Shown here one piece after another: positions 1-64,000 of a stretch of 64,000 nucleotides of DNA. The notes beneath the pieces are model-generated. The model did no database searches. It saw only the letters and a program-made list of their open reading frames with translations, and was not told the DNA's origin. Position numbers and translations under genes: made by a program. Location of the stretch: the NCBI GenBank assembly GCA_026388275.1, contig JAPLKB010000017.1, forward strand, positions 1 through 64,000, given 5' to 3'. This DNA comes from Pseudomonadota bacterium (lineage in GTDB: Bacteria; Desulfobacterota; Syntrophorhabdia; Syntrophorhabdales; Syntrophorhabdaceae). The number at the start of each line of letters is the position of its first letter. The first letter of the stretch is position 1.

Positions 1-291
1 CCTCAGCCGGTCATATGGACAAAACAGTGTTGCCAAAGAGCACGCAGGGGAAATTATTATAACCCGGACCGGCTAATCCACATGTGAGAAAAAGAAACAA
101 AGTCAAACAAACATGTATAGGGAGATTTATTTTCTGGGGAAAGCGCTATCATCGTTGGCCGCGTCATCTGCTCCTCCGACGTACTATTACCGTACGCCTA
201 CGTCGCCTCTTCCTTGCCGCCTCGATATCATCTTTGATTTGAAGATGGAATGAAATGTAGATTGAAAAACAGATGGGTTTCATTTACGCAA
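1..291. other. Non-coding stretch with an inverted repeat
   Basis: No convincing gene is seen in the first 290 bases. The stretch holds an inverted repeat, CGACGTA (177-183) and TACGTCG (199-205) around a 15-base loop that itself contains a GTAC/GTAC pair. The role is unknown. It lies downstream of the minus-strand LPS kinase gene and could be part of its 3' region. Confidence 0.4.
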
Positions 292-1131
292 TTACGGTTT
301 CCGATTTCCGATTTCCGATTTTTCCGGCCCTTTCCTCCCATACAAGAGTGATTCGAAAAACCAGCCGGCCTGCGAAAAAATCCTTTTTAAACCAATCTTT
401 TTCTCCATTTCCCCGGCAATATCAAAACCGGAAAGTTTCCCGTATGTCCTTAGAAATAATAGCTTTTCTTTTATATCAACCTTCAGCTTTCCCTGTCTTT
501 CCATCTTTTCCGCGTATCTGTTTAGCCTCCAGAACATCCGTTCCATATCCGTCTTGTTGATGGATTTTCTCTGTGCCCTGTCAAAATCGAGAAATTTCAG
601 TGTACCTTCGGTAGCTACAAGTACATTATTCAGGTGCAGATCGGGATGATAGACACCAAGCGTCTCCATACGCCACATAAGCTGCGCAAGAAATTTTATT
701 ATTCTGAGCCTTTGTTTCCGTGTTGAAGTATTCAAAACCTCTGTGAGGTCGGCTGCATTTTCCTCAAATATGGTAAGGATATGCAGCGATTTTGAAATAA
801 AGCCCTCTCTGACGATAAGGCCGTATGGCTGCACCACCGGAAATCCTTCTCCATTCAGGTAAAGCAGAATATTTAATTCTTCAATTGCCCTCTTTGCGCT
901 GAAAAAGATATCTCCTGTTATAGCCCGGAACAACCCGCCGTGAATATACTTCCGGCAGGCTATATGCCCGCCATTTATGTCGAGCAATGTAATGCCCCCT
1001 CTGCCTTTATTTTCTAAAGGTAGAGCATTGCGGAACCGTTCAATAAGAGTGGAAGTATCAACGATTGATAACGCCGCGCCTTCAAGAGTGTAGATTGTGT
1101 ACTGGTTATATGTCGTCTTTTTTAAATTCAT
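292..1131 (-). CDS. Kdo/WaaP-family lipopolysaccharide core kinase
   Basis: This 279-residue protein resembles the small protein-kinase-like enzymes (KdkA/WaaP) that phosphorylate Kdo or heptose in the lipid A inner core at the cytoplasmic face of the inner membrane. The visible signature is the catalytic loop HPDLHLNN near residue 165, followed by LDFDRA, matching the HxDLxxxN and DFD motifs of the family. A GG-R stretch near residue 65 precedes a KR-E segment that probably supplies the ATP-binding lysine. The last ten codons come from a short TTTCCGA repeat at 297-320, so the C terminus may be unstable. No other LPS genes lie next to it here. The exact sugar substrate cannot be told from sequence alone. 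Confidence 0.75.
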   Translation of the reverse strand: MNLKKTTYNQYTIYTLEGAALSIVDTSTLIERFRNALPLENKGRGGITLLDINGGHIACRKYIHGGLFRAITGDIFFSAKRAIEELNILLYLNGEGFPVVQPYGLIVREGFISKSLHILTIFEENAADLTEVLNTSTRKQRLRIIKFLAQLMWRMETLGVYHPDLHLNNVLVATEGTLKFLDFDRAQRKSINKTDMERMFWRLNRYAEKMERQGKLKVDIKEKLLFLRTYGKLSGFDIAGEMEKKIGLKRIFSQAGWFFESLLYGRKGPEKSEIGNRKP

Positions 1132-1185
1132 AGGTTTTTCCGCTTCACTGTCTTTCCCGCTTCCCGCCTGCCAAGTCCTCTTATC

Positions 1186-1299
1186 TTTTCTACTATTTAC
1201 TATCTACTATGTCCCGCATTAAGCGGGATTAAACCGTACACTATTCACTATCCACTATTACTGCCTTTTTGACTATTCACTAATGACTATTCACTGTCT
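1186..1299. repeat. Short dispersed repeat (ACTATTCACTA type)
   Basis: The spacer is built of degenerate copies of CTATTCACTA, CTATCTACTA and CTATTTACTA, with a small GTCCCGC/GCGGGAT hairpin in the middle. The same words appear in reverse orientation at 45428-45463, which suggests a dispersed extragenic repeat. No coding potential was seen. Confidence 0.55.
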
Positions 1300-2182
1300 T
1301 TATACTTGTGGCGGTCTTTTTTTACCGTATGGGGTTATAAACGTCTGTTGCTGCACAAAATTACAGAAAACCTGAAGTTCATAGAGATATTTTTCAACGT
1401 CTTCCCGTATATAGGTTCCAATGCCCTTTTCAAAATCTGTCTTTATGGATATCAGACCTTTAACTTGTTTCTTAACGGATTTGGGCTTCGTATTATTCGG
1501 GTCAGGTTTGACTTTTTTGTATGCAATGAGTCTGCCCTCTAAAGTTGTATAGGTCACCGGTGTTTTTAAAATGTCGGTAAATATCGTCATAAGATCGGGG
1601 CAATCAAGATTGGTGGCGAAGAGATACCCCTGGGAAACAGGCAGGTTTCCTGCCGTAATTGCAGCCTGAATTTCAGGAGAAAGTTTTAAAAGTGAAATAG
1701 TGCGATGCAGCGTCCGTATTGACTTTCCAGAGATATTGACCGTTTCTGACAATGTGTCAGAAACTCCATCCTGGAGGTAGTCAGGAATATCCTTTATCAG
1801 GATGTCTTGCTTGAATAAATGATAAAATCCCTTTGGCCTGATCTATCGGGTTGAGGTCTTCCCGCTGAAGGTTCTCCGTCAACTGATAAGCCAGTATCTC
1901 ATCCTTCTGGGTGATCGTATTAACGATCCGAGCCGGAATGAATTCTAAACCCAGCTTCTGAGCTGCAAGGTAACGGCGTTCTCCGCAGAGCAGCAGATAC
2001 TTGCCGTCTTTAGGAGTTACAAGGACAGGCTCTAAAACACCCCGGTCCTTAATCGATTCCATGAGTGCCTTGAAAGACTCACTCTCCGTATCGATCCCTG
2101 AACGGACCTGTTCTTCCACTATAATGTCTTCGAGTGGCAGGTACATAAATTCCGGACTCTCAACTGTTTTCTTAGTCGACAT
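1300..2182 (-). pseudogene. ParB/Spo0J-like protein, frameshifted
   Basis: Two reading frames together make one ParB-like protein. The first, 1781-2182, encodes a ParB N-terminal domain with the motifs LCGERRYLAAQ and TENLQREDLNP. It stops after residue 133 at GYS. The second frame continues into the stretch reading PDYLQDGVSD and then ISGKSIRTLHRT, a ParB-type helix-turn-helix region, and ends at 1300. The switch lies near 1780-1800. Read separately, the downstream part could only start from a TTG at 1752. No parA gene or parS-like site was seen nearby, so this is probably a mobile-region ParB-like DNA-binding protein rather than the chromosomal one. A sequencing error at one base is the alternative explanation. 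Confidence 0.75.
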
Positions 2183-2270
2183 TCGTCATCCTCCTTGTTT
2201 ACTGAAAATTCCAACAATCAACACCCGCAAGCGGGTGCCAGAAATTCCAAATAACAACCTCCGTTAATTG

Positions 2271-3626
2271 TCATAAATGAGCCCTTCGCAAGTAATATCC
2301 GCCGGTTTTTTTGCTGCCTCTGAACTCTATCTTTCCCTCATCTCTCAACTTCCGTATCCATCTTTCAGCCGTTCTCAACGATATGCTCAAATTCTTTGCT
2401 ATGTCTATAGACCGTTTACCGGGGTTGTTTTTTATGTAGGAAAACAAGGAATTTATTCCGCCATTTATTCCGCCATTTATTCCGCCATCATCCGGAACAT
2501 TTTCGGTCTCCGCAATCGCTAAATCTCTATGAAAGACAACGAGGAACCCACTTTTGAGGGTTTCAAATTCGACCTTTACGTCATTCGACCGGCATTCCTC
2601 ATAAATCCTCTTCAATCCGGAACCCCATTTTTCAATTTCTTTCGATTTGTATAAGGTTTCAGCAATAAGGGGGTTTCTGAGGATTGACCTTTCTTTCCCT
2701 GTTATGAAATCTTCAGGGGTATACCCTTCCGGAAATGCACCAGGGTTGTAAATCTCCACTCTGTCTTTAAATACGGCAATTTCATTGCCTTTTGGAATGG
2801 TATAGTCACGATGACAGAAGGAGTTGACGAGAGTCTCTCTAATGGCCTTTATGGGTATCTCCGGAATCTCCTCTCTCTTTATCTTCCCGAACTTTACCCT
2901 CCAGTTGATATGTTCAGATATATACTGTTCTGACTTTTCCAGTAGATCGAAAATGGTACCCTGAAATTTCTTGATGTCGAGAAAGGTCAGTTTATCGGTT
3001 CCGGCAAAAACAGCGGCCTGCACCTCCAAGGAATTTGAATCACAGAACAGAACTTCGCAGGCATTCAGCAGGGCATTTCCTTTAATAAGGTTGAGCTTGT
3101 TGAGGGTTGTCTTTATGCCTTCAAAGCCAAAATCAAGCCGGCCCACAGATTGAGCCTTGGAGATGTATTGACTGAGAGTTTTGTCATTCACGTCTTTTAG
3201 AGAACGTAGGGATATTCTACCTTCCCATGAAAGCTGCTCCCTATTTTTCCTGAGAAACATATTTTCAAGTTCTTTTGCACTCACTTGTCTGTCTTCATCG
3301 CCCACACGTATGTAAACCCTTCCATATGCAAAATAGGGGATTTCGTCTCCACGGAATTCAACCTTAATACACTCTCTGGAATTTACCTCAACTTTCTCAA
3401 CCATGGGATAAATCCTCGGCTCGATACATTCTGAGATTGTTTTTGAAACGTCCCGTATGGTTTTCCCGGTGACGGTCTGCCCGATAACGGTTCCGTCATT
3501 GCTGATTCCGAAATAGAGTTCGCCCCTCTGATGTTTATTCAGGATGGCAGCAATGGAGACAACCGCTTCTTTCAGTTCGGACGTTGACCTTTTCAGTTCC
3601 CGTTTTTCAGACTCTTTGAAACCCAT
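2271..3626 (-). CDS. AlbA_2 (Schlafen-type) DNA-binding protein with C-terminal winged helix
   Basis: The 451-residue protein begins with an AlbA_2 / divergent Schlafen domain (about 5-125: ESEKRELK, then FGISNDGTVIGQ). This is followed by the conserved ATP-dependent-helicase-like C-terminal module with RETLVNSFCHRDY near 265 and EIYNPGAFPEG near 295. The last 65 residues form a helix-turn-helix (IDIAKNLSISLRTAERWI). Proteins of this layout act as transcriptional regulators or in defence islands, and the precise role is unknown. The interdomain linker is a triple GGIN repeat encoded by a 12-bp unit repeated three times at 2451-2486. It sits in an accessory region next to the type I restriction locus. 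Confidence 0.8.
   Translation of the reverse strand: MGFKESEKRELKRSTSELKEAVVSIAAILNKHQRGELYFGISNDGTVIGQTVTGKTIRDVSKTISECIEPRIYPMVEKVEVNSRECIKVEFRGDEIPYFAYGRVYIRVGDEDRQVSAKELENMFLRKNREQLSWEGRISLRSLKDVNDKTLSQYISKAQSVGRLDFGFEGIKTTLNKLNLIKGNALLNACEVLFCDSNSLEVQAAVFAGTDKLTFLDIKKFQGTIFDLLEKSEQYISEHINWRVKFGKIKREEIPEIPIKAIRETLVNSFCHRDYTIPKGNEIAVFKDRVEIYNPGAFPEGYTPEDFITGKERSILRNPLIAETLYKSKEIEKWGSGLKRIYEECRSNDVKVEFETLKSGFLVVFHRDLAIAETENVPDDGGINGGINGGINSLFSYIKNNPGKRSIDIAKNLSISLRTAERWIRKLRDEGKIEFRGSKKTGGYYLRRAHL
2451..2486. repeat. 12-bp tandem repeat, three units
   Basis: Three exact tandem copies of ATTTATTCCGCC lie inside the AlbA_2 gene and encode GGIN-GGIN-GGIN on the minus strand. Because the unit is a multiple of three, changes in copy number would lengthen or shorten the linker without breaking the frame. 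Confidence 0.85.
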
Positions 3627-3770
3627 CGTTCTGAGTTATCCCCTTTTATGTTTCTTCCCAGCCTTACCTTTTCCCTTGCTGCCTGCATCCGCCAAGTTAT
3701 TTATATCCTTTATAGGCATCCATCACCCATTCGAGTGCAAAAAACAAGACCCCATATCCCCCTTTAAGTG

Positions 3771-4332
3771 TTATTCCAGATGCTTTATCCTCTCCATCAT
3801 CTCTTCGGGAGATGGCAGATATTTTTTAAGTTCGCGGGGCAGCTTTTCCGTCATTTTGGGATATACCTATCGCTTTTTCGTATCCTTCAGCGCACATTCA
3901 ATCATTGTCCGGTATATCTTTTGTCCAGCCGAACTTTTTTGTAATCTTTATGTAGAACTCGCGCCTGACGTCGTCTTTGCAACGCTCCATAATAATGACA
4001 TTTTTTGCCCAACTGATTTCTCGCACCATTGGTGCGAGTTTTTCATTCGGACGATATGTGAGATAAAAGTTTCTCATTCTCCATAGATTTGCACTGGAAA
4101 ACCCTTGCATCCCGGGGAACTCTTTTTGCAGATCTTTTGCCAGGGTCTCAACAATTTCCTTGCCCCAGCCAAGCTCATCCTGCTTTGCGACTATCGATTT
4201 GCCTATGTCCCAGTAAAGATTTATAAGCTCCTTATTTACAGCTTTAAGGGTATCGTACTGGGCTTTACGGATACGCCCTTCGATCTCTTTAAAAAATGTC
4301 TTGTATTCGGCTGTAGTTGAAAGAGATTTCAT
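3771..4332 (-). pseudogene. YhcG/DUF1016 nuclease-family gene with internal deletion
   Basis: The first 140 residues match the N-terminal DUF1016 domain (helical part ending REFYIKITKKFGWTKD). The frame then stops at 3898. Directly downstream in another frame comes ECALKDTKK, and after one further frame change TEKLPRELKKYLPSPEE, ending at TAA 3771. These are the last residues expected of a full-length YhcG protein of about 340 aa. The central PD-(D/E)XK nuclease domain is therefore missing, and the ends have been joined out of frame. The remaining protein is probably inactive as a nuclease. Its start overlaps the end of the Bro-N gene by four bases, and a second fragment of the same gene lies at 5198-5350. 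Confidence 0.8.
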
Positions 4333-5171
4333 TCCTTTCCCTCAATGGATTCCTTTTTTTTCAATAAGAAGTTCTGGTTAGTTACTATACTTCTCCCTAA
4401 TTCCTTTTCAGTTTCTTCTCGTGCTTTTCCGGCAACTCCTCCACCGCGTTTGGCCACTTTCCTGTTTTTTTCAAAGGTTTCCGGTTTTTCATTGCGTGAT
4501 ATTTCAGTAGTGACTTTTTCGCCAAGCATGGTGAAGATCAATTCCAAATCAGTCATGTGGTCGCGTAAATTCTGAGTTTTTCTGGTCAGTCCTTTCAAAT
4601 TTTTGTATTCGGACGGGGTGATTCCGAAAGTTGCCTTTGATATCTCAGCAGTGAGAATCGAATAATTCCGTTCGCTTTCAATGCCTCGCTCTTTCCACTC
4701 GTCAGTAAGGTTCTGGCGAATGGCAATGCCGCGTAAACGTTTGTCGATCCAATCTTTCGGATAACCTTTAAGTTCATACAATTCCTTCATCCTCTCCTGT
4801 GCCAGCTCCGGGTTTTCAATCTCCTGTACTCTTTCATACCCCACTTGCGCCAGCCATTGCTTAAACGGTTCAGCTTTCGGTGATGGAATGGATTGGATTA
4901 TACGGAACATACCTTTGGTATTGGCGCAATCGGTTTCCCTCATCTTGCCGTCAGGAGCCTCAAGCTTCAACCGGTGACAATTTGTCACCACTTCGCTGCC
5001 TTCAGCACGTAATCTCTGAGCGAGTTTATTCCAATATTTCCTTGCTGTCAGATCATTTGGAGCATCAGTTAAAGCCCCGCAGACATCCACCACAGAGAAA
5101 TACCATTCCTCTTCGTACCAGATGCGACGAATCTTCTTGCTCTCAAAAACCACGATTTTGTTGCGTTCCAT
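4329..5171 (-). CDS. Bro-N domain protein, DinD-like
   Basis: The N-terminal 110 residues form a Bro-N domain (KIRRIWYEEEWYFSVVDV, with KYWNKL). The remainder resembles DNA-damage-inducible protein D (IAIRQNLTDEWKERG, TFGITPSEYKNLKGL, LRDHMTDLELIFTMLGE). The length of about 280 residues fits E. coli DinD, a RecA-filament-interacting protein of the SOS response, but the function here is inferred. The ATG at 5171 was preferred to one five codons upstream because an AGGGAG ribosome site lies six bases before it. The gene is flanked on both sides by pieces of the same YhcG gene, so it looks like part of a rearranged cassette. No LexA-type box was recognised. Confidence 0.75.
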   Translation of the reverse strand: MERNKIVVFESKKIRRIWYEEEWYFSVVDVCGALTDAPNDLTARKYWNKLAQRLRAEGSEVVTNCHRLKLEAPDGKMRETDCANTKGMFRIIQSIPSPKAEPFKQWLAQVGYERVQEIENPELAQERMKELYELKGYPKDWIDKRLRGIAIRQNLTDEWKERGIESERNYSILTAEISKATFGITPSEYKNLKGLTRKTQNLRDHMTDLELIFTMLGEKVTTEISRNEKPETFEKNRKVAKRGGGVAGKAREETEKELGRSIVTNQNFLLKKKESIEGKE

Positions 5172-5197
5172 TTCTACTCCCTTCATTTATCTTTCCC

Positions 5198-5350
5198 TCA
5201 ATAACCCGCTATTGAATTGCCTATGTCCCGGTAAAGATTTATAAGCTCCTTATTTACAGCTTTAAGGGTATCATACTGGGATTTACGGATATGCTCTTTG
5301 ATCTCTTTAAAAAATGTCCTGTATTCGGCTGTTGTTGAAAGAGCTTTCAT
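5198..5350 (-). pseudogene. Second YhcG/DUF1016 5' fragment
   Basis: A 50-codon remnant starts at ATG 5350 and repeats, with a few substitutions, the first 48 codons of the YhcG gene at 4332. It then diverges and stops at 5198. The direct repeat covers roughly 5213-5350 versus 4199-4332. Its ATG overlaps the TGA of the HsdMS gene, so it was once the next gene of that operon. Confidence 0.85.
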
Positions 5351-7860
5351 TTCTTTCCCTCCACAGTAGCAGTTTCCTTTTGGGACAATTCGTCCTCACC
5401 CCAGACGCGGGCGAGAGTGGTCTGGATCTTTTTCTCAAAGCGGGCGATCAGTTCGCGGTTGGCAGCAACCAGCGCCTGCTCGGCCTCAATCTCGGCAACA
5501 ATGGCTTGCTGAGTGGCGAGGGGTGGGAGGGGGATGAGGTAATCTCGAAAGAACCCGTTGTAGAAACTCTGCACTGTCACCCCAGGCTTGATGCCGTCTT
5601 CAATGATCGAAGAAGACCTCGTTTTTAACACATAGAACAAGAACTTGGAAATAACCGCATCTGTTTTTGGCCTGAACGCGATAAGGTCTTGATTGATACA
5701 CATATCTCCGCCGAGTAGGGCCACCGGGAATGAATGCTTGAGGATGCCTGACCTGACTACGCAGACAACAGACCCGGCGGGAATCAACTTTGTTGCACTC
5801 GCTTCAACGGCTGCTTCTGAAATGTGATCCTCGGTGTCCTCAATAAGGTCCGCCTTCATGTCCTTGGGGGACACCCACGGTATTTGGCCCATCCAGAACC
5901 TATGCTCAACCTTGGACGGAGTGCCTCCGCTCATAGTTGCGAAATGCTGCCCCAACTCCACCATCGGCCAGTCGGGGTGGATGGGAATGTGGGGGCGGTA
6001 GTTGTCGAGGACGGCACGCGCGCCGTTGATGACTTTCTGGTAGCCCTCGATTTCTGCCACGATTTCTTTCTGCACTTCAAGGGGAGGGAGGGGGATTTGA
6101 TGTGTGTTGTAGACGTCGCTTCGATTAAGGCCGGGTATTCCAGCACCGCCTCGCAAATCAGGGAGGTTCAGGCTCTTCAGTATCCAAAACAGGAAGACGA
6201 TGTTCGACTTGCTGGGATTTGTTTGTTTGACATAGTAGGTGGTGTCGATCGGGAAACAGTGCTGTTCAATAAGAGTGACTTCGCCCGCCGAGCCTTTGCG
6301 TCCCACAATGATCGCTGGACCTTCGACGAGATACTCGTTGTGGTAGCCAGTAATGCCGTTTGATCCGACAACTGGGTAGGGTCCGTCAATGCGTTTCTCC
6401 TTCGGAAGAGATGCACCGTATTCCAAAGTGCAGACGTCCTCAAACTGACGCAGTGGAAACACCGAGAGCCGGACTCCGTTCTCCCGATACCTCTCCCCAC
6501 TCAGATTATATTCCCCATTTGCTGCGATTTTGGCTTTTTCCACAATTAGAGCGTTGGGGGTGGACGGAGTGGACGTGGTGGACGACGTGGACAAGGTGGA
6601 CTGGAAATAAGATTTCAGGAAGGCGGCGGCGGGGGGCAGGTCGTTTTTGTCGATCTCGCGGCGCTGGGCGCCGAGGCCGAAGCCGTCGTTTTCGATTTTG
6701 AAGAAGGCGATGGTGTTGGTTTTCCTGGCCAGCGACTTGTCGAGGATGAGGATCGAGGTCTTGACGCCGGAATAGGGGTTGAACACGCCAGCCGGAAGCG
6801 AGACCACAGCGACGAGGTGCTCCTCTACCAGCATCTTGCGCAGTTGCTTATAGGCGGTCTGGCTCTGGAAGATTATACCCTCGGGCACAATGATGCCGGC
6901 ACGGCCGTTAGGTGTGAGGTGCTCGGCCATGTAGTCTACGAAGAGCACTTCAGAACGCTTGGACTGCACCGAGAAGCGGTTGTGGGGCTTAATGCCTCCT
7001 TTCGGCGACATGAAGGGCGGATTGGCGAGGATCACATCGGCGTATTCGTTCCAGCGGTCCTGGCTGGTGAGGGTATCGTACTCAAAGATGTGCGGATCGG
7101 CAAAGCCGTGTAAATACATGTTTACCAGAGACAGGCGCACCATGTCGGGCGAGATGTCGTAGCCCTTGAAGTTCTGCGCGAGGCGCCCTTTTTCGTCAGG
7201 AGTCAGGGTGCAAGTGGACAGTGTGGACGGACTGGACGAGGTGGACGGTGAAGTCTGAACCGAATTCGCGCGCAGGATATGCTTGTATGACGAGATGAGG
7301 AACCCGGCGGTGCCGCAGGCCGGGTCAAGCATGGTCTCGTTTTTTTTCGGATCGATGATTTCTACCATGAAATCGATGATATGGCGCGGGGTGCGGAACT
7401 GTCCGGCGTCCCCCTGGGAGCCGAGCACGGAGAGCAGATACTCGAAAGCATCGCCGAGTTTTTCGCTGTGGTCGTAGTTGAACTCGTCAATTACCTTGAG
7501 GAACATCTTGAGTGTTTCGGGGTCGCGGTAAGGCAGATAGGCGTTCTTGAAAATGTTGCGGAAAAGCAGCGGGATGCCGGGGTTCTCCGGCATTCTGGCA
7601 ATGGCTTCGGCGTAGAGATTCAGTGTCTCGTGGCCGCCCAGACCGGAGCGCATAAGTTTAGCCCAGCCGTAGTGAGCAAACTCATTGGCAAAGAACTTGC
7701 GCTTCCCGCCGAACTCCTCGCTCTCAGCGTCCATGTCGTCCATGAACTTGTAGATGAGGGCGATGGTGATCTGTTCCACCTGGCTCTTGGGGTCGGGCAC
7801 TTTGCCGACGAGGATATCGCGGGCGGTATCTATACGGCGTTTGGTGTCAGTGTCGAGCAT
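5347..7860 (-). CDS. Type I restriction-modification fused methylase-specificity protein (HsdM-HsdS)
   Basis: At 837 residues this is about the sum of a short HsdM and an HsdS. Residues 1-450 carry an N6-adenine methyltransferase: motif I DPACGTAGF near 180 and motif IV NPPF near 275. Two target-recognition domains follow. The first covers about 465-600 (ending IPLPPLEVQKEIVAEIE) and the second about 630-800 (ending IPLPPLATQQAIVAEIE), each followed by a conserved coiled helix. The protein should bind a bipartite DNA site and methylate adenine, and assemble with HsdR encoded upstream at 8749-11286. Two loops contain serine/threonine-rich inserts made of the GTGGACNNN repeat, near residues 204-216 and 418-433. 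An 8-bp gap separates it from the four-helix protein gene upstream. Confidence 0.9.
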   Translation of the reverse strand: MLDTDTKRRIDTARDILVGKVPDPKSQVEQITIALIYKFMDDMDAESEEFGGKRKFFANEFAHYGWAKLMRSGLGGHETLNLYAEAIARMPENPGIPLLFRNIFKNAYLPYRDPETLKMFLKVIDEFNYDHSEKLGDAFEYLLSVLGSQGDAGQFRTPRHIIDFMVEIIDPKKNETMLDPACGTAGFLISSYKHILRANSVQTSPSTSSSPSTLSTCTLTPDEKGRLAQNFKGYDISPDMVRLSLVNMYLHGFADPHIFEYDTLTSQDRWNEYADVILANPPFMSPKGGIKPHNRFSVQSKRSEVLFVDYMAEHLTPNGRAGIIVPEGIIFQSQTAYKQLRKMLVEEHLVAVVSLPAGVFNPYSGVKTSILILDKSLARKTNTIAFFKIENDGFGLGAQRREIDKNDLPPAAAFLKSYFQSTLSTSSTTSTPSTPNALIVEKAKIAANGEYNLSGERYRENGVRLSVFPLRQFEDVCTLEYGASLPKEKRIDGPYPVVGSNGITGYHNEYLVEGPAIIVGRKGSAGEVTLIEQHCFPIDTTYYVKQTNPSKSNIVFLFWILKSLNLPDLRGGAGIPGLNRSDVYNTHQIPLPPLEVQKEIVAEIEGYQKVINGARAVLDNYRPHIPIHPDWPMVELGQHFATMSGGTPSKVEHRFWMGQIPWVSPKDMKADLIEDTEDHISEAAVEASATKLIPAGSVVCVVRSGILKHSFPVALLGGDMCINQDLIAFRPKTDAVISKFLFYVLKTRSSSIIEDGIKPGVTVQSFYNGFFRDYLIPLPPLATQQAIVAEIEAEQALVAANRELIARFEKKIQTTLARVWGEDELSQKETATVEGKK
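6561..6605. repeat. GTGGACNNN array, five units, in HsdMS
   Basis: TGGAC occurs at 6561, 6570, 6579, 6588 and 6597 with exact 9-bp spacing. On the coding (minus) strand it yields an in-frame STxST peptide between the methylase domain and the first target-recognition domain. Confidence 0.9.
7215..7247. repeat. GTGGACNNN array, four units, in HsdMS
   Basis: TGGAC occurs at 7215, 7224, 7233 and 7242, again at 9-bp spacing. It is inserted in frame in a loop of the methyltransferase domain just after motif I, before the conserved KGYDISPDMVRL segment. Confidence 0.9.
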
Positions 7861-7868
7861 GGGTCTCC

Positions 7869-8735
7869 TTAATCGTCAGTGGACTTAGTGGACGTTGTAG
7901 AACCGGTGGACTTAGTGGACTGGGTGGACGAAAAGCGTGATGATCGCTTTTCGGAGCGCACGCGGTAGAGGCGCTCAGTAAAGCCGCCTTCTGTCTCGAA
8001 GGCTTTTGCCTGGGCTGCCAGTTGTCGGTCAAGCAGACTGCAGGCCACCACCAGCAACACCAGGGCAGCGTTGGCAGTAATTTCGGGAAAGGTAGGAACG
8101 GAGATTGCAGGACTGGTAGACGGCGTGGACTTTGTGGACGATGTAGACAAAGGAGCTACAGTGGACAGAGTGGACGCAACAGACCTGGTGGACGGAGTGG
8201 ACGCAACAGACCTGGTGGACGGAGTGGACACTGTAGACCTGGTGGACGATGTAGACAAAGGAGCTACAGTAGACGGCGTGGACGCATTCTGTCCACTAAG
8301 TCCACTACTCTGTCCACCTCGTCCACCATCCTGTTTTCGTTGTTCTTCCCGCACCCATTGTACCACCTCACCAGCGGTTGCGCATCGGCGGTCGATCAGT
8401 CCCTGTCTGCGGGGATCGTTACGATCCCATATCGGTAATCCACGCTGGCGCAAGAAATCTTCATAGTCGAGCCGCAACTCTTCGAGGCTGGCTCTTGCCA
8501 CGTTTGTGAGTTTGAGCTCGGTCTTTTTCGAGGTTCCCGAGGCTTGACTTCCTTCTGCAATGTTCTGCACACCAGACCTTGCCGCCTGTACCATTTGATC
8601 GTGAGTGCGGCTGCGTTTTTCAATGTAGCTATCGCAAAAACGGACCGTTATATCATAAATCAGTTGTGCCACCTGAAAGCTCTTTAGCTTTCGGTAGCCG
8701 CCATGCTTTGGTATCAAAGGTTCATTAGTAGTCAT
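7869..8735 (-). CDS. Four-helix-bundle protein with C-terminal suffix domain
   Basis: Residues 10-125 form a 23S-rRNA-intervening-sequence-type four-helix bundle (YRKLKSFQVAQLIYDIT, SGVQNIAEGSQASGTSK). The C-terminal block (about 225-265: ITANAALVLLVVACSLLDRQ, then GGFTERLYRVR) matches what is known as the four-helix-bundle suffix domain. Between them lie about 70 residues of ST-rich low complexity encoded by GTGGACNNN repeats, and the final 20 residues are also repeat-derived. The gene lies between hsdR (13 bp upstream) and hsdMS (8 bp downstream) in the same direction, so it belongs to the restriction operon. Its function is not known; association with restriction loci suggests an accessory or structural role, which is inference. 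Confidence 0.8.
   Translation of the reverse strand: MTTNEPLIPKHGGYRKLKSFQVAQLIYDITVRFCDSYIEKRSRTHDQMVQAARSGVQNIAEGSQASGTSKKTELKLTNVARASLEELRLDYEDFLRQRGLPIWDRNDPRRQGLIDRRCATAGEVVQWVREEQRKQDGGRGGQSSGLSGQNASTPSTVAPLSTSSTRSTVSTPSTRSVASTPSTRSVASTLSTVAPLSTSSTKSTPSTSPAISVPTFPEITANAALVLLVVACSLLDRQLAAQAKAFETEGGFTERLYRVRSEKRSSRFSSTQSTKSTGSTTSTKSTDD
7880..7930. repeat. GTGGACNNN array at 3' end of the four-helix gene
   Basis: Units start at 7880, 7889, 7898 (degenerate TAGAA), 7907, 7916 and 7925, all 9 bp apart. They encode the serine/threonine-rich C-terminal tail of the four-helix protein. Confidence 0.85.
8117..8290. repeat. Long GTGGACNNN array with higher-order copies
   Basis: About nineteen 9-bp units (TGGAC, TAGAC or CAGAC) run from 8117 to about 8283. 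A 27-bp block (unit containing GCAACAGACCTGGTGGACGG) is repeated twice in tandem, and a block containing GATGTAGACAAAGGAGCTACAG occurs at both ends. The array therefore grew by duplication of multi-unit segments. It encodes the long ST-rich linker of the four-helix protein. Confidence 0.9.
8291..8329. repeat. Inverted GTCCAC arm of the array
   Basis: Immediately after the long array the motif switches orientation: GTCCAC appears on the plus strand at about 8290, 8299, 8311 and 8320. In the minus-strand gene this encodes a Gly/Ser/Gln-rich peptide instead of ST repeats. Together with the main array it can form a hairpin. Confidence 0.8.
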
Positions 8736-8748
8736 ATCATTTTACCCT

Positions 8749-11286
8749 CTATGTGGTGAACTGGTTCAAAGACACGTAATCCTTGACATATTCCGGGATG
8801 AGACTGCGATATTTCGGAGGCACAGCCTTAAAGTCACGGCTGGAAAAAACCGGATTAGTGGCAAGATCGGTGAAAAGCTTGCCCTCAATGATGTGGCGGA
8901 TCGAATCACTGGTGACATAGGCCTTAAAATAATTCTTGATTGCCGGGATGGCCTCGGCCTCTTCAGGTTTGTAGTCAGCGACAAATTTGGCAAATTCTTC
9001 TTCCAGCAGTTCATTCCTGGACTTAAAACGCGGGATCAGGCCAAAGATTTTTTCCAGGATCTCGCGCAGGGTAAGGCGGCGATCCACGGCAGCAGCTTTG
9101 CGCAACTTGTCGAGGTTGTAGTATTCCTCGGGTTTGTCAAAGACCTCGCGGTTGACGTAGTCAATGATGCGATCCCATTGCCCGGCTTCGACAGCGCTGG
9201 CGATAGTCGCGTTCTCGCGTATGGTGTCCTCGAATTTCTCGAAGAACATGCGGTCGATCTTCATCCCTTCAAAGCCAATAGTTTCTTCCCTGATAGAGGC
9301 AAGGATGTCCGCGCCTGGGTGGTCGTAGACGCCGCCTGTGACTATTGGTGCGCCATCTCCCCCTTCACGGCGGCCGCTTTGGGGTTTCGGCAATTTGAGC
9401 ACTTCATCGTATTTGAATTCCTCCTCGAAATACTCGCAGTTGGCAAAGAAGTCGAAGAGCTTGAAGGCGGACTTCTGCGGCTGTTTTACGTTATCTTTGA
9501 GACTGTCATCGAAAAGCTGTTCAAGGAAGTTGTGATTGCGGGTGCCGCGCCCCTTGATCTGGATGAAATCAGTCGGCGAGAAGATGGGGCGGAAAAGGCA
9601 GAGATTGAGAATGTCAGTGCAGTCGTAACCGGTGGTCATCATACCTACGGTCACACAGACCCGCGCCTTGCTGGTCTTGTAAGCAGGCAGAAAGTTTGCC
9701 GAGCCGAGCAGATTATTATTGGCGAAGTTGATGGTAAACTGCTGGGCGTCGGGGATCTGGGATGTGACCTGTACTGTAAAGTCGGATTGGTATTTGCCGG
9801 GGAACATCCTGTCGGCCATCTGATTTAAAATTTGCGCCAACTTGGCGGCGTGGTTCTGGCTGACGGCAAAGATAATGGACTTGCCGATCTCCCCGCTGAC
9901 AGGATCGCGCAGGGCATTTTCAAGGAAGGTCTTGCAGAAAAGCTGGTTAGTGGCATCGGCGAAAAAACGCTTCTCGAACTCCTGTTGCTTAAATGCCTCC
10001 TGCTGGTCCTCGCCTGTTTCATCAACAAAAGAGACGACGAAACCCACATCAGAAAGTAGTTCTGTGGTGATTTCAGTACGGGCATCCACTACCGTGGGAT
10101 TAATAAGGTAACCTTCCTTCACGCCGTCCAGCAGTGAATAGCGATAGGTTGGCTGGCTGTTTTCACAACCGAAGGTACGGTAGGTGTCGAGCAACAGCCG
10201 ACGCTCTAACTCGCGGGGATCGCGGGTGGATGGATTAGTATTGTCGAACTTCCTGAGGTAGTCCCTGGGCGTGGCAGTGAGACCCAGCTTGTAGCCGATG
10301 AAATAATCAAAAACAGCGCGGGCATTGCCGCCGATAGAACGGTGCGCTTCGTCGGAGATGACGAGGTCAAAATCGGTCGGAGAGAAGAGCTGCTGATATT
10401 TGTTGTTGAAAAGCAGGGATTGCACAGTGGTGACCACGATCTCCGCACGCCGCCAGTCGTCCCGGTTTTCCTTGTAGATGATTGTTTGAAAATCGGCGGA
10501 CAGCAGAGACGTGAATGCTTTTTTGGCCTGATCTTCAAGTTCGAGGCGATCCACAAGGAAGAGGACACGCCGGGCATTGCCGGTGCGAAGAAAAAGTTTG
10601 ATAACAGCGGCGGCAGTGAGGGTTTTGCCGGTTCCTGTGGCCATTTCAAAAAGAAAACGGTCTTTACCTTCCTTTATGGCAGCTTGAAGCATGTGGACGG
10701 CTTTCAATTGATAGGGGCGCAAGAAACGCAGTTTGTTGGACTGGATATAACCGGGGCGTTCCGCATCATTGCGCCACGCAGCTTCAGACTGATAATTCGG
10801 GCGCTGGGTAAGAACGATGTAATCATCGCCGACCTGCTCTTCGATAAGGCGCTGAGGATTGGGTGTAACTTTTTGATAGTTTGTCACCGAATCCGGGGTT
10901 GGAAAGGAAGTTATGACATAGGGGTTGCCACGTTCCAAATCCCAGAAATAGTGCAGGTTGCCGTTGGACAGGATGACAAAGCGGCAGTTTTGGGAACGGG
11001 CGTATTTGCGTGCCTGTTCTTTGCCGGCAAGCGGGTTCTTGTCCTCTGACTTTGCTTCAAGGACGATGAAAGGGAATCCCTTTGCATCAAGAAGCAGGAA
11101 GTCAATGAAACCTTTGCCTGTTTTCTCGAAGTTCTGGCCCATGTCGTTGAGATCAATAGATTTGATCGTGACACTTGGTTCAAGACAGATATTGGCAGGG
11201 CTTTTTGCTGAAGCGAAGAAGCGCCACCCTGCTGCTTCGAGCAGCTTGTTAATCTTGATGCGGGCAGTGGCTTCTTTATCGGGCAC
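8749..11286 (-). CDS. hsdR: Type I restriction enzyme R subunit (HsdR, EcoEI-like)
   Basis: The 845-residue protein carries an N-terminal nuclease domain with the catalytic signature FIDFLLLDAKGFPFIVLEAK (about 60-80, PD-(D/E)XK pattern D..ExK). It then has an SF2 translocase: Walker A MATGTGKT near 217, SDEAHRS near 308, GLTATP near 335 and the motif VI-like QIKGRGTRNH near 585. An EcoEI-type C-terminal domain completes it. It is the motor and endonuclease of the complex, cleaving unmethylated DNA away from the target site with the fused HsdMS protein. It is the first gene of the operon hsdR - four-helix protein - hsdMS. All key motifs are present, so it appears intact. Confidence 0.93.
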   Translation of the reverse strand: MPDKEATARIKINKLLEAAGWRFFASAKSPANICLEPSVTIKSIDLNDMGQNFEKTGKGFIDFLLLDAKGFPFIVLEAKSEDKNPLAGKEQARKYARSQNCRFVILSNGNLHYFWDLERGNPYVITSFPTPDSVTNYQKVTPNPQRLIEEQVGDDYIVLTQRPNYQSEAAWRNDAERPGYIQSNKLRFLRPYQLKAVHMLQAAIKEGKDRFLFEMATGTGKTLTAAAVIKLFLRTGNARRVLFLVDRLELEDQAKKAFTSLLSADFQTIIYKENRDDWRRAEIVVTTVQSLLFNNKYQQLFSPTDFDLVISDEAHRSIGGNARAVFDYFIGYKLGLTATPRDYLRKFDNTNPSTRDPRELERRLLLDTYRTFGCENSQPTYRYSLLDGVKEGYLINPTVVDARTEITTELLSDVGFVVSFVDETGEDQQEAFKQQEFEKRFFADATNQLFCKTFLENALRDPVSGEIGKSIIFAVSQNHAAKLAQILNQMADRMFPGKYQSDFTVQVTSQIPDAQQFTINFANNNLLGSANFLPAYKTSKARVCVTVGMMTTGYDCTDILNLCLFRPIFSPTDFIQIKGRGTRNHNFLEQLFDDSLKDNVKQPQKSAFKLFDFFANCEYFEEEFKYDEVLKLPKPQSGRREGGDGAPIVTGGVYDHPGADILASIREETIGFEGMKIDRMFFEKFEDTIRENATIASAVEAGQWDRIIDYVNREVFDKPEEYYNLDKLRKAAAVDRRLTLREILEKIFGLIPRFKSRNELLEEEFAKFVADYKPEEAEAIPAIKNYFKAYVTSDSIRHIIEGKLFTDLATNPVFSSRDFKAVPPKYRSLIPEYVKDYVSLNQFTT

Positions 11287-11432
11287 TCACGCTCCTTTTC
11301 TCTCCCCTTGGGATGGACGGTAAGTTTATTTATACTCTGTGGTTTGTGAAATCCTATCCCTATGAAGGCTTTTTGTCAATGAAATTTCAGGGTTATGTTG
11401 GCTTTAAGACAAAACAAGAGATCCATTCAAGC

Positions 11433-11621
11433 TTATACAAATTTCTTTAAGACCTCTTTATGGGAAGTTCGTTTAGAATGGTTTTTTAGCCTTTCTTCTA
11501 ATTTTAATTTGAAATCCTTTTTTAATTGAAGACCTGAATCCGGGTCACCAATGATTTCAAGAACTTTTTGCTCGATAAACTGCTCAAGGTTTGGAGATAT
11601 TATGCTTTGAGTTTTAGACAT
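11433..11621 (-). CDS. Small hypothetical protein, possible antitoxin-like
   Basis: This 62-residue protein is mostly helical and charged (EQKVLEIIGDPDSGLQLKKD, ending SHKEVLKKFV). I do not recognise a named family with confidence. The size, composition and location between the restriction locus and a toxin-antitoxin pair would fit a small antitoxin, but no partner toxin gene lies immediately beside it. Confidence 0.5.
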   Translation of the reverse strand: MSKTQSIISPNLEQFIEQKVLEIIGDPDSGLQLKKDFKLKLEERLKNHSKRTSHKEVLKKFV

Positions 11622-11824
11622 TGTTTGCCTCTGTCGTTATCTGTTATATTCCATTAATAGTTAATATCGCAAATGTTTTTAACTAAGCTGGTAAGTCCTC
11701 ATCCCTTCACTCTGGCTGTCGTTCAACACCACTATTCTTTTTTTCATTTTCCTGTAATGAAAATTCTAACTCTCAAAGATGGAAAATACAAATATTTTCT
11801 TATGTTACAACGCTGTACCAATCG

Positions 11825-12139
11825 TTAACCTTGAATATATGCTTTATCGTGTGGCCCCATGTCTACAAATTTGATGGTTTCATCATTATTTTCATGGCAA
11901 TTGAAGCAGAGGACTGTTTTTTCATCACCTTTTTTTCTACATAACCTGCAATACAAATAGATGATAAGAAAGTTTTTTTTGACAGGACAGCTGTAGTATC
12001 CCCTGAAGTTACCTTTTAAGGGTTCTCCCAGGGCAATAGGATTTTCTATTATCATATCTACCTTTTTCCGGATTATCTTTTTAATGGAGCTATGTTTTTT
12101 GAGAGACTGGACAAAGGCATTGCTAAACAAGACTTCCAT
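11825..12139 (-). CDS. RelE/YafQ-like toxin
   Basis: This 104-residue protein has the fold pattern of RelE-type mRNA interferases: a helical N terminus (FVQSLKKHSSIKKIIRKKV), LKGNFRGYYSCPVKKNFLII in the core strands, and a C-terminal VDMGPHDKAY in place of the usual GSHDEVY. A Cys-rich insertion (CRLCRKKG, LCFNCHEN) is unusual and could bind a metal. Its ATG overlaps the antitoxin stop codon by one base (TGATG), indicating translational coupling. The call of an RNase toxin follows from family resemblance, and activity is not established. Confidence 0.8.
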   Translation of the reverse strand: MEVLFSNAFVQSLKKHSSIKKIIRKKVDMIIENPIALGEPLKGNFRGYYSCPVKKNFLIIYLYCRLCRKKGDEKTVLCFNCHENNDETIKFVDMGPHDKAYIQG

Positions 12140-12390
12140 CAGAAAACCTCATCATATTTTAACCATTTTGCATCACCGGATTTAATGCTTGCGATAGTTT
12201 GCATGAGGGTTTCCTTAAATTCATTATCAGCCAGAATTATTTCTGTAGGGTCTTTTTCTTTAACCCGTTTAAGATTAAGAATAAATTGCGTAAAAACCTC
12301 GGATACCGTAGTTCGCTGTTGTTCTGCATAGATTTTTATATATTCAATAAGGTCTCCATCAATTGTGATATTGAGTTTGCATTTAGGCAT
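12139..12390 (-). CDS. Antitoxin, DUF6364-like ribbon-helix-helix protein
   Basis: About 83 residues, beginning MPKCKLNITIDGDLIEYIK, with the pattern of the short DUF6364 antitoxins (TIDxDL followed by AEQQRTTVSEVFTQFIL, an RHH-type DNA-binding helix pair). The ATG at 12390 was chosen over one five codons upstream because the upstream codons are themselves the ribosome site GGAGGTGA. The C-terminal part (KWLKYDEVF) should wrap the toxin. A strong promoter lies just upstream, with a palindrome inside it, so autoregulation is likely. Confidence 0.8.
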   Translation of the reverse strand: MPKCKLNITIDGDLIEYIKIYAEQQRTTVSEVFTQFILNLKRVKEKDPTEIILADNEFKETLMQTIASIKSGDAKWLKYDEVF

Positions 12391-12415
12391 TGTTATCACC
12401 TCCACATATTTATAC

Positions 12416-12448
12416 GCATATTATACGTGTGATATGCATTCATGTAAA
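12416..12448 (-). promoter_or_regulatory. Toxin-antitoxin promoter and candidate operator
   Basis: On the minus strand TTTACA (12448-12443) and TATAAT (12425-12420) are separated by 17 bases, a near-perfect sigma70 promoter. An inverted repeat GCATAT (12416-12421) and ATATGC (12432-12437), 10 bases apart, overlaps the -10 box and spacer. This is where an autorepressing antitoxin complex would be expected to bind. Confidence 0.75.
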
Positions 12449-12516
12449 GTAAAAACAAACCTCGTCACCACCTTTTTCATGCTATGACAGGAAGCACGAG
12501 AAGCATGGTATTACAA

Positions 12517-13233
12517 TCAATCCAGCAGATATTCCTTCCTTACCTTCTGCAGGCTCCGGAAGATATTCTTCTTTACATTCGGGTTATGTTTTTTAAGTTC
12601 TGCAACGATGCCTTTTACAAGACTCCTTTTGGATGTTTTACCATTGGGGCATTCAGAGGAGATGACAGGCAGTTCGAGCACCTTTGCAAGCCTGACTATC
12701 TCTTTTTCCTCTACATATGCCAGGGGCCTTATGATTGCGAGCTCGCCGTCAAACATCTCCTGATAGGGACGCATGGTGCCTATTTCACCCTGAAAAAAGA
12801 GATTCAGAAGCATTGTTTCAATAATGTCATCCATGTGGTGGGCAAAGGCAATCTTGTTATACCCGCCTTTGTAGGCAAGGTCGAACAATGCCTTTCTTCT
12901 GTTCCAGCTGCACCAGAAACAGCCGAAGGTTTCTTCTCCGTTCCATCCGTCAGGGTGCGGCGCAACGATATAAGGAATTTCTTCTTTTTTAAAATGTTCT
13001 ATTAATATGTCCTTATTGATCCAGTCAAAACCCATATCCACAAAACATGCGGTGATCTCATAGTTTATAGGGACAAATTTTATCCGTTCCTTCATGATCC
13101 TGAGAAGGGAAAGGCTGTCTTTGCCGCCTGACACGCCGATCAGTACCTTATCCCCTTCTTTGAGCATCTGATAATCCCAGATAGCTTTGCCCACCTTTTT
13201 TGTTGTAAAATACAGGGGGCCTTTTATATTCAT
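12517..13233 (-). CDS. TtcA-like PP-loop tRNA-thiolation family protein
   Basis: The 238-residue protein belongs to the adenine-nucleotide alpha-hydrolase superfamily. It has the PP-loop SGGKDS near residue 35, a CFWCSWNRR cysteine pair near 107, and FAHHMDDIIETMLLN near 130, which is characteristic of the TtcA group that inserts sulfur into tRNA via an iron-sulfur cluster. A third cysteine occurs at SSECPNG near 197. It is shorter than E. coli TtcA (about 310 aa), and the exact substrate is uncertain. Its ATG overlaps the stop of the upstream FMN reductase gene by four bases, so the two are coupled. Confidence 0.75.
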   Translation of the reverse strand: MNIKGPLYFTTKKVGKAIWDYQMLKEGDKVLIGVSGGKDSLSLLRIMKERIKFVPINYEITACFVDMGFDWINKDILIEHFKKEEIPYIVAPHPDGWNGEETFGCFWCSWNRRKALFDLAYKGGYNKIAFAHHMDDIIETMLLNLFFQGEIGTMRPYQEMFDGELAIIRPLAYVEEKEIVRLAKVLELPVISSECPNGKTSKRSLVKGIVAELKKHNPNVKKNIFRSLQKVRKEYLLD

Positions 13234-13775
13234 GCTATTGATTCTGCGAGTTTTTTTGTTTTCTTTTTATACTCGTTCCTGACTGTGCATTTCTCTTCGC
13301 ATCCAATTGCTTCAATGCTGCCCGCATATTCAAGGCCAAGGAGGCTGAAGGTCTTCTTGAATATATCTATGGAAGGCCTGCATGTTTCAATATCTTCATC
13401 AGCACAGGTCATGATGGTGACGGCCTTTTTACCTTTGATCCGTGACCCATAGTTTTCATCAAGAAAAGCTAAAGACCTGTCAATTACAAGTTTCAATTGA
13501 CTGGATGGGGAAAACCAGTAGATGGGCGTTGCATAGACAATAATGTCAGATTCCATCATATATTTACGTATGTCTTTCATATCATCATTTATCCTGCATA
13601 TTCCCTCAGGCAAACAGGCAAGACATCCCTGACAGGGCCTGATGTTCAGGTCGTTAAGGTATATAGTTCTAACGTTATGTCCTTTTTCTCTTAATGTTTT
13701 CGACAATATGTTTACAAGCTGGACTGTATTGCCCTCTTTTCGCGGGCTTCCAAATAAAATAACGGTATTTATCAT
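13230..13775 (-). CDS. NADPH-dependent FMN reductase / flavodoxin-fold protein
   Basis: Starting at ATG 13775 (GGGAGAAG six bases upstream) the protein has 181 residues. The flavin phosphate loop GSPRKEGNT lies at residues 8-16. A CQGCLACLPEGIC segment follows near 46, the cysteine-rich loop of the iron-sulfur flavoprotein-like branch. ATPIYWFSPSSQLK near 80 forms the second FMN-binding loop. It probably transfers electrons from NAD(P)H via FMN to an unknown acceptor. Coupling to the TtcA-like gene suggests a shared process, perhaps supply of electrons for sulfur insertion (inference). Confidence 0.8.
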   Translation of the reverse strand: MINTVILFGSPRKEGNTVQLVNILSKTLREKGHNVRTIYLNDLNIRPCQGCLACLPEGICRINDDMKDIRKYMMESDIIVYATPIYWFSPSSQLKLVIDRSLAFLDENYGSRIKGKKAVTIMTCADEDIETCRPSIDIFKKTFSLLGLEYAGSIEAIGCEEKCTVRNEYKKKTKKLAESIA

Positions 13776-13893
13776 AGTCTTCTCCCTGCGTTTCAAATTT
13801 TCTTATTATAAGGGGTTTTTGCCTGAGTGGTCAAGGGGCGAATATTGTGGAGTTTTGCGAAGGTCTCAAAAAATTATCCCGGATGTGTCACTG

Positions 13894-14127
13894 GTAACGG
13901 TGTCGGGTTGTTCTAAGTAAACCGTCGAGAGGCAGGTATCTCATTTAGCTCACTAGGTGAGCGAGAGGGGGAGGCTCCACGGACTTGGTTCGTGGAGGGG
14001 GCGACACAAGCCCCGGTAATGGAAGCTTGGCCTTCTGCATAAGCAGAAGTTCCGAAGCCGAACGCGAGCGAATGAAGCCGCAGGAGCGTAATAAGCGTGT
14101 TTGCTGGGAATAACCCGACACCGTTAC
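13894..14127. mobile_element. MITE-like element, 234 bp with terminal inverted repeats
   Basis: The ends match in inverted orientation over 20 bases with one mismatch: GTAACGGTGTCGGGTTGTTC at 13894-13913 and its inverse at 14108-14127. Inside are three perfect hairpins: CTCAC-TAG-GTGAG, CTCCACG...CGTGGAG and CTTCTGC-ATAA-GCAGAAG. No transposase is encoded, and a 106-codon frame crossing it looks artefactual. No target duplication is obvious. It could be a non-autonomous transposon or a structured extragenic element moved by a REP-type transposase. Confidence 0.7.
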
Positions 14128-14162
14128 TTATCTTAATGGAAAATATGGGATTATCTGTTTTG

Positions 14163-15317
14163 TTAAATATAATTATCAAGTAGCAGCGAGAGGGTTTTTT
14201 CAGTGCTGCCCGGTTCTTTTGATTCCATTTCACGGATTTGCTTTTTTATTTTGAAGTATGTAAGCTCATCATTTAAATCGTTTAATCCTCTGTAAATGCC
14301 GGCTCTTCTACCGAACCTGAATACAAGCTTCTGTTCCTCGGTAAGAGAAAGAAATTCATCAATAATCGACAGCAACTTTTTTTTATCTTCCGGAAGCTTG
14401 CCATCGACCTCTTCGAGCAGGTTAAGAATGTGGTCACTTTTTATATGGCTTGTAATTCCATCCAGGTTCTCTATTAACAGCCTTTCCTCCAGAACGATTT
14501 CCTCTTCTGTCGAAAGTGTAAAATCACCTGTTTCAAGTTTTTCGTAAAGAAGCATATCTTTTAAAACTTTTAATGTTCTGAACCTTATGAAATCCGGGTC
14601 TATGCGGTTAAGGACTTCAGCAGTTTCAATTGCATGTTCTTTCCACCATTTTTTGCCGCCCATGCCGAGAACAATATATTCAGAAAGTTCTATGCCTGAT
14701 TCTTTGACCTTTTTTCCACATTCAACATGATCTTCTTTGGTTGCCCCTTTTTTCATATACTTAAGGAGGGCGTTGTTGCCCGATTCAAGACCTATGTGAA
14801 GCCTTGTAAGCCCGGCATTTTTCATCTTTACTAAGTCATCAACGGATAATCTTTTTGCAATAGTTCTTGAACGGGCATAGGATGTTACTCTGTCTACAGT
14901 TGGAAATTTATCTTTTAAATATTCCAGTGCACTGACAAAAACATCCGTTTTCATGGCAGGAGAATTTGCATCCTGTACAAATACGTTTTTCCCGCCAAAA
15001 TAAAGCCAGATAGCTACGCTCCTGTAACATTCATTATAGGTGTTGCCGGAGAATATGTATTCGGCCAGAGATTCGGTTATCTTACCATCGAACCCCTTTT
15101 CCAGCGATAAATTTACAATATCGTCTTGTATGGCTTTTACAGTATCAATGTCTTTTTTTATCTCTTCCAGATCCCTTGCTTCGAACTTCCTCTTTTTGTA
15201 TACGTGGCAAAAGGCACATTGGTTCCAAGGGCAGTTCCGGGTAAACCTCAACAAAAGGCTGTATGCCTCATTTGGAGGTCTAATCGGACCTATTTCATAA
15301 CGGAAAGCATTACTCAT
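14163..15317 (-). CDS. Radical SAM protein of unknown substrate
   Basis: The 384-residue protein has an N-terminal CPWNQCAFC motif near residue 29, a C-X4-C-X2-C arrangement that would hold the [4Fe-4S] cluster used to cleave S-adenosylmethionine. The TIM-barrel core includes RVTSYARSRT, GLTRLHIGLESGN (the SAM-binding GxIxGxxE-like stretch) and ELSEYIVLGMGG. The roughly 150 C-terminal residues are helical and not recognised. The Elp3/HemN-like barrel suggests a radical modification or C-C bond reaction, but no substrate can be assigned. Its ATG overlaps the end of a 43-codon basic ORF, so the two are translated together. Confidence 0.8.
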   Translation of the reverse strand: MSNAFRYEIGPIRPPNEAYSLLLRFTRNCPWNQCAFCHVYKKRKFEARDLEEIKKDIDTVKAIQDDIVNLSLEKGFDGKITESLAEYIFSGNTYNECYRSVAIWLYFGGKNVFVQDANSPAMKTDVFVSALEYLKDKFPTVDRVTSYARSRTIAKRLSVDDLVKMKNAGLTRLHIGLESGNNALLKYMKKGATKEDHVECGKKVKESGIELSEYIVLGMGGKKWWKEHAIETAEVLNRIDPDFIRFRTLKVLKDMLLYEKLETGDFTLSTEEEIVLEERLLIENLDGITSHIKSDHILNLLEEVDGKLPEDKKKLLSIIDEFLSLTEEQKLVFRFGRRAGIYRGLNDLNDELTYFKIKKQIREMESKEPGSTEKTLSLLLDNYI

Positions 15318-15441
15318 TTTTTTCTATGTGGATAGGAAAAACCGGTGTGGACATCTTAGACATAACTCTTTTTCTCTTCTTTCCTGAAGCTGTTCTTTTC
15401 CTCTTTCTTCTCAATTCCACCTTCTTTGTATCAGATCCCAT
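15310..15441 (-). CDS. Very basic 43-residue protein
   Basis: This small gene begins at ATG 15441 behind an AAGGAGG site and ends at TAA 15310, overlapping the radical SAM start codon. The first 30 residues are packed with lysine and arginine (LRRKRKRTASGKKRKR), while the tail is TPVFPIHIE. The strong ribosome site and the overlap support translation. I cannot name a family. Composition suggests nucleic-acid or ribosome binding. The basic N-terminal part could also be a precursor or substrate region for the radical SAM enzyme, but this is speculation. Confidence 0.65.
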   Translation of the reverse strand: MGSDTKKVELRRKRKRTASGKKRKRVMSKMSTPVFPIHIEKNE

Positions 15442-15530
15442 ATGTTACCTCCTTTTCAATCTGATAAACCTACCATATAACCCCTGTATTTTCAATGGGA
15501 ATATGGTTATCAACTTGCGGCTGACTTTCT

Positions 15531-16811
15531 TCAGGGTTTGTCCAGTTTAACTTTTGTAATCCTTTTTCCTTCTATGCCCACTATGGTGAATCTATGCGCA
15601 CCATGATAAATTATCTCTCCGCCCCTTGGGATGTCCTGAATCCGGACAAGGATAAACCCGCCGAGAGTCTCATAATCAGGAGATTCCGGCAGATTGATAT
15701 TTAACCTGTTGTTCAGGTCCCTGACAGAATAGGAGGCATCGATAATGACAGTACCATCCTTCAGTTTTTCTATCCTGTCGTCCACATCTGTCTCATCCAT
15801 AATCTCCCCGAATACTTCCTCCATAAGGTCTTCAAGTGTTACAATGCCAACGGTTGTTCCATATTCATCAATTACAATAGCAAGGTGCTGGCGTCTCTTC
15901 TGCATTTCTTTCAGCAAGACGCTCACTTTCATTGTATCAGGTACAAAATAGGGTTTTCTCACCAGTCTTTCAAGATTGAAATGCGCCTGCTGGCCCCACA
16001 TTTGCTTAAAAATATCTTTAAGATAGACAATACCTACAATGTTATCATGATTGTGCTTGTAAACAGGGTAACGTGAAAACTCATTTTCAACGATATATTC
16101 CATGATTGTTTCCTTGCTTTCTTCAATATTGATGCTGTAAATATTCGGTTTGGGGACCATAACATCTTTGACTGATTTGTCGGCAAATTCAAATACGCCA
16201 TGAATCAGTTCCTCCTCTGTCTTATCGAAGATGCCCTTCCTCCTGCCTTCCTCCAGCAGTATTTTTATTTCACCTTCTCCTACATGTTCTTCGCGTTTTT
16301 TCAGATTAAGACTTTGCACCACGAACATTGTAGAAAGTGACATAAAATTAACAAAAACAAAGAATACTCTGGAGGTAAACCCGAATATGGGTGTAACCCA
16401 GAGAGCAACCCGTTTTTTATAATTTATGCCGATATATTTCGGTACAAGCTCACCGATAATGAGAAAAAAATACGTCAGTACCACTACCACAATTACGAGA
16501 GAAACACTGTCGCTTATCACCCGGACAAAAGGTACCCTGTCAAATAATGGTTTTAAGTATTTTACCGAAAAGACGCCTCCTATTGCTGAAGCAAGAGTGC
16601 CGAACAAAGTAATGCCGATTTGTACTGCAGACAGGAACCTTTCCGGATTTTCCTTCATTTCGAACAATGCCTCGGCCTTTTTTTTTTTTTTTTCTTTTAC
16701 CATTTCCCTTATCTCGCTCTTTCTCATCGAAACAATGGCCATTTCCCCTGCTGAAAAAATACCGTTTAGGATTAAAAGAATTATCACCGAGATAATTTCT
16801 AAAAAGGGCAT
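15531..16811 (-). CDS. CNNM/CorC-type membrane protein with CBS pair
   Basis: The protein has about 426 residues from ATG 16811, chosen because AAAGGAG lies nine bases upstream. It has an N-terminal DUF21 membrane domain with about four helices (LEIISVIILLILNGIFSAGE, VSLVIVVVVLTYFFLIIGEL), then two CBS domains (about 205-320, including DVMVPKP and AIVIDEYGTTVGIVTLEDL) and a CorC/HlyC C-terminal transporter-associated domain (about 335-420). Members are implicated in magnesium/cobalt efflux or, historically, in haemolysis. The role here is inferred. Five lysines near residue 50 are encoded by an uninterrupted run of 16 A, a slippage-prone site. Confidence 0.88.
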   Translation of the reverse strand: MPFLEIISVIILLILNGIFSAGEMAIVSMRKSEIREMVKEKKKKKAEALFEMKENPERFLSAVQIGITLFGTLASAIGGVFSVKYLKPLFDRVPFVRVISDSVSLVIVVVVLTYFFLIIGELVPKYIGINYKKRVALWVTPIFGFTSRVFFVFVNFMSLSTMFVVQSLNLKKREEHVGEGEIKILLEEGRRKGIFDKTEEELIHGVFEFADKSVKDVMVPKPNIYSINIEESKETIMEYIVENEFSRYPVYKHNHDNIVGIVYLKDIFKQMWGQQAHFNLERLVRKPYFVPDTMKVSVLLKEMQKRRQHLAIVIDEYGTTVGIVTLEDLMEEVFGEIMDETDVDDRIEKLKDGTVIIDASYSVRDLNNRLNINLPESPDYETLGGFILVRIQDIPRGGEIIYHGAHRFTIVGIEGKRITKVKLDKP

Positions 16812-16999
16812 ATTTTGATACTCCTTTAACATGGTTTTTTAAATCTGATTGATTATAACACAGTTAAAGTATAACAGATTCTTAAATTTTGAGCCTCCAA
16901 TGCTTTATAAGGAACTTTCGGGATGATTTTAATCCGGATGGATGGGGGCGCAGAGATAACTTCGTTGACTTTTGCATATTTTACATACAAAATAACATC

Positions 17000-18184
17000 A
17001 TGATCGGCATATCAAAGTTGTACTGTGGAGCCGTTGAAGCCTCAGACCCTCTCAGGTATGGCAGGGATTCGTCAAAACTGCCTTCGCATCTGCTCCAGTT
17101 TTCGGAGGATAAGAAACCTGTAGTTGTGTGGAATATGACAAAACGGTGCAATCTGAGATGTGTGCACTGTTATGCCTTTGCCGAAAACGAGGGATACAGA
17201 GGGAAAGAGCTTTCAACACAGGAAGGCATGGATATGATTGATAACCTTGCTGCCTTTGGTGCGCCTGTAATCCTCTTTTCAGGAGGCGAGCCCCTGCTCA
17301 GGGATGACTTGCCGCACCTTATCGGTCATGCAGTCAAAAAAGGAATGCGGGCAGTCATCTCAACAAACGGTACTCTCATTACGCAGGAAAAGGCGCAGGT
17401 GTTTTCAGAGTTCTCTCTCTCCTATGTAGGGGTAAGCATTGACGGCATTGGAGAAATAAATGATGCCTTCAGGGGTGTTGAGGGGGCTTTTGGCCGTGCC
17501 ATAACCGGGATCAGGAATGCAAAGAAGGCAGGGATAAAAGTAGGTTTGCGGTTCACAATAAACAAAAGAAATTATAAAGAGATTCCAAAGGTCTTTGACC
17601 TTATTGAGGAAGAAGGTATAGAGAGGGTTTGTTTCTATCACCTTGTATATGCAGGAAGAGGCTCCAGACTGATTGAAGAAGATCTTCCGCACAATGAGTC
17701 AAGGAATGTTGTTGATTATATTCTGGAGCGTACAAAGACCTTTTTTGACAAAGGCAGGCCGATTGAAGTGCTTACTGTTGATAACCACGCAGACGGTCCC
17801 TACATATATTTACGGCTTTTGAAAGAGGACAGGAAAAGGGCGGAAGAGGTATATGAACTCCTTATGATGAATGAAGGGAATGCATCTGGGAGAGGTATTG
17901 CCTGTGTGGATGAGGAAGGATATGTCCATGCAGACCAGTTCTGGAGGCATTATGCTTTTGGCAATGTTAGAGAAAGGCCCTTCAGCGAAATCTGGATGGA
18001 CACCTCAAATGAGCTTATGGCAAAGCTGAAAGATAAGAAACACTTTGTTAAAGGCAGATGCGCAATGTGCAAATGGCTCAATATATGCGGGGGGAATTTC
18101 AGGGTCAGGGCAGAGGCTGTGACAGGCGATGTGTGGGCAGAAGACCCGCAGTGCTATCTGACTAAAGAAGAGATTTCCCTGTAG
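17000..18184 (+). CDS. ahbC: AhbC, 12,18-didecarboxysiroheme deacetylase
   Basis: The 394-residue protein starting MIGISKLYCGAVEASDPLRY is a radical SAM enzyme of the alternative haem pathway. It removes the two acetate side chains of 12,18-didecarboxysiroheme to give Fe-coproporphyrin III. The core cluster motif CNLRCVHC lies near residue 48 and the glycine-rich LFSGGEPLLRDD near 93. A second cysteine set (CAMCKWLNICGG, ending DPQC) at 354-390 should bind an auxiliary cluster. The reading frame extends 37 codons further upstream, but homologues start at MIGISKL. The gene stands apart from ahbD-hemB (23505-25480) and from the decarboxylase subunit (53060). Confidence 0.9.
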   Translation: MIGISKLYCGAVEASDPLRYGRDSSKLPSHLLQFSEDKKPVVVWNMTKRCNLRCVHCYAFAENEGYRGKELSTQEGMDMIDNLAAFGAPVILFSGGEPLLRDDLPHLIGHAVKKGMRAVISTNGTLITQEKAQVFSEFSLSYVGVSIDGIGEINDAFRGVEGAFGRAITGIRNAKKAGIKVGLRFTINKRNYKEIPKVFDLIEEEGIERVCFYHLVYAGRGSRLIEEDLPHNESRNVVDYILERTKTFFDKGRPIEVLTVDNHADGPYIYLRLLKEDRKRAEEVYELLMMNEGNASGRGIACVDEEGYVHADQFWRHYAFGNVRERPFSEIWMDTSNELMAKLKDKKHFVKGRCAMCKWLNICGGNFRVRAEAVTGDVWAEDPQCYLTKEEISL

Positions 18185-18369
18185 GTACAAGATTGAGAGG
18201 AAACTTTCTTTTTTAACAATATGCTGCCTATTCCCCATTATGGTTTTTCCTCCCTGTTGATTGCCGGTATTTAAACTTAATTAGGACTTTCTGCACCCGA
18301 TGAAAAAGTCAGGAAGCTCCATCAAAGATACTTTTGACAATGCGCTGTCCGTTATGTTAAAAATACGCC

Positions 18370-19833
18370 ATGGCTATAAGAGTTTACAATACGATTACAG
18401 GAAAAAAAGAAGAATTTATACCTGTGCAGCCTGATGCCGTCAAAATGTATGTATGCGGCGTTACTGTTTATGACCATTGTCACGTGGGACATGCCAGGAG
18501 CGCAATTGTTTTTGACGTGATTTACAGATACCTGAAGACAAGGGGCTATGAAGTTACCTTTGTAAAAAACTTCACCGATATTGACGATAAAATTATTAAA
18601 AAGGCCAATGCAGAAGGAATTCCCTGGAAAGATGTAGGCGCGAAATACATAACATCTTTTTACGAGGATATGGATGCGCTGAACATTTTAAGACCTACCC
18701 ATGAGCCGAAGGCAACCGACCATATTGATGATATGATTGCTCTTGTCGAAACACTTCTGAAAAAAAGCTATGCCTATAACATAAACGGCGATATCTACTT
18801 TTCCGTTGAGAGTTTCAAAAACTATGGCGCCCTTTCAAAAAGACCCCTTGAAGAAATGATAGCGGGCGCAAGGGTTGAAGTGGATGAAAGAAAAAGAAAT
18901 CCCCTTGACTTCGCACTTTGGAAAGCGTCAAAAGAAGGTGAGCCCTCATGGGACACCCCCTTTGGAAAAGGAAGGCCGGGCTGGCACCTTGAGTGCTCTG
19001 TTATGAGCACAAAGTACCTTGGCAACCCTTTTGATATCCATGGCGGAGGAAAAGATCTGGTGTTTCCGCATCATGAAAATGAAAAAGCTCAGACAGAAGC
19101 TGCCACGGGCAGTAAGTTCGTAAATTACTGGATGCATAACGGTTTTGTTAACATTCAGAAGGAAAAAATGTCTAAATCTCTGGGTAACTTTCTTTTAATA
19201 AAGGATTTTGTAAAAGAATACCACCCCGAGTCACTAAGGCTCTTTTTTCTTTCAACACATTATAGAAGTCCAGTAGATTACAACGAAAAATCGATAGAAG
19301 ATAGCAACAACAGTCTTTACCGGCTCTACTATACCCTTGAGAGAGCCTTAAAAATAGAAAGATCTAAAGAAGTTGCAACAAAGGAATTTAATGAAGCTGC
19401 AGAGATTGAAAAGAAATTCTATGAGGCTATGGATGATGATTTCAATACAGCGCTTGCATTGTCCTATATGTTTGAGCTGTCAAAGATGCTGAATAAGTTG
19501 ATTGACAGTAACGATGAAAGTGCCTGGCCGTTCATTATCTATACCAAGAATGTTTTTACTTCGATTGCAGATGTCCTTGGATTCTTAAAAAGCGATTTCG
19601 ATACATTCGATTCCCAAGAGAAAATCCGTCACCTAAGGCGTGTCGGATTAGATACGCCTTCTCTTGAAGGTCTGATGAAAGAAAGGATAGATGCGAGAAA
19701 TAGTAAGAATTATAAGAGAGCGGATGAAATCCGTGAAATGCTATCCGGGCAGGGTATCTTTTTACAGGATTCGCCAAAGGGCACGGAATGGAGAATAAAA
19801 AATATTTTTACGTCAAAAGGAGAGGATAAATGA
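18370..19833 (+). CDS. cysS: Cysteinyl-tRNA synthetase
   Basis: The 487-residue class I synthetase charges tRNA-Cys with cysteine. It has the zinc cysteine VCGVTVYDHCHVGHAR near 30-45 (HVGH is the HIGH motif), the middle WHLECSVMS with the second zinc ligands, HGGGKDLVFPHHENE, and KEKMSKS near 265. Length and order of motifs are standard. Its TGA overlaps the ATG of the following oxidoreductase gamma-subunit gene (ATGA), so these two functionally unlike genes are translationally coupled. Confidence 0.97.
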   Translation: MAIRVYNTITGKKEEFIPVQPDAVKMYVCGVTVYDHCHVGHARSAIVFDVIYRYLKTRGYEVTFVKNFTDIDDKIIKKANAEGIPWKDVGAKYITSFYEDMDALNILRPTHEPKATDHIDDMIALVETLLKKSYAYNINGDIYFSVESFKNYGALSKRPLEEMIAGARVEVDERKRNPLDFALWKASKEGEPSWDTPFGKGRPGWHLECSVMSTKYLGNPFDIHGGGKDLVFPHHENEKAQTEAATGSKFVNYWMHNGFVNIQKEKMSKSLGNFLLIKDFVKEYHPESLRLFFLSTHYRSPVDYNEKSIEDSNNSLYRLYYTLERALKIERSKEVATKEFNEAAEIEKKFYEAMDDDFNTALALSYMFELSKMLNKLIDSNDESAWPFIIYTKNVFTSIADVLGFLKSDFDTFDSQEKIRHLRRVGLDTPSLEGLMKERIDARNSKNYKRADEIREMLSGQGIFLQDSPKGTEWRIKNIFTSKGEDK

Positions 19834-20384
19834 TAGAGGTAAGATTTCACGGAAGAGGAGGCCAAGGCGCAGTTACGTCCGCAGAAATTGTTGCCCAGGC
19901 TGCAATAAAACTTAATCACTATGCTCAGGCATTCCCGAGTTTTGGTCCGGAAAGGAGAGGTGCTCCTGTTCAGGCTTTTTTACGTGTTTCAAATACGCCT
20001 ATCAGGCTCAGGTCCAAGATATATTACCCGGATAATGTTATTATACTGGACCCCACATTACTGGTTGCCGCAAACCCGACAGCCGGCTTAAAAGAACATG
20101 GTTTTATCATTATAAATTCCAATAAGTCTGCCGATGAGTTGATGGCGATGTTTCCGGGACGCAACATAGCCCATGTTGATGCTTCGAAGATAGCAAAAGA
20201 GGAGCTTGGCATACCAATTACAAATACCACCATGATAGGATCTTTGGTGAAAGCCTCGGGTATTGTCAGCATAGAAGCGTTGGAGGAACCGGTTCGGGAA
20301 CGTTTCGGGGTGATTGCACAGAAGAATATCAATGCATATATGCGTGCATACAGCGAAACTAATATTATCAGTGTCGGCAAGTAA
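19830..20384 (+). CDS. porC: 2-oxoacid:ferredoxin oxidoreductase gamma subunit (PorC-like)
   Basis: The 184-residue protein matches the gamma subunit of pyruvate/2-oxoacid:ferredoxin oxidoreductases, which interconvert 2-oxoacids and acyl-CoA with ferredoxin. It has the N-terminal FHGRGGQGAVTSAEI, then FPSFGPERRGAPVQAF, and the NTTMIGSLVKA segment near 130. The alpha, beta and delta subunit genes do not follow: an adenine deaminase gene lies next. It is therefore an orphan in this window. The other subunits must be encoded elsewhere, or this is a spare gamma subunit. Confidence 0.88.
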   Translation: MIEVRFHGRGGQGAVTSAEIVAQAAIKLNHYAQAFPSFGPERRGAPVQAFLRVSNTPIRLRSKIYYPDNVIILDPTLLVAANPTAGLKEHGFIIINSNKSADELMAMFPGRNIAHVDASKIAKEELGIPITNTTMIGSLVKASGIVSIEALEEPVRERFGVIAQKNINAYMRAYSETNIISVGK

Positions 20385-20488
20385 CAGGGCACGCCGTTTC
20401 GGTGCTCTATATTCGAATAAATCGGGAAAGGATGAAGTTTAGTTAACCTTTTAATCTCTCATCCTTTTATCCTCTCATTTTCCGGTGT

Positions 20489-22123
20489 ATGAAAATTTCC
20501 GCCAATATCGTAGATGTATTAAATTCTATAATCTATCCCGGCATAATTGACATTCAGAACGGGAAAATAGCGGCCATTTCGAGGAATAATGAGAAATATG
20601 ATACCTTTATCCTTCCAGGCTTTGTAGATGCACATGTTCATATAGAAAGCTCCATGCTGGCACCTTCCGAATTCTCCAGACTGGCAGCAATGCATGGTAC
20701 GGTGGCTACCGTATCTGATCCACATGAAATTGCAAACGTGCTTGGCATGGATGGGATAAAGTTCATGATCGAGAACGGAAAGTCTGTTCCCTTCAAGTTC
20801 TACTTTGGTGCACCACCTTGTGTGCCTGCAACGGTTTTTGAAACAGCCGGTGCCTCACTTGGGCAATACGAGATAGAAACTTTGCTTGAAAGCAAGGAAA
20901 TTAAATATTTAAGCGAGATGATGAACTTTCCGGGCGTTATAGAGGGTGACCCGGATGTGATGGCGAAGATCGAGATTGCAAAAAAAAACGGAAAACCCAT
21001 CGACGGTCATGCTCCCGGTCTTAGAGGTGAAGCGTTGAAGCGGTATATAGACGCCGGCATATCAACAGACCATGAGACCTTCCAGTATGACGAGGGAGAA
21101 GAAAAACTGTCCATGGGCATGAAGCTTCTTCTGAGGGAAGGGTCTGCTGCGAAGAATTTTGATGTCCTGAGCCATTTGATTGCAAAATATCCCGAACAAT
21201 GCATGTTGTGCAGTGACGATAAACACCCCGATGATCTTGTTGCCGGTCATATAAACGGTCTTGTAAAGAGAGCGGTTATCATGGGTATAGACAAAATGAT
21301 TATATTGAAATGTGCCTGTGTGAACCCTGTCCTGCATTATGGGCTCGATGTAGGTTTGTTGAGGGCCGGAGATGATGCGGACTTTATAGAGATTGATGAT
21401 TTGAATAGTTTTAATGTACTTAAGACATACATAAAGGGTCGCATCGTTGCCGAAAATGGAAAGTCTTTACTGTCTCACGCAACAGTAAGCTGCATCAATA
21501 ATTTTAAGACAGGAATGCATAATACAGGCGAATTTGCAATGAAAGCAAGGGGGAATAAAGTACATATAAAAGTACATATAATAGAGGCGATAAATCATCA
21601 GGTAATAACCGGCAGTGCCCAGGCAATATTGAAACAGGAAAACGGATATATTGTTCCGGATATTGAGAGAGACATTTTGAAAATTGCAGTTGTTAACCGA
21701 TACAAGAATCTCATGCCCGCAATAGGTTTTGTGAAGAACTTCGGTTTGGTGAAAGGCGCCATTGCATCATCTGTGTCACATGATTCACACAATATAATTG
21801 CCGTCGGTGCTACAGATGAAGACATATGCAGTGCAGTAAACCTTGTTATTGAGCATAAGGGAGGGCTGGCGGTTTCATATGACAATGTCCGGGAAATACT
21901 CCCCCTTCCTATCGCAGGTCTTATGTCTGATGAGGATGGTTTCAGCGTGGCGAGGCAGTACTCACGGATAGACCGGCTTGCCAAGCAGCTCGGCTCACAC
22001 CTGGATGCTCCCTTTATGACCCTTTCCTTCATGGCGCTCCTTGTTATACCTAAATTAAAGTTGAGTGACAGGGGATTATTTGACGGCGAGTATTTTAAGT
22101 TTGTTAATGTCTTTGAAGAGTAA
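20489..22123 (+). CDS. ade: Adenine deaminase
   Basis: The 544-residue amidohydrolase converts adenine to hypoxanthine and ammonia in purine salvage. Metal-binding PGFVDAHVHIESSM lies near residue 50, the SDPHEIANV motif near 76, GHAPGL near 174 and MLCSDDKHPDDLV near 242. The C-terminal adenine-deaminase domain (SHDSHNIIAVGATDEDI near 430, SDEDGFSVARQY near 480) is complete. The gene follows porC after about 100 bases and appears to be single. Confidence 0.95.
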   Translation: MKISANIVDVLNSIIYPGIIDIQNGKIAAISRNNEKYDTFILPGFVDAHVHIESSMLAPSEFSRLAAMHGTVATVSDPHEIANVLGMDGIKFMIENGKSVPFKFYFGAPPCVPATVFETAGASLGQYEIETLLESKEIKYLSEMMNFPGVIEGDPDVMAKIEIAKKNGKPIDGHAPGLRGEALKRYIDAGISTDHETFQYDEGEEKLSMGMKLLLREGSAAKNFDVLSHLIAKYPEQCMLCSDDKHPDDLVAGHINGLVKRAVIMGIDKMIILKCACVNPVLHYGLDVGLLRAGDDADFIEIDDLNSFNVLKTYIKGRIVAENGKSLLSHATVSCINNFKTGMHNTGEFAMKARGNKVHIKVHIIEAINHQVITGSAQAILKQENGYIVPDIERDILKIAVVNRYKNLMPAIGFVKNFGLVKGAIASSVSHDSHNIIAVGATDEDICSAVNLVIEHKGGLAVSYDNVREILPLPIAGLMSDEDGFSVARQYSRIDRLAKQLGSHLDAPFMTLSFMALLVIPKLKLSDRGLFDGEYFKFVNVFEE

Positions 22124-22204
22124 TGCCCGGCATTTTTGAGGGTGTATCTGGATATCATATTTTATTGTTTGACTTTGCCGCCATAAATAACTATAATCAC
22201 CTAA

Positions 22205-23452
22205 ATGTTTAAAAAATTTCTGATCCTCCTCGTAATAATATTGTTTATTGTTTCCTGCAGTACCTTTTCAAAAAAGAAAGAAGACACATCGGCAAAGTCC
22301 CCTTCTGCCAAATCAGACAAAAAAATGGAAAACGTTGAAAACATTGATGAATCTAAACCTAAGCCTGGCGATATCAAGGTTATCGACGGAGTTCAATATA
22401 TTTATGCATCCAACAGAAAGTATATGCTCACACCTTATGAGCCGGAATATGTATGGGTAAGAAAAGATCAGTATAGCCCGCGTTTCGGGGAGAATTTGTT
22501 GACTGGTCCAGCGGGTGGACCGGCTGGAAAGAAAGAGCGCGAAGAAATGGAAAAAAGGATTGCCAGGCTTGAGGAAGACCTAAAAAAGAAAGGAATTGCT
22601 CCGCAGATGGTATATCCGTACCAGATCGGTTCTCTTCCGGCAGGCATGGGTTTTATGCCGGGCATGACAATGATTACATTTAACTATCCGTCGCCCAAGA
22701 TGAAGAGGCGGGTAATTGTGCTGCCCCTGGTAGACCAGACAAATTATAAAGAAGAGGGTCTGGGAGAACTGGCAACAAGACGGCTTATAACGAGACTTGA
22801 GAACGCCGGTGCAATTATCTGTGTAGACCCCCATACAGTGAATACCAAAGGAGCACTTACAAACCCTGAAAACATGAAATATTTAAATGAGCTTTATGGG
22901 ATACAGGCTGTTTTAAAGGGAACGCTTTCGGATATCTATACCAGTTCTTCAAAAATTGAGGGCAAAGAAGAAAAAGAGACTTCTTTTGCGATATCTAAAA
23001 TCTCTATTGAAGTTTACAATACCGACACAGGTATTGTTCTCAAACAACTATCCGGCAGAAACCCTATATCTCTCTCAAGAGAGAAAGGTGAAATGAGTAC
23101 AGAAAAAGCAAAGATAAAGGCAATAGATCTGGCTATAGAATTATTGGCAGAGGATCTTTTAAAGGCTATACTCACGCTGGATTGGCATGCAAGAGTTGCA
23201 TCAGTTGAGGATGGAAAAATTTATGTTAATGCTGGAAGACAATCCGGTATAGACAAGGGCAGCATCCTTGACGTATATTCTCCAGGGGAACAAATCATAG
23301 ATTCAAAGACAAAAATGCCGCTCGGAACAATAAAAGGAAAATACAAAGGGGAGCTTGAGGTATCGGAGCTTTTCGGTGTGGATGCCTGTTGGGCCAAGGT
23401 TAAAAAGGGTAGCAATTTTTCAGCAACTGATCTTATATATTTCCAGAAATAA
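22205..23452 (+). CDS. Lipoprotein with CsgG-like and FlgT C-terminal-like domains
   Basis: The 415-residue protein starts with a lipoprotein signal (MFKKFLILLVIILFIVSCS), so it should be lipid-anchored after cleavage before Cys-18. A charged linker follows (to about 75). The segment from 155 to 310 (RRVIVLPLVDQTNYKEEGLG, ITRLENAG, YGIQAVLKGTLSDI) has the pattern of CsgG/TolB-like N-domains. The last 90 residues (RVASVEDGKIYVNAGRQSGI, ILDVYSPGE) resemble the FlgT C-terminal domain. These domains occur in outer-membrane lipoproteins linked to flagella or secretion, but no flagellar genes lie nearby. Function is not assigned. Confidence 0.7.
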   Translation: MFKKFLILLVIILFIVSCSTFSKKKEDTSAKSPSAKSDKKMENVENIDESKPKPGDIKVIDGVQYIYASNRKYMLTPYEPEYVWVRKDQYSPRFGENLLTGPAGGPAGKKEREEMEKRIARLEEDLKKKGIAPQMVYPYQIGSLPAGMGFMPGMTMITFNYPSPKMKRRVIVLPLVDQTNYKEEGLGELATRRLITRLENAGAIICVDPHTVNTKGALTNPENMKYLNELYGIQAVLKGTLSDIYTSSSKIEGKEEKETSFAISKISIEVYNTDTGIVLKQLSGRNPISLSREKGEMSTEKAKIKAIDLAIELLAEDLLKAILTLDWHARVASVEDGKIYVNAGRQSGIDKGSILDVYSPGEQIIDSKTKMPLGTIKGKYKGELEVSELFGVDACWAKVKKGSNFSATDLIYFQK

Positions 23453-23504
23453 TTAATCCCATATTTCAATTCGGATAAGTATCATTGCTAATGACATATC
23501 CGGG

Positions 23505-24518
23505 TTAATCTTTTTCTTTATATGAGCAGTATGGTTCTTCGCCTAAGAAGTCTCCGTAAAGTTCGTATGCACGTGCCCTGCACCCGCCGCATATTTTGAG
23601 GTATCTGCATTCACCGCATTTGCCATGGTAAGATGACAGATTTCTCAACTGATTAAATATGGATGATGTTTCCCAAACCTTTTTTATCCCGTCCTTTTTT
23701 ACATCACCTGATGGGATTTCGAGATAACCGCATGGTTGTGCAATACCTTTATGAGATACGAACATGAAATGTTTTCCGGCAAGACATCCGGCACTTTTTG
23801 GTGTTTCGCCTTTTTCCTTTATAATACGGTAATAATGTGGTGCGCAGGTGACTTTTATCTCAAGCTCGTTCTTTTTTTCAATGCCATAAAGCCACTCGAG
23901 CACATGCTCATATTTGTCAGTACTCAATTCTTTGCCTTTCAGCCCCCGACCTCTACCGACAGGTACAAGAAGGAAAATGTGCCATGCCACGGCGCCGATG
24001 GATTTTGTTAATCTGTATATATGCTCGAGATCTTCCATATTTAGCTGTGTAACCGTTGAATTGACCTGAAACGGCAATCCAGTATTTGTTAATATTCCTG
24101 CTGCCTTTATTACTGATGCAAATGAGCCGTTAACGCCCCTGAAACTGTCATGAGTCACGTTGTCTTTTCCGTCTATACTCAAGCTTACCCGTTTGATGCC
24201 GCCGGTTTTAAGTCTTTTTGCTTTTTCTTCATTAAGAAGAGTTCCATTAATGGCAATAACGAGCCTTAAACCCTTCATAGTACCGTATTCAATAATGTCA
24301 AATATATCATCCCGGATGAGGGGTTCACCGCCTGTCAGAATGATGGTAGGTGAAGCAAAATCGGCTATTTCGTCAATAATCTTAAAGCATTCGGTTAGGT
24401 CTAATTCTCCGGTATGAGGACCGAGTGTTGCCGAGGCACGGCAGTGGATACAGTTAAGGTTGCAGTTCCGGGTGAGTTCCCATGCAACCATCCTGAGAGG
24501 GGATTCTATCTTAGCCAT
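23505..24518 (-). CDS. ahbD: AhbD, haem b synthase (radical SAM)
   Basis: The 337-residue radical SAM enzyme carries out the last step of the siroheme-dependent haem pathway, oxidative decarboxylation of the two propionates of Fe-coproporphyrin III to vinyls. It has CNLNCIHC near residue 18, ILTGGEPLIRDD near 60, and a SPASM-like C-terminal cysteine cluster (CGECRYLKICGGC, ending EEPYC) for auxiliary clusters. It overlaps hemB by 13 bases, which supports the assignment over other SPASM proteins. Its paralogue ahbC is at 17000. Confidence 0.9.
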   Translation of the reverse strand: MAKIESPLRMVAWELTRNCNLNCIHCRASATLGPHTGELDLTECFKIIDEIADFASPTIILTGGEPLIRDDIFDIIEYGTMKGLRLVIAINGTLLNEEKAKRLKTGGIKRVSLSIDGKDNVTHDSFRGVNGSFASVIKAAGILTNTGLPFQVNSTVTQLNMEDLEHIYRLTKSIGAVAWHIFLLVPVGRGRGLKGKELSTDKYEHVLEWLYGIEKKNELEIKVTCAPHYYRIIKEKGETPKSAGCLAGKHFMFVSHKGIAQPCGYLEIPSGDVKKDGIKKVWETSSIFNQLRNLSSYHGKCGECRYLKICGGCRARAYELYGDFLGEEPYCSYKEKD

Positions 24519-25480
24519 TCAGCAATATCTTTTGCAAAATATGTGATGATAATATCTGCACCTGCGCGCCTTACCCCGGTCATCAATTCAAGCACAGTCC
24601 TTTTGTAATCGAGATATCCCTTCGAACCGGCATGTTTTATCATTGTATACTCGCCGCTTACGGAATAGGCAGCAAGCGGGATATTAAACTCTCTTTTTGC
24701 AGCGGCAAGCACGTCGAGGTAGAACATGGCCGGTTTTATCATAATAATGTCCGCACCCTCTTCAATGTCGAGCATGATCTCGCGGAGGGCTTCCCGCTGG
24801 TTTGGCGGGTCCATCTGATATGTTTTTCTGTCGCCGAATTGAGGTGCAGACTCGGCTGCATCTCTGAAGGGGTTGTATAGGCATGAGGCGTATTTTGCCG
24901 CATAGCTCATAATAGGCATATTATAGTCGCCGTGGAGATCGAGCATTTCTCTGATTGCTTTCACCCTGCCGTCCATCATATCAGAGGGGGCAACAATGTC
25001 TGCCCCTGCCATTGTGTGTGTGAGAGCGCTTTTTGCAAGAAGCTTCAGGGTCTCGTCGTTATCCACATGGCCGTCCTTTATAACCCCGCAGTGGCCATGG
25101 CTTGTATACTCACACATGCAAACATCGGTGATTACCATAATATCATCGCCGAAAAGCTTTTTAATCTTTCTTGTTGCATTCTGCACAATACCGTTTTTAT
25201 CGTAGGCACCGCTGCCTGTCTCGTCCTTCTTTTCCGGGATGCCGAATAGAAGGATTGCCGGTATGCCCAGACTTACAACATCTTCTATTTCCTTAAGTAA
25301 CGCCTCAACGGAAAACTGATAAATATCCGGCATGGAAGGGATTGGCATCTTTTCTTCCTGCATCTCCTTGACAAACATGGGGTACACGAGGTGTCTTGTT
25401 GATAGCTCCGTTTCCTGAATCATACCCCTCAACTTATCATTTTTCCTTAATCTCCTCGGCCTGTATTCCGGAAATTTCAT
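24506..25480 (-). CDS. hemB: Porphobilinogen synthase (delta-aminolevulinate dehydratase)
   Basis: The 324-residue enzyme condenses two 5-aminolevulinate molecules to porphobilinogen. The zinc-binding cysteines are visible in DVCMCEYTSHGHCG near residue 118, which marks it as a zinc- rather than magnesium-dependent type. The two active-site lysines are in YAAKYAS near 194 and IMIKPAMFYLD near 247. The start is MKFPEYRPRRLR. It is the first gene of a two-gene unit with ahbD downstream and so supplies the same tetrapyrrole route. Confidence 0.97.
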   Translation of the reverse strand: MKFPEYRPRRLRKNDKLRGMIQETELSTRHLVYPMFVKEMQEEKMPIPSMPDIYQFSVEALLKEIEDVVSLGIPAILLFGIPEKKDETGSGAYDKNGIVQNATRKIKKLFGDDIMVITDVCMCEYTSHGHCGVIKDGHVDNDETLKLLAKSALTHTMAGADIVAPSDMMDGRVKAIREMLDLHGDYNMPIMSYAAKYASCLYNPFRDAAESAPQFGDRKTYQMDPPNQREALREIMLDIEEGADIIMIKPAMFYLDVLAAAKREFNIPLAAYSVSGEYTMIKHAGSKGYLDYKRTVLELMTGVRRAGADIIITYFAKDIAEWLR

Positions 25481-25687
25481 ATTAACCTCTCAGATTTTTT
25501 CTTATCATGAAGTTAGCGGCTGCCAAGGGCGAGCCGCTAACATTGTCTTCATTTTCTTAATTATGTATGAAAACCTATTTCAGTGCAATCTTTTTGTTGT
25601 TGTATAAACCATCTCTGTAAAGTAAACCTCCAGCTTTGCCGTAGTTGATGACTTGAACTTTTTTCTTGCTTAGGGTAAATTTCAAGT

Positions 25688-26332
25688 ATGCAGAGAGACG
25701 ATTCCATATACCGGTTCTTCACAGATCTTCCTATACATGTCAAGCCATTGGAATTTAATATTCCTCTGACCAGAGAGGACGACAATAGTGTCTTCTCAGA
25801 AGCAATGAAGGATGTGAGAAAACCCAATTACCGGATAAACAGAGTCGATAAAGAGTTACATTTACATTGTATCATTCTTACAAACGGAGAAAACGTTAAA
25901 AACTGTCTCAGGGAAACGCTTCAGGACGATTATACGTTCACAGTTTCAAATCTTCCCGAGTATATGGAAGGCTATATCGAAGGCATCAATCCCTTTATTA
26001 TGGAAAAACTGCGTTCCGGTGATTTTTCAATTCAAAAAACGCTCGATCTTCACGGCTATGACACAAAAACCGCTCAAATTGCCTTTGAAGTTTTTATAAA
26101 AGAGGCCGTATTATCGGGAAAGCACTGCGTCAGAGTAATACATGGGAGAGGTTTAAAATCAAGAAATGCTCCTGTTTTGAAAGAAAATCTAAAAACCTGG
26201 ATCATCAAGGCAATGTACCGCAAATGGATCATCGCCTTCTCAAGCTGCAGGATGTGTGACGGAGGGCCAGGTGCAACATACATCCTCCTTAAAAAAAGAC
26301 CAAAAAAGAGCAAACTCCACATTATAGGGTAA
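25688..26332 (+). CDS. Smr-domain protein
   Basis: This is a 214-residue protein with an 80-residue C-terminal Smr domain: LDLHGYDTKTAQIAFEVFI near 120, then CVRVIHGRGLKS near 150, and GATYILLKK at the end. Smr domains nick branched or single-stranded nucleic acid and, in some bacteria, act on collided ribosomes. The N-terminal 110 residues (HVKPLEFNIPL, VDKELHLHC) match the usual extension of short bacterial Smr (YdaL-like) proteins. It is not fused to MutS2. A DNA or RNA endonuclease role is a family inference. Confidence 0.85.
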   Translation: MQRDDSIYRFFTDLPIHVKPLEFNIPLTREDDNSVFSEAMKDVRKPNYRINRVDKELHLHCIILTNGENVKNCLRETLQDDYTFTVSNLPEYMEGYIEGINPFIMEKLRSGDFSIQKTLDLHGYDTKTAQIAFEVFIKEAVLSGKHCVRVIHGRGLKSRNAPVLKENLKTWIIKAMYRKWIIAFSSCRMCDGGPGATYILLKKRPKKSKLHIIG

Positions 26333-26408
26333 CAAAGTCGAAAATTTGTATAATCTCCCAACAGGATTTATGACATTTATTTGACACTCCCGGCCAGGTT
26401 ATATAGCA

Positions 26409-26906
26409 ATGAGTTGCAACACCCTTTATATATTACATTTTTTAATATTGGAATATGGCATACATTTTGCTTTTAATCAGTATAGAATGAAGATAGACAA
26501 AAAAAGAAAATCAGCTATCCTTGATAGTGTCTTAAAGCCAGATGCAGCGCATATAAAAGATTTACCCGAGACCGATGCCCTTCTTTCAAAAAACAAAGAA
26601 ACTATAGACAAATTGGAATTATCAACACAAAAAAGTATGATTGACCGGTCTCAAGAGAAGAGCAAGGCGTTGTCCACAACGCTGAAAGAGCATAAACAAG
26701 ATAATTTTATTGATAAAGTTGAATTATCCACAAAGAAAAAGCCTCTTGCCCTGGTGAAAGAAAAAGAAAAATCTGCCTCGACTATAATAAATCAGGACAG
26801 GATAAATACGTTACTGGGAGTGCTTCAGCCGGAAACATATAATGCTAAACTGGAGATTATTGACAAAAACATTATGAAGAGCCAACTATTGAACATCATT
26901 ATTTAA
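26409..26906 (+). CDS. Hypothetical charged protein
   Basis: A frame of 165 codons; a start at ATG 26487 (MKIDKKRKSAIL, 139 residues) is more plausible because the first 26 residues are hydrophobic and unlike the rest. The protein is highly charged with internally similar segments (DKLELSTQKS and DKVELSTKKK; SVLKPDA and GVLQPET). No family is recognised. There is no clear ribosome site, so it may be a decayed or spurious gene. Confidence 0.4.
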   Translation: MSCNTLYILHFLILEYGIHFAFNQYRMKIDKKRKSAILDSVLKPDAAHIKDLPETDALLSKNKETIDKLELSTQKSMIDRSQEKSKALSTTLKEHKQDNFIDKVELSTKKKPLALVKEKEKSASTIINQDRINTLLGVLQPETYNAKLEIIDKNIMKSQLLNIII

Positions 26907-27108
26907 TGAGTGCGTGTAAATTCTCCATAACTTGCCGCCAATAATATTTTCATGATTCCCAATTGATTTTAAAGACTTTTTAAGTTAAATTGAAATGCTG
27001 TTTCATAATCCTGCCAAGCGGGATGACGCGAAACGAACCGAATCTTAATAATTGGAACAACTGCCGCAGACGCATTGTTGAAAGCCGTGGCCGTATCCGG
27101 AGGAATAC

Positions 27109-28092
27109 ATGAAAAGAATATTTAGCGGAATTCAGCCGACAGGCGAAATTCATCTGGGAAATTATGTAGGTGCAATACGAAATTGGGTTAGTTTGATGGA
27201 TGAATATGATTGTATTTTTTGTGTGGTTGATTATCATGCAATAACCGTGGAGTATGATATAGAGAAGCTTGGAAGCAGGACTGTTGATACGGCTTTGATA
27301 CTTCTTGCCTGCGGCTTGTCACCCGAAAAATGTAAAATCCTTGTCCAATCCCATGTGCCGGAGCATACAGAGCTTGCCTGGATATTTAATTGTGTGACTC
27401 CGATAGGCGAACTTGAGCGGATGACGCAATTTAAGGAAAAATCAAAACAACACCGGGCAAATATAAATATGGGGCTAATGGGATACCCTGTACTACAGGC
27501 TGCGGATATTCTTTTGTACAAAGCAGGTTTTGTTCCGGTTGGCGAAGATCAGGTTCAGCATGTAGAGCTATCAAGAGAAGTGGCAAGAAAATACAACAGC
27601 AAATATGGGAACTTTTTTCCGGAACCGCAGGCGATCCTCTCTGTGGCACCGAAGATTCTCGGGGTGGACGGGGCGAGCAAGATGTCCAAATCAATGAATA
27701 ATTACATAGGTTTATTGGAAGATAAAAACTCCATATGGGAAAAGCTGAGGACAGCAGTAACAGATGTAAACAGGGTAAGGAGAAAAGACCCCGGCAATCC
27801 TGAAGTTTGCAATATATATACAATACACAGGGCTTTTTCACCAAACGATACACTGTTAGAGGTAGATAAAGGCTGTAGAAATGCTGCGATTGGTTGTATT
27901 GACTGCAAAACAATGCTTTTTAAAAATATGATGGAAGAACTGACTCCGATACGGGAGAGGGCTATTTCTCTGAACGAGAATCCCGATTATATAAAGGATG
28001 TAATAAACACAGGAGGTGACAAATGCAGCATTATTGCTAAAGAAACAATGAATGAGGTGAGAAAAGCTGTAGGCTTGTTTTACGGAAAATAA
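27109..28092 (+). CDS. trpS: Tryptophanyl-tRNA synthetase
   Basis: The 327-residue class I synthetase activates tryptophan for tRNA-Trp. It begins MKRIFSGIQPTGEIHLGNY, with HLGN as the HIGH motif. GEDQVQHVELSREVA lies near 145 and the signature KMSKS near 190, followed by the C-terminal helical domain. The ribosome site GGAGG lies six bases upstream. Motifs and length are standard. Confidence 0.97.
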   Translation: MKRIFSGIQPTGEIHLGNYVGAIRNWVSLMDEYDCIFCVVDYHAITVEYDIEKLGSRTVDTALILLACGLSPEKCKILVQSHVPEHTELAWIFNCVTPIGELERMTQFKEKSKQHRANINMGLMGYPVLQAADILLYKAGFVPVGEDQVQHVELSREVARKYNSKYGNFFPEPQAILSVAPKILGVDGASKMSKSMNNYIGLLEDKNSIWEKLRTAVTDVNRVRRKDPGNPEVCNIYTIHRAFSPNDTLLEVDKGCRNAAIGCIDCKTMLFKNMMEELTPIRERAISLNENPDYIKDVINTGGDKCSIIAKETMNEVRKAVGLFYGK

Positions 28093-28274
28093 AATGAGAC
28101 ATAACTCTGTATTACGGGGAGTGACTGACATATTGATATAAATATTATTGCCCACAGCACGCAAGTGTTTTTGCAAGCAAAAGAGCTCTAAATTATTCAT
28201 CAAAAATCTTTTTGTTGATGCAACCGGCATTAATTCAATTAGCTAAATAATATTTAACAATTGTAATATTTATC

Positions 28275-28303
28275 TTGACAATAATTATTTTATGTATTAT
28301 ATA
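28275..28303 (+). promoter_or_regulatory. Sigma70-type promoter
   Basis: TTGACA at 28275-28280 is followed after 17 bases by TATATA at 28298-28303 (extended to TATATAAT). Transcription would start near 28310. No gene opens at once; the strong terminator at 28486-28514 comes first. Confidence 0.6.
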
Positions 28304-28309
28304 TAATCA

Positions 28310-28514
28310 TGTTAAATAATTCACATAGTAAATGTACTAAAAACCTAATAAAACAGGTTATTAGCAGCTATTACATATACAGATGCTTTATGACTAAATT
28401 GTATTTCAAGGAGTTGTTCATTTATTCACAAGTAACACTTTAATATCGACATCACCCTCATTAGCTTCTCATAATAACCCCCCTTCCCCCTGGGACCGCC
28501 CAGGGGGTTTTTTT
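28310..28514 (+). ncRNA. Candidate small RNA or terminated leader of the tol operon
   Basis: A 205-base transcript would run from the promoter at 28275 to the intrinsic terminator. It contains no convincing ORF but has a small AACCT...AGGTT hairpin near 28345. It lies 39 bases before tolQ, so it could be an independent sRNA or a regulated leader. I did not recognise it as 6S, tmRNA, RNase P or SRP RNA. Confidence 0.4.
28486..28514 (+). terminator. Strong intrinsic terminator
   Basis: CCCCCTGGG at 28486-28494 pairs with CCCAGGGGG at 28499-28507 around a four-base loop, followed by seven T. It would end any transcript from trpS or from the promoter at 28275 before the tolQ gene. Confidence 0.9.
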
Positions 28515-28552
28515 ATTTACAAGACAGGCAATATGTTGTATGTTTTTTTGCC

Positions 28553-29227
28553 GTGGATATATCTAGTTTAAATAATTATACGGGTGGTATTTTAAGTCTG
28601 CTCTATGCTTCCGGGCCGGTTGCAAAGGCAGTTGTATCGATTCTTTTTATATTTTCGATTATATCATGGACAATCATACTATATAAATTTAAGCAATATA
28701 GTAGAACAGAGAAGGATTCGGAAAGATTTATGAGAACTGCAAGAGATGCGGATTCTTTTAAGAAATTAGTAACAACATACAGGGAAACACCCAACAACAC
28801 CTTTTATCGTTTGATGTTTGCATCTTATAAAGAGATTGCCTCAAGACAAAAAGAAAATCCCGGGATAAGACCTGAAATAATGCCGTCCGTTGAAAATGCT
28901 TTAAAAATAACTATGTCTGAAGAGACAGAGAGGCTTGAAAGAAGACTTTCTTTTCTCGCAACAACAGCAAACACTGCACCCTTTATTGGTTTGTTCGGTA
29001 CGGTATGGGGCATCATGGATTCGTTCCGTGAGATAGGGCTAAAGGGAACAACAAGCCTGTCTGTTGTTGCGCCAGGCATAAGTGAAGCGCTCATTGCCAC
29101 TGCTATAGGCCTTGCAACAGCTATACCGGCAGTACTTGCATATAATTATTTCAACGGCAGGCTGAAACGAATTCTATCAAAAATGGAAAATGCATCTATG
29201 TATATAATGAACCTTCTGGATAAATGA
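28553..29227 (+). CDS. tolQ: TolQ/ExbB-family proton channel protein
   Basis: The 224-residue inner-membrane protein starts with GTG 28553 (no better start is in frame). It has three predicted membrane segments: near 20-40 (AVVSILFIFSIISWTIILY), and two in the second half (ATTANTAPFIGLFGTVWGIM and ISEALIATAIGLATAIPAVL). The pattern TAPFIGLFGTVWGIMDSF is the hallmark of MotA/TolQ/ExbB channel proteins that harvest the proton gradient. It overlaps tolR by four bases and works with TolR and the downstream TolA/TonB-like protein to energise the cell envelope. Confidence 0.92.
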   Translation: MDISSLNNYTGGILSLLYASGPVAKAVVSILFIFSIISWTIILYKFKQYSRTEKDSERFMRTARDADSFKKLVTTYRETPNNTFYRLMFASYKEIASRQKENPGIRPEIMPSVENALKITMSEETERLERRLSFLATTANTAPFIGLFGTVWGIMDSFREIGLKGTTSLSVVAPGISEALIATAIGLATAIPAVLAYNYFNGRLKRILSKMENASMYIMNLLDK

Positions 29228-29631
29228 AGTTATTAAAGGATTCAAAAGCCCCTCTTTCTGAAATAAACATCGTCCCCCTTGTTGATGTTATGCTTGTCCT
29301 GCTTATCATATTCATGATAACGGCGCCAATGATGCAGCATGGAATGAATATCGATATTCCCAGGGTAACAACAAAACCTCTGCCAACCAAAGATGAGCCC
29401 CAAATACTCAGTATTTCAAGCAATAAACAACTCATATTAAACGAAAAAAGATTAGATGTAAAAGACCTCAAGGCGGCAATACAGCTCCTTTTTTCAAACA
29501 AAAACAGCAAAGAAATTTACTTAAGGGCAGATAAAAATGTTCCTTACGGATTTGTTGTGACTTGTATGGGTATTGTAAAGGAAGCGGGAGTGGAGAAGGT
29601 AAATATAGTGACAAAGCCTGCGGAGGAATAA
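29224..29631 (+). CDS. tolR: TolR/ExbD-family protein
   Basis: The 135-residue protein has one N-terminal membrane anchor (INIVPLVDVMLVLLIIFMIT) with the conserved channel aspartate in PLVDV, followed by a periplasmic domain containing the typical LRADKNVPYG near 100. It pairs with TolQ as the stator of the energising complex. The ATG overlaps the tolQ stop codon. Confidence 0.93.
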   Translation: MKLLKDSKAPLSEINIVPLVDVMLVLLIIFMITAPMMQHGMNIDIPRVTTKPLPTKDEPQILSISSNKQLILNEKRLDVKDLKAAIQLLFSNKNSKEIYLRADKNVPYGFVVTCMGIVKEAGVEKVNIVTKPAEE

Positions 29632-29732
29632 TGGTGAACAAGTGTCAGGCTATCAGCACTTAAATAAGAATCATGGAAACAACACATATTTTACTAATCA
29701 CCGAAGCCTGAAACGCTGACTGCCGGATTATC

Positions 29733-30536
29733 ATGAAAGAAGAAACCTGGTTTAAAATGCTCGTAATCTCTACGATTCTCCACTTCATTGTGGTTGGGGC
29801 GTTCAGCATCCCGATAAAAAGAACACCAAAGAGATTTGAGACATTATCGGCGTATTCTGTTAATCTTGTTGGAGATATTGGTCGAAGCCCCGGTGGCCCG
29901 AAGGGGGGAAATTTTTTGGATGGCAAGTCTGTTCCGGAGAAAAAGACACCTTCTGCCAAGGTGAGCAAATCTGTTCCCACACCAATGAAAAAACCGGTGC
30001 TTGAGAGAAAAGAAAAAGAGGCCGTGTCCCTTTCAAAGAAAAAGGTGCCTCCTAAACCTGCAAAGGAAACAACTACAAAAGAAGAATTAAGCCGGCTTAA
30101 TGACAGAATAAAAGAAATGAGAAGGCGTACTGAGTATCTTGATGTAACCAAGACAAAAGGATCGTCCGGAACAGGGGGAGCGAGGGGGACAGGCGGCGGT
30201 TATGGACTGCCCGGTTCTTCCGAAGGAGGAGGAACATCCCTTGATCCGGTATCACAGAGATATATGCTTGAAATATGGGAGAAGATAAAAAATTCATGGG
30301 GTTTACCAGGCGTGGCCTCATTCAAAAAAGACCTGGAAACAATAGTGACAATCAGAATACGAAAGGACGGAAGAATAGTGGATATCAACATTGAGAAGCG
30401 ATCCGGGAACAGGATATATGATGAATCAATACTCCGGGTATTACGATCTGTTGACCCTCTACCGCCTATACCTACGACTCTCAACATGGAAACCATGGAG
30501 ATAGGTTTCAGGTTTTTGCCGGGCGACATCTCTTAA
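29733..30536 (+). CDS. TolA/TonB-like energy transducer
   Basis: The 267-residue protein has one N-terminal membrane anchor (MLVISTILHFIVVGAFSI), a proline/lysine-rich middle (about 60-125) and a C-terminal TonB-type domain (about 170-265: SFKKDLETIVTIRIRKDGRI, DESILRVLRSVDPLPPIP). It would transmit force from TolQR to the outer membrane. tolB and pal, the usual next genes, are absent here, so the choice between TolA and TonB roles remains open. About 100 bases separate it from tolR. Confidence 0.85.
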   Translation: MKEETWFKMLVISTILHFIVVGAFSIPIKRTPKRFETLSAYSVNLVGDIGRSPGGPKGGNFLDGKSVPEKKTPSAKVSKSVPTPMKKPVLERKEKEAVSLSKKKVPPKPAKETTTKEELSRLNDRIKEMRRRTEYLDVTKTKGSSGTGGARGTGGGYGLPGSSEGGGTSLDPVSQRYMLEIWEKIKNSWGLPGVASFKKDLETIVTIRIRKDGRIVDINIEKRSGNRIYDESILRVLRSVDPLPPIPTTLNMETMEIGFRFLPGDIS

Positions 30537-30591
30537 GTGAGCTTAAAAACAATCTGCCCGGAGTTATTCAGGGTATAAAGAAGCATGTACT

Positions 30592-31377
30592 CTATTTTTT
30601 GTTGTTTACAGAATCGGTTTTGTCCTCATTATCCTTCTTTTTCCCAAGCAACTTGTGTATAGTAGCGCTGAATGCCTGTATTATATAGTTTCTTGTGAAA
30701 TAGAGAACAACAGTAAAGGCTATGCTTACGGCCAGCAGCCAGAAAAATGTCTGATATCTGCCGTCTTTTAACGCACTTCCCTGTAAAGTAAGCATAAGTG
30801 TCCCCGGCAACCTGCCGAAAATATTCATAAACAGGAAATCTACGAGCCGTATATGGGTAAGGCCGAGGAGATAACAGAGGGTGTCTTTGGGAAAACCGGG
30901 TATTAGGAACAAGATAAAGGTAATGTTTAAACCTCTATGTGTTATAAAAAAATTGAATTTGTCTATATATTCTTTCTTTACTATTTTTTCCACAAAACCC
31001 ATGCCGAACAGCCTTGTTATGCCAAAGGCAAATAAGGAGCCAATTGCAAGCCCTATCGTAGAGAGTATTACCCCTGATGTGTTCCCGAAGAGAAAACCGC
31101 CTACAACACCGGTAAGTTCCCCCGGGACAGGAGCAACTATAACCTGTAATGCTTGAACTAAGACGAATACACAGGCAGCAAATGGACCGAAAGAGGCAAT
31201 AAAAACACGGAGTTTTCTTGGATCAAGGAAGAATTTATAAAAACCTATTATCTGCCGCCACTGACCTTCATGATAAACATAAAACATAAGTAAAATGAGG
31301 GCGCATATACAGAACCACAGTATTACACGCAGTAAAATGGATGTGGTTTTGGAATTGACTATGGATTTTTTTATCAA
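30592..31377 (-). CDS. TVP38/TMEM64 (VTT-domain) membrane protein
   Basis: This 261-residue integral membrane protein has about six hydrophobic segments. The VTT core includes VQALQVIVAPVPGELTGVVG near 80-100 and LIPGFPKDTLCYLLGLT near 160, the conserved re-entrant loop of the DedA/VTT superfamily of lipid-scramblase-like proteins. It overlaps the upstream GspE-like gene by four bases, so it is the last gene of a coupled uppS - ATPase - VTT unit. The lipid role is a family inference. Confidence 0.88.
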   Translation of the reverse strand: MIKKSIVNSKTTSILLRVILWFCICALILLMFYVYHEGQWRQIIGFYKFFLDPRKLRVFIASFGPFAACVFVLVQALQVIVAPVPGELTGVVGGFLFGNTSGVILSTIGLAIGSLFAFGITRLFGMGFVEKIVKKEYIDKFNFFITHRGLNITFILFLIPGFPKDTLCYLLGLTHIRLVDFLFMNIFGRLPGTLMLTLQGSALKDGRYQTFFWLLAVSIAFTVVLYFTRNYIIQAFSATIHKLLGKKKDNEDKTDSVNNKK

Positions 31378-33371
31378 GTTGGAATAGCCACAGTCCTTAA
31401 TACTTCGTCAACGGTGGTTAAACCTCCTTCGAGCAGTATCAGGCAGTAGTCTTTCAGGGTTCTCATCCCGTTTTTTATTGCTTCCTGTCTTATTATATTT
31501 GTTTCAGCTCCTTCTGCAATCAGGTGTCTTACCGGTTCTGTGACCACGAGCACCTCGTATACGCCTACCCTGCCTTTGTAACCTGACATGCTGCATAAAT
31601 CGCAACCCTTGCCTTTATATAGCTCTATATCTTCAGGCAGCCCGAGGTATTTTGCAATTACTTTTTCCGGAGTATACTTCTCTTTGCAGTTCGGGCATAT
31701 TCTCCGTACAAGTCGCTGTGCAATAATTCCGATGATTGATGTGGAGATAAGGAAAGGTTCTATACCCATCTCATTAAGCCTCATAAATGTACTTGGCGCA
31801 TCATTCGCGTGAAGTGTCGTAAAAACAAGGTGTCCGGTAAGAGCTGCCTCCACTGCAATCTTAGCCGTTTCTTTGTCCCTTGTCTCCCCGACGAGTATAA
31901 TATCAGGATCCTGCCTCAAAAAGGCCCTCAAAACCCGTGCAAAATCAAGTCCTATGTCAGAATTCACCTGGACCTGATTTATACCTGCAAGATCATATTC
32001 AATGGGGTCTTCCACGGTAGATATGTTCACATCTATTTCATTTTTTTCTGCTAATGAGCTGTAGAGAGTAGTACTTTTTCCAGAACCGGTGGGTCCTGTG
32101 ACAAAAATAATACCATAGGGTTTCTTAATCATATCACGAACAATTTCTAAAGTGGGCGGATGTGATATGATCCTGTCCAAGCCCATAGCAGTATTGCTTT
32201 TATCCAAAATCCTCGTACAAATCTTCTCACCGAATTTTGTCGGAACGGACGATACTCTGAAGTCTACAGTTTTATCCCCTACTTTCATTGTTATCCTGCC
32301 GTCCTGGGGAAGTCTTCTTTCCGTAATATCCAGTTTTGAGATAATCTTTACCCTGCTGATGAGCGGAAGTATTACCTTTCTGGGCAACATCATTTCTTCT
32401 CTTAAGACGCCGTCTATTCTGTAGCGTACCCTGCATCCTTTTTCCATGGGCTCTATATGGATATCGCTTGCACCCTTTTTCAGTGCCATGCCTATGATAT
32501 TGTTCGTGAGTCTTATAATGGGCGCACCCTTTGCTTCACTTTCCAGATCTGCTATCCCCATTTCATCTTCTTTACCTTCCTCTATTTCTATATCCTTCAT
32601 AAGGTCGGATTGTATAGAGTCCATGTTTTCAAGGATAGAGTCTATGCTGACTTCCGGTTTTTCTTCCTCTTTCTTAATTATTTCAGGATAGTCTTTTTCC
32701 ATGAACCTTTTCAGATCTTCATCCAAAATGAGAACCTGTTCAATGGCAAGTCCTTTTATAAACTTTCTTACCTCATCTATTGCCAAAAGGTCGGTTGGAT
32801 TGACCATGGCAAGAGTTAGTGTGCTATTCGAGTAAGCAATAGGCAGCACTCTATATCTTGTTATGAGTTGTTTCGGAATCAAAGAAAGCACTTCAGAGTC
32901 AATTTTTATAGTTGCAAGAGATTTAATGCCCATACCTTTCTGGGCATTCATTGTTTCTATCCTCTCAGCTACTATCTTGTTCAAAGACATGGAGATTGAG
33001 GGGTGTTCTCTGAGAAGACTCTCAAAAGCTGTTTTTTCCAATACAAATACTGATGTTGCCTGAACTGCCATTACTGTGGCTGTCCTCGGGTTGCCTGTCA
33101 AAAGTGCCATCTCGCCGAAACATGCCCCGCTGTCAAGGGAGGCGATGGACAGATCTATCCCAAGGTTGGGCTCTCTTTTCTTTATATCCACCTTACCGTT
33201 TTTAATAATGAACATGGAATCCCCGGACGCGCCTTCCCTTACTATTGCCGTATTAGGAGGATAAACCCTCTCTTTCAGCCTGACAGACAGTTCCTGAAGC
33301 TCTTCATCACCCAGGGATTTAAAAAGCTCTGTGTTTTTAAGACATGATAACTTTTCTGAGACAACATTCAT
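31374..33371 (-). CDS. GspE/PilB-type secretion ATPase with N-terminal cNMP-binding domain
   Basis: The 665-residue protein joins two modules. Residues 10-130 form a cyclic-nucleotide-binding domain (FIIKNGKVDI, ACFGEMALLTGNPRTATVMA, the phosphate-binding cassette). Residues 150-240 match the GspE/PilB N-terminal domain, and 280-660 the secretion ATPase: Walker A GPTGSGKSTT near 425, Asp box IEDPIEYD-like VEDPIEYD, Walker B ILVGETRDKETA, and zinc cysteines CPNCKEKY and CDLC near 560-590. ATPase motifs look intact. Such proteins assemble type IV pili or type II secretion pseudopili, but no pilus genes lie nearby. Regulation by a cyclic nucleotide is inferred from the fused domain. Confidence 0.92.
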   Translation of the reverse strand: MNVVSEKLSCLKNTELFKSLGDEELQELSVRLKERVYPPNTAIVREGASGDSMFIIKNGKVDIKKREPNLGIDLSIASLDSGACFGEMALLTGNPRTATVMAVQATSVFVLEKTAFESLLREHPSISMSLNKIVAERIETMNAQKGMGIKSLATIKIDSEVLSLIPKQLITRYRVLPIAYSNSTLTLAMVNPTDLLAIDEVRKFIKGLAIEQVLILDEDLKRFMEKDYPEIIKKEEEKPEVSIDSILENMDSIQSDLMKDIEIEEGKEDEMGIADLESEAKGAPIIRLTNNIIGMALKKGASDIHIEPMEKGCRVRYRIDGVLREEMMLPRKVILPLISRVKIISKLDITERRLPQDGRITMKVGDKTVDFRVSSVPTKFGEKICTRILDKSNTAMGLDRIISHPPTLEIVRDMIKKPYGIIFVTGPTGSGKSTTLYSSLAEKNEIDVNISTVEDPIEYDLAGINQVQVNSDIGLDFARVLRAFLRQDPDIILVGETRDKETAKIAVEAALTGHLVFTTLHANDAPSTFMRLNEMGIEPFLISTSIIGIIAQRLVRRICPNCKEKYTPEKVIAKYLGLPEDIELYKGKGCDLCSMSGYKGRVGVYEVLVVTEPVRHLIAEGAETNIIRQEAIKNGMRTLKDYCLILLEGGLTTVDEVLRTVAIPT

Positions 33372-34141
33372 CTTCCGAATCTCCTCCCTCTGTGCTGATA
33401 ACTTCTGATTGCCCGCAAAAAGTCGATCTTTCTAAAAGCTGGCCAAAGGGCATCGCAAAAGTAAAATTCGCTGTATACACTTTGCCATAAAAGAAAACCG
33501 CTTAAACGAATTTCACCACTTGTACGGATAATAAGGTCTGGATCAGGAATTCCGTTTGTATATAAATGGTTTGTTATATCTTCAATTGTTATGCTATCTG
33601 CTAATTCATCAGTGCTTTCAGCTTTTTTCTCTCTTATAGCTTCCCTCACAGCTTCAACGATCTCTTCTCTCCCGCCGTAGCCGATAGCTATATTCAGAAT
33701 GTGCCTTTCGTTATTTTTTGTATATTCTTCGGTATTTCTTATTGCTTCTTTTAATGTGTCGGGCAGCACATCGAACTTTCCGAGAATTTTAATTCTGAAG
33801 CCATTTTTTTTTATTACAAGACTTCTTGAGAGTTCGACTATTTTTTCTTCTATTACTTTCAGGAGGCCTTCCAACTCTGACTCGTCCCGCAGGATATTTT
33901 CCGTTGAAAGGACCCATATTGTTACAATTTTTATATCAAGATCGCTGCACCATTGAAGGACTCCGCCAAGTTTCCTTGCTCCTTCTTTGTGTCCCATTGT
34001 TACGTCATCAAAACCCATCTCTCGGGCAAACCTTCTGTTGCCGTCAAGGATGATGCCTATATGGGTTGGTTTTATCCCTTTCTGAACTTCATTTTCAAGA
34101 AGTTTTTCGTATGAATAGTATAGAGCCCTTTTTACAAGCAT
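33368..34141 (-). CDS. Polyprenyl diphosphate synthase (UppS-like cis-prenyltransferase)
   Basis: The 257-residue enzyme extends isoprenyl diphosphates with cis double bonds, as in undecaprenyl phosphate formation for cell-wall carriers. The catalytic stretch IGIILDGNRRFARE lies near 28, WVLSTENI near 78, NIAIGYGGREE near 150, and the closing PDLIIRTSGEIRLSGFLLWQ near 205 with the substrate-binding RTSGE...R. DGNRRFA rather than the common DGNGRWA indicates a divergent or secondary family member, so product length is uncertain. It is the first gene of a coupled three-gene unit. Confidence 0.88.
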   Translation of the reverse strand: MLVKRALYYSYEKLLENEVQKGIKPTHIGIILDGNRRFAREMGFDDVTMGHKEGARKLGGVLQWCSDLDIKIVTIWVLSTENILRDESELEGLLKVIEEKIVELSRSLVIKKNGFRIKILGKFDVLPDTLKEAIRNTEEYTKNNERHILNIAIGYGGREEIVEAVREAIREKKAESTDELADSITIEDITNHLYTNGIPDPDLIIRTSGEIRLSGFLLWQSVYSEFYFCDALWPAFRKIDFLRAIRSYQHRGRRFGR

Positions 34142-34270
34142 AATAAATTATAATGTATTTTTTCCTAAATTAACATCGTTTTTACAGGAAAGATAAGGAA
34201 ACTGCGAAAGGCAGAGTTCAGAAAAGCCTCTACGTAATGTTTCCGGTTTCGGGTGACGCCTACATCGTTG

Positions 34271-35494
34271 TCAGCCCTGTATTTGCCCTATTGGTTTCGG
34301 TCTTGAAACGAGGGACTTTACCGCATCCTTTAAACCGTCAAGGGTAAGCTCAAACATAGGAAATACCTTGCTTATCGTGTCTACGGTATAATGACCCCAA
34401 TAATTCCTGTGTGTGGGGTTCAGCCAGACCGAATGCGGAAAATGTTCTTTGATCTTCATAAGCCATTCCAGACCAGGCTTGTCGTTTGTATAGTAGTAGT
34501 CTATATTGCCGTTCACATCGAACAGCTCCGAGTATGCCATCCTCGCATCGCCGACAAAGACAACTTTATATCCGCTGTGAAAGTTTGAAAAAAGCTTTTC
34601 TGTGGGCATTCTTTTATAGTTCGATATGTCCTCGTAAACGTCCTGGTATATACAATTGTGGAAAAAATAATATTTGAATTCTTTGAAGTGCTCCATCTGG
34701 GTTGCAGCAGAAAAAAGCCTTTCGCAAAGCTCTGAGTATGGCCACATCGAACCGCCGGTATCCATTAGCAGAATAAGCCTTACCGAGTTTTCCCTCGATT
34801 TGTTAAAAACAAGCTCAATTTCTCCGCCTTCCTTTGCAGTTTTGTCTATTGTCTGATCTATATCCAGTTCTTCTTCTGTCCCTTCTCTTTTTAATTCTCT
34901 CAGTTTTTTCAAAGCCATTTTTGTTTGTCTTACATCAAGTATAATGTCATTTCTATAGTTCTTGAATCTTCTTTCTTCTGCTACTTTTGATGCGGACTGC
35001 ATCCATGATTCCCCGCCAACCCTTATTCCGCCGGGATGATATCCGTATGCCCCAAAGGGTGATGTGCCGCCTGTTCCTATCCATTTACCCCCGCCGTCAT
35101 GCCGCTCTTTCTGTTCTTTCAGTCTTTCCCTGAATTGCTTCATCAATTCTTCCAGATCGTGCTCTTTTTTAAAATCCTCCAGTTTTTGCTGAAACTCTGC
35201 CATTTCTTCGGGACTCATCTTGGGAAGCCTGTGGGTAGGGTTTTCAAGCCATTCAAGTACTTTATCGAGATCGGCGGGCTCTGTTTTGATTCCGCCGAAA
35301 TACTCCTGGAAAGCTTCGTCAAACATATCGTAGAATGCTTCACTTTTCACAAGAAAAGCCCTTCCGATATAATAAAGATGATCAAGGCTTGATTGAAAAT
35401 AACCGTTATACAATGCTTCTATGAATGATAACCATTCTGTGACGGCAACAGGTACGCCCTTTTTTCTTAAAAGATAAAAAAAATCAGTAAACAT
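34271..35494 (-). CDS. CoxE-like VWA-domain protein
   Basis: The 407-residue protein has a C-terminal von Willebrand A fold of the CoxE type. The MIDAS sequence is degenerate but present (LLMDTGGSM near 240). The middle part is charged and includes ELDIDQTIDKTAKEGGEIEL. It forms a pair with the MoxR-type ATPase upstream (35553-36407), the typical MoxR-VWA chaperone couple that activates metalloenzymes or other complexes. The target here is unknown. Confidence 0.88.
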   Translation of the reverse strand: MFTDFFYLLRKKGVPVAVTEWLSFIEALYNGYFQSSLDHLYYIGRAFLVKSEAFYDMFDEAFQEYFGGIKTEPADLDKVLEWLENPTHRLPKMSPEEMAEFQQKLEDFKKEHDLEELMKQFRERLKEQKERHDGGGKWIGTGGTSPFGAYGYHPGGIRVGGESWMQSASKVAEERRFKNYRNDIILDVRQTKMALKKLRELKREGTEEELDIDQTIDKTAKEGGEIELVFNKSRENSVRLILLMDTGGSMWPYSELCERLFSAATQMEHFKEFKYYFFHNCIYQDVYEDISNYKRMPTEKLFSNFHSGYKVVFVGDARMAYSELFDVNGNIDYYYTNDKPGLEWLMKIKEHFPHSVWLNPTHRNYWGHYTVDTISKVFPMFELTLDGLKDAVKSLVSRPKPIGQIQG

Positions 35495-35552
35495 TCTATA
35501 ACTCCCGAATTGCCGGCATTGAAATATATGCCTTAGACTAATCCGCCTTTAT

Positions 35553-36407
35553 TTAAAATCTCTTTCTGAATCCTGATCCACCCTGAGCACTGCTGAGTTT
35601 TACGAACCTTCCTGTATCCTGCTCGGTTTTGAGGAGCGCTCCAAGAAAAGGTATTTCAGATGATATTTTATCAATGCTGATTCCGCCAAGAGCGAGAACT
35701 TTTATCCAGTCAATAAGTTCGCTTGTTGATGGTTTTTTCCGTAGACCTTCTACTTCGCGTATCCAGTAGAATTTCTTAATTGCTTCTCTCATAAGCTTGT
35801 TTTCAATATCCGGATAATGTACTTTTACGATCTTTTCCATCATTTCCTGATCGGGAAATTCAATATAGTGAAATACGCACCTTCTCAGAAAGGCATCAGG
35901 CAGTTCCTTCTCTGAATTGCTTGTAATGATTACGACAGGTCTGTGCTTTGCTCTGACTTCTTCATCAAGCTCCGGTATATGAAAAGTCATTTCATCAAGT
36001 TCGTTAAGCAGATCGTTCGGGAATTCCACATCAGCCTTGTCAACTTCATCTATCAAAAGGACCAGTTGCTCGTCGCTGGTGAATGCTTGTCCCAGTTTGC
36101 CGAGCTTTATATACTGCCTTATATCGGAGATGTCTTTGTCTTTGAATCTTGCATCATTTAGCCTTTGAACGGTATCATACACATATAGGCCGTCTTTTGC
36201 TTTTGTAGTTGATTTAATATTCCAGATAAGAAGCTTCTTATTAAGCGCGCCTGCTATGCTGTGAGCAAGAAGCGTTTTGCCTGTGCCGGGTTCGCCTTTA
36301 ATAACAAGCGGTTTTCCCAGTGCGACTGAAACATTTACAATCTCCATTAAAGGCCTTGACGCTATGTAATCATCGCTTCCCTGATATCCGTGTGTAGTTG
36401 TTGCCAT
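35553..36407 (-). CDS. MoxR-family AAA+ ATPase
   Basis: The protein has 284 residues from ATG 36407, selected because GAAGGAGG lies eight bases upstream. Walker A GEPGTGKT near residue 38, Walker B VLLIDEVDKAD near 120, sensor ITSNSEKELPDAFLRRCVFH near 165, and a C-terminal lid. MoxR ATPases work with VWA proteins to fold or load cofactors into enzyme complexes. The VWA partner is downstream after 58 bases. It is read from the promoter at 36442-36471. Confidence 0.93.
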   Translation of the reverse strand: MATTTHGYQGSDDYIASRPLMEIVNVSVALGKPLVIKGEPGTGKTLLAHSIAGALNKKLLIWNIKSTTKAKDGLYVYDTVQRLNDARFKDKDISDIRQYIKLGKLGQAFTSDEQLVLLIDEVDKADVEFPNDLLNELDEMTFHIPELDEEVRAKHRPVVIITSNSEKELPDAFLRRCVFHYIEFPDQEMMEKIVKVHYPDIENKLMREAIKKFYWIREVEGLRKKPSTSELIDWIKVLALGGISIDKISSEIPFLGALLKTEQDTGRFVKLSSAQGGSGFRKRF

Positions 36408-36425
36408 GAACTCCTCCTTCTTATA

Positions 36426-36471
36426 AGTGAAAAATATCACTATTATACGACTAACTTATACCTGTTGTCAA
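36426..36471 (-). promoter_or_regulatory. Promoter of the MoxR-VWA operon with palindrome
   Basis: On the minus strand TTGACA (36471-36466) and TATAAT (36447-36442) are separated by 18 bases, both boxes matching consensus. AGTGA-AAAATA-TCACT (36426-36441) lies where transcription would begin and could bind a repressor. Confidence 0.75.
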
Positions 36472-36531
36472 CCGGACGGATGGCACTTGTTCTGCGGAAA
36501 TTACGTTTTACCTTGATAAAAGTGAATTGAT

Positions 36532-38943
36532 GTGGCACGTTATCAATTATATATGTATCGCGAATATTCAAAACATTTCCGTTTGATACAAATAGTTCCT
36601 GCACTGCTCTTCCTGCTGTCCGCTTTATTTGCTTTCTGTTCCCAACCTTTATTAGCTCAGGAAAAACCTTCGGTATGGCGGGATATGATAAACCGGGAGA
36701 AAACAGAGGTCAGGGAGGTGCAGATTGAAATAGAAAAGTTCATTGCCGAACAGCCGGAAAAAGCTCAAAAGCTTCAGGAAAAAGCCCGGGAATTTAACCG
36801 CGAGCTGAGACATTTGCTCCTAATCCACAGCATAGCGGAAAATAACCCTATTGAATTCCGCAATACTTTAAAAGTAATGGATGCCCTTAAAAAAAGTGCC
36901 AACAGTTTTATCAACCCCATAAATGAGCAGATAAAAAATGCCGGCGAATTTGAAAAGTCTATGTACGAAAGAAAGGAAGAATACAGCAAATTAGCCGAGG
37001 ACAAATTGCTGGTAGAATCAGCCCGGATAAGCAGAGAATATGTAGAAGATTTGATAAAGCTTTTAGCCGTTATAAACACAGCAAAAAAACTCCTTACCGT
37101 TTTTCCTCATCAGATCGAAGATTTTCTCTTGAGACTGGAACAAAAAAGATCGGATGTTGAGAAAGAATTTAGCGACTCATGGAAAACATATTTTTTCACG
37201 TCCACGCCAAAGCATTATTTTACATCAGGCTCATGGGAGCTGGCCTATTTGGTAGCGACAAAGTGGTTGAAATTTGTAGCTCTTTACGGATTAACGCCTT
37301 CCGAAGAGCAAAAACACTCCTTTAATGATTTTATCCTCAAGATAATTTTTTCAGGGCTCATAGTTTCTCTTATCTGCTATCTTTTCCTTAGATGGCTTGG
37401 CAAAAAATTGCATAACAGCCATACGGTCAGATATTGTTTGCCTTTCAGTGTCTGGGCAGTTTTCGGTCTCTCAACCATTATCAATGCCGTTACTTCCGAT
37501 TATTTTCAGTTCGGCGCATATCAGGCCTTCGGGGAAATTCTGCTTGCAGGCAGTGTAGTATCCCTTGCCTGGAATTTACGTAGAACATCGCTCACAACGG
37601 CTCATCGCTCAGGTTATAATATCCTATGGCCTCTCTGGCTTATCTTTGCCGCCGGAATAACCGTGCAGGCATTACGCGTCCCTATTGTTACAATGACCCC
37701 ATTGTTCACGGTCTTACTTATTATATGCAGTGTATATTACTACCTTATCAGGAAACACGTAGTATCCGAACCGGAACAAAAACTATCCATTTTCACAACA
37801 GGGCTTACTGCAATACTTGCTGTAACGACCTTGCTCGGCTGGGGAAGCCTTTCCATGCTCATCTCGGCGCTCTGGTTCATGGTTGTCTTAAATATAGTGC
37901 TCGGATCAGGATTGAGCAGCTATTTCTGGAGAACCATACATTCCGGCAAACAGAAATCCATAAGCCTGATTTTATTGGGCAATATGGTTTTACCACTTAT
38001 CTTTATAGGGCTTTTTACCCTGATTGTTGTATGGGCATCAATATACACCGGCGGAATGCCGCTTTTAATGAAAATTATTCAATGGAAAAAAGATTGGGGT
38101 ATGATATCACTACGGATCACAACGCTATTGACCCTTGCTGCATTATTCTTTATAGCCCGTTCTTTTATAGCCTTTTTTCATACGGCCATAAAATTTCTAA
38201 AGATACATTGGGAAAATATCGAAGAAGGAGTCATAAAATCCCTTCAAACCCTCTCATCTTATGTAATCTGGTTTTGTTATGTCATTGTTTCTTTAAACTT
38301 TCTGGGAATAGGTATCGGCAATCTTACCATTATTGCAGGAGGCCTGTCGGTAGGCGTAGGCTTTGCCCTTCAGGATCTTATTAAGAATTTTGTAAGCGGT
38401 TTGATTCTGCTTTTTGGACGTTCCATACACCCCGGTGATGAAATCCAGCTTGAAGATGTTCACGGAAGGGTTGAAAAAATCAATATAAGAAGCACTGTAG
38501 TGCAGACCAATGAGGATTCTACAATATTCCTGCCGAACTCTGATCTGGTTTCAAAAAAAATTGTCAACTGGACGCATAAAGACCCGAAGGGAAGGGCGGA
38601 GATAATTGTAGGCGTGGCCTATGGTTCCGATACGAATCTAATAAAAGATCTGCTCATCCGATCCGCGCTTTCAAACCCGGATGTATTGAAAGAACCTCCC
38701 CCCTATGTTCTGTTCAATGATTTTGGGGACAATGCGCTTATTTTCCATCTCCGATTCTGGATTATGCACGTAATACTTTTAAGAGACAAGGTAAGATCAG
38801 TAATCCGTTTCGAAATTGACAGGGTTTTCAAGGAGCACAACATAAAAATAGCATATCCGCAGCGGGATATTCACATACGTTCTGTTGATGGATTATCAGG
38901 TTATTTGAAAACTGATGGTACGCTAACAGACGAGAAGCGTTAA
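36532..38943 (+). CDS. Large mechanosensitive channel, MscK/MscS family
   Basis: The 803-residue protein has an N-terminal signal or anchor, a periplasmic helical region (about 45-230), a run of roughly ten hydrophobic segments (about 270-610), and the MscS pore and beta domains at 600-780. The pore motif GGLSVGVGFALQDLIKNFVS lies near 605-625, then GRSIHPGDEIQLEDVHGRVE and TIFLPNSDLVSKKIVNW. Such channels release solutes on osmotic downshock. The start is GTG 36532, with ATG 36553 as an alternative. It is divergent from the MoxR operon and probably has its own promoter in the shared spacer. Confidence 0.9.
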   Translation: MARYQLYMYREYSKHFRLIQIVPALLFLLSALFAFCSQPLLAQEKPSVWRDMINREKTEVREVQIEIEKFIAEQPEKAQKLQEKAREFNRELRHLLLIHSIAENNPIEFRNTLKVMDALKKSANSFINPINEQIKNAGEFEKSMYERKEEYSKLAEDKLLVESARISREYVEDLIKLLAVINTAKKLLTVFPHQIEDFLLRLEQKRSDVEKEFSDSWKTYFFTSTPKHYFTSGSWELAYLVATKWLKFVALYGLTPSEEQKHSFNDFILKIIFSGLIVSLICYLFLRWLGKKLHNSHTVRYCLPFSVWAVFGLSTIINAVTSDYFQFGAYQAFGEILLAGSVVSLAWNLRRTSLTTAHRSGYNILWPLWLIFAAGITVQALRVPIVTMTPLFTVLLIICSVYYYLIRKHVVSEPEQKLSIFTTGLTAILAVTTLLGWGSLSMLISALWFMVVLNIVLGSGLSSYFWRTIHSGKQKSISLILLGNMVLPLIFIGLFTLIVVWASIYTGGMPLLMKIIQWKKDWGMISLRITTLLTLAALFFIARSFIAFFHTAIKFLKIHWENIEEGVIKSLQTLSSYVIWFCYVIVSLNFLGIGIGNLTIIAGGLSVGVGFALQDLIKNFVSGLILLFGRSIHPGDEIQLEDVHGRVEKINIRSTVVQTNEDSTIFLPNSDLVSKKIVNWTHKDPKGRAEIIVGVAYGSDTNLIKDLLIRSALSNPDVLKEPPPYVLFNDFGDNALIFHLRFWIMHVILLRDKVRSVIRFEIDRVFKEHNIKIAYPQRDIHIRSVDGLSGYLKTDGTLTDEKR

Positions 38944-39154
38944 GTTTCCTGCACGGGCTTTGAAAAAGCTTATTATGATAGATATTGCCTTGTCTGAAGA
39001 CGATTTACGTGTTCCACCTGCAAATAACTATGAACATCTGAAAGGCGCCAGAAAAGATGAGTGTTCAATTCGGGTGAATGATCAGTGGCGTATATGTTTT
39101 CTTTTCGAGATAAGTACATGTATCCTTTCTGATAAACTTTTTTGTCCATTTTAA
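38944..39154 (+). pseudogene. HigB-type toxin remnant
   Basis: The stretch encodes FPARALKKLIMIDIA, then DDLRVPPANNYEHLKGARKD and SIRVNDQWRICF, the well-known core of HigB/RelE plasmid-maintenance toxins. The N-terminal third is missing, and after RICF the frame runs into unrelated sequence instead of the usual VEIVDYH end. No antitoxin gene follows. It directly abuts the channel gene stop codon, and is most likely a broken toxin. Confidence 0.75.
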
Positions 39155-39207
39155 AAAGTAGAAAATAGCTTTATGAGTGTGATACATTCTTCATTTTGAA
39201 AATAAAT

Positions 39208-39831
39208 ATGAATATTCAAGACAGAACAATAGATATGGTTGTTTTTGATTTTGGTGGTGTCCTGGCTGAAATAGGATTTGAAGAGGGATTGAGGGCTGTT
39301 GCGATGCGCCACGGGTTAGACGAAACAGCCTTTTATAATCTGGCTTATGACTTGATTTACTCGACAGGATATCTGACGGGCCACATTGAAGAACACGCCT
39401 TCTGGCAGGCAATCCGCGAAAAAACAGGCATTGAAGATGAAGACACAATACTCCGCAATGAAGTCCTCTCACGATTTGTTCTGCGGCACTGGATGTTTGA
39501 TATTGTAAAAAAGCTCAAAGCAAATGGTATTGGAACTGCTATCCTCAGCGATCAAACCAATTGGCTCGATGAATTAAACGAACAATACGATTTCTTCAAA
39601 TATTTTGATGTTGTGTTTAACAGCTATAATCTTAAAAAAAGTAAGATGGACCCTTCCCATTTTTCTGATATTATCACACGTCTGAATTGTGCACCGGAGA
39701 GGCTTCTTTTTGTAGATGATACTGAGGCACATTGTGTAACTGCACGCAGGATGGGCATGAAGGCAATCCAGTTCATTGACCGTCCTTCCTTTCTCGAAGC
39801 TATATTCTGTTTTTGCCCTATTTCTATATGA
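39208..39831 (+). CDS. HAD-superfamily hydrolase
   Basis: The 207-residue protein starts at ATG 39208. Motif I VFDFGGVL near residue 12 carries the nucleophile aspartate; motif II is AILSDQTN near 113; the conserved lysine lies in KKSKMDPSHF near 147; motif IV is LLFVDDTEAH near 167. The order and size match small HAD phosphatases of the haloacid dehalogenase/YihX type. The substrate is unknown. The last residues (FCFCPISI) are unusual and could mark a short 3' frame change. Confidence 0.82.
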   Translation: MNIQDRTIDMVVFDFGGVLAEIGFEEGLRAVAMRHGLDETAFYNLAYDLIYSTGYLTGHIEEHAFWQAIREKTGIEDEDTILRNEVLSRFVLRHWMFDIVKKLKANGIGTAILSDQTNWLDELNEQYDFFKYFDVVFNSYNLKKSKMDPSHFSDIITRLNCAPERLLFVDDTEAHCVTARRMGMKAIQFIDRPSFLEAIFCFCPISI

Positions 39832-40078
39832 GCAGGTATGGAAGAAGTACCGCCAAATTGAGTGTCGCACTTCGTCCTTCCCTATAGTATGAGTTATTCC
39901 ATATGAAGCAGGGCTTGTCGCTATATTTTGGGATGTAATGTCCTTCCGGAAAATGATGTATATAGCATTAATAACATTTTTTATTTGCCTTTATTATAAG
40001 CAAAGAATACCATAACAAAAAGTCTGAAAACAACGAGCATCGTATATTAATTGCTGGACGGTAAAAGGAGGAAAAAGT

Positions 40079-40366
40079 ATGATTAGACATGTAGTTCTTT
40101 GTAAGTTTCGTACCTCAGCATCCGAAGAAAAAAGCGAGAATGCCATAAATATGCTCCGTACTCTGGGACAATCTATTCCCGAGGTACGAGAATGGAGCAT
40201 GGGCAAGCAAGCTCTGCCTTCGAGCACAGCTTATGACCTGGCAATAGTTTCAAGTTTTGAGAATGTGGAAGCATTAGAGAGGTACAGGAATCATCCCGAT
40301 CACATCAGGATAAAGAATCTTCTGACTGAGATAGCGGATTTGGCTGTCGTTGATTATGAATATTAG
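40079..40366 (+). CDS. Dabb-domain (stress-responsive A/B barrel) protein
   Basis: The 95-residue protein begins MIRHVVLCKFR and contains the typical YDLAIVSSFENVEALERYRN, a single dimeric alpha-beta barrel domain. Members are found in stress proteins and some aromatic-acid enzymes, and the role here is unknown. AAAGGAGG lies seven bases before the ATG, so translation should be strong. Confidence 0.88.
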   Translation: MIRHVVLCKFRTSASEEKSENAINMLRTLGQSIPEVREWSMGKQALPSSTAYDLAIVSSFENVEALERYRNHPDHIRIKNLLTEIADLAVVDYEY

Positions 40367-40434
40367 TTAGAACAGGAAGGTTTAACACCCGTCCTCGCTT
40401 GACAAGGGCTTCACGTCGGTTTTTTTACTCTTCA

Positions 40435-40481
40435 CGCTTCACGAGATACGTTCCACGGCTTTATTCGCTTCACGAGATACG
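40435..40481. repeat. 16-bp direct repeat in spacer
   Basis: CGCTTCACGAGATACG occurs at 40435-40450 and again at 40466-40481, 31 bases apart, with further partial copies of TTCACG at 40410 and 40431. It lies in the leader before the acetyltransferase gene. No coding role is seen. Confidence 0.75.
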
Positions 40482-40524
40482 CTTCATGCATAACGCTTTG
40501 CGAAATTTAAAAAGAGGAGTAAAT

Positions 40525-41511
40525 ATGAGCAACGAGATCTTGACCGCTGATTTATTCAAGCCTGAAGATGCAGAAGGTGTGACAAATCTTTTTAGAGAAA
40601 TTTACGGAGACGGTTATCCTGCAAAGGTTGTCTATAATCCTGAAGAACTAATAGCCGCATTTGAAAAACGGGATAATATACCGATTGTTGTCCGCACACC
40701 GGATAACAGGGTAGTCGGATACAGCTCATTATTCCGTGCAGCGCCTGACAAGGGAGTATATGAGAAAGGGAATGGAGTGGTCTCTCCGGATTACCGGAAT
40801 TCAGGTGTTATAAGTATGATTTTTCAATACGTTAAAAAGATTTTGCCCGGTATGAACGATGTAAATATGTTTTTTGGAGAGCCGGTCTGTAATCATATAT
40901 ATATCCAGAAAGCCGCCATTTCCGTTTTGCCTGTAGTGGAAACAGCCCTTGAAGTGGATCTCATGCCGGCCAAAGCATATGAGAAGGAAAAAAGCGCATC
41001 AGGCAGGGTATCAACGCTTCTCATGTTCATGACCCTTACCCCGAATCCTCATACTGTCCATATCCCTGATATATATGCCGACTATTTCAAATATATTTAT
41101 AATAGTTTTGACGACAGACGGGTTTTTTTACAATCAAAGGAAGATATCCCTTCTTTATTGCAAACCCGAATCGATACTCAGATATTTGATAATTCCGGGA
41201 TAGCCCGTGTAGCTGTCCATGAGACAGGATCAGATTTTGAGAAGGTTTTTCTTTTGGAAGAGCAACGTATTATAAGCCGGAACGCAGAGGTAATCCAGGT
41301 CTGGCTGAAATTGTCGTGGCCCTGGGTTGGTAAGATTGTCGGTTTGCTCAAGGATAAAGGTTATTTCTTTGGCGGAATACTGCCTCAATGGTTTGGTGAG
41401 GACGGGCTGCTCATGCAAAAAATTTTCTCGCAACCCGACTGGCAGGAGATTCATCTCTTTTCGGAAAGGGCAAGGAAGATTCTGGAATTTGTGAGAGCCG
41501 ATCGGCAATAA
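40525..41511 (+). CDS. GNAT-family N-acetyltransferase
   Basis: The protein has 328 residues from ATG 40525, preceded by AGAGGAG. The longer upstream frame is repeat DNA and was rejected. The N-terminal half has a GNAT fold (FKPEDAEGVTNLFREIYGD, then VVSPDYRNSGVISMIFQYV, a divergent acetyl-CoA loop). The C-terminal half (WLKLSWPWVGKIVGLLKDKG, FGGILPQWFGEDGLLMQKIF) matches a second domain seen in some anaerobe acetyltransferases. The substrate is not identifiable. Confidence 0.78.
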   Translation: MSNEILTADLFKPEDAEGVTNLFREIYGDGYPAKVVYNPEELIAAFEKRDNIPIVVRTPDNRVVGYSSLFRAAPDKGVYEKGNGVVSPDYRNSGVISMIFQYVKKILPGMNDVNMFFGEPVCNHIYIQKAAISVLPVVETALEVDLMPAKAYEKEKSASGRVSTLLMFMTLTPNPHTVHIPDIYADYFKYIYNSFDDRRVFLQSKEDIPSLLQTRIDTQIFDNSGIARVAVHETGSDFEKVFLLEEQRIISRNAEVIQVWLKLSWPWVGKIVGLLKDKGYFFGGILPQWFGEDGLLMQKIFSQPDWQEIHLFSERARKILEFVRADRQ

Positions 41512-41608
41512 TGTCGGCAATAATAATGTTAACCCATAATTCAAATATATTTGGCGAGGAAATGTATCCCTGGAGCGAGCTTCCACGATGTGAGAGTGAG
41601 ATTCCGTC

Positions 41609-41636
41609 TTGACGGAGCAAGATAAGGTAATATAAT
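41609..41636 (+). promoter_or_regulatory. Promoter for the exbBD pair
   Basis: TTGACG (41609-41614) and TATAAT (41631-41636) lie 16 bases apart, 32 bases before the ExbB-like ATG. Confidence 0.65.
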
Positions 41637-41667
41637 ATTTAACGCAAGAAACTAAAAGGAGATTATC

Positions 41668-42264
41668 ATGTTTCAGTTACTTATAAGAGGGGGGTGGATG
41701 ATGCTTCCCCTGGCACTCTGTTCTGTGGTGGCAGTAACCATTATTATAGAAAGGTTTCTCTTCTTCAGGCGCATCGGCGCATCACACCGCGGCGAGGAAG
41801 TGCTCGCACTGATCCGAAGGGGAGACACCGATGATGCACTCGGTATTACTGATGAGACGGCATTGTTGCCGGTCATGAAGGTACTGTCGGTCGGCATCAC
41901 CCATCGTTTTGAGCCGGGAGGAGCCATGGAAGCGGCGGCGATTGCCGAGCTCTCACTGATGAGGCGGGGATTGGTGGCTCTTGATACTATTATTACCCTT
42001 TCACCACTTCTGGGTCTCCTGGGCACCATCATAGGGATGATCGACTCTTTCAATATTATGGCCACAACAGGTCTGGGACAGCCCCATGCGGTTACCGGAG
42101 GAGTGGCGGAGGCGCTCATCTGCACGGCTGCCGGAATTGCAGTGGCGGTGGTCACCTTGATACCATACAACTACTTCACGGCACGTGTCGACAGGGAAGC
42201 GGAATCAATCGAAGCCTATGCGACCCGCCTTGAACTGGCGCTCTCTGCGCAGCCAAAGGAGTGA
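41668..42264 (+). CDS. exbB: ExbB/TolQ-family proton channel protein
   Basis: The 198-residue membrane protein has three hydrophobic segments (WMMLPLALCSVVAVTIIIE near 10-28, then 105-125 and 150-172). The channel signature is LSPLLGLLGTIIGMIDSF near 108. The ribosome site AAAGGAG is seven bases upstream. It is shorter than tolQ at 28553 and not a close copy. It appears richer in G+C than its neighbours, which hints at acquisition. No tonB or receptor gene is adjacent, so the partner is unknown. Confidence 0.9.
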   Translation: MFQLLIRGGWMMLPLALCSVVAVTIIIERFLFFRRIGASHRGEEVLALIRRGDTDDALGITDETALLPVMKVLSVGITHRFEPGGAMEAAAIAELSLMRRGLVALDTIITLSPLLGLLGTIIGMIDSFNIMATTGLGQPHAVTGGVAEALICTAAGIAVAVVTLIPYNYFTARVDREAESIEAYATRLELALSAQPKE

Positions 42265-42266
42265 TA

Positions 42267-42683
42267 ATGAAGCTCCCGCGAAAACCAAGGAAGAAGGCGC
42301 GTATCGAGATTATTCCCATGATCGACACCATGTTTTTTCTACTGGTCTTTTTCATGGTGGCAACCCTCTCCATGACAGTCCAGCGGGGACTTCCTGTAAA
42401 CCTCCCACATGCGGCGAGTGCCCGCGATGAGATACGTCAGGTGACGACGCTTACCCTCACGAAGGATAACAGACTTTACTTTGACAAAGAAGAACTTGCC
42501 TCCCCTGCCGAGGCATCTCTGCGCCTTGCCTCACAAACCAAGGCTAATACGGAGGTCTCGGTAGTGATTAATGCCGACCGGGCGGTGGAACATGGCCGGG
42601 TGATTGACCTCATGGACGCAGTGAGGCAGGCAGGAGTGACGAGGATTGCAGTAGCGGTGAGGCCGCTCTCCCGGGGAAAATAA
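42267..42683 (+). CDS. exbD: ExbD/TolR-family protein
   Basis: The 138-residue protein has one N-terminal anchor with the functional aspartate (IIPMIDTMFFLLVFFMVAT near 19) and a periplasmic domain with VVINADRAVEHGRVID near 100. The ATG at 42267 follows AAGGAG after five bases; an in-frame GTG at 42261 is less likely. It completes the stator pair with ExbB. Confidence 0.9.
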   Translation: MKLPRKPRKKARIEIIPMIDTMFFLLVFFMVATLSMTVQRGLPVNLPHAASARDEIRQVTTLTLTKDNRLYFDKEELASPAEASLRLASQTKANTEVSVVINADRAVEHGRVIDLMDAVRQAGVTRIAVAVRPLSRGK

Positions 42684-42844
42684 AAAAAGACAAAATAACA
42701 AGCCTGACAGGAAATCTCTCTGTTTCCCGATAGTATCTCTTCGCTGCAAACCATAAATGCCTGATCGTATAAAATATTCTACACTATTGCAAAGATAGCG
42801 AAAACAACGGGGCGCTGCTTTGCCTGTATCAGGCGCGACCTTCT

Positions 42845-42875
42845 TTGGGGGGCAACTTAAGCCCCAATAATAATA
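42845..42875 (+). terminator. Possible terminator after exbD
   Basis: TTGGGG (42845-42850) pairs with CCCCAA (42862-42867), followed by an AT-rich tract TAATAATATTTTT. The stem is short and the loop long, so this is weak. The rest of the 267-base gap shows no gene. Confidence 0.35.
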
Positions 42876-42950
42876 TTTTTGAAAATACTGCAAATGTATT
42901 GTATATTTTCAATCATTCTTTTATTTTAAGCTATTTCTAAGAGGTGAAGT

Positions 42951-44399
42951 GTGGAATATGATGATTTTGAAGGTGTCATGGGGCTTGAAGTCCATGCCCA
43001 CCTGTTAACAGACAGTAAATTGTTTTGCAAATGCTCCACAAAATTCGGCGCTGAGCCGAATAGTCATACATGCCCTACCTGTATGGGGCTTCCAGGGGCG
43101 TTGCCGGTTCTCAATAAAAAAGTGGTCGATTTTGCCATTAAGCTTGGACTTGCACTACACTGCGGCATCAACAAAAAAAGCATTTTTGCCAGGAAAAACT
43201 ATTTTTACCCTGATCTGCCCAAGGGCTACCAGATTTCCCAGTATGAAGAGCCGATTTGTGAAAACGGCTACCTTGATATATCCGTTGGTGATACAAAGAA
43301 AAGAATCAGGATTAAAAGGGTCCACATGGAGGAGGATGCGGGCAAGCTTGTACATGAAGGCGCCATAGAGGCAAGCTCATACAGTCTTGTAGATTACAAC
43401 AGGTCAAGCATTCCGCTCCTGGAAATCGTCAGTGAGCCGGACATTGGTTCGCCTGAGGAGGCTGTGGCATACCTGAAGATGTTGAGAGATGTCCTTTTGT
43501 GCCTCGAAATCTGTGATGGCAACATGGAGGAAGGGAGCTTCCGCTGTGACGCGAATGTATCCGTAAAAAAGAAGGAGGCAGACGAACTTGGCACAAGGGC
43601 TGAGCTTAAGAACCTGAATTCTTTCAAATTCATCGAGAAATCCCTTGATTATGAGATAAAAAGACAGATAGAACTTATCAGAAAAGGCGGCGTGGTAGTG
43701 CAGGAGACACGGCTGTTCAATGCGGACGAGGGTATTACCTATTCGATGAGGGGCAAGGAAGAGGCGCATGATTACCGCTACTTTCCTGAACCCGATCTCC
43801 TTCCGCTTACAATCGATGATAAATGGATAGAGGATATCAGGAAAGGGTTGCCTGAACTGCCCATGGAGAAGATGGAAAGATTCAAGAAAGAATACGACCT
43901 GCCGAAATATGATGTGGAAATATTGGTCTCCGGCGCGGGGGTTTCACAATATTTTGAAGATGCAGTCGGACTTTTTCCCGAGCCCAAAACGGTGAGCAAC
44001 TGGATCATGACCGAGCTTTTACGGGAGTTGAAGGACGGCAATGTGTCCCCGAAAGATTCCCCGCTTTCTCCTGCCCATCTTGCAGAACTCCTGTCGCTCA
44101 TAAAGGACGGTACAATAAATATAAAAATAGGGAAAGAGATTTTTCCTGAGATTTACAAAAGCGGTGATTCACCGAAAAAACTGGTTGAGAAAAAGGGGCT
44201 TATCCAGATATCCGATGAAACAGCCATCGGCTCTACCATTGATGCAGTTATTGCAAGTTTCCCTAAAGAACTGGCGGAGTTCAGAGGCGGCAAAGAAAAA
44301 CTGCTGGGGTTCTTTGTGGGACAGGTAATGAAAGAAACAAAGGGAAAGGCAAATCCGAAATTGTTGAACGAGCTTCTGTTAAAGAAATTGAAGGAGTAA
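42951..44399 (+). CDS. gatB: Asp-tRNA(Asn)/Glu-tRNA(Gln) amidotransferase subunit B
   Basis: The 482-residue protein starts with GTG 42951 (GAGGTGAA eight bases upstream). It has the GatB signature [18 protein letters not shown] at 10-28, the zinc-binding [11 protein letters not shown] near 40, the kinase-like [19 protein letters not shown] near 82, EDAGKLVHE near 125, and the tail domain of the GatB/YqeY type. It forms the phosphorylating subunit of GatCAB that converts misacylated tRNAs. gatA and gatC are not in this window. MtnA follows after two bases. Confidence 0.96.
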
Positions 44400-44401
44400 C
44401 C

Positions 44402-45424
44402 ATGACCAACCATATTTACTGGAAAAATGGCGTATTGTATCTGCTTGATCAAAAGTTGCTTCCTTTTAAAAAAGTCTACGTCCACTGTAAAAGTTTAAAA
44501 GATGTTGCTGATTCCATAAAGAACATGACCATCAGGGGTGCGCCGCTCATCGGCATAGTTGCAGCCTATGGCGTGGTCCTTGGAATTCAGGAGATCATTG
44601 CTTTAAAAAGAAACATCGAGGACAGAGATGTGGACAGGATATGCAAGGATTTGGGCAGGACACGACCTACTGCCGTCAATCTTTTCTGGGCGCTGAAAAG
44701 GATGAAGGACGCCTTCAGCCGATACATAAACAACGCCGATATGTCCGATCTTATGCTTGAAGAAGCGATCTCGATACATGTTGAAGATATAGAGAATAAC
44801 AGGATGCTAGCCCTCTATGGCGCAGAGCTTATCAATGAAGGCGATACGATACTCACCCATTGCAATGCAGGCGCTCTTGCAACAGGAGGATATGGAACTG
44901 CACTCGGCGTAATACGTGCAGCTCATGAGGCCGGGAAAAAGATTAAGGTTATTGCAACAGAAACAAGGCCCTATTTTCAGGGTGCACGACTTACTGCCTG
45001 GGAATTGTATGAGGAAGGAATAGATGTAACGCTTGTTCCTGATAACCACGCCGGCCTTCTTTGCTGTAACAGGAGGATCGACAAAATCATTGTAGGCGCC
45101 GACAGAGTTGCCAAAAACGGGGACACTGCAAACAAGATCGGTACATACATGATAGCAACCTGCGCATATCAGAATAAAATACCTTTCTTTGTAGCCGCAC
45201 CCGTGTCCACTTTTGATAAAAACACTGAAAACGGGGCTCATATCCCCATAGAGGAGAGGATGGGAACAGAGGTAAAGTATGCCGGCGACAGACTCATAAC
45301 ACTTGACAAAATTAAAGCGCAATATTACTCTTTTGATGTCACACCCGCAAAATACATATCAAACTTTATAACAGAAAAGGGTATAATAGAAAAACCCTTT
45401 AAGAAATATATAAAGATGCTTTAA
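44402..45424 (+). CDS. mtnA: S-methyl-5-thioribose-1-phosphate isomerase (MtnA-like)
   Basis: The 340-residue protein is of the eIF2B-related isomerase family. It shows IRGAPLIGIVAAYG near 42, THCNAGALATGGYGTALGVI near 158, ATETRPYFQGARLTAWEL near 185, and VGADRVAKNGDTANKIGTY near 237, including the catalytic Cys and Asp regions. It interconverts 5-methylthioribose-1-phosphate and the ribulose form in methionine salvage, or 5-deoxyribose-1-phosphate in deoxyadenosine disposal. No other mtn genes are near; a SAM-hydrolysing enzyme lies downstream. Confidence 0.94.
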   Translation: MTNHIYWKNGVLYLLDQKLLPFKKVYVHCKSLKDVADSIKNMTIRGAPLIGIVAAYGVVLGIQEIIALKRNIEDRDVDRICKDLGRTRPTAVNLFWALKRMKDAFSRYINNADMSDLMLEEAISIHVEDIENNRMLALYGAELINEGDTILTHCNAGALATGGYGTALGVIRAAHEAGKKIKVIATETRPYFQGARLTAWELYEEGIDVTLVPDNHAGLLCCNRRIDKIIVGADRVAKNGDTANKIGTYMIATCAYQNKIPFFVAAPVSTFDKNTENGAHIPIEERMGTEVKYAGDRLITLDKIKAQYYSFDVTPAKYISNFITEKGIIEKPFKKYIKML

Positions 45425-45427
45425 AGG

Positions 45428-45463
45428 CAGTGAATAGTAGATAGTGAACAGTGAATAGTCAAA
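45428..45463. repeat. Dispersed repeat, reverse copy
   Basis: GTGAATAGTAGATAGTGAAC followed by AGTGAATAGTC is the reverse complement of the ACTATTCACTA words at 1186-1299. It fills the gap after mtnA. Confidence 0.6.
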
Positions 45464-45512
45464 AACAAATTCAGGATCAACCCTTGATATTCTATTCACT
45501 TCGAGTAGGGAC

Positions 45513-46283
45513 ATGCAAATTATCACACTTTTAACAGACTTTGGATTGAAAGACCCCTATGTAGGCATTATGAAGGGGGTCATCTTTTCAATCAATCCTG
45601 ATTTAACAATTATAGACATTACTCATAATGTTTCCCCGCAGGACATACGCGAAGGGGCTTTCCTTATGAAAGAATACTACCCTTATTTTAAAAACGGGAC
45701 CTGTCATGTAGCTGTTATCGACCCTACCGTGGGTAGCACAAGAAGACCCATAGTATTTTCTAAGGATGAACATTATTTTGTAGGGCCCGACAACGGGATC
45801 TTCTCCCATATTATTGAAAGAAATACTGATGTTTATGAGATAAAAAACAGGGATTTTATACTTAACCGCATAAGTTCAACTTTTCATGGAAGAGATATCT
45901 TTGCGCCGGTTGCTGCACATCTTGCATCAGGGGTGCATCCTTCTGCATTCGGACCAAAGATAGTAAATCCTGTTTATCTTGCAGACATCTTTCCTGATAT
46001 TATAAACGGGGTATTAACCGGGGAAGTCGTAATGTTTGACAGATTCGGGAATGCCATTACTAATATTGATTTTGAGATTTTTAATGATTTCATCACCACA
46101 AACCCTTTCAAAATACACATCGGCAATATGACCTTCAGCTCTATTAATCAAAGCTACTATGAGCAAAACTTTACCTGCCTTATTAACAGCTCCGGCTACA
46201 TTGAGTTCGGGTGTTACATGGGAAGCTTTGCAAAAGAGGCAGGTATAAAGAAAAAGGATACGGTACGGGTACAACTCTTATGA
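45513..46283 (+). CDS. SAM hydroxide adenosyltransferase (SAM hydrolase)
   Basis: The 256-residue protein matches the former DUF62 family: LTDFGLKDPYVGIMKGVI at the start, DITHNVSPQDIREGAFLM near 36, VIDPTVGSTRR near 69, FVGPDNGIFS near 90, FHGRDIFAPVAAHLASG near 128. Family members split S-adenosylmethionine with water into adenosine and methionine and are related to the fluorinase. It follows gatB-mtnA after 88 bases on the same strand. Confidence 0.9.
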   Translation: MQIITLLTDFGLKDPYVGIMKGVIFSINPDLTIIDITHNVSPQDIREGAFLMKEYYPYFKNGTCHVAVIDPTVGSTRRPIVFSKDEHYFVGPDNGIFSHIIERNTDVYEIKNRDFILNRISSTFHGRDIFAPVAAHLASGVHPSAFGPKIVNPVYLADIFPDIINGVLTGEVVMFDRFGNAITNIDFEIFNDFITTNPFKIHIGNMTFSSINQSYYEQNFTCLINSSGYIEFGCYMGSFAKEAGIKKKDTVRVQLL

Positions 46284-46332
46284 AAAACATTGTCCTTTCA
46301 TAATTGAAAATATGGGCTTAATTGCTTGTAAA

Positions 46333-46884
46333 TTATGATGTGAGAATCTTTCTTAACTGCAGAAGTATTCTGCATGTGGCACCCCATATCCGGTCGTTGT
46401 TGTAATGAAACGAAGGAACCTGTTCGATCCGGCCTTCATATTCAGCCCTTTCCATAACCGGATTTACCTCCATCAAAAACTTGAGAGGTAAATATATAAT
46501 GTATGCCACTTCCTGTGGATTTGCCTTGAATGTATATGGATATTGCATAATGCCAACATAAGGTGATATTACAAAGCCTGTAAGGGTTATCATATCATCC
46601 AGCTTTCCGATAACCTTAACATCATTTTTCTTGAGACCTATCTCTTCACAGCACTCCCGCAAGGCAGTATTAAGCTTGCTGCCGTCTTCATTTTCACACA
46701 TGCCGCCAGGGAACGATACCTCGCCTTTATGCGCTTTCACCGTTTCAGTCCTTTTTGTAAGTACAATAAATACTTCCCCATCCGTTTCAAATATCGGTAT
46801 CATAACACCTGCGCATATATCCTGAGGACTTTCCAGTGTTTTTCCAATATAACTGCTAAGTTTTTCCTTAATAAGAGAGATCAT
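46333..46884 (-). CDS. Nudix hydrolase, CoA-pyrophosphatase-like
   Basis: The 183-residue protein carries the CoA-diphosphatase type Nudix box: GEVSFPGGMCENEDGSKLNT near 54, then ALRECCEEIGL (REXXEE motif) near 75. TLTGFVISPYVGIM follows near 100. Such enzymes cleave CoA derivatives to phosphopantetheine and adenosine diphosphate. It is convergent with the SAM hydrolase gene, 49 bases away. Confidence 0.9.
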   Translation of the reverse strand: MISLIKEKLSSYIGKTLESPQDICAGVMIPIFETDGEVFIVLTKRTETVKAHKGEVSFPGGMCENEDGSKLNTALRECCEEIGLKKNDVKVIGKLDDMITLTGFVISPYVGIMQYPYTFKANPQEVAYIIYLPLKFLMEVNPVMERAEYEGRIEQVPSFHYNNDRIWGATCRILLQLRKILTS

Positions 46885-47039
46885 ATGCTATTTAACTATG
46901 ATTTTTTATTGAAATCAATTTAAAATCAACAAAGCTGAATTACATAAAGGATTATTTAAGACCATTACAAAATCCGCAAATAATTTTTTAAGCCTGTTCC
47001 GGAATGTCTGTATCAGGGAGCAAAAGAATGCACGCCAGC

Positions 47040-48260
47040 CTAATAAACCTCGTTTTCTGTTATTGCCTGGCATGCTTTCCGCCATTCATCAAGCTTGTTG
47101 GCCCACATTGAGGATGCAAAAAACTCACGTTCTTCCTGATGCGTTGTTTCTGTTTGATTTGTAGTTTCTTCTATTTCATATTCTAAAACATTTGCAATCT
47201 GGACAGCGCCCAAGGCACTAAATGCTTTCATATCGGTCCGATCAAAGTTATGGTGGAACTGGACGGTTTCTGCAATTATATTCGGCAGCCCCCATAATCC
47301 TATCAAATAGCCGCCGACTTCTGCATGTGTGGCAGAGTTCAGTACTTTACTTTCTGCTTTATGTATAGGAATACCTTCCTCTTTTGCCAGTTGCCTGATC
47401 TCTTTGTATTCTTTCGGGAAGTTATAAGCAAGAATAGATTTTCCCACATCATGCAGTATCCCTGCCGTTAAGCATTCATCGATCACTACCTGATTCTGAT
47501 TCTGTATTTTTGCGATTGTTTTTGCAAAGAGCCCAACCCTGAGGCTATGATTCCAAGCTCGTGAGATATCAAGGGCATGGACTTCAGCAGGGTCAAACTG
47601 GGAAAAGATGTGAATTGTGAGTACCAGTGTTTTTATTGTGTCAAGTCCGAGTAAACTGACTGCTTGAACAAGGTTGGATACACGATATGACAATGCAAAA
47701 AACGCAGAATTGACGAGCTGCAGCACTTTGGCTGTCATCCCTATATCACGGGCAATTATATTTGCAACCCGCAGGACAGAAGTATTCTGATGTTTCAATT
47801 CCGCAGTAATCTGGCTATAGAGAGACGGCATGCTTGGCAGCCTGTCAATTTTTGATATGACATGCCTGACAGGATCGTCAATAAGAAGGTCCTGGAATAC
47901 AAATTCCTGCTTAATAGTAGATTTCAATATTTCCGGGTCACATGGTTTAGAGAGGTATTGGTGGGCAGCCAGGGCTAATTTCATTATTGATTCTTCTTCA
48001 GAGTGACCGGAGAGGGCTATTCTGATAAGATGGGGATATATATTTCTTACCTCATTCATCAACTGGTGACCGTCCATATCGGGCATGACTATGTCTGAAA
48101 TTATAGCATCAAACGGTGCCTGACTGAGACGCTCAAGAGCTTGTTGACCGCTGGTTACAAATTCCATGTCCCATTCTGCGCTTTTGTCGCTGAGCATCAT
48201 CTGAAAGGCTTCGAGAACTTTAGGTTCATCATCCACAAACAGGATGCGTCTCTTTTTCAT
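47040..48260 (-). CDS. Response regulator with HDOD output domain
   Basis: The 406-residue protein has an N-terminal receiver domain (residues 1-125: ILFVDDEPKV, phosphoacceptor IISDIVMPDMDG near 55, KPCD near 105) and an HDOD domain (about 140-345: RLPSMPSLYSQI, LLGLDTIKTLVLTIHIFSQ, AGILHDVGKSILAYNFP, THAEVGGYLIGLWGLP). HDOD proteins control gene expression or chemotaxis in signalling cascades. The C-terminal 60 residues are not recognised. The remnant of a histidine kinase lies immediately upstream, so the original sensor has been lost. Confidence 0.92.
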   Translation of the reverse strand: MKKRRILFVDDEPKVLEAFQMMLSDKSAEWDMEFVTSGQQALERLSQAPFDAIISDIVMPDMDGHQLMNEVRNIYPHLIRIALSGHSEEESIMKLALAAHQYLSKPCDPEILKSTIKQEFVFQDLLIDDPVRHVISKIDRLPSMPSLYSQITAELKHQNTSVLRVANIIARDIGMTAKVLQLVNSAFFALSYRVSNLVQAVSLLGLDTIKTLVLTIHIFSQFDPAEVHALDISRAWNHSLRVGLFAKTIAKIQNQNQVVIDECLTAGILHDVGKSILAYNFPKEYKEIRQLAKEEGIPIHKAESKVLNSATHAEVGGYLIGLWGLPNIIAETVQFHHNFDRTDMKAFSALGAVQIANVLEYEIEETTNQTETTHQEEREFFASSMWANKLDEWRKACQAITENEVY

Positions 48261-48300
48261 GGGTTCTTTCCAACCATCCTTGTTTTGACTCTTCTCATAG

Positions 48301-48365
48301 TTAGTTCACTCCTTCGTATTTATCGGCAAGAGGGAGGCGGATGTTAAATGTTGTTTTTTGCCGGC
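48301..48365 (-). pseudogene. Histidine kinase C-terminal remnant
   Basis: The last codons of a sensor kinase remain, encoding TTFNIRLPLADKYEGVN and ending at TAA 48301. This sequence is the usual end of a HATPase_c domain. The upstream part is gone: the frame runs into the 99-residue ORF at 48344-48643. It lies 40 bases before the response regulator, its likely former partner. Confidence 0.7.
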
Positions 48366-48643
48366 CGCTGTCTTGCGAGCAATTGCTCTGCTGTGTTGTC
48401 AACAATGACTGATCGGATTATGGCGAAGGCATGGTTGATGCTTGTATCAGGTTTGTCTGAGGTTACCTTAAAAAAACCCATTGTAGTGTTATAAGAAAGA
48501 TTACGATATTTTACTCTGCTGACAACAAAGGCTTTCTCGCCCTTAGCGAGTTCTAATTGAAGAGGCTCAAACTCCTTAATGTACCGGTGCGTTGACTCTA
48601 ATTTTTGAATTAACTGTTTTGCTGTTTTTTCTTGATCTTTCAT
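48344..48643 (-). CDS. Hypothetical protein
   Basis: The 99-residue protein has a helical N-terminal half (KQLIQKLESTHRYIKEFEPL) and a second half with SYNTTMGFFKVTSDKPDTSI. No family is recognised. Its 3' end overlaps the kinase remnant in another frame, so the last residues may not be original and the gene could be a truncated piece. Confidence 0.4.
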   Translation of the reverse strand: MKDQEKTAKQLIQKLESTHRYIKEFEPLQLELAKGEKAFVVSRVKYRNLSYNTTMGFFKVTSDKPDTSINHAFAIIRSVIVDNTAEQLLARQRPAKNNI

Positions 48644-48704
48644 AGTACGGCAATATTAAATGTCGTTAATTGTTCTGCTTATCAATCCATTGTATACAAT
48701 ACCA

Positions 48705-48860
48705 TTATGGCAGATTGAAGTAAAGTAATAGATAAACCTTTTTATCTTCAATCAGCTCCGGGGCTGCAACAGCCGGTGAAACCCTATGAAAATAGACAAG
48801 CAGGTATTGTACGGAAAGGATCCAAAAAACGATCCATCTGTATTTCAATGTATTTTTCAT
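48705..48860 (-). pseudogene. MFS transporter N-terminal remnant
   Basis: From ATG 48860 the frame encodes MKNTLKYRWIVFWILSVQYL and VYFHRVSPAVAAPELIED, the first transmembrane segment and loop of a major-facilitator transporter of about 400 aa. After 38 residues it runs into unrelated sequence and stops at 48705. The remaining eleven membrane segments are absent. Confidence 0.75.
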
Positions 48861-48910
48861 GCCTTTATCCGGATATACAGGGTTGTCGATGCAACTATGC
48901 ATATGAAGGA

Positions 48911-49501
48911 TCAGCCTGAACGGCCGAACCTGCTTTCCTTGCCCGCAGCAAGCCTTTTAATATTATCCTTGTGTTTTATGAAGATTAAAATGCCCACTGC
49001 AAGAGAAAGATAAGTATATTCCATTGGTGCTTTCAATGTAATCAGAGCTAAAGGCATAACGCCTGTCCCGATAAGTGAGCCAAGGGATACATAACGCCAT
49101 TTAGCAAACACCAATATAAAGACAATTATACTTATCAATATTGCATAAGGGTTTATTGCTATGTAAACGCCGAGAGCAGTTGCAACGCCCTTACCTCCTT
49201 TGAACTTCAGATAAGCGGGAAAGAGGTGTCCAAGGAAAGTGGCCAATCCTATTGCAGCAATTACAGGAGAGGGCAAGCCGGAATTGGTAGCTATCAGAGT
49301 CGGGATAAGTCCTTTCAGGATATCCCCTATGAGTGTAAGCAGGCCAAAGGCTTTGCCTGCTGCCCTCATAACATTTGTAGCGCCTATGTTGCCGCTCCCT
49401 GTCTTTCTCGGATCAATCCCCTTTATTTTGGACAGGATTACGCCAACCGGAACAGCGCCAATAAGGTATGCAACTACAAAATAAAGGATATACATGGTCA
49501 T
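48911..49501 (-). CDS. plsY: Glycerol-3-phosphate acyltransferase PlsY
   Basis: The 196-residue polytopic inner-membrane enzyme transfers an acyl group from acyl-phosphate to glycerol-3-phosphate, the first step of phospholipid synthesis. Conserved motifs are YLIGAVPVGVILSK near 12, KTGSGNIGATNVMRAAGK near 33, FLGHLFPAYLKFKGGKGVAT near 90, and KHKDNIKRL near the end. All three catalytic loop motifs are present and length is typical. The MFS remnant lies just downstream. Confidence 0.95.
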   Translation of the reverse strand: MTMYILYFVVAYLIGAVPVGVILSKIKGIDPRKTGSGNIGATNVMRAAGKAFGLLTLIGDILKGLIPTLIATNSGLPSPVIAAIGLATFLGHLFPAYLKFKGGKGVATALGVYIAINPYAILISIIVFILVFAKWRYVSLGSLIGTGVMPLALITLKAPMEYTYLSLAVGILIFIKHKDNIKRLAAGKESRFGRSG

Positions 49502-49770
49502 GGTTTAATAAGGATATTAATAAAAAACATCCTTCGTTGTCAATAAAGCTTTGCACGGATAAGCGGCTTCGCGGTTTTCTAAAAGCAAGGATTTCTCGCA
49601 GCAATGCTTCCCTACACGTCCAAGAGAAACGTCTGCGAATGCGCACACTGCGTGGTTTCCCAGAGGCATTGATTACCAAGAGAAAGAGGGGTTATTGCTT
49701 CCCAAAGTTATTTCTTTTCTAAAAAATATCCCTATACCTAACACGTCCAAGAGGAACGTCAAGCAGTTTC

Positions 49771-49863
49771 TTATTTTTTAACAAACGCTATATATTCCCC
49801 CGGAACCCTCTCAAACGCGGTGGTGTCCAATGTGGACACCATTATAGAAATCTCCGGAAAGTC
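49771..49863 (-). pseudogene. C-terminal protein fragment
   Basis: A minus-strand frame encodes MVSTLDTTAFERVPGEYIAF and ends at TAA 49771. It reads like the C terminus of a larger protein whose upstream part has been lost (an in-frame stop precedes by eight codons). The family is not recognised. The palindrome at 49822-49840 lies within it. Confidence 0.35.
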
Positions 49864-49945
49864 TTACACATCCTTGTTCCGCACGATATCCCTATTAAAA
49901 CTCGTTCCTAAAATTCAGGACGTAATTGTCACTCCGCTGTCGTGA

Positions 49946-50242
49946 TTAAACCGTATCAGTGGAAAACTTCCTGTTTCACAGGGATGTCTCTTTACTGCTA
50001 ACCTTGGAAGTCCTGACTTTTTTACCATATTTGATGAAATAATGGAGACGCCTGTAACCAATGTTAAATTAGAGAAAATGCTTACCGCATACAAAAGAAG
50101 AAAACTGGAATCAGCATACCAGAAACCCATACCTATTAAAAAGAAGGTTGCTGTCTTACAAAATGCAAAATCATACTTTGAGAAAAAGACCGGGATGTAT
50201 GCTAAATCAGATATTCAAACATTCCTTGATGACTATTTTTAA
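49946..50242 (+). pseudogene. Unrecognised C-terminal fragment
   Basis: An open frame of 98 codons without a good start encodes SGKLPVSQGCLFTANLGSPD, then KLEKMLTAYKRRKLESAYQK and a C-terminal AKSDIQTFLDDYF. An ATG lies at 50042 (66 codons) but the similarity in style on both sides suggests a truncated gene. No family assigned. Confidence 0.35.
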
Positions 50243-50482
50243 CACTTGCCAATCGAGCACACAACCTTGCGGCCTTGATCGTGAATTATGAGATGAAATG
50301 TTAGTTTTATGAACAACATCTTTGGTGCAAAGCAACAAGACCAGGCCCCCGGCTTTGTCAGCCAAGAGCTAAATCACAGGAAGGGAATGATTAGCCACCC
50401 TTCAGCGGCATAATCGAACAATAGTGGCAAGTCTGTTTCTCAGTGGACCGGAGAATGCTTTTACTGAATGAACCCGGCTCGT

Positions 50483-51634
50483 TTATTTCCAGGCTTCTTC
50501 CGTTTTGACCCGACTGCCATAGCCGACAAACTTGTCCATCCCCACAAGCACGGGGTTCAGCCAGGATGCGTGTTTAATCAAGAATCTTGCCGTATCATGC
50601 AGCTTTCCGGGCTGTTTATTATAAGAGCAGACGCGGACGCAGTTGCTACAACTCCCGTTGTTGCGCGCCCAAAAGTCGAGACATTTTTCAGGATCGATAT
50701 ACCATTTGTATATACCATTGTTATTCGAGATTGTTGGTCCGTCAATCGTCGGTTCGCAGAAGCTGATACAGACACCAGGGCACTCTTCGGCGCACCTTTT
50801 ACATGCCCTGCAGAACCCTGTTACACCGAACTCAACAGGCTTGTCAGGCACGAGAGGTAAGTTGGTAAAAATCTTGCTGAGCCTTACCCTGGGGCCAAAC
50901 TTCTCCGTTATCAGCATCCCGTTACGTCCAAGTTCACCAAGACCTGCATCAATGGCGATGGGTACGCTCAACGCAGTGTCATTACCTGTAGGGATTGCCT
51001 TGTAGCCAAGGCTCCGAATATAGTGAGCGAGCGACGAGGCAACAAAGGCCATCATTGAATAACCCCGGCCGGTCGATGAGAAACCGCCTAAAGCAGGGGA
51101 CGTTTGCATGAGTTCATAAGGCATCTCGTGTGCCATGACAATGGCGTATTGAAACTCTTCGGGGATTTCTACGGGAACGTGTTTATGGGTTTGGGGGTGG
51201 AAGCTGTGCGAATAGAGCCAGCGCCGGTCGAGTTTACAGATCCCGACGAGAGAAGCGCCTATGTAAAGCGCCGCCTTCTTAATATTCCTGCTCATCTCCT
51301 CGGGGTCAGAGACTTCCCATTTTTCTCCCGGTTCCATGCGATCCCGCAATGCCCGTTCCGCCTCATCCGGAAACCACGTAAAGAGACCTTCGTTCCCCGT
51401 CATGTTCCCGAAGCCCCACCAGCGCTCCATGTACCACATTGACATGCTGAATGCCCAATCCCTCATTGTGTAGCCCGGTGTTTTCCTGAAGTGCTTTACG
51501 CTGTAATGGCGCTTGCCGATATCCAGTATTCGGCCATCAGATTTTTCCGGATCCCTTGGCCGCATATACATCGTGTTTCTCTGGTCGAAACGTCCCACTT
51601 CTCCTGACCCTATCTTTGCCCTGAGCTTAGCCAT
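50483..51634 (-). CDS. Reductive dehalogenase-like corrinoid iron-sulfur protein
   Basis: The protein has 383 residues from ATG 51634, which follows GGGGAGG by five bases. The frame extends 33 codons further, but without support. Two ferredoxin-type cluster motifs are clear: CRACKRCAEECP near 275 (CX2CX2CX3CP) and CSNCVRVCSYNK near 335, with Ser in place of the usual Pro. The upstream half (AALYIGASLVGICKLDRRWLY, YAIVMAHEMPYEL, GLGELGRNGMLITEKFGPRV) matches the corrinoid-binding reductase core of reductive dehalogenases and epoxyqueuosine reductase. No twin-arginine leader and no membrane-anchor (RdhB) gene were found, so it should be cytoplasmic. The substrate is unknown. It is divergent from a LysR regulator. 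Confidence 0.82.
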   Translation of the reverse strand: MAKLRAKIGSGEVGRFDQRNTMYMRPRDPEKSDGRILDIGKRHYSVKHFRKTPGYTMRDWAFSMSMWYMERWWGFGNMTGNEGLFTWFPDEAERALRDRMEPGEKWEVSDPEEMSRNIKKAALYIGASLVGICKLDRRWLYSHSFHPQTHKHVPVEIPEEFQYAIVMAHEMPYELMQTSPALGGFSSTGRGYSMMAFVASSLAHYIRSLGYKAIPTGNDTALSVPIAIDAGLGELGRNGMLITEKFGPRVRLSKIFTNLPLVPDKPVEFGVTGFCRACKRCAEECPGVCISFCEPTIDGPTISNNNGIYKWYIDPEKCLDFWARNNGSCSNCVRVCSYNKQPGKLHDTARFLIKHASWLNPVLVGMDKFVGYGSRVKTEEAWK

Positions 51635-51836
51635 ACAACCTCCCCGTGATTTACTTGACCTTCTCTTCGCCACGGCAAATAAACCCACTATTTGTACATT
51701 CGAAATGGGGGAAAGTCTATCCATATGTGGCAAATGTCAAATGTTCGAACCGGCTTACCATTTCAACTCCGCCCCGAAGGACATACATAAATTATAGAGA
51801 ATCTTATTTGCAGTTCAAGACATATTTTGTCATGAC

Positions 51837-52835
51837 TTGATAACAATCCGTTTCCCGGATGAGGTAAGGGTACCTCTTGCGCTCCAGGCATTATGCGGGT
51901 TAAAATTAAGTGTGTTAAAACTCCCGCAGATTAATGTCTCACAGCTTATCACCTTCTACTTTGTCGGCAAGGAAGAGAATATCAGCGCTGCCTCTGAAAG
52001 GCTTTGCATAACACAACCAGCTGTTACGAAACAAATCAGGGCATTACAGAATCACTTCGGGGTTAAACTTATCCACGTAAAAAAGAGAAAAGTCCACTTG
52101 ACCGAGGCAGGGCGTACACTGCTTCAGTATGCCGAGGAAATATATCATTCAGCAATCAACGCTGAGACTTTTCTCCAAGGAGATCGAAATTCAAATCTGC
52201 GAGTTGGAATTTCCAGCTCTTTGACTGCCTATCTGACCCCAATCCTTGACAAATTCAAGGAATTAAACCCTTCTAAACTTTTAAGTGTAAAGGAAGGCGC
52301 CTCTGTGCAAATTGTCGAGGAACTCCTTGATTTCCAACATGATCTGTGTGTTGTGCCTCCACTTTTTAAGGTAAGTGGTGAGCTACAGGTTTTCCGCATT
52401 CCGGAAGTTGAAAACATGGTGCTTGTTACCTCTCCAAGCGACGGACCGGCAATGAAAAAACATCTTACCTGGAATGATCTTCAGGGATATCCTTTTATAC
52501 TTCACCGCGAGGGGTCGATAGTAAGACAATTGATCCTTGATTTCTTCAAAGAGAGAAATATTAAAGTATCTCCTGTTGCAAATATTGACAGCATAGATTT
52601 CATGAAACAATTAGTTCAAAAAGGGAAAGGCGTGGCCCTGATGTTATTTTCCAGCGTGAAAGAGGATGTGGCTGCAAAACGACTCAAAATCATTCCAGTT
52701 ACTGACAGTGACTTCAAAATGGGAATAGATATTGTGATACAAAGGGGCATACGCTTTTCACCGGCCTGTAGAGCTTTTCTTGTTCTTTTGGAAGCCCATT
52801 TTGACCGTGAGATAGTTTCATCACTCGAAGCATAG
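51837..52835 (+). CDS. LysR-family transcriptional regulator
   Basis: The frame has 332 codons. The DNA-binding domain begins near residue 34 (LITFYFVGKEENISAASERL, then TQPAVTKQIRALQNHFGVKL), so an internal GTG at 51912 giving 307 residues is a plausible start. The C-terminal effector domain runs from about 120 (LRVGISSSLTAYLTPILDKF, LVTSPSDGPAMKKHLTWNDL). It is divergent from the reductive dehalogenase-like gene across a 200-base spacer and probably regulates it in response to the substrate. No T-N11-A box was checked in detail. Confidence 0.88.
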   Translation: MITIRFPDEVRVPLALQALCGLKLSVLKLPQINVSQLITFYFVGKEENISAASERLCITQPAVTKQIRALQNHFGVKLIHVKKRKVHLTEAGRTLLQYAEEIYHSAINAETFLQGDRNSNLRVGISSSLTAYLTPILDKFKELNPSKLLSVKEGASVQIVEELLDFQHDLCVVPPLFKVSGELQVFRIPEVENMVLVTSPSDGPAMKKHLTWNDLQGYPFILHREGSIVRQLILDFFKERNIKVSPVANIDSIDFMKQLVQKGKGVALMLFSSVKEDVAAKRLKIIPVTDSDFKMGIDIVIQRGIRFSPACRAFLVLLEAHFDREIVSSLEA

Positions 52836-53059
52836 GAAGACATTCTTCGGCATATTCTTTTTCTGCAAGGAACACATGATTGCCACATATAATAACGTAC
52901 TTTACAAAACAGAAATAGGATAACAACTATAGGAAGTTGTTTGTGCCTCTAAAAAAATCACGCAGTATGCATTTCAGGCGAAAACCACGCAGTGTGAACC
53001 TATTTCCCCTTTTATCGTTACTTTGAAAACAAACTGGTATAAAATAGAAGATCAAAGAA

Positions 53060-53509
53060 ATGATAATGGACGAATTTGATAAAAAAATATTGAATATGAT
53101 GCAGGAGGAATTCCCTGTCGCTCAGAGACCCTTTGCTGAAGTGGGGAAATTCGTTGGTCTGGATGAGAAAGATGTGATCGAGAGGGTCAAAAGGCTGAAA
53201 AATGATGGCTATATAAGAAGGATAGGGCCTATCCTTGAACGAAAGAAGCTTAAATATGTAAGCACTCTTTGCGGGGTACGTGTGGATGAAGGCAAAATCA
53301 TGGACTTTGTAGATGAGATCAATAAACACAGCGGTGTTACCCATAATTACGAAAGGGAAGGTGATTTGAATATCTGGTTTACCATTGCTGCAAAAACATG
53401 CGATGATATTGAAGTTTTTCTTTCGGACCTGGAAAAGAAGCACGCAGTTAAAATTTACCGTTTCCCTGAAAAAAAAGTATTCAAGATAAAAACCTATTTT
53501 CCGGTTTAA
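53060..53509 (+). CDS. Siroheme decarboxylase subunit (AhbA/AhbB type)
   Basis: The 149-residue protein has the Lrp/AsnC-like fold of the siroheme decarboxylases, which remove the C12 and C18 acetate carboxyls of siroheme. Visible are MDEFDKKILNMMQEEFPVAQ, the helix-turn-helix VIERVKRLKNDGYIRRIGPI, and the C-terminal domain with THNYEREGDLNIWFTI, where the histidine and tyrosine of the haem-type site lie. AhbA and AhbB normally act together; only one copy is found here, so it cannot be decided which it is. It serves the same pathway as ahbC and ahbD. Confidence 0.85.
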   Translation: MIMDEFDKKILNMMQEEFPVAQRPFAEVGKFVGLDEKDVIERVKRLKNDGYIRRIGPILERKKLKYVSTLCGVRVDEGKIMDFVDEINKHSGVTHNYEREGDLNIWFTIAAKTCDDIEVFLSDLEKKHAVKIYRFPEKKVFKIKTYFPV

Positions 53510-53543
53510 CGATGGGCTCTGCGACCGCGCAAGGAAAGTGTTA

Positions 53544-56150
53544 ATGACTGAAGAATCAGAACTTATAACTCAGCAGCAGGAAACCGGTATAACCCGGAGG
53601 ATCTTTCTGGTTGACGGCCATTCCTATTTATACAGGGCCTTCCATGCTACGCCATATATGTCCAACTCAAAAGGCATACCAACCAATACAACCTATGCCT
53701 TTATCAGTATGCTGAAGAAACTCATGAATGAAGAAAAACCGGACACCCTGATCGTAGTCTTTGATTCAAAGGCACCATCTTTCCGTGAAGAAATCTCAAA
53801 GGCATATAAAGCGCAAAGACCTCCCATGCCGGACAACCTTTCAGTCCAAATTCCCTATGTAAAGATGGTTATGGAGGCAATGGGCATACCGATACTGGAA
53901 CAAGCAGGGTTTGAGGCCGACGACATCATCGGTACCATAGTAGAAAAGTTCAGAGAAGAAAATGTGCAAATGTATATTGTTACAGGCGATAAAGACATGA
54001 TGCAGCTCGTATCAAACAGGGTTTTTATCCGTGATACAATGAAAAACCTGTTAATAGGCGAGCAGGAAGTAATGGAAAAATTTGGTGTTAAGCCCTCCCT
54101 TATGACAGACTATCTGGCATTATGCGGGGATACCTCGGACAATATACCGGGCGTGCCAGGTGTTGGCGAAAAAACTGCGAAAGAACTCATAGACAGCATC
54201 GGGTCAATAGAAGAAATTTATGAGCGCCTCGAAGAAGTGAAAAAGATATCAGTAAAGGAAAAGCTTGTTGCAGGCAAAGACCTGGCCTTTATGAGCAAGG
54301 AACTTGCAACAATCAGGATAGATGTGCCTATCGGCAAGGAAGTCGAACATCTTGTTCAGAAAGAAGAAGACTCGAATGCCTTAAGGAGAATTTACCGGGA
54401 GCTTGAATTTACTTTACTTTATAAGGAGATTGGGGCAGAGAACACAAAGAAAAAGGCATCGCAGGAAATAGAACTTTCCTCCTTAAATAGGAAAAATGTG
54501 GCAATCGTTACAAATTTTCAGGGTAAAAGCCCTAATGATATACATTTGGACGGGTTTGCCGCATTTGACAATGAAGGCGTTTACTTCTCCAGGAATGAGG
54601 ATGAACTGATTGACATCATGGGCAGTGCGGAAGAGGTCGTAATCCACAATATAAAACCGGTTTTACTCTTCTTATTAAATAAAGCTGACGCATTAAATCC
54701 TTTTGCATTTCATCCTTTGCCTCTCTTCTCTCACCTATTTTTCGACACTATGCTCGCATCATATCTGCTCAATCCCTTGAGAAAAGATTATGGAATCGGC
54801 GCTATTATAGAGGAGCATATTGATGCAGATATATCTTCCGCCGATGTAAAGCATGTCCTGATAGAAACTGTTCAATATCTATTTGAACTGAAAGACATAC
54901 TGACTGAGAAAATGGAAAAATTGGAGCTGACAAACCTTTTTCATACAGTAGAAATACCACTTGTAGAAGTCCTTGCCTGTATGGAAAACACCGGCGTAAA
55001 AATCGATCGGAAGATACTTAACGAGCTTTCAAGGGATTTTGACAAAAGACTTACCGGCATCATGAAGGAAATTTACAGCCTTTCAGGGGAACCCTTCAAT
55101 ATTAATTCTCCGCAGCAGCTTTCCCGCATCCTTTTTGAAAAATTACATCTCACGCCAGGCAAAAAAACAAAGACAGGTTATTCAACAGACATAGAGGTTC
55201 TTGAGAAACTCTCTTTGGTTCACCCGCTGCCAAAGGAGATTCTCGAATACAGGACTCTTACCAAACTGAAAAACACCTATATCGATGTCCTGCCTACCCT
55301 TATAAACCCTCGTACAGGCAGGATACATGCTTCTTTTAACCAGATGGTCGTTGCTACGGGGAGATTAAGCAGCAGTGATCCGAATCTCCAGAACATCCCT
55401 ATACGTGGTGAAGAAGGAAGGAGAATACGTGAGGCCTTTGTAACGGAAGAAGGTTTTTTACTCCTTTCTTCGGATTATTCGCAGATAGAACTCCGGGTTC
55501 TTGCCCATATTTCGAAAGATGAGCTTCTTACAGATGCCTTTTTAAAGGATGAAGATATCCATACAAATGTGGCACGGGAGGTCTTTGGGGTACAGGCAGG
55601 CGATGTTACGCAGGAGATGAGAAGAGTTGCGAAGGTGATAAACTTCGGCATAATCTACGGCATGAGCGGCTACGGACTTTCGAAAGAACTCGGTGTTTCG
55701 CAAAGAGATGCCCAGAATTATATAGATGAGTACTTTATAAAATATAAAGGCGTAAAAGCCTATATTGAGTCAGTACTGGAAGAAACTCGCATCAGGGGTT
55801 TTGTAAGGACGCTCTTTGGAAGGGTCCGTTACATACCGGAGATCAATAATCGTGATGCAGCAGTACGGCAGCTCGGCGAAAGAACTGCCATGAATACGCC
55901 TATCCAGGGTACGGCAGCAGATATCATCAAAATGGCGATGGTGAGTATTCACAGAAGGATCAGGGAAAACAGGCTTGCCTCAAGACTCATTATGCAGATT
56001 CACGATGAGCTTGTCTTTGAAGTGAAGCAGGATGAGTTTGTTGATATGGAGAGGATTGTAAGGCATGAAATGGAGCATGTGATCAACCTTGCTGTACCTC
56101 TGAAGGTATCTCTTGGCAAGGGCAGGAATTGGACGGAAGCCCACGATTAG
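53544..56150 (+). CDS. polA: DNA polymerase I
   Basis: The protein has 868 residues from ATG 53544, which has AAGGAAAG at suitable distance. The 5' nuclease domain covers 1-290 (LVDGHSYLYRAFHATPYMSN, GFEADDIIGTI, VTGDKDMMQLV). The central 3'-5' exonuclease domain (about 310-470) is degenerate: the usual first motif FDTE is replaced by FAAFDNEG, so proofreading is probably absent. The polymerase domain (480-868) has ATGRLSSSDPNLQNIPIRG, SSDYSQIELRVLAHIS, RRVAKVINFGIIYGMSGYGL and MQIHDELVFEV. It processes Okazaki fragments and repairs DNA. Confidence 0.97.
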   Translation: MTEESELITQQQETGITRRIFLVDGHSYLYRAFHATPYMSNSKGIPTNTTYAFISMLKKLMNEEKPDTLIVVFDSKAPSFREEISKAYKAQRPPMPDNLSVQIPYVKMVMEAMGIPILEQAGFEADDIIGTIVEKFREENVQMYIVTGDKDMMQLVSNRVFIRDTMKNLLIGEQEVMEKFGVKPSLMTDYLALCGDTSDNIPGVPGVGEKTAKELIDSIGSIEEIYERLEEVKKISVKEKLVAGKDLAFMSKELATIRIDVPIGKEVEHLVQKEEDSNALRRIYRELEFTLLYKEIGAENTKKKASQEIELSSLNRKNVAIVTNFQGKSPNDIHLDGFAAFDNEGVYFSRNEDELIDIMGSAEEVVIHNIKPVLLFLLNKADALNPFAFHPLPLFSHLFFDTMLASYLLNPLRKDYGIGAIIEEHIDADISSADVKHVLIETVQYLFELKDILTEKMEKLELTNLFHTVEIPLVEVLACMENTGVKIDRKILNELSRDFDKRLTGIMKEIYSLSGEPFNINSPQQLSRILFEKLHLTPGKKTKTGYSTDIEVLEKLSLVHPLPKEILEYRTLTKLKNTYIDVLPTLINPRTGRIHASFNQMVVATGRLSSSDPNLQNIPIRGEEGRRIREAFVTEEGFLLLSSDYSQIELRVLAHISKDELLTDAFLKDEDIHTNVAREVFGVQAGDVTQEMRRVAKVINFGIIYGMSGYGLSKELGVSQRDAQNYIDEYFIKYKGVKAYIESVLEETRIRGFVRTLFGRVRYIPEINNRDAAVRQLGERTAMNTPIQGTAADIIKMAMVSIHRRIRENRLASRLIMQIHDELVFEVKQDEFVDMERIVRHEMEHVINLAVPLKVSLGKGRNWTEAHD

Positions 56151-56254
56151 CTTTATGCTAATATTCCTGATCCAAAATATTTTGTGAAAAACTCAGGAAA
56201 CTCCGAAGACCTTATTAGCTTGACATTTCCCTGTATCTAAAATAATCTTTTCCC

Positions 56255-57079
56255 ATGAAAACGCTTTCAATCGGTATGTTTGATTCGGGCATAGGGGGGC
56301 TTACTGTACTAAAGGAGGTAAAGGAGCTGCTGCCCTCAGAACACATCCTGTACCTTGGCGACTCGGCAAGGCTTCCTTACGGCAATAAATCTCCGCAAAC
56401 CATCACAAAGTATGCCCTTGAAAGTGCAATATTTTTACTCACAAAAGGGATAAAAGTCCTTGTGATTGCCTGCAACACGTCCTCTGCCCTGGCGCTGGAC
56501 ATTCTCAAAAGAAAGTTGCCTATCCCTGTTCTGGGTGTTATTTCCCCGGCAGCGGCAGAAGCGGTGCGTTGCACAAAAACAAAAAAGGTAGGCATTATTG
56601 GTACAAAAGCCACAATAAACAGCATGGCCTATGAAAAGGCTATAAAGAAGATCGATCCCGAGATAGAGGTGCTGGCAAAATCATGTCCTCTTTTTGTTCC
56701 AATTGTTGAAGAAGGGCTTGAAAATGATGGTGTTGCCTTCCTTATGGCAGAGAAGTATCTGGAAAATTTTCAGCATTCAGGGGTTGACGTGCTGGTCATG
56801 GGTTGCACACACTACCCTATCTTGGAGCATGTTATTAAAAAAGTTATGGGTAAGGACGTAAATATTATAAATACCGGATGTGAAACCGCCAAAGAAGTGA
56901 TGCATACCCTTGAAACAAACAATATTGTCAATGACACAGGGAAAGGGGGATGTGATTATTTTGTAACTGACTCCCCTGATACGTTTAAGGAAATAGGCGG
57001 CCGCTTTCTCGGAGAAAAAATATCACATATAAAATATCTCAAAAGCCTCGATTATAATGATTTTTTGCTTTCTTCATGA
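56255..57079 (+). CDS. murI: Glutamate racemase
   Basis: The 274-residue enzyme makes D-glutamate for peptidoglycan. It has GMFDSGIGGLTVLKEV at the start, YLGDSARLPYGNKSP near 33, the first catalytic cysteine in VIACNTSSA near 73, and the second in MGCTHYPIL near 186. Both are present. It overlaps priA by four bases (ATGA), so the two are coupled. Confidence 0.95.
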   Translation: MKTLSIGMFDSGIGGLTVLKEVKELLPSEHILYLGDSARLPYGNKSPQTITKYALESAIFLLTKGIKVLVIACNTSSALALDILKRKLPIPVLGVISPAAAEAVRCTKTKKVGIIGTKATINSMAYEKAIKKIDPEIEVLAKSCPLFVPIVEEGLENDGVAFLMAEKYLENFQHSGVDVLVMGCTHYPILEHVIKKVMGKDVNIINTGCETAKEVMHTLETNNIVNDTGKGGCDYFVTDSPDTFKEIGGRFLGEKISHIKYLKSLDYNDFLLSS

Positions 57080-59043
57080 TTGTTCATGTTGCGTTATCTA
57101 TACCAATAGCTAAAACATTTTCATATTCGGTGCCGGAAAAGTGGGAGTCCTTTATAAAACCATTTTCAAGGGTTGCCGTCCCCTTTCACAACAGGACATT
57201 AACAGGTTTTATTGTCGATATTGAAGAAAAAGATGATGCAGGCCTGAAAGCCATCAGTGACATAATAGACATATTCCCCTTAATTGACGACAAGATTATC
57301 CGTTTGTGTGAATGGGCTTCCCGTTATTATGTAACGCCTATCGGTATGGTGCTTAAATTTGTCCTCCCGCAAACGCTTAAGATTGAAAACTACATTTCCA
57401 TCAGGAGTCTGGAGTCGTGCACATCAGCATTAGAGGGAGTTCCCTTGAAAAAAGCGTATAAAAATCCTGGAAAAGATGCAATTATTCAGTCTTTTCAAAA
57501 CGGTTTAATAGAATTCCGGGATAGTTTTACCGGTAAAATCTTTGCCCCATCCCGGAAGACATACGGGGGAGATGGAGCTTTCGAAAAAAAGTTATATATT
57601 GGGGATATAGAAAGCCGCATTGCATATTATATGAAATGTATATCCGAATATATAAGTGAAGGGAAAAACGTTCTTATGCTGCTTCCTGATTACAATTCGG
57701 CAGGAGTGTTTTATCACAAGGCTTTTATTGAGAAGTTTAAAAATAATGTAATCTGGTATGGGTCGGCTATTAAAACCAAAACAAGGATGGATGCGTACTT
57801 TAAAGCGAGAAACGAAAAGGGTTTTTTGATCCTCGGCAACAAGAGCTGCATATTTTTGCCGATACTGAACCTTTCCCTTATCATTGTTGAGAGACAAGAG
57901 GAAGATGAATACAGAAATGAAGAAGGATTTAATTTTAATGCGAACATGTTAGCCTTGAGATTGGCTGAATCAGAGCATATCCCCATTGTTTTCGGAAGTG
58001 CTTCACCATCTATGGAAATGTTTAAATATGGAGAAGAAGGGAGATTCACTGTTATTGGAAAAGAGCAGCAGATAGACAGGAAGTACTCGGTAGTTTTGAT
58101 GGATAAAAGCCTTGCCGCACAAGCTGATTTGCCGGATAAACTCGTGGCTGTTATAAAAGGAGCGGTGCAACAGAATGAAAACATTGCTGTATTTACACCG
58201 AGAAGAGGCTACATATCTCACATCCAGTGCCTCGAATGCAAAAGGACATTTTTATGCCCTTTTTGCGAAGGGTTATTGGGCCTAAATAAACAAGATAGTG
58301 TGCTTGTCTGCGGCAACTGCAACAAAAGCTTTACGTATGAAGATAAGTGTGTTTATTGCGGCAGCAATCTTATCCGCCCCTACAATATTGGTACGGAATA
58401 TATTGAGGAAAAGCTTAAGACACTTTTTCAGGACTCTCATATTGTAAACATCACTGCGGAAACTATTAAAAAATTTAGAAAAACAATGTCCGACATTTCG
58501 GATAGCCGCAGATTAATTCTTGTAGGAACCCAGTCTCTATCCAAGATATACGGTATGCATACAAATAAACTGATTTTTGTCGGATGGGAAGAGCTGGTCA
58601 GGATGGCCGGATACAGGTCAGAGGAGAAGATGTTCCAGATTTTTATGAACTTATTGGACATATTGAAGCCTGAAGAGATTTACTTTTTCATGGACAAAAA
58701 GCTTGCTGTTAATCCTGCACGTTTTTTTGGTTTGGAAAAATTCTATACTGAAGAATTGAAGAAAAGAAAAGCTGCTGAATTTCCGCCCTATGTGAGATTT
58801 TTTTTGATAGATGTTGAGAAAAAAGAGGAAAAAACAGGCTTGAGAATACTTGATAAGATAAACAATATCCTTGAACAGGAAGGGTTAATCGAACACGTAA
58901 CAGGTCCTATGAAAGAAAAGAGGAAAGGTTTTTACAAATGGAAGTTGATCCTGAAAGGTGATGAAATGCTCTTGCAGAAAGCCCTTTTATCCATCTATGG
59001 TTTGCCCGGTGTGCATATTGAAGCAGACCCGATGAATATTTAG
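57076..59043 (+). CDS. priA: PriA-family primosome protein lacking ATPase motifs
   Basis: The 655-residue protein is a shortened PriA homologue. The N-terminal 3'-DNA-end-binding domain (about 1-105: FSYSVPEKWESFIKPFSRVA, RYYVTPIGMVLKFVLP) is recognisable. The zinc domain is complete (CLECKRTFLCPFC, CGNCNKSF, CVYCGS near 390-440), and so is the C-terminal domain (EFPPYVRFFLIDVEKK). At the Walker A position, where GVTGSGKTEVY is normal, the sequence reads YIGDIESRIAYY. The DEEH box is replaced by IIVERQEEDEY. It therefore cannot hydrolyse ATP as a helicase in the usual way and would act as a structural loader. A separate active PriA elsewhere is possible. Confidence 0.85.
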   Translation: MIVHVALSIPIAKTFSYSVPEKWESFIKPFSRVAVPFHNRTLTGFIVDIEEKDDAGLKAISDIIDIFPLIDDKIIRLCEWASRYYVTPIGMVLKFVLPQTLKIENYISIRSLESCTSALEGVPLKKAYKNPGKDAIIQSFQNGLIEFRDSFTGKIFAPSRKTYGGDGAFEKKLYIGDIESRIAYYMKCISEYISEGKNVLMLLPDYNSAGVFYHKAFIEKFKNNVIWYGSAIKTKTRMDAYFKARNEKGFLILGNKSCIFLPILNLSLIIVERQEEDEYRNEEGFNFNANMLALRLAESEHIPIVFGSASPSMEMFKYGEEGRFTVIGKEQQIDRKYSVVLMDKSLAAQADLPDKLVAVIKGAVQQNENIAVFTPRRGYISHIQCLECKRTFLCPFCEGLLGLNKQDSVLVCGNCNKSFTYEDKCVYCGSNLIRPYNIGTEYIEEKLKTLFQDSHIVNITAETIKKFRKTMSDISDSRRLILVGTQSLSKIYGMHTNKLIFVGWEELVRMAGYRSEEKMFQIFMNLLDILKPEEIYFFMDKKLAVNPARFFGLEKFYTEELKKRKAAEFPPYVRFFLIDVEKKEEKTGLRILDKINNILEQEGLIEHVTGPMKEKRKGFYKWKLILKGDEMLLQKALLSIYGLPGVHIEADPMNI

Positions 59044-59212
59044 AAGACATAGGACAGATAAGACTTATAGGCCATATATTTCTATTTTCAAATCGAAGAT
59101 GTAATGACTTACCCTACAGCATCGTGTGGGGCAATCAAGGCGGCAAGCTGGTACCCGAACGAAGCCAACGAAGTTATATGATTGAAGGCGAATTGGTATA
59201 AGACATAAAAAA

Positions 59213-59240
59213 AGAGGGTGGATAACTCCACCCTCTTTTT
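59213..59240. terminator. Bidirectional terminator between priA and the secreted-protein gene
   Basis: AGAGGGTGGA (59213-59222) pairs with TCCACCCTCT (59227-59236) around a four-base TAAC loop. Runs of A and T on both sides allow termination from either direction. It serves priA on the plus strand and the small minus-strand gene. Confidence 0.9.
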
Positions 59241-59257
59241 ATTATCATGTTTTATTG

Positions 59258-59515
59258 TTACTTTGCTGGTGCCGGTGCCTTCTCAGGTGCCGGAGCTTCT
59301 TTCTTCTCTTCTTTCTTCTCTGCTTTCTTTTTTGCTTTCTTTACTTTAGCAGGTTTCTTTGCCTCTGCTGCTTTCTCAGGAGCTGCTGCTTTCTCAGGTG
59401 CTACTGCTGCTGCCTTCTCAGGTGCAGGAGCTGCTGCCTTCTCTGCTGCAAAACCCATTGACACGAATGCAACGCTGATTACCAATGCGAGAACTAACAT
59501 TAATGCTTTCTTCAT
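59258..59515 (-). CDS. Small secreted Ala/Lys/Glu-rich protein
   Basis: The 85-residue protein has an excellent ribosome site (AAAGGAGGTG) and a signal peptide (MKKALMLVLALVISVAFVSM, cleavage probably after GFAA). The mature part is nothing but low complexity: APEKAAA repeats at both ends and a lysine-rich centre (KKPAKVKKAKKKAEKK). Short proteins of this kind are seen in Desulfobacterota and are thought to be periplasmic. No function is known. It has its own strong terminator at 59213-59240. Confidence 0.8.
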   Translation of the reverse strand: MKKALMLVLALVISVAFVSMGFAAEKAAAPAPEKAAAVAPEKAAAPEKAAEAKKPAKVKKAKKKAEKKEEKKEAPAPEKAPAPAK

Positions 59516-59666
59516 AATATTTTCACCTCCTTTTTATTTTTTAACTTCATGTTCTATAGTGTTGCATATGCTGTGCCATAGAACAAAGACATTGAAAAAA
59601 CAGGATATTTTAAATATCGGCTAATAAAAGGAGGCTCATATTTTCGTGGTTTCACGAAATATCATA

Positions 59667-61058
59667 TTACTTGTTCGTGATATCAAGAATGTCACCCTTT
59701 TCTTTCAATTTTTTCACCTTGAACCACAATTTATCATATGGCATATTGAGAAGCTTTGCTGCCAGCGAAATTTTTCCGTCCGCTTTGAAAAATGCTTTTT
59801 TTATAAATTCTTTTTCTATTTCTTCGAAGTTTACACCTTCATCCGGAATATTTATATGTTTTGCAAGGTCTTTCCCGTTTTCATTTTTAACCTCTTCGGG
59901 CATATACTCTATGCCAATAATTTCTTCTTCGCACATGATATAAGCCCGTTCAACAACGGATTGAAGTTGTCTTACATTACCGGGCCAGGCATATTTCATA
60001 AGAAGGTCTAACGCCTCATTTGCAATAACCTTTTTCTTTCCATGTGCTTCATATAATTGCTTTAAAAAATGTTCAACAAGAAGCGGGATATCCGTTACTC
60101 TTTCCCTGAGCGGAGGAATAGAAAAGGCAATCACATTTAGCCTGTAATACAAATCTTCACGAAATCTCCCTTTTGAAATTTCTTCTTCGAGTTTCTTGTT
60201 TGTTGCTGCGACTATTCTTACGTCAAGCTTTATGTTTTCTTTCCCGCCGATTCTACGTATTTCCCTTTCCTGGATTGCCCTCAATAATTTTGCCTGGGTG
60301 CTTAAGGTAAGGTCACCAATTTCATCAAGGAAAAGGCTACTCCCGTTTGCCTGCTCAAATAGGCCAATACGACGTGCTAGAGCACCGGTAAAGGCGCCTT
60401 TCTCATAGCCGAAGAGCTCGCTTTCAAGCAAAGTTTCAGGTATGGCAGCGCAGTTTATCGCAAAAAAAGGTTTATTTTTTCTTGGGCTGTTATAATGAAT
60501 ACTTTTCGCAAAAAGCTCCTTTCCTGTCCCGCTTTCCCCGTATATCAAAACAGTAGAATTTGTAGGGGCAACCTTTCGCACTATCTTAAAAAGCTCTCCC
60601 ATCCTGCCGTGAATGCCGACGATATTGTCCAGGGTGAATCTGTCAACGAGCTGATCCTTCAGCATAATATTGTCTTTCATGAGCCTTGACTGATTCATTG
60701 CATTGTTTATCACGAGAAGTAGTTGATCTTTTTCAAAGGGTTTTTCAAGATAGTAAAAAGCGCCGAGCTTTGTCGCTTCAATTGCAGATGGTATGGAACC
60801 ATAAGCAGTGATAACGATGACATGACATATTTTGTTAAATGTTTTCACTTCTTTAATCACTTCTGTGCCGTCTATATCGGGAAGTCTCAAATCGGTCAGT
60901 ACTATATCGAAAGAGCTGTTTTTTAAAAGTTCAATTGCTTTTTTCCCACAATCTGCGTCTTCAACATAGAAACCTTCCTTCATAAGGATAGTTTTTATGA
61001 TATCCCGTTGGTTATTGTCATCTTCGATTACAAAAATACTGCCTTTATCATACTTCAT
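59667..61058 (-). CDS. Sigma54-dependent response regulator (NtrC family)
   Basis: The 463-residue protein has a receiver domain (1-120: FVIEDDNNQRD, phosphoacceptor LTDLRLPDIDG near 55), a sigma54-interacting AAA+ domain (145-370: GESGTGKELFAKS near 173, sigma54 loop KGAFTGA near 222, LFLDEIGDL Walker B, GRFREDLYYRLNV) and a C-terminal Fis-type helix-turn-helix (GKISLAAKLLNMPYDKLWFK). It activates sigma54 promoters on phosphorylation by the kinase encoded just upstream, with which it overlaps by 11 bases. The target genes are not known. Confidence 0.95.
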   Translation of the reverse strand: MKYDKGSIFVIEDDNNQRDIIKTILMKEGFYVEDADCGKKAIELLKNSSFDIVLTDLRLPDIDGTEVIKEVKTFNKICHVIVITAYGSIPSAIEATKLGAFYYLEKPFEKDQLLLVINNAMNQSRLMKDNIMLKDQLVDRFTLDNIVGIHGRMGELFKIVRKVAPTNSTVLIYGESGTGKELFAKSIHYNSPRKNKPFFAINCAAIPETLLESELFGYEKGAFTGALARRIGLFEQANGSSLFLDEIGDLTLSTQAKLLRAIQEREIRRIGGKENIKLDVRIVAATNKKLEEEISKGRFREDLYYRLNVIAFSIPPLRERVTDIPLLVEHFLKQLYEAHGKKKVIANEALDLLMKYAWPGNVRQLQSVVERAYIMCEEEIIGIEYMPEEVKNENGKDLAKHINIPDEGVNFEEIEKEFIKKAFFKADGKISLAAKLLNMPYDKLWFKVKKLKEKGDILDITNK

Positions 61059-62517
61059 AAACAGGTATCCTGATTTTCATTTTCGTTCCTTTGCCTATTT
61101 CGCTTTCTATAGATACGATCCCTTCGTGTTCTTCGATAAATCTCCTTGTAACGGCAAGTCCCAGACCGATACCGAGTTTCTTTGTGGAATAATAAGCCTC
61201 GAAGATTTTTTCAATGTCTTCAGAATCTATGCCTTTTCCATTGTCTGTTACGCTGATAAAATAGAAGGTATCTTCCTTGCCGAATTCTACAACAACAGCT
61301 CCTTTATCCTCAATGGCCTGAACAGCGTTCAGCAACAGGTTTATAATGCAGAGCCTCATATATTCCCTGTCGCAATACATGGGTTGTCCATCGCCCTCAG
61401 GTACAACATTTATATCAATACCGTTTCTGATCTTGTCTTTCAAAATGTGGAGCGCTTCATTGATGAGTGTTTTTGGCAATATCCATTCCTTGTTCAATGT
61501 TATTGGTTTTCCAAGAAAAAGAAAGTTATGGATGAGACCGTTAACCCTGTATATCTCATTTGTTACATTATCCAGGAGCTTTACGAGGTCTTCCTTGCCC
61601 TGAATATTTTCCTCCTCGATCCTCTCTTTAATATGTCCCACCGATAATGACATAAAATTTAAGGGATTTCTGATTTCATGAGCTATTCCTGATGAAAGTT
61701 GACCTATCATGGACAGTTGTTCTGTCTTTTTCAGTTTTTCTTCCAGCTCCTTCCTTTCCCCCAACTTATCAACCATATCATTAAAACTTTTTACAAGTAC
61801 CCCGATTTCATCTTTACGGTTCATGTCCTGTATATTTACCAATTCTCCTTCTGCTATCCGTTTGCTTGCCTCGGCAATCCTTTTTATCGGTTCGGTATAT
61901 TTTTCTGCGATAAGGAGGCTGAAGATAATGCCGATACCGAAAGCAAAGATCATGCTCAGGACCCTTGTAAGATGGTTTTTTCGCTGGAGGAGCCTGTAAT
62001 CATCCAGTACCATGTTAATGTGTATATACCCTATGTTTTGTCCTTTTATGGATACGGGCATAATTACATTATAAAGCCGCTGGGTGTCTTTTTTACTATC
62101 CTCACCAAGCCGGGCGGTAATCATCAGATTCTTTTTTTTGACTGTCTTTTTTTCACTCAGTTTTTCCTTGGTGCCAATCTTTTTTGGATCGGAGCTGGCA
62201 ATTACCTCGGAATTATCACTTAAAATAGATATTTCTTTGATCCCCTTTTTGTTTAACATGTCAACATAGCTTTTTAGCCTTTCTGTGCTGCTGCCTTTAT
62301 ATGTCAGCTCTTCCACACTTATCTGAATAGCCTTTGTAATGTCGTCGATGTTTTCAGTTACTTTATCTAAAAGCATTTCCTCTGTTCTTGAATATATAAT
62401 TGTTAGAGAGCTTATTGAAACGGCAAGTAAAAAAAAGAGTATCAAAAGAAGCTGTGTTTTTAGAGAAAGATTACGAAAAATATTCTTTATTGAGGTATAA
62501 AACGTTTTTATGAACAT
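61048..62517 (-). CDS. Membrane histidine kinase (NtrB-like)
   Basis: The 489-residue sensor has two membrane segments (near 20-38: LLLILFFLLAVSISSLTII, and near 190-205: VLSMIFAFGIGIIFSLLIA) that frame a periplasmic sensing domain of about 150 residues. A HAMP domain follows (about 210-260). The dimerisation helix with the phosphorylated histidine is IGQLSSGIAHEIRNPLNFMS near 275. The HATPase_c domain ends the protein (LLLNAVQAIEDKG, VTDNGKGIDSEDIEKIFEAY, GIGLGLAVTRRF). It should phosphorylate the NtrC-type regulator downstream. The signal is unknown. Confidence 0.95.
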   Translation of the reverse strand: MFIKTFYTSIKNIFRNLSLKTQLLLILFFLLAVSISSLTIIYSRTEEMLLDKVTENIDDITKAIQISVEELTYKGSSTERLKSYVDMLNKKGIKEISILSDNSEVIASSDPKKIGTKEKLSEKKTVKKKNLMITARLGEDSKKDTQRLYNVIMPVSIKGQNIGYIHINMVLDDYRLLQRKNHLTRVLSMIFAFGIGIIFSLLIAEKYTEPIKRIAEASKRIAEGELVNIQDMNRKDEIGVLVKSFNDMVDKLGERKELEEKLKKTEQLSMIGQLSSGIAHEIRNPLNFMSLSVGHIKERIEEENIQGKEDLVKLLDNVTNEIYRVNGLIHNFLFLGKPITLNKEWILPKTLINEALHILKDKIRNGIDINVVPEGDGQPMYCDREYMRLCIINLLLNAVQAIEDKGAVVVEFGKEDTFYFISVTDNGKGIDSEDIEKIFEAYYSTKKLGIGLGLAVTRRFIEEHEGIVSIESEIGKGTKMKIRIPVYEV

Positions 62518-62524
62518 CTCATTC

Positions 62525-63883
62525 TCACGGAATCAGACTGATGGAGCTGTTTATCCTTTTTATTATAGTTTCTTTCGGAATCAAATGAAATATCTCTCCC
62601 AGCGGAGGCCCACTTTTTCTGCCCGTAAAGATTATCCTCAGTGCCATAAACATATCTCTTTTTTTAATGTTTGTTGTGTCTTGAAGTTCGTGTATTAATC
62701 TTTCAAAGGTAATACTTCTATCACTTTTAAATACTGCATCTATCGCTTCTATAATTGCATGAATATCTTTTTGTGCTTTCAAATAGGCAATGCCTTCCTC
62801 GTCAATATCAGATCCGTCAAAAATGTTTAGCAAATCTTTAATTTCATTTAATGTTCTTGCATTTTCTCTTAAAAGCAGTACTTTTTCCTTTAAATCAGGG
62901 GGAAGCCCTGTATCTTTAAGGAGAAGCTCTGCAGAAGTATTTCTAATGTACTCCTTGTTAAACCACAGGAGTTTATCCATATCAAAAACAGAATCGGATG
63001 AGGACAGGGAATTGAGCGAAAATGTTTCAACAAGCTCTTCCATATCCATAAGCTCTTTTTTTACATTCCTCCCGATAATGCCGACATAATTCATTAAAGC
63101 CGTCGGCAGTATTCCTGTATTCCGGAACTCCCTGATGTTGGTAACCCCATGTCTTTTGCTCAAAGGTTTTTTATCGTCGCCTGTAAGCAATGAGTGGTGT
63201 GCATATTGTGGCGGTTCATGACCCAACACCTCAAAGAGCATTATCTGTTTGGGCGTGTTTGATATATGGTCAGCCCCTCTGATAACATGGGTGATGCCCA
63301 TAAGCATATCATCCACTGTTGCAGCAAAATTATAAGAAGGCGTATGTTCCTGCTTAAGCAGTATAAAATCATCCACATGATCACGTGGAAAATCAATTCT
63401 TCCATGTATATCGTCAATAAAAATAATCTGTTTTTCAAGAGATTTGAATCTTACCACATAAGGTCTTCCTTCCTGCTCCATCGACTTTACCATGTCAGGA
63501 GAAAGGTGTCTGCATGTCCCGTTGTATTTTGGGGGTTCGCCTTTCTTGAGCGAGTTTTCCCTCATTTGCTCAAGGTCTTTTATAGTACAGAAACATTTGT
63601 ATGCGGCATTTTTTTCGAGAAGTATTTTTGCATAATCCAGGTATATGTTAAGCCTGTCAGACTGACGGATAGGCCCTTCATCACATGCTATGCCGAGCCA
63701 ATGCAAATCTTCTATTATAGACGCTTCATATCTTGCGTCGGACCTTTCTATATCCGTATCTTCAATACGGAGAACAAGACTTCCCTTGTTCGCTCTTGAG
63801 AAAAGATAATTTATTAGTAACGTTCTTGTATTGCCGATGTGTAAATACCCTGTCGGGCTTGGTGCAAATCTTACTTTAACCAT
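62525..63883 (-). CDS. gltX: Glutamyl-tRNA synthetase
   Basis: The 452-residue class I synthetase attaches glutamate to tRNA-Glu. It has VRFAPSPTGYLHIGNTRTLL at the start (HIGN is the HIGH motif), LRIEDTDIERS near 38, FAATVDDMLMGITHVIRGAD near 190, and KPLSKRHG near 240 (KMSKS-like). The presence of gatB suggests a non-discriminating enzyme that also charges tRNA-Gln (inference). ispF ends 17 bases upstream, so the genes may be one operon. Confidence 0.95.
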   Translation of the reverse strand: MVKVRFAPSPTGYLHIGNTRTLLINYLFSRANKGSLVLRIEDTDIERSDARYEASIIEDLHWLGIACDEGPIRQSDRLNIYLDYAKILLEKNAAYKCFCTIKDLEQMRENSLKKGEPPKYNGTCRHLSPDMVKSMEQEGRPYVVRFKSLEKQIIFIDDIHGRIDFPRDHVDDFILLKQEHTPSYNFAATVDDMLMGITHVIRGADHISNTPKQIMLFEVLGHEPPQYAHHSLLTGDDKKPLSKRHGVTNIREFRNTGILPTALMNYVGIIGRNVKKELMDMEELVETFSLNSLSSSDSVFDMDKLLWFNKEYIRNTSAELLLKDTGLPPDLKEKVLLLRENARTLNEIKDLLNIFDGSDIDEEGIAYLKAQKDIHAIIEAIDAVFKSDRSITFERLIHELQDTTNIKKRDMFMALRIIFTGRKSGPPLGEIFHLIPKETIIKRINSSISLIP

Positions 63884-63900
63884 TTTGCATATTACCTCTG

Positions 63901-64000
63901 TTACTTATCTTCAACCAGGGATACTGCATAGGCTGCTATACCCTCCTTCCTTCCGGTAAAACCAAGGCCTTCAGTACTTTTTCCCTTTATGCTTACCTGT
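63901..64000 (-). CDS. ispF: 2-C-methyl-D-erythritol 2,4-cyclodiphosphate synthase, 3' end
   Basis: The last 32 codons encode [20 protein letters not shown] and [11 protein letters not shown], the well-known C terminus of IspF, ending at TAA 63901. The enzyme cyclises the CDP-methylerythritol phosphate intermediate in the MEP isoprenoid pathway. The rest lies beyond the window edge. Confidence 0.85.

What the first reader, a model, noticed from the sequence alone, without database searches (positions are those of the whole stretch)
31374..34141. Cyclic-nucleotide domain fused to a secretion ATPase, coupled to a prenyl synthase and a VTT protein
A cNMP-binding module precedes an intact GspE/PilB ATPase, and the gene overlaps both a cis-prenyltransferase gene and a VTT lipid-scramblase-like gene by four bases. 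No other pilus or secretion genes lie here. The arrangement implies a lipid-linked process controlled by a nucleotide second messenger.
Basis: partly seen in the sequence, partly recalled or inferred. Interest (0 to 1): 0.55.

Follow-up and report, generated by a model that had tools for sequence, protein, structure and literature searches.

The report
Pilus motor carrying a cyclic-nucleotide sensor
A bacterial pilus-type motor enzyme carries a sensor for a small signal molecule (probably cAMP or cGMP) in place of the usual c-di-GMP sensor, and its gene is locked between two genes for carrier lipids of the cell wall; the arrangement is old and conserved, but what it does has not been tested.

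Summary
Confirmed. ORF 31374-33371(-), 665 aa, is cNMP_binding + MshEN (C-terminal half) + intact T2SSE ATPase. It overlaps a cis-prenyltransferase gene and a VTT gene by 4 bp each. Of 44 Syntrophorhabdales genomes searched, 39 carry the fusion. The overlap with UppS is exactly 4 bp in 25 of 26 linked loci, with VTT in 31 of 34. The ligand cassette is kept: Glu87 in 56 of 56, Arg96 in 55 of 56. A tree built without the cNMP columns unites 26 cNMP-fused ATPases from Syntrophorhabdales, Acidobacteriota, Sericytochromatia and one further deltaproteobacterial MAG (100/100). They lack the c-di-GMP motif of ordinary PilB. In two Acidobacteria the next gene is a CHASE2-adenylate-type cyclase. 'No pilus genes here' is true locally but misleading: the genome has a dispersed type IV pilus, and in four relatives the fusion appears to be the only PilB-class motor without a linked platform. 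Best reading: a cAMP/cGMP-gated PilB-type extension motor co-expressed with undecaprenyl-lipid genes (about 0.5). Against it: UppS or the ATPase can be lost separately, and two small genomes keep fusion plus platform without a free secretin. No paper found describes this subfamily. Function, ligand and partner are untested.

The parts
31374..33371 (-). cNMP-PilB: cyclic-nucleotide-binding domain + MshEN C-terminal half + PilB/GspE-type ATPase, 665 aa
   Evidence: 39 of 44 order genomes
33003..33269 (-). cNMP-binding domain (residues 35-123)
   Evidence: PF00027; predicted CNBD fold matched to PKG, CRP and GlxR structures (model weak overall)
33072..33119 (-). Phosphate-binding cassette FGEMALLTGNPRTATV (residues 85-100); Glu87 and Arg96
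   Evidence: E87 56 of 56, R96 55 of 56 fusions
32685..32921 (-). MshEN C-terminal half (residues 151-229), without the c-di-GMP motif half
   Evidence: PF05157; motif score 4-6 of 11 in 26 fusions against 7-11 in 18 pilBTC-type PilB
31395..32534 (-). T2SSE ATPase domain (residues 280-659)
   Evidence: PF00437; Walker A 426-432, Glu496, tetracysteine 559/562/590/593 invariant in 15 of 15
32076..32096 (-). Walker A GPTGSGK (residues 426-432)
   Evidence: invariant in 15 of 15
31593..31697 (-). Zinc tetracysteine region (C559, C562, C590, C593)
   Evidence: invariant in 15 of 15
33368..34141 (-). Second undecaprenyl/polyprenyl diphosphate synthase (UppS paralogue), 257 aa
   Evidence: PF01255; TIGR00055 239 bits over cut-off 109.55; housekeeping copy is at C8 between frr-like and cdsA-like genes (names by eye)
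33368..33371 (-). 4-bp overlap UppS stop / ATPase start (ATGA)
   Evidence: same overlap in 25 of 26 linked loci
30592..31377 (-). VTT-domain membrane protein, 261 aa, TTG start
   Evidence: PF09335; PxPGE invariant in 38 of 38
31374..31377 (-). 4-bp overlap ATPase stop / VTT start (TTGA)
   Evidence: same overlap in 31 of 34 loci
34271..35494 (-). VWA (CoxE-like) protein upstream, same strand
   Evidence: PF05762; recurs upstream in part of the loci
35553..36440 (-). MoxR-like AAA ATPase upstream of VWA, same strand
   Evidence: PF07728; recurs with VWA

Best explanation
The gene encodes a PilB-class (type IV filament extension) ATPase whose c-di-GMP sensor half has been replaced by a cyclic-mononucleotide-binding domain. 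Most likely cAMP (or cGMP) made by the cell's class III cyclases binds the cassette and switches the ATPase, which drives a pilus whose other parts are encoded elsewhere: the HtrA-linked PilC-type platform, PilA, PilMNOPQ and the PilT/PilU-like pair. Translational coupling with UppS and the VTT protein ties its amount to undecaprenyl-lipid supply or turnover. Shown: domains, intact ATPase and cassette residues, loss of the c-di-GMP motif, single clade, conserved overlaps, cyclase neighbour in two Acidobacteria, dispersed pilus genes. Inferred: ligand identity, gating, platform partner, and the reason for the lipid coupling.
For: Domains. Closest solved structures are T4aP PilB of Geobacter by sequence and fold. 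E87 56 of 56, R96 55 of 56. c-di-GMP motif scores only 4-6 of 11 in 26 of 26 fusions of the set, against 7-11 in 18 of 18 pilBTC-type PilB. One clade 100/100, sister to a T4aP PilB group at 95/88. CHASE2-class III cyclase gene 52 bp and 9 bp downstream in L142 and L143, with Lys and Thr at the recalled adenylate-type positions. Own genome has 4 class III cyclases. Own genome has 10 T2SSF matches, read as five platform genes with two matches each, every one beside another PilB/GspE, and a sixth, unpaired ATPase: this one. G020 has one platform and the fusion as its only full-length PilB; in G040, G005 and G014 the fusion and the HtrA-linked platform are what is left after pairing by contig. Dispersed T4aP genes in own genome and G003. 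Order RR-HK-HtrA-PilB-PilT-PilC in L237 against RR-HK-HtrA-PilC in this order.
Against: G040 (98% complete) and G020 (93%) keep the fusion and the platform although no free secretin (0 in G020; the only one in G040 lies in another pilus cluster) and few or no free pilins were found. Own genome has another PilB beside that platform (C10), and G003, G010 and G018 have an unlinked PilB closer to the T4aP clade, so the fusion is not the only candidate motor there. G018, G002 and G025 have the platform without the fusion. UppS and the ATPase are lost independently. The cyclase neighbour is in 2 of 16 Acidobacteria/other loci (L133-L148), both from one branch. Several loci end at contig ends. The AlphaFold model is weak (mean pLDDT 61.6, pTM 0.32).
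Confidence: 0.5

Rival explanations
1. It is not a pilus motor but a cyclic-nucleotide-gated ATPase that acts on the envelope: it sets undecaprenyl-phosphate use (UppS2, VTT, convergent UppP) for a surface polysaccharide or protein glycosylation, as M. xanthus PilB is reported to act as a signalling protein for exopolysaccharide.
For: 4-bp overlaps with UppS and VTT in 25 of 26 and 31 of 34 loci; UppP/BacA convergent beside VTT in 10 of 42 loci plus L213 and L215; fusion kept in G020 and G040 without a free secretin; no pilus gene hit beside it in the Acidobacteria loci read; M. xanthus PilB/EPS paper (PMC5544727, search listing only).
Against: Genera g4 and g11 keep ATPase-VTT without UppS and 3 genomes keep UppS-VTT without the ATPase; Acidobacteria fusions have no UppS or VTT hit beside them; all motor features invariant.
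Confidence: 0.25
2. Accessory extension motor (as TfpB beside PilB in Acinetobacter baylyi): it shares the platform of a pilus that has its own PilB and adds cAMP control.
For: Own genome, G003 and G010 have another PilB that could serve the platform; G040 keeps fusion + second platform besides a pilus cluster with its own PilB/PilC/PilT; two-motor precedent in PMC11656802 (passages read) and PMC8213720 (search listing).
Against: In G020 the fusion is the only full-length PilB found; genome 93% complete.
Confidence: 0.15
3. The operon is a passenger arrangement: the motor gene sits between lipid genes by historical accident and is only kept there by the overlaps; no functional link with lipids.
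For: Independent loss of either partner; Acidobacteria copies sit elsewhere.
Against: Exact 4-bp overlaps kept over ATPase identities down to 57%.
Confidence: 0.1

Closest known systems
PilB, type IVa pilus extension ATPase (Geobacter PilB, PDB 5tsg/5tsh/5zfr)
   Same: MshEN C-half + T2SSE core, about 50% identity in the core; Walker A, catalytic Glu and tetracysteine kept
   Different: N-terminal c-di-GMP motif half replaced by a CNBD; separate clade from 18 pilBTC-type PilB; no pilus genes beside it; below NCBIfam PilB cut-off (571.1 against 675.65)
MshE / MshEN c-di-GMP-controlled motors
   Same: same ATPase class, with an N-terminal nucleotide sensor
   Different: c-di-GMP motif scores 4-6 of 11 in the fusions against 7-11 in pilBTC-type PilB; sensor is of the cAMP/cGMP type
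Cyclic-nucleotide-binding domains of PKA, PKG and CRP
   Same: cassette FGE...PR(T/S)A; phmmer and Foldseek matches
   Different: output is a PilB-type ATPase, not a kinase, channel or DNA-binding domain
TfpB of Acinetobacter baylyi (second extension motor)
   Same: possible second PilB-class motor in one cell
   Different: no cNMP domain is mentioned for it in the passages read; NF053534 score 445.1 against cut-off 850

Membership tests
PilB/GspE extension ATPases (T2SSE) | T2SSE domain over curated cut-off | tested here: met
   436 bits against 24.9
PilB/GspE extension ATPases (T2SSE) | Walker A, catalytic Glu, tetracysteine zinc site intact | tested here: met
   invariant in 15 of 15; roles of the residues recalled
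GspE or PilB equivalogs (NCBIfam) | score over equivalog cut-off | tested here: not met
   GspE 576 against 630.25; PilB 571.1 against 675.65
T4aP PilB of pilB-pilT-pilC operons | falls inside that clade | tested here: not met
   separate 100/100 clade, sister at 95/88
T4aP PilB of pilB-pilT-pilC operons | linked to platform or pilin genes | tested here: not met
MshEN c-di-GMP receptors | tandem RLGxx... 24-residue motifs | tested here: not met
   window best 5 of 11; motif from the abstract of PMC5013675
Cyclic-nucleotide-binding domain proteins | PF00027 over cut-off with cassette Glu and Arg | tested here: met
   69.4 bits against 27.5; E87, R96
Cyclic-nucleotide-binding domain proteins | binds cAMP or cGMP | not testable with these tools
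   needs a binding assay; a CRP-type protein (Clp) is reported to answer to c-di-GMP instead (PMC3749722 passage)
UppS (cis-prenyltransferase) | TIGR00055 over cut-off | tested here: met
   239.3 against 109.55; D33, R206, R212, S214 conserved in at least 95% of 30 rows, housekeeping copy included; their catalytic roles recalled
DedA COG0586 undecaprenyl-phosphate flippases | two acids at first and two arginines at second re-entrant helix tip (PMC10127716) | tested here: inconclusive
   one acid (PGE) invariant in 38 of 38, the second position looks like an invariant Gln, second motif looks COG0398/TVP38-like; register recalled, not aligned to a reference

The most novel reading that the evidence does not exclude
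A distinct, single-origin subfamily of pilus extension motors, spread over Syntrophorhabdales, Acidobacteriota and Sericytochromatia, has swapped the c-di-GMP sensor for a cAMP/cGMP sensor, so that filament extension is gated directly by a cyclic mononucleotide; in Syntrophorhabdales motor synthesis is translationally coupled to undecaprenyl-lipid enzymes, linking pilus extension to the cell-wall lipid carrier.
Probability: 0.35. Interest if true: 0.72.

Novelty: new variant of a known kind. Interest (0 to 1): 0.5.

Why it matters
As far as the papers seen here go, PilB-class motors are controlled by c-di-GMP through MshEN or by protein partners, and cAMP acts on pili through transcription (passages of PMC11656802). 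A motor with a built-in cAMP/cGMP sensor would give direct, fast second-messenger control of filament extension, and the conserved coupling with undecaprenyl-lipid genes gives a testable link between pili and the envelope lipid cycle in largely uncultured syntrophs.

Tried and rejected
Rejected: (1) New fold or chance ORF: domains are far over cut-off and conserved. (2) Simple orthologue of the pilBTC PilB moved out of its operon: the tree puts the fusion in its own clade, and three relatives (G003, G010, G018) have an unlinked PilB closer to that clade. (3) VTT as an undecaprenyl-phosphate flippase: its motifs fit COG0586 only in part. (4) UppS here as the housekeeping enzyme: a second copy lies at C8 in the usual cluster. 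(5) AlphaFold model for domain docking: too weak to use beyond the CNBD fold. (6) Fusion restricted to this order: also in Acidobacteria and Sericytochromatia. Literature: searches listed no paper on a cNMP-PilB fusion; only open-licence PMC papers are held, and the lists were cut (20 of 31; 20 of 83; 15 of 141; 12 of 74).
Full report
Observation. The ORF at 31374-33371(-) is 665 aa and holds cNMP_binding (35-123), MshEN (151-229) and T2SSE (280-659). UppS (33368-34141) and VTT (30592-31377) overlap it by 4 bp each. The window genome has 3.5 Mb in 71 contigs. Its named relatives are Syntrophorhabdaceae, Syntrophorhabdus and unplaced 'Deltaproteobacteria' MAGs, so it is placed in Syntrophorhabdales by inference; NCBI lists that order in Thermodesulfobacteriota.

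Conservation. With residues 1-290 as query, 39 of 44 genomes of the same order (own included) have a match over nearly the whole query, 43 copies in all, and 0 of 16 genomes of other orders of the phylum do (missing in G002, G018, G024, G025, G043). In an even phylum sample of 395 genomes, 15 of 17 order genomes have it; among the rows listed, none from the other 378 genomes starts before model position 132 (weaker rows were not listed). In the 42 fetched loci (43 copies less the own one) UppS precedes in 26, with exactly 4 bp overlap in 25 and a 3-bp gap in 1. VTT follows in 34, with exactly 4 bp in 31, gaps of 12 and 14 bp in 2 and a longer overlap by an alternative start in 1. The 16 without UppS are 11 loci of genera g4 and g11, where VWA lies upstream instead, and 5 paralogues (L082, L084-L087) with neither neighbour in the fetched DNA. 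The 8 without VTT are 3 at contig ends and those 5 paralogues, one of them also at a contig end.

Separable parts. Genera g4 and g11 have lost the second UppS (one UppS per genome, except G019 with two) and keep ATPase-VTT. G018, G024 and G043 have MoxR-VWA-UppS-VTT with no ATPase between UppS and VTT (L213, L214, L215; UppS of L215 placed). So the ATPase and UppS do not need each other. A convergent UppP/BacA gene (PF02673, tested on the L213 copy) lies beside VTT in 10 of 42 loci and in L213 and L215, which makes the neighbourhood one of undecaprenyl-phosphate metabolism. The window itself gave no UppP hit.

Sensor. The cassette FGEMALLTGxPR(T/S)ATV keeps Glu87 in 56 of 56 and Arg96 in 55 of 56 cNMP-fused sequences; the exception is the paralogue L087. 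The residue after Arg is Ser/Thr in 49 and Ala in 7, which does not settle cAMP against cGMP (that rule is recalled). The published c-di-GMP motif (abstract of PMC5013675) scores 4-6 of 11 in the 26 fusions of the tree set, against 7-11 in 18 pilBTC-type PilB and 9-10 in the genome's two MshE-like motors. GspE-type motors of the same set also score 4-5, so a low score alone is not peculiar to the fusions. The c-di-GMP half has been replaced, not added to.

Kin. A tree of 59 ATPases on columns downstream of the cNMP domain puts all 26 cNMP-fused ATPases (14 copies and 3 paralogues of this order, 9 from Acidobacteriota, Sericytochromatia and one delta MAG) on one side of a 100/100 branch, next to a group of T4aP PilB (95/88) and apart from GspE and MshE types. 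ACI_L148 has a long branch and its place is unsure. The Acidobacteria copies stand without UppS, VTT or pilus gene hits. In L142 and L143 the next gene, 52 bp and 9 bp away, encodes CHASE2 + class III cyclase, with Lys and Thr at the positions recalled as adenylate-type. That is 2 of 16 loci L133-L148, from one branch. In several others a BadF-type kinase follows (Pfam checked for L140 only).

Partner. Own genome: six full-length PilB/GspE genes and ten T2SSF matches, which I read as five platform genes, each next to one of the five other ATPases (Pfam checked for the C10 platform; the C58 one looks split into two ORFs). A platform with the order RR-HK-HtrA-PilC (domains) was read in 14 genomes including the own one; in 13 of 14 no ATPase lies beside it in the stretch (L192 and L199 end at or near it). 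It is most like PilC of the pilB-pilT-pilC operons of other families (49-58% identity, against about 30% for the genome's T2SS platforms), and in L237 the full order is RR-HK-HtrA-PilB-PilT-PilC-PilS-PilR (names by similarity). The T4aP genes of the own genome are scattered: PilMNOPQ-like at C55, PilA-like at C33, a PilT/PilU-like pair at C64 (names by similarity and context, not by HMM for each). In G020 the fusion is the only full-length PilB and there is one platform. In G040, G005 and G014 the fusion and this platform are what is left after pairing by contig (in G005 the platform was not fetched; in G014 the fusion lies over two contigs and its second piece was not checked). Against this, G020 has no secretin match, and the single one of G040 belongs to another pilus cluster, as do its N-methyl pilins. 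G003, G010 and G018 have an unlinked PilB nearer to the T4aP clade.

Mechanism. Shown: an ATPase with intact motor motifs (15 of 15), an intact cyclic-nucleotide cassette, loss of the c-di-GMP motif, conserved translational overlap. Inferred: cyclic mononucleotide binding changes ATPase state and so filament extension; the partner is the unlinked PilC-type platform; the lipid genes are co-expressed because filament or envelope assembly draws on the same lipid carrier, or only because the operon is inherited.

Verdict.

Noticed in passing
L202:1847-4465(-), L203:5363-7957(+): PilB-class ATPases of about 870 aa fused to receiver domains (two Response_reg stretches + MshEN + T2SSE in L202; L203 is its neighbour in the tree): another motor with a built-in signal input.
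   Followed up: partly
L201:2359-4671(+): 770-aa PilB-class ATPase with a weak DUF4388 match before MshEN.
   Followed up: no
L142:11114-13783(+), L143:2001-4658(+): CHASE2-class III cyclase genes directly behind the cNMP-ATPase in two Acidobacteria.
   Followed up: yes
L133:1634-4033(+): This acidobacterial copy carries an extra N-terminal zinc ribbon (PF13717) before the cNMP domain; similar N-termini are seen by eye in L136, L140, L141, L144.
   Followed up: partly
L087:5122-7128(-): Paralogue in G036 has lost the cassette Arg and part of the loop: possibly ligand-free.
   Followed up: no
L092:7756-8977(-): Platform gene of the C58 pilus cluster appears as two overlapping ORFs (300 + 134 aa), perhaps a frameshift or assembly error.
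   Followed up: no
G010:C58:11661-12317 and G019:C43:11661-12317: UppS matches with identical contig coordinates in two genomes: possibly one contig binned twice.
   Followed up: no
window 28553-30536(+): TolQ-TolR-TonB2-like genes lie convergent with the VTT gene; the order recurs in part of the relatives.
   Followed up: partly
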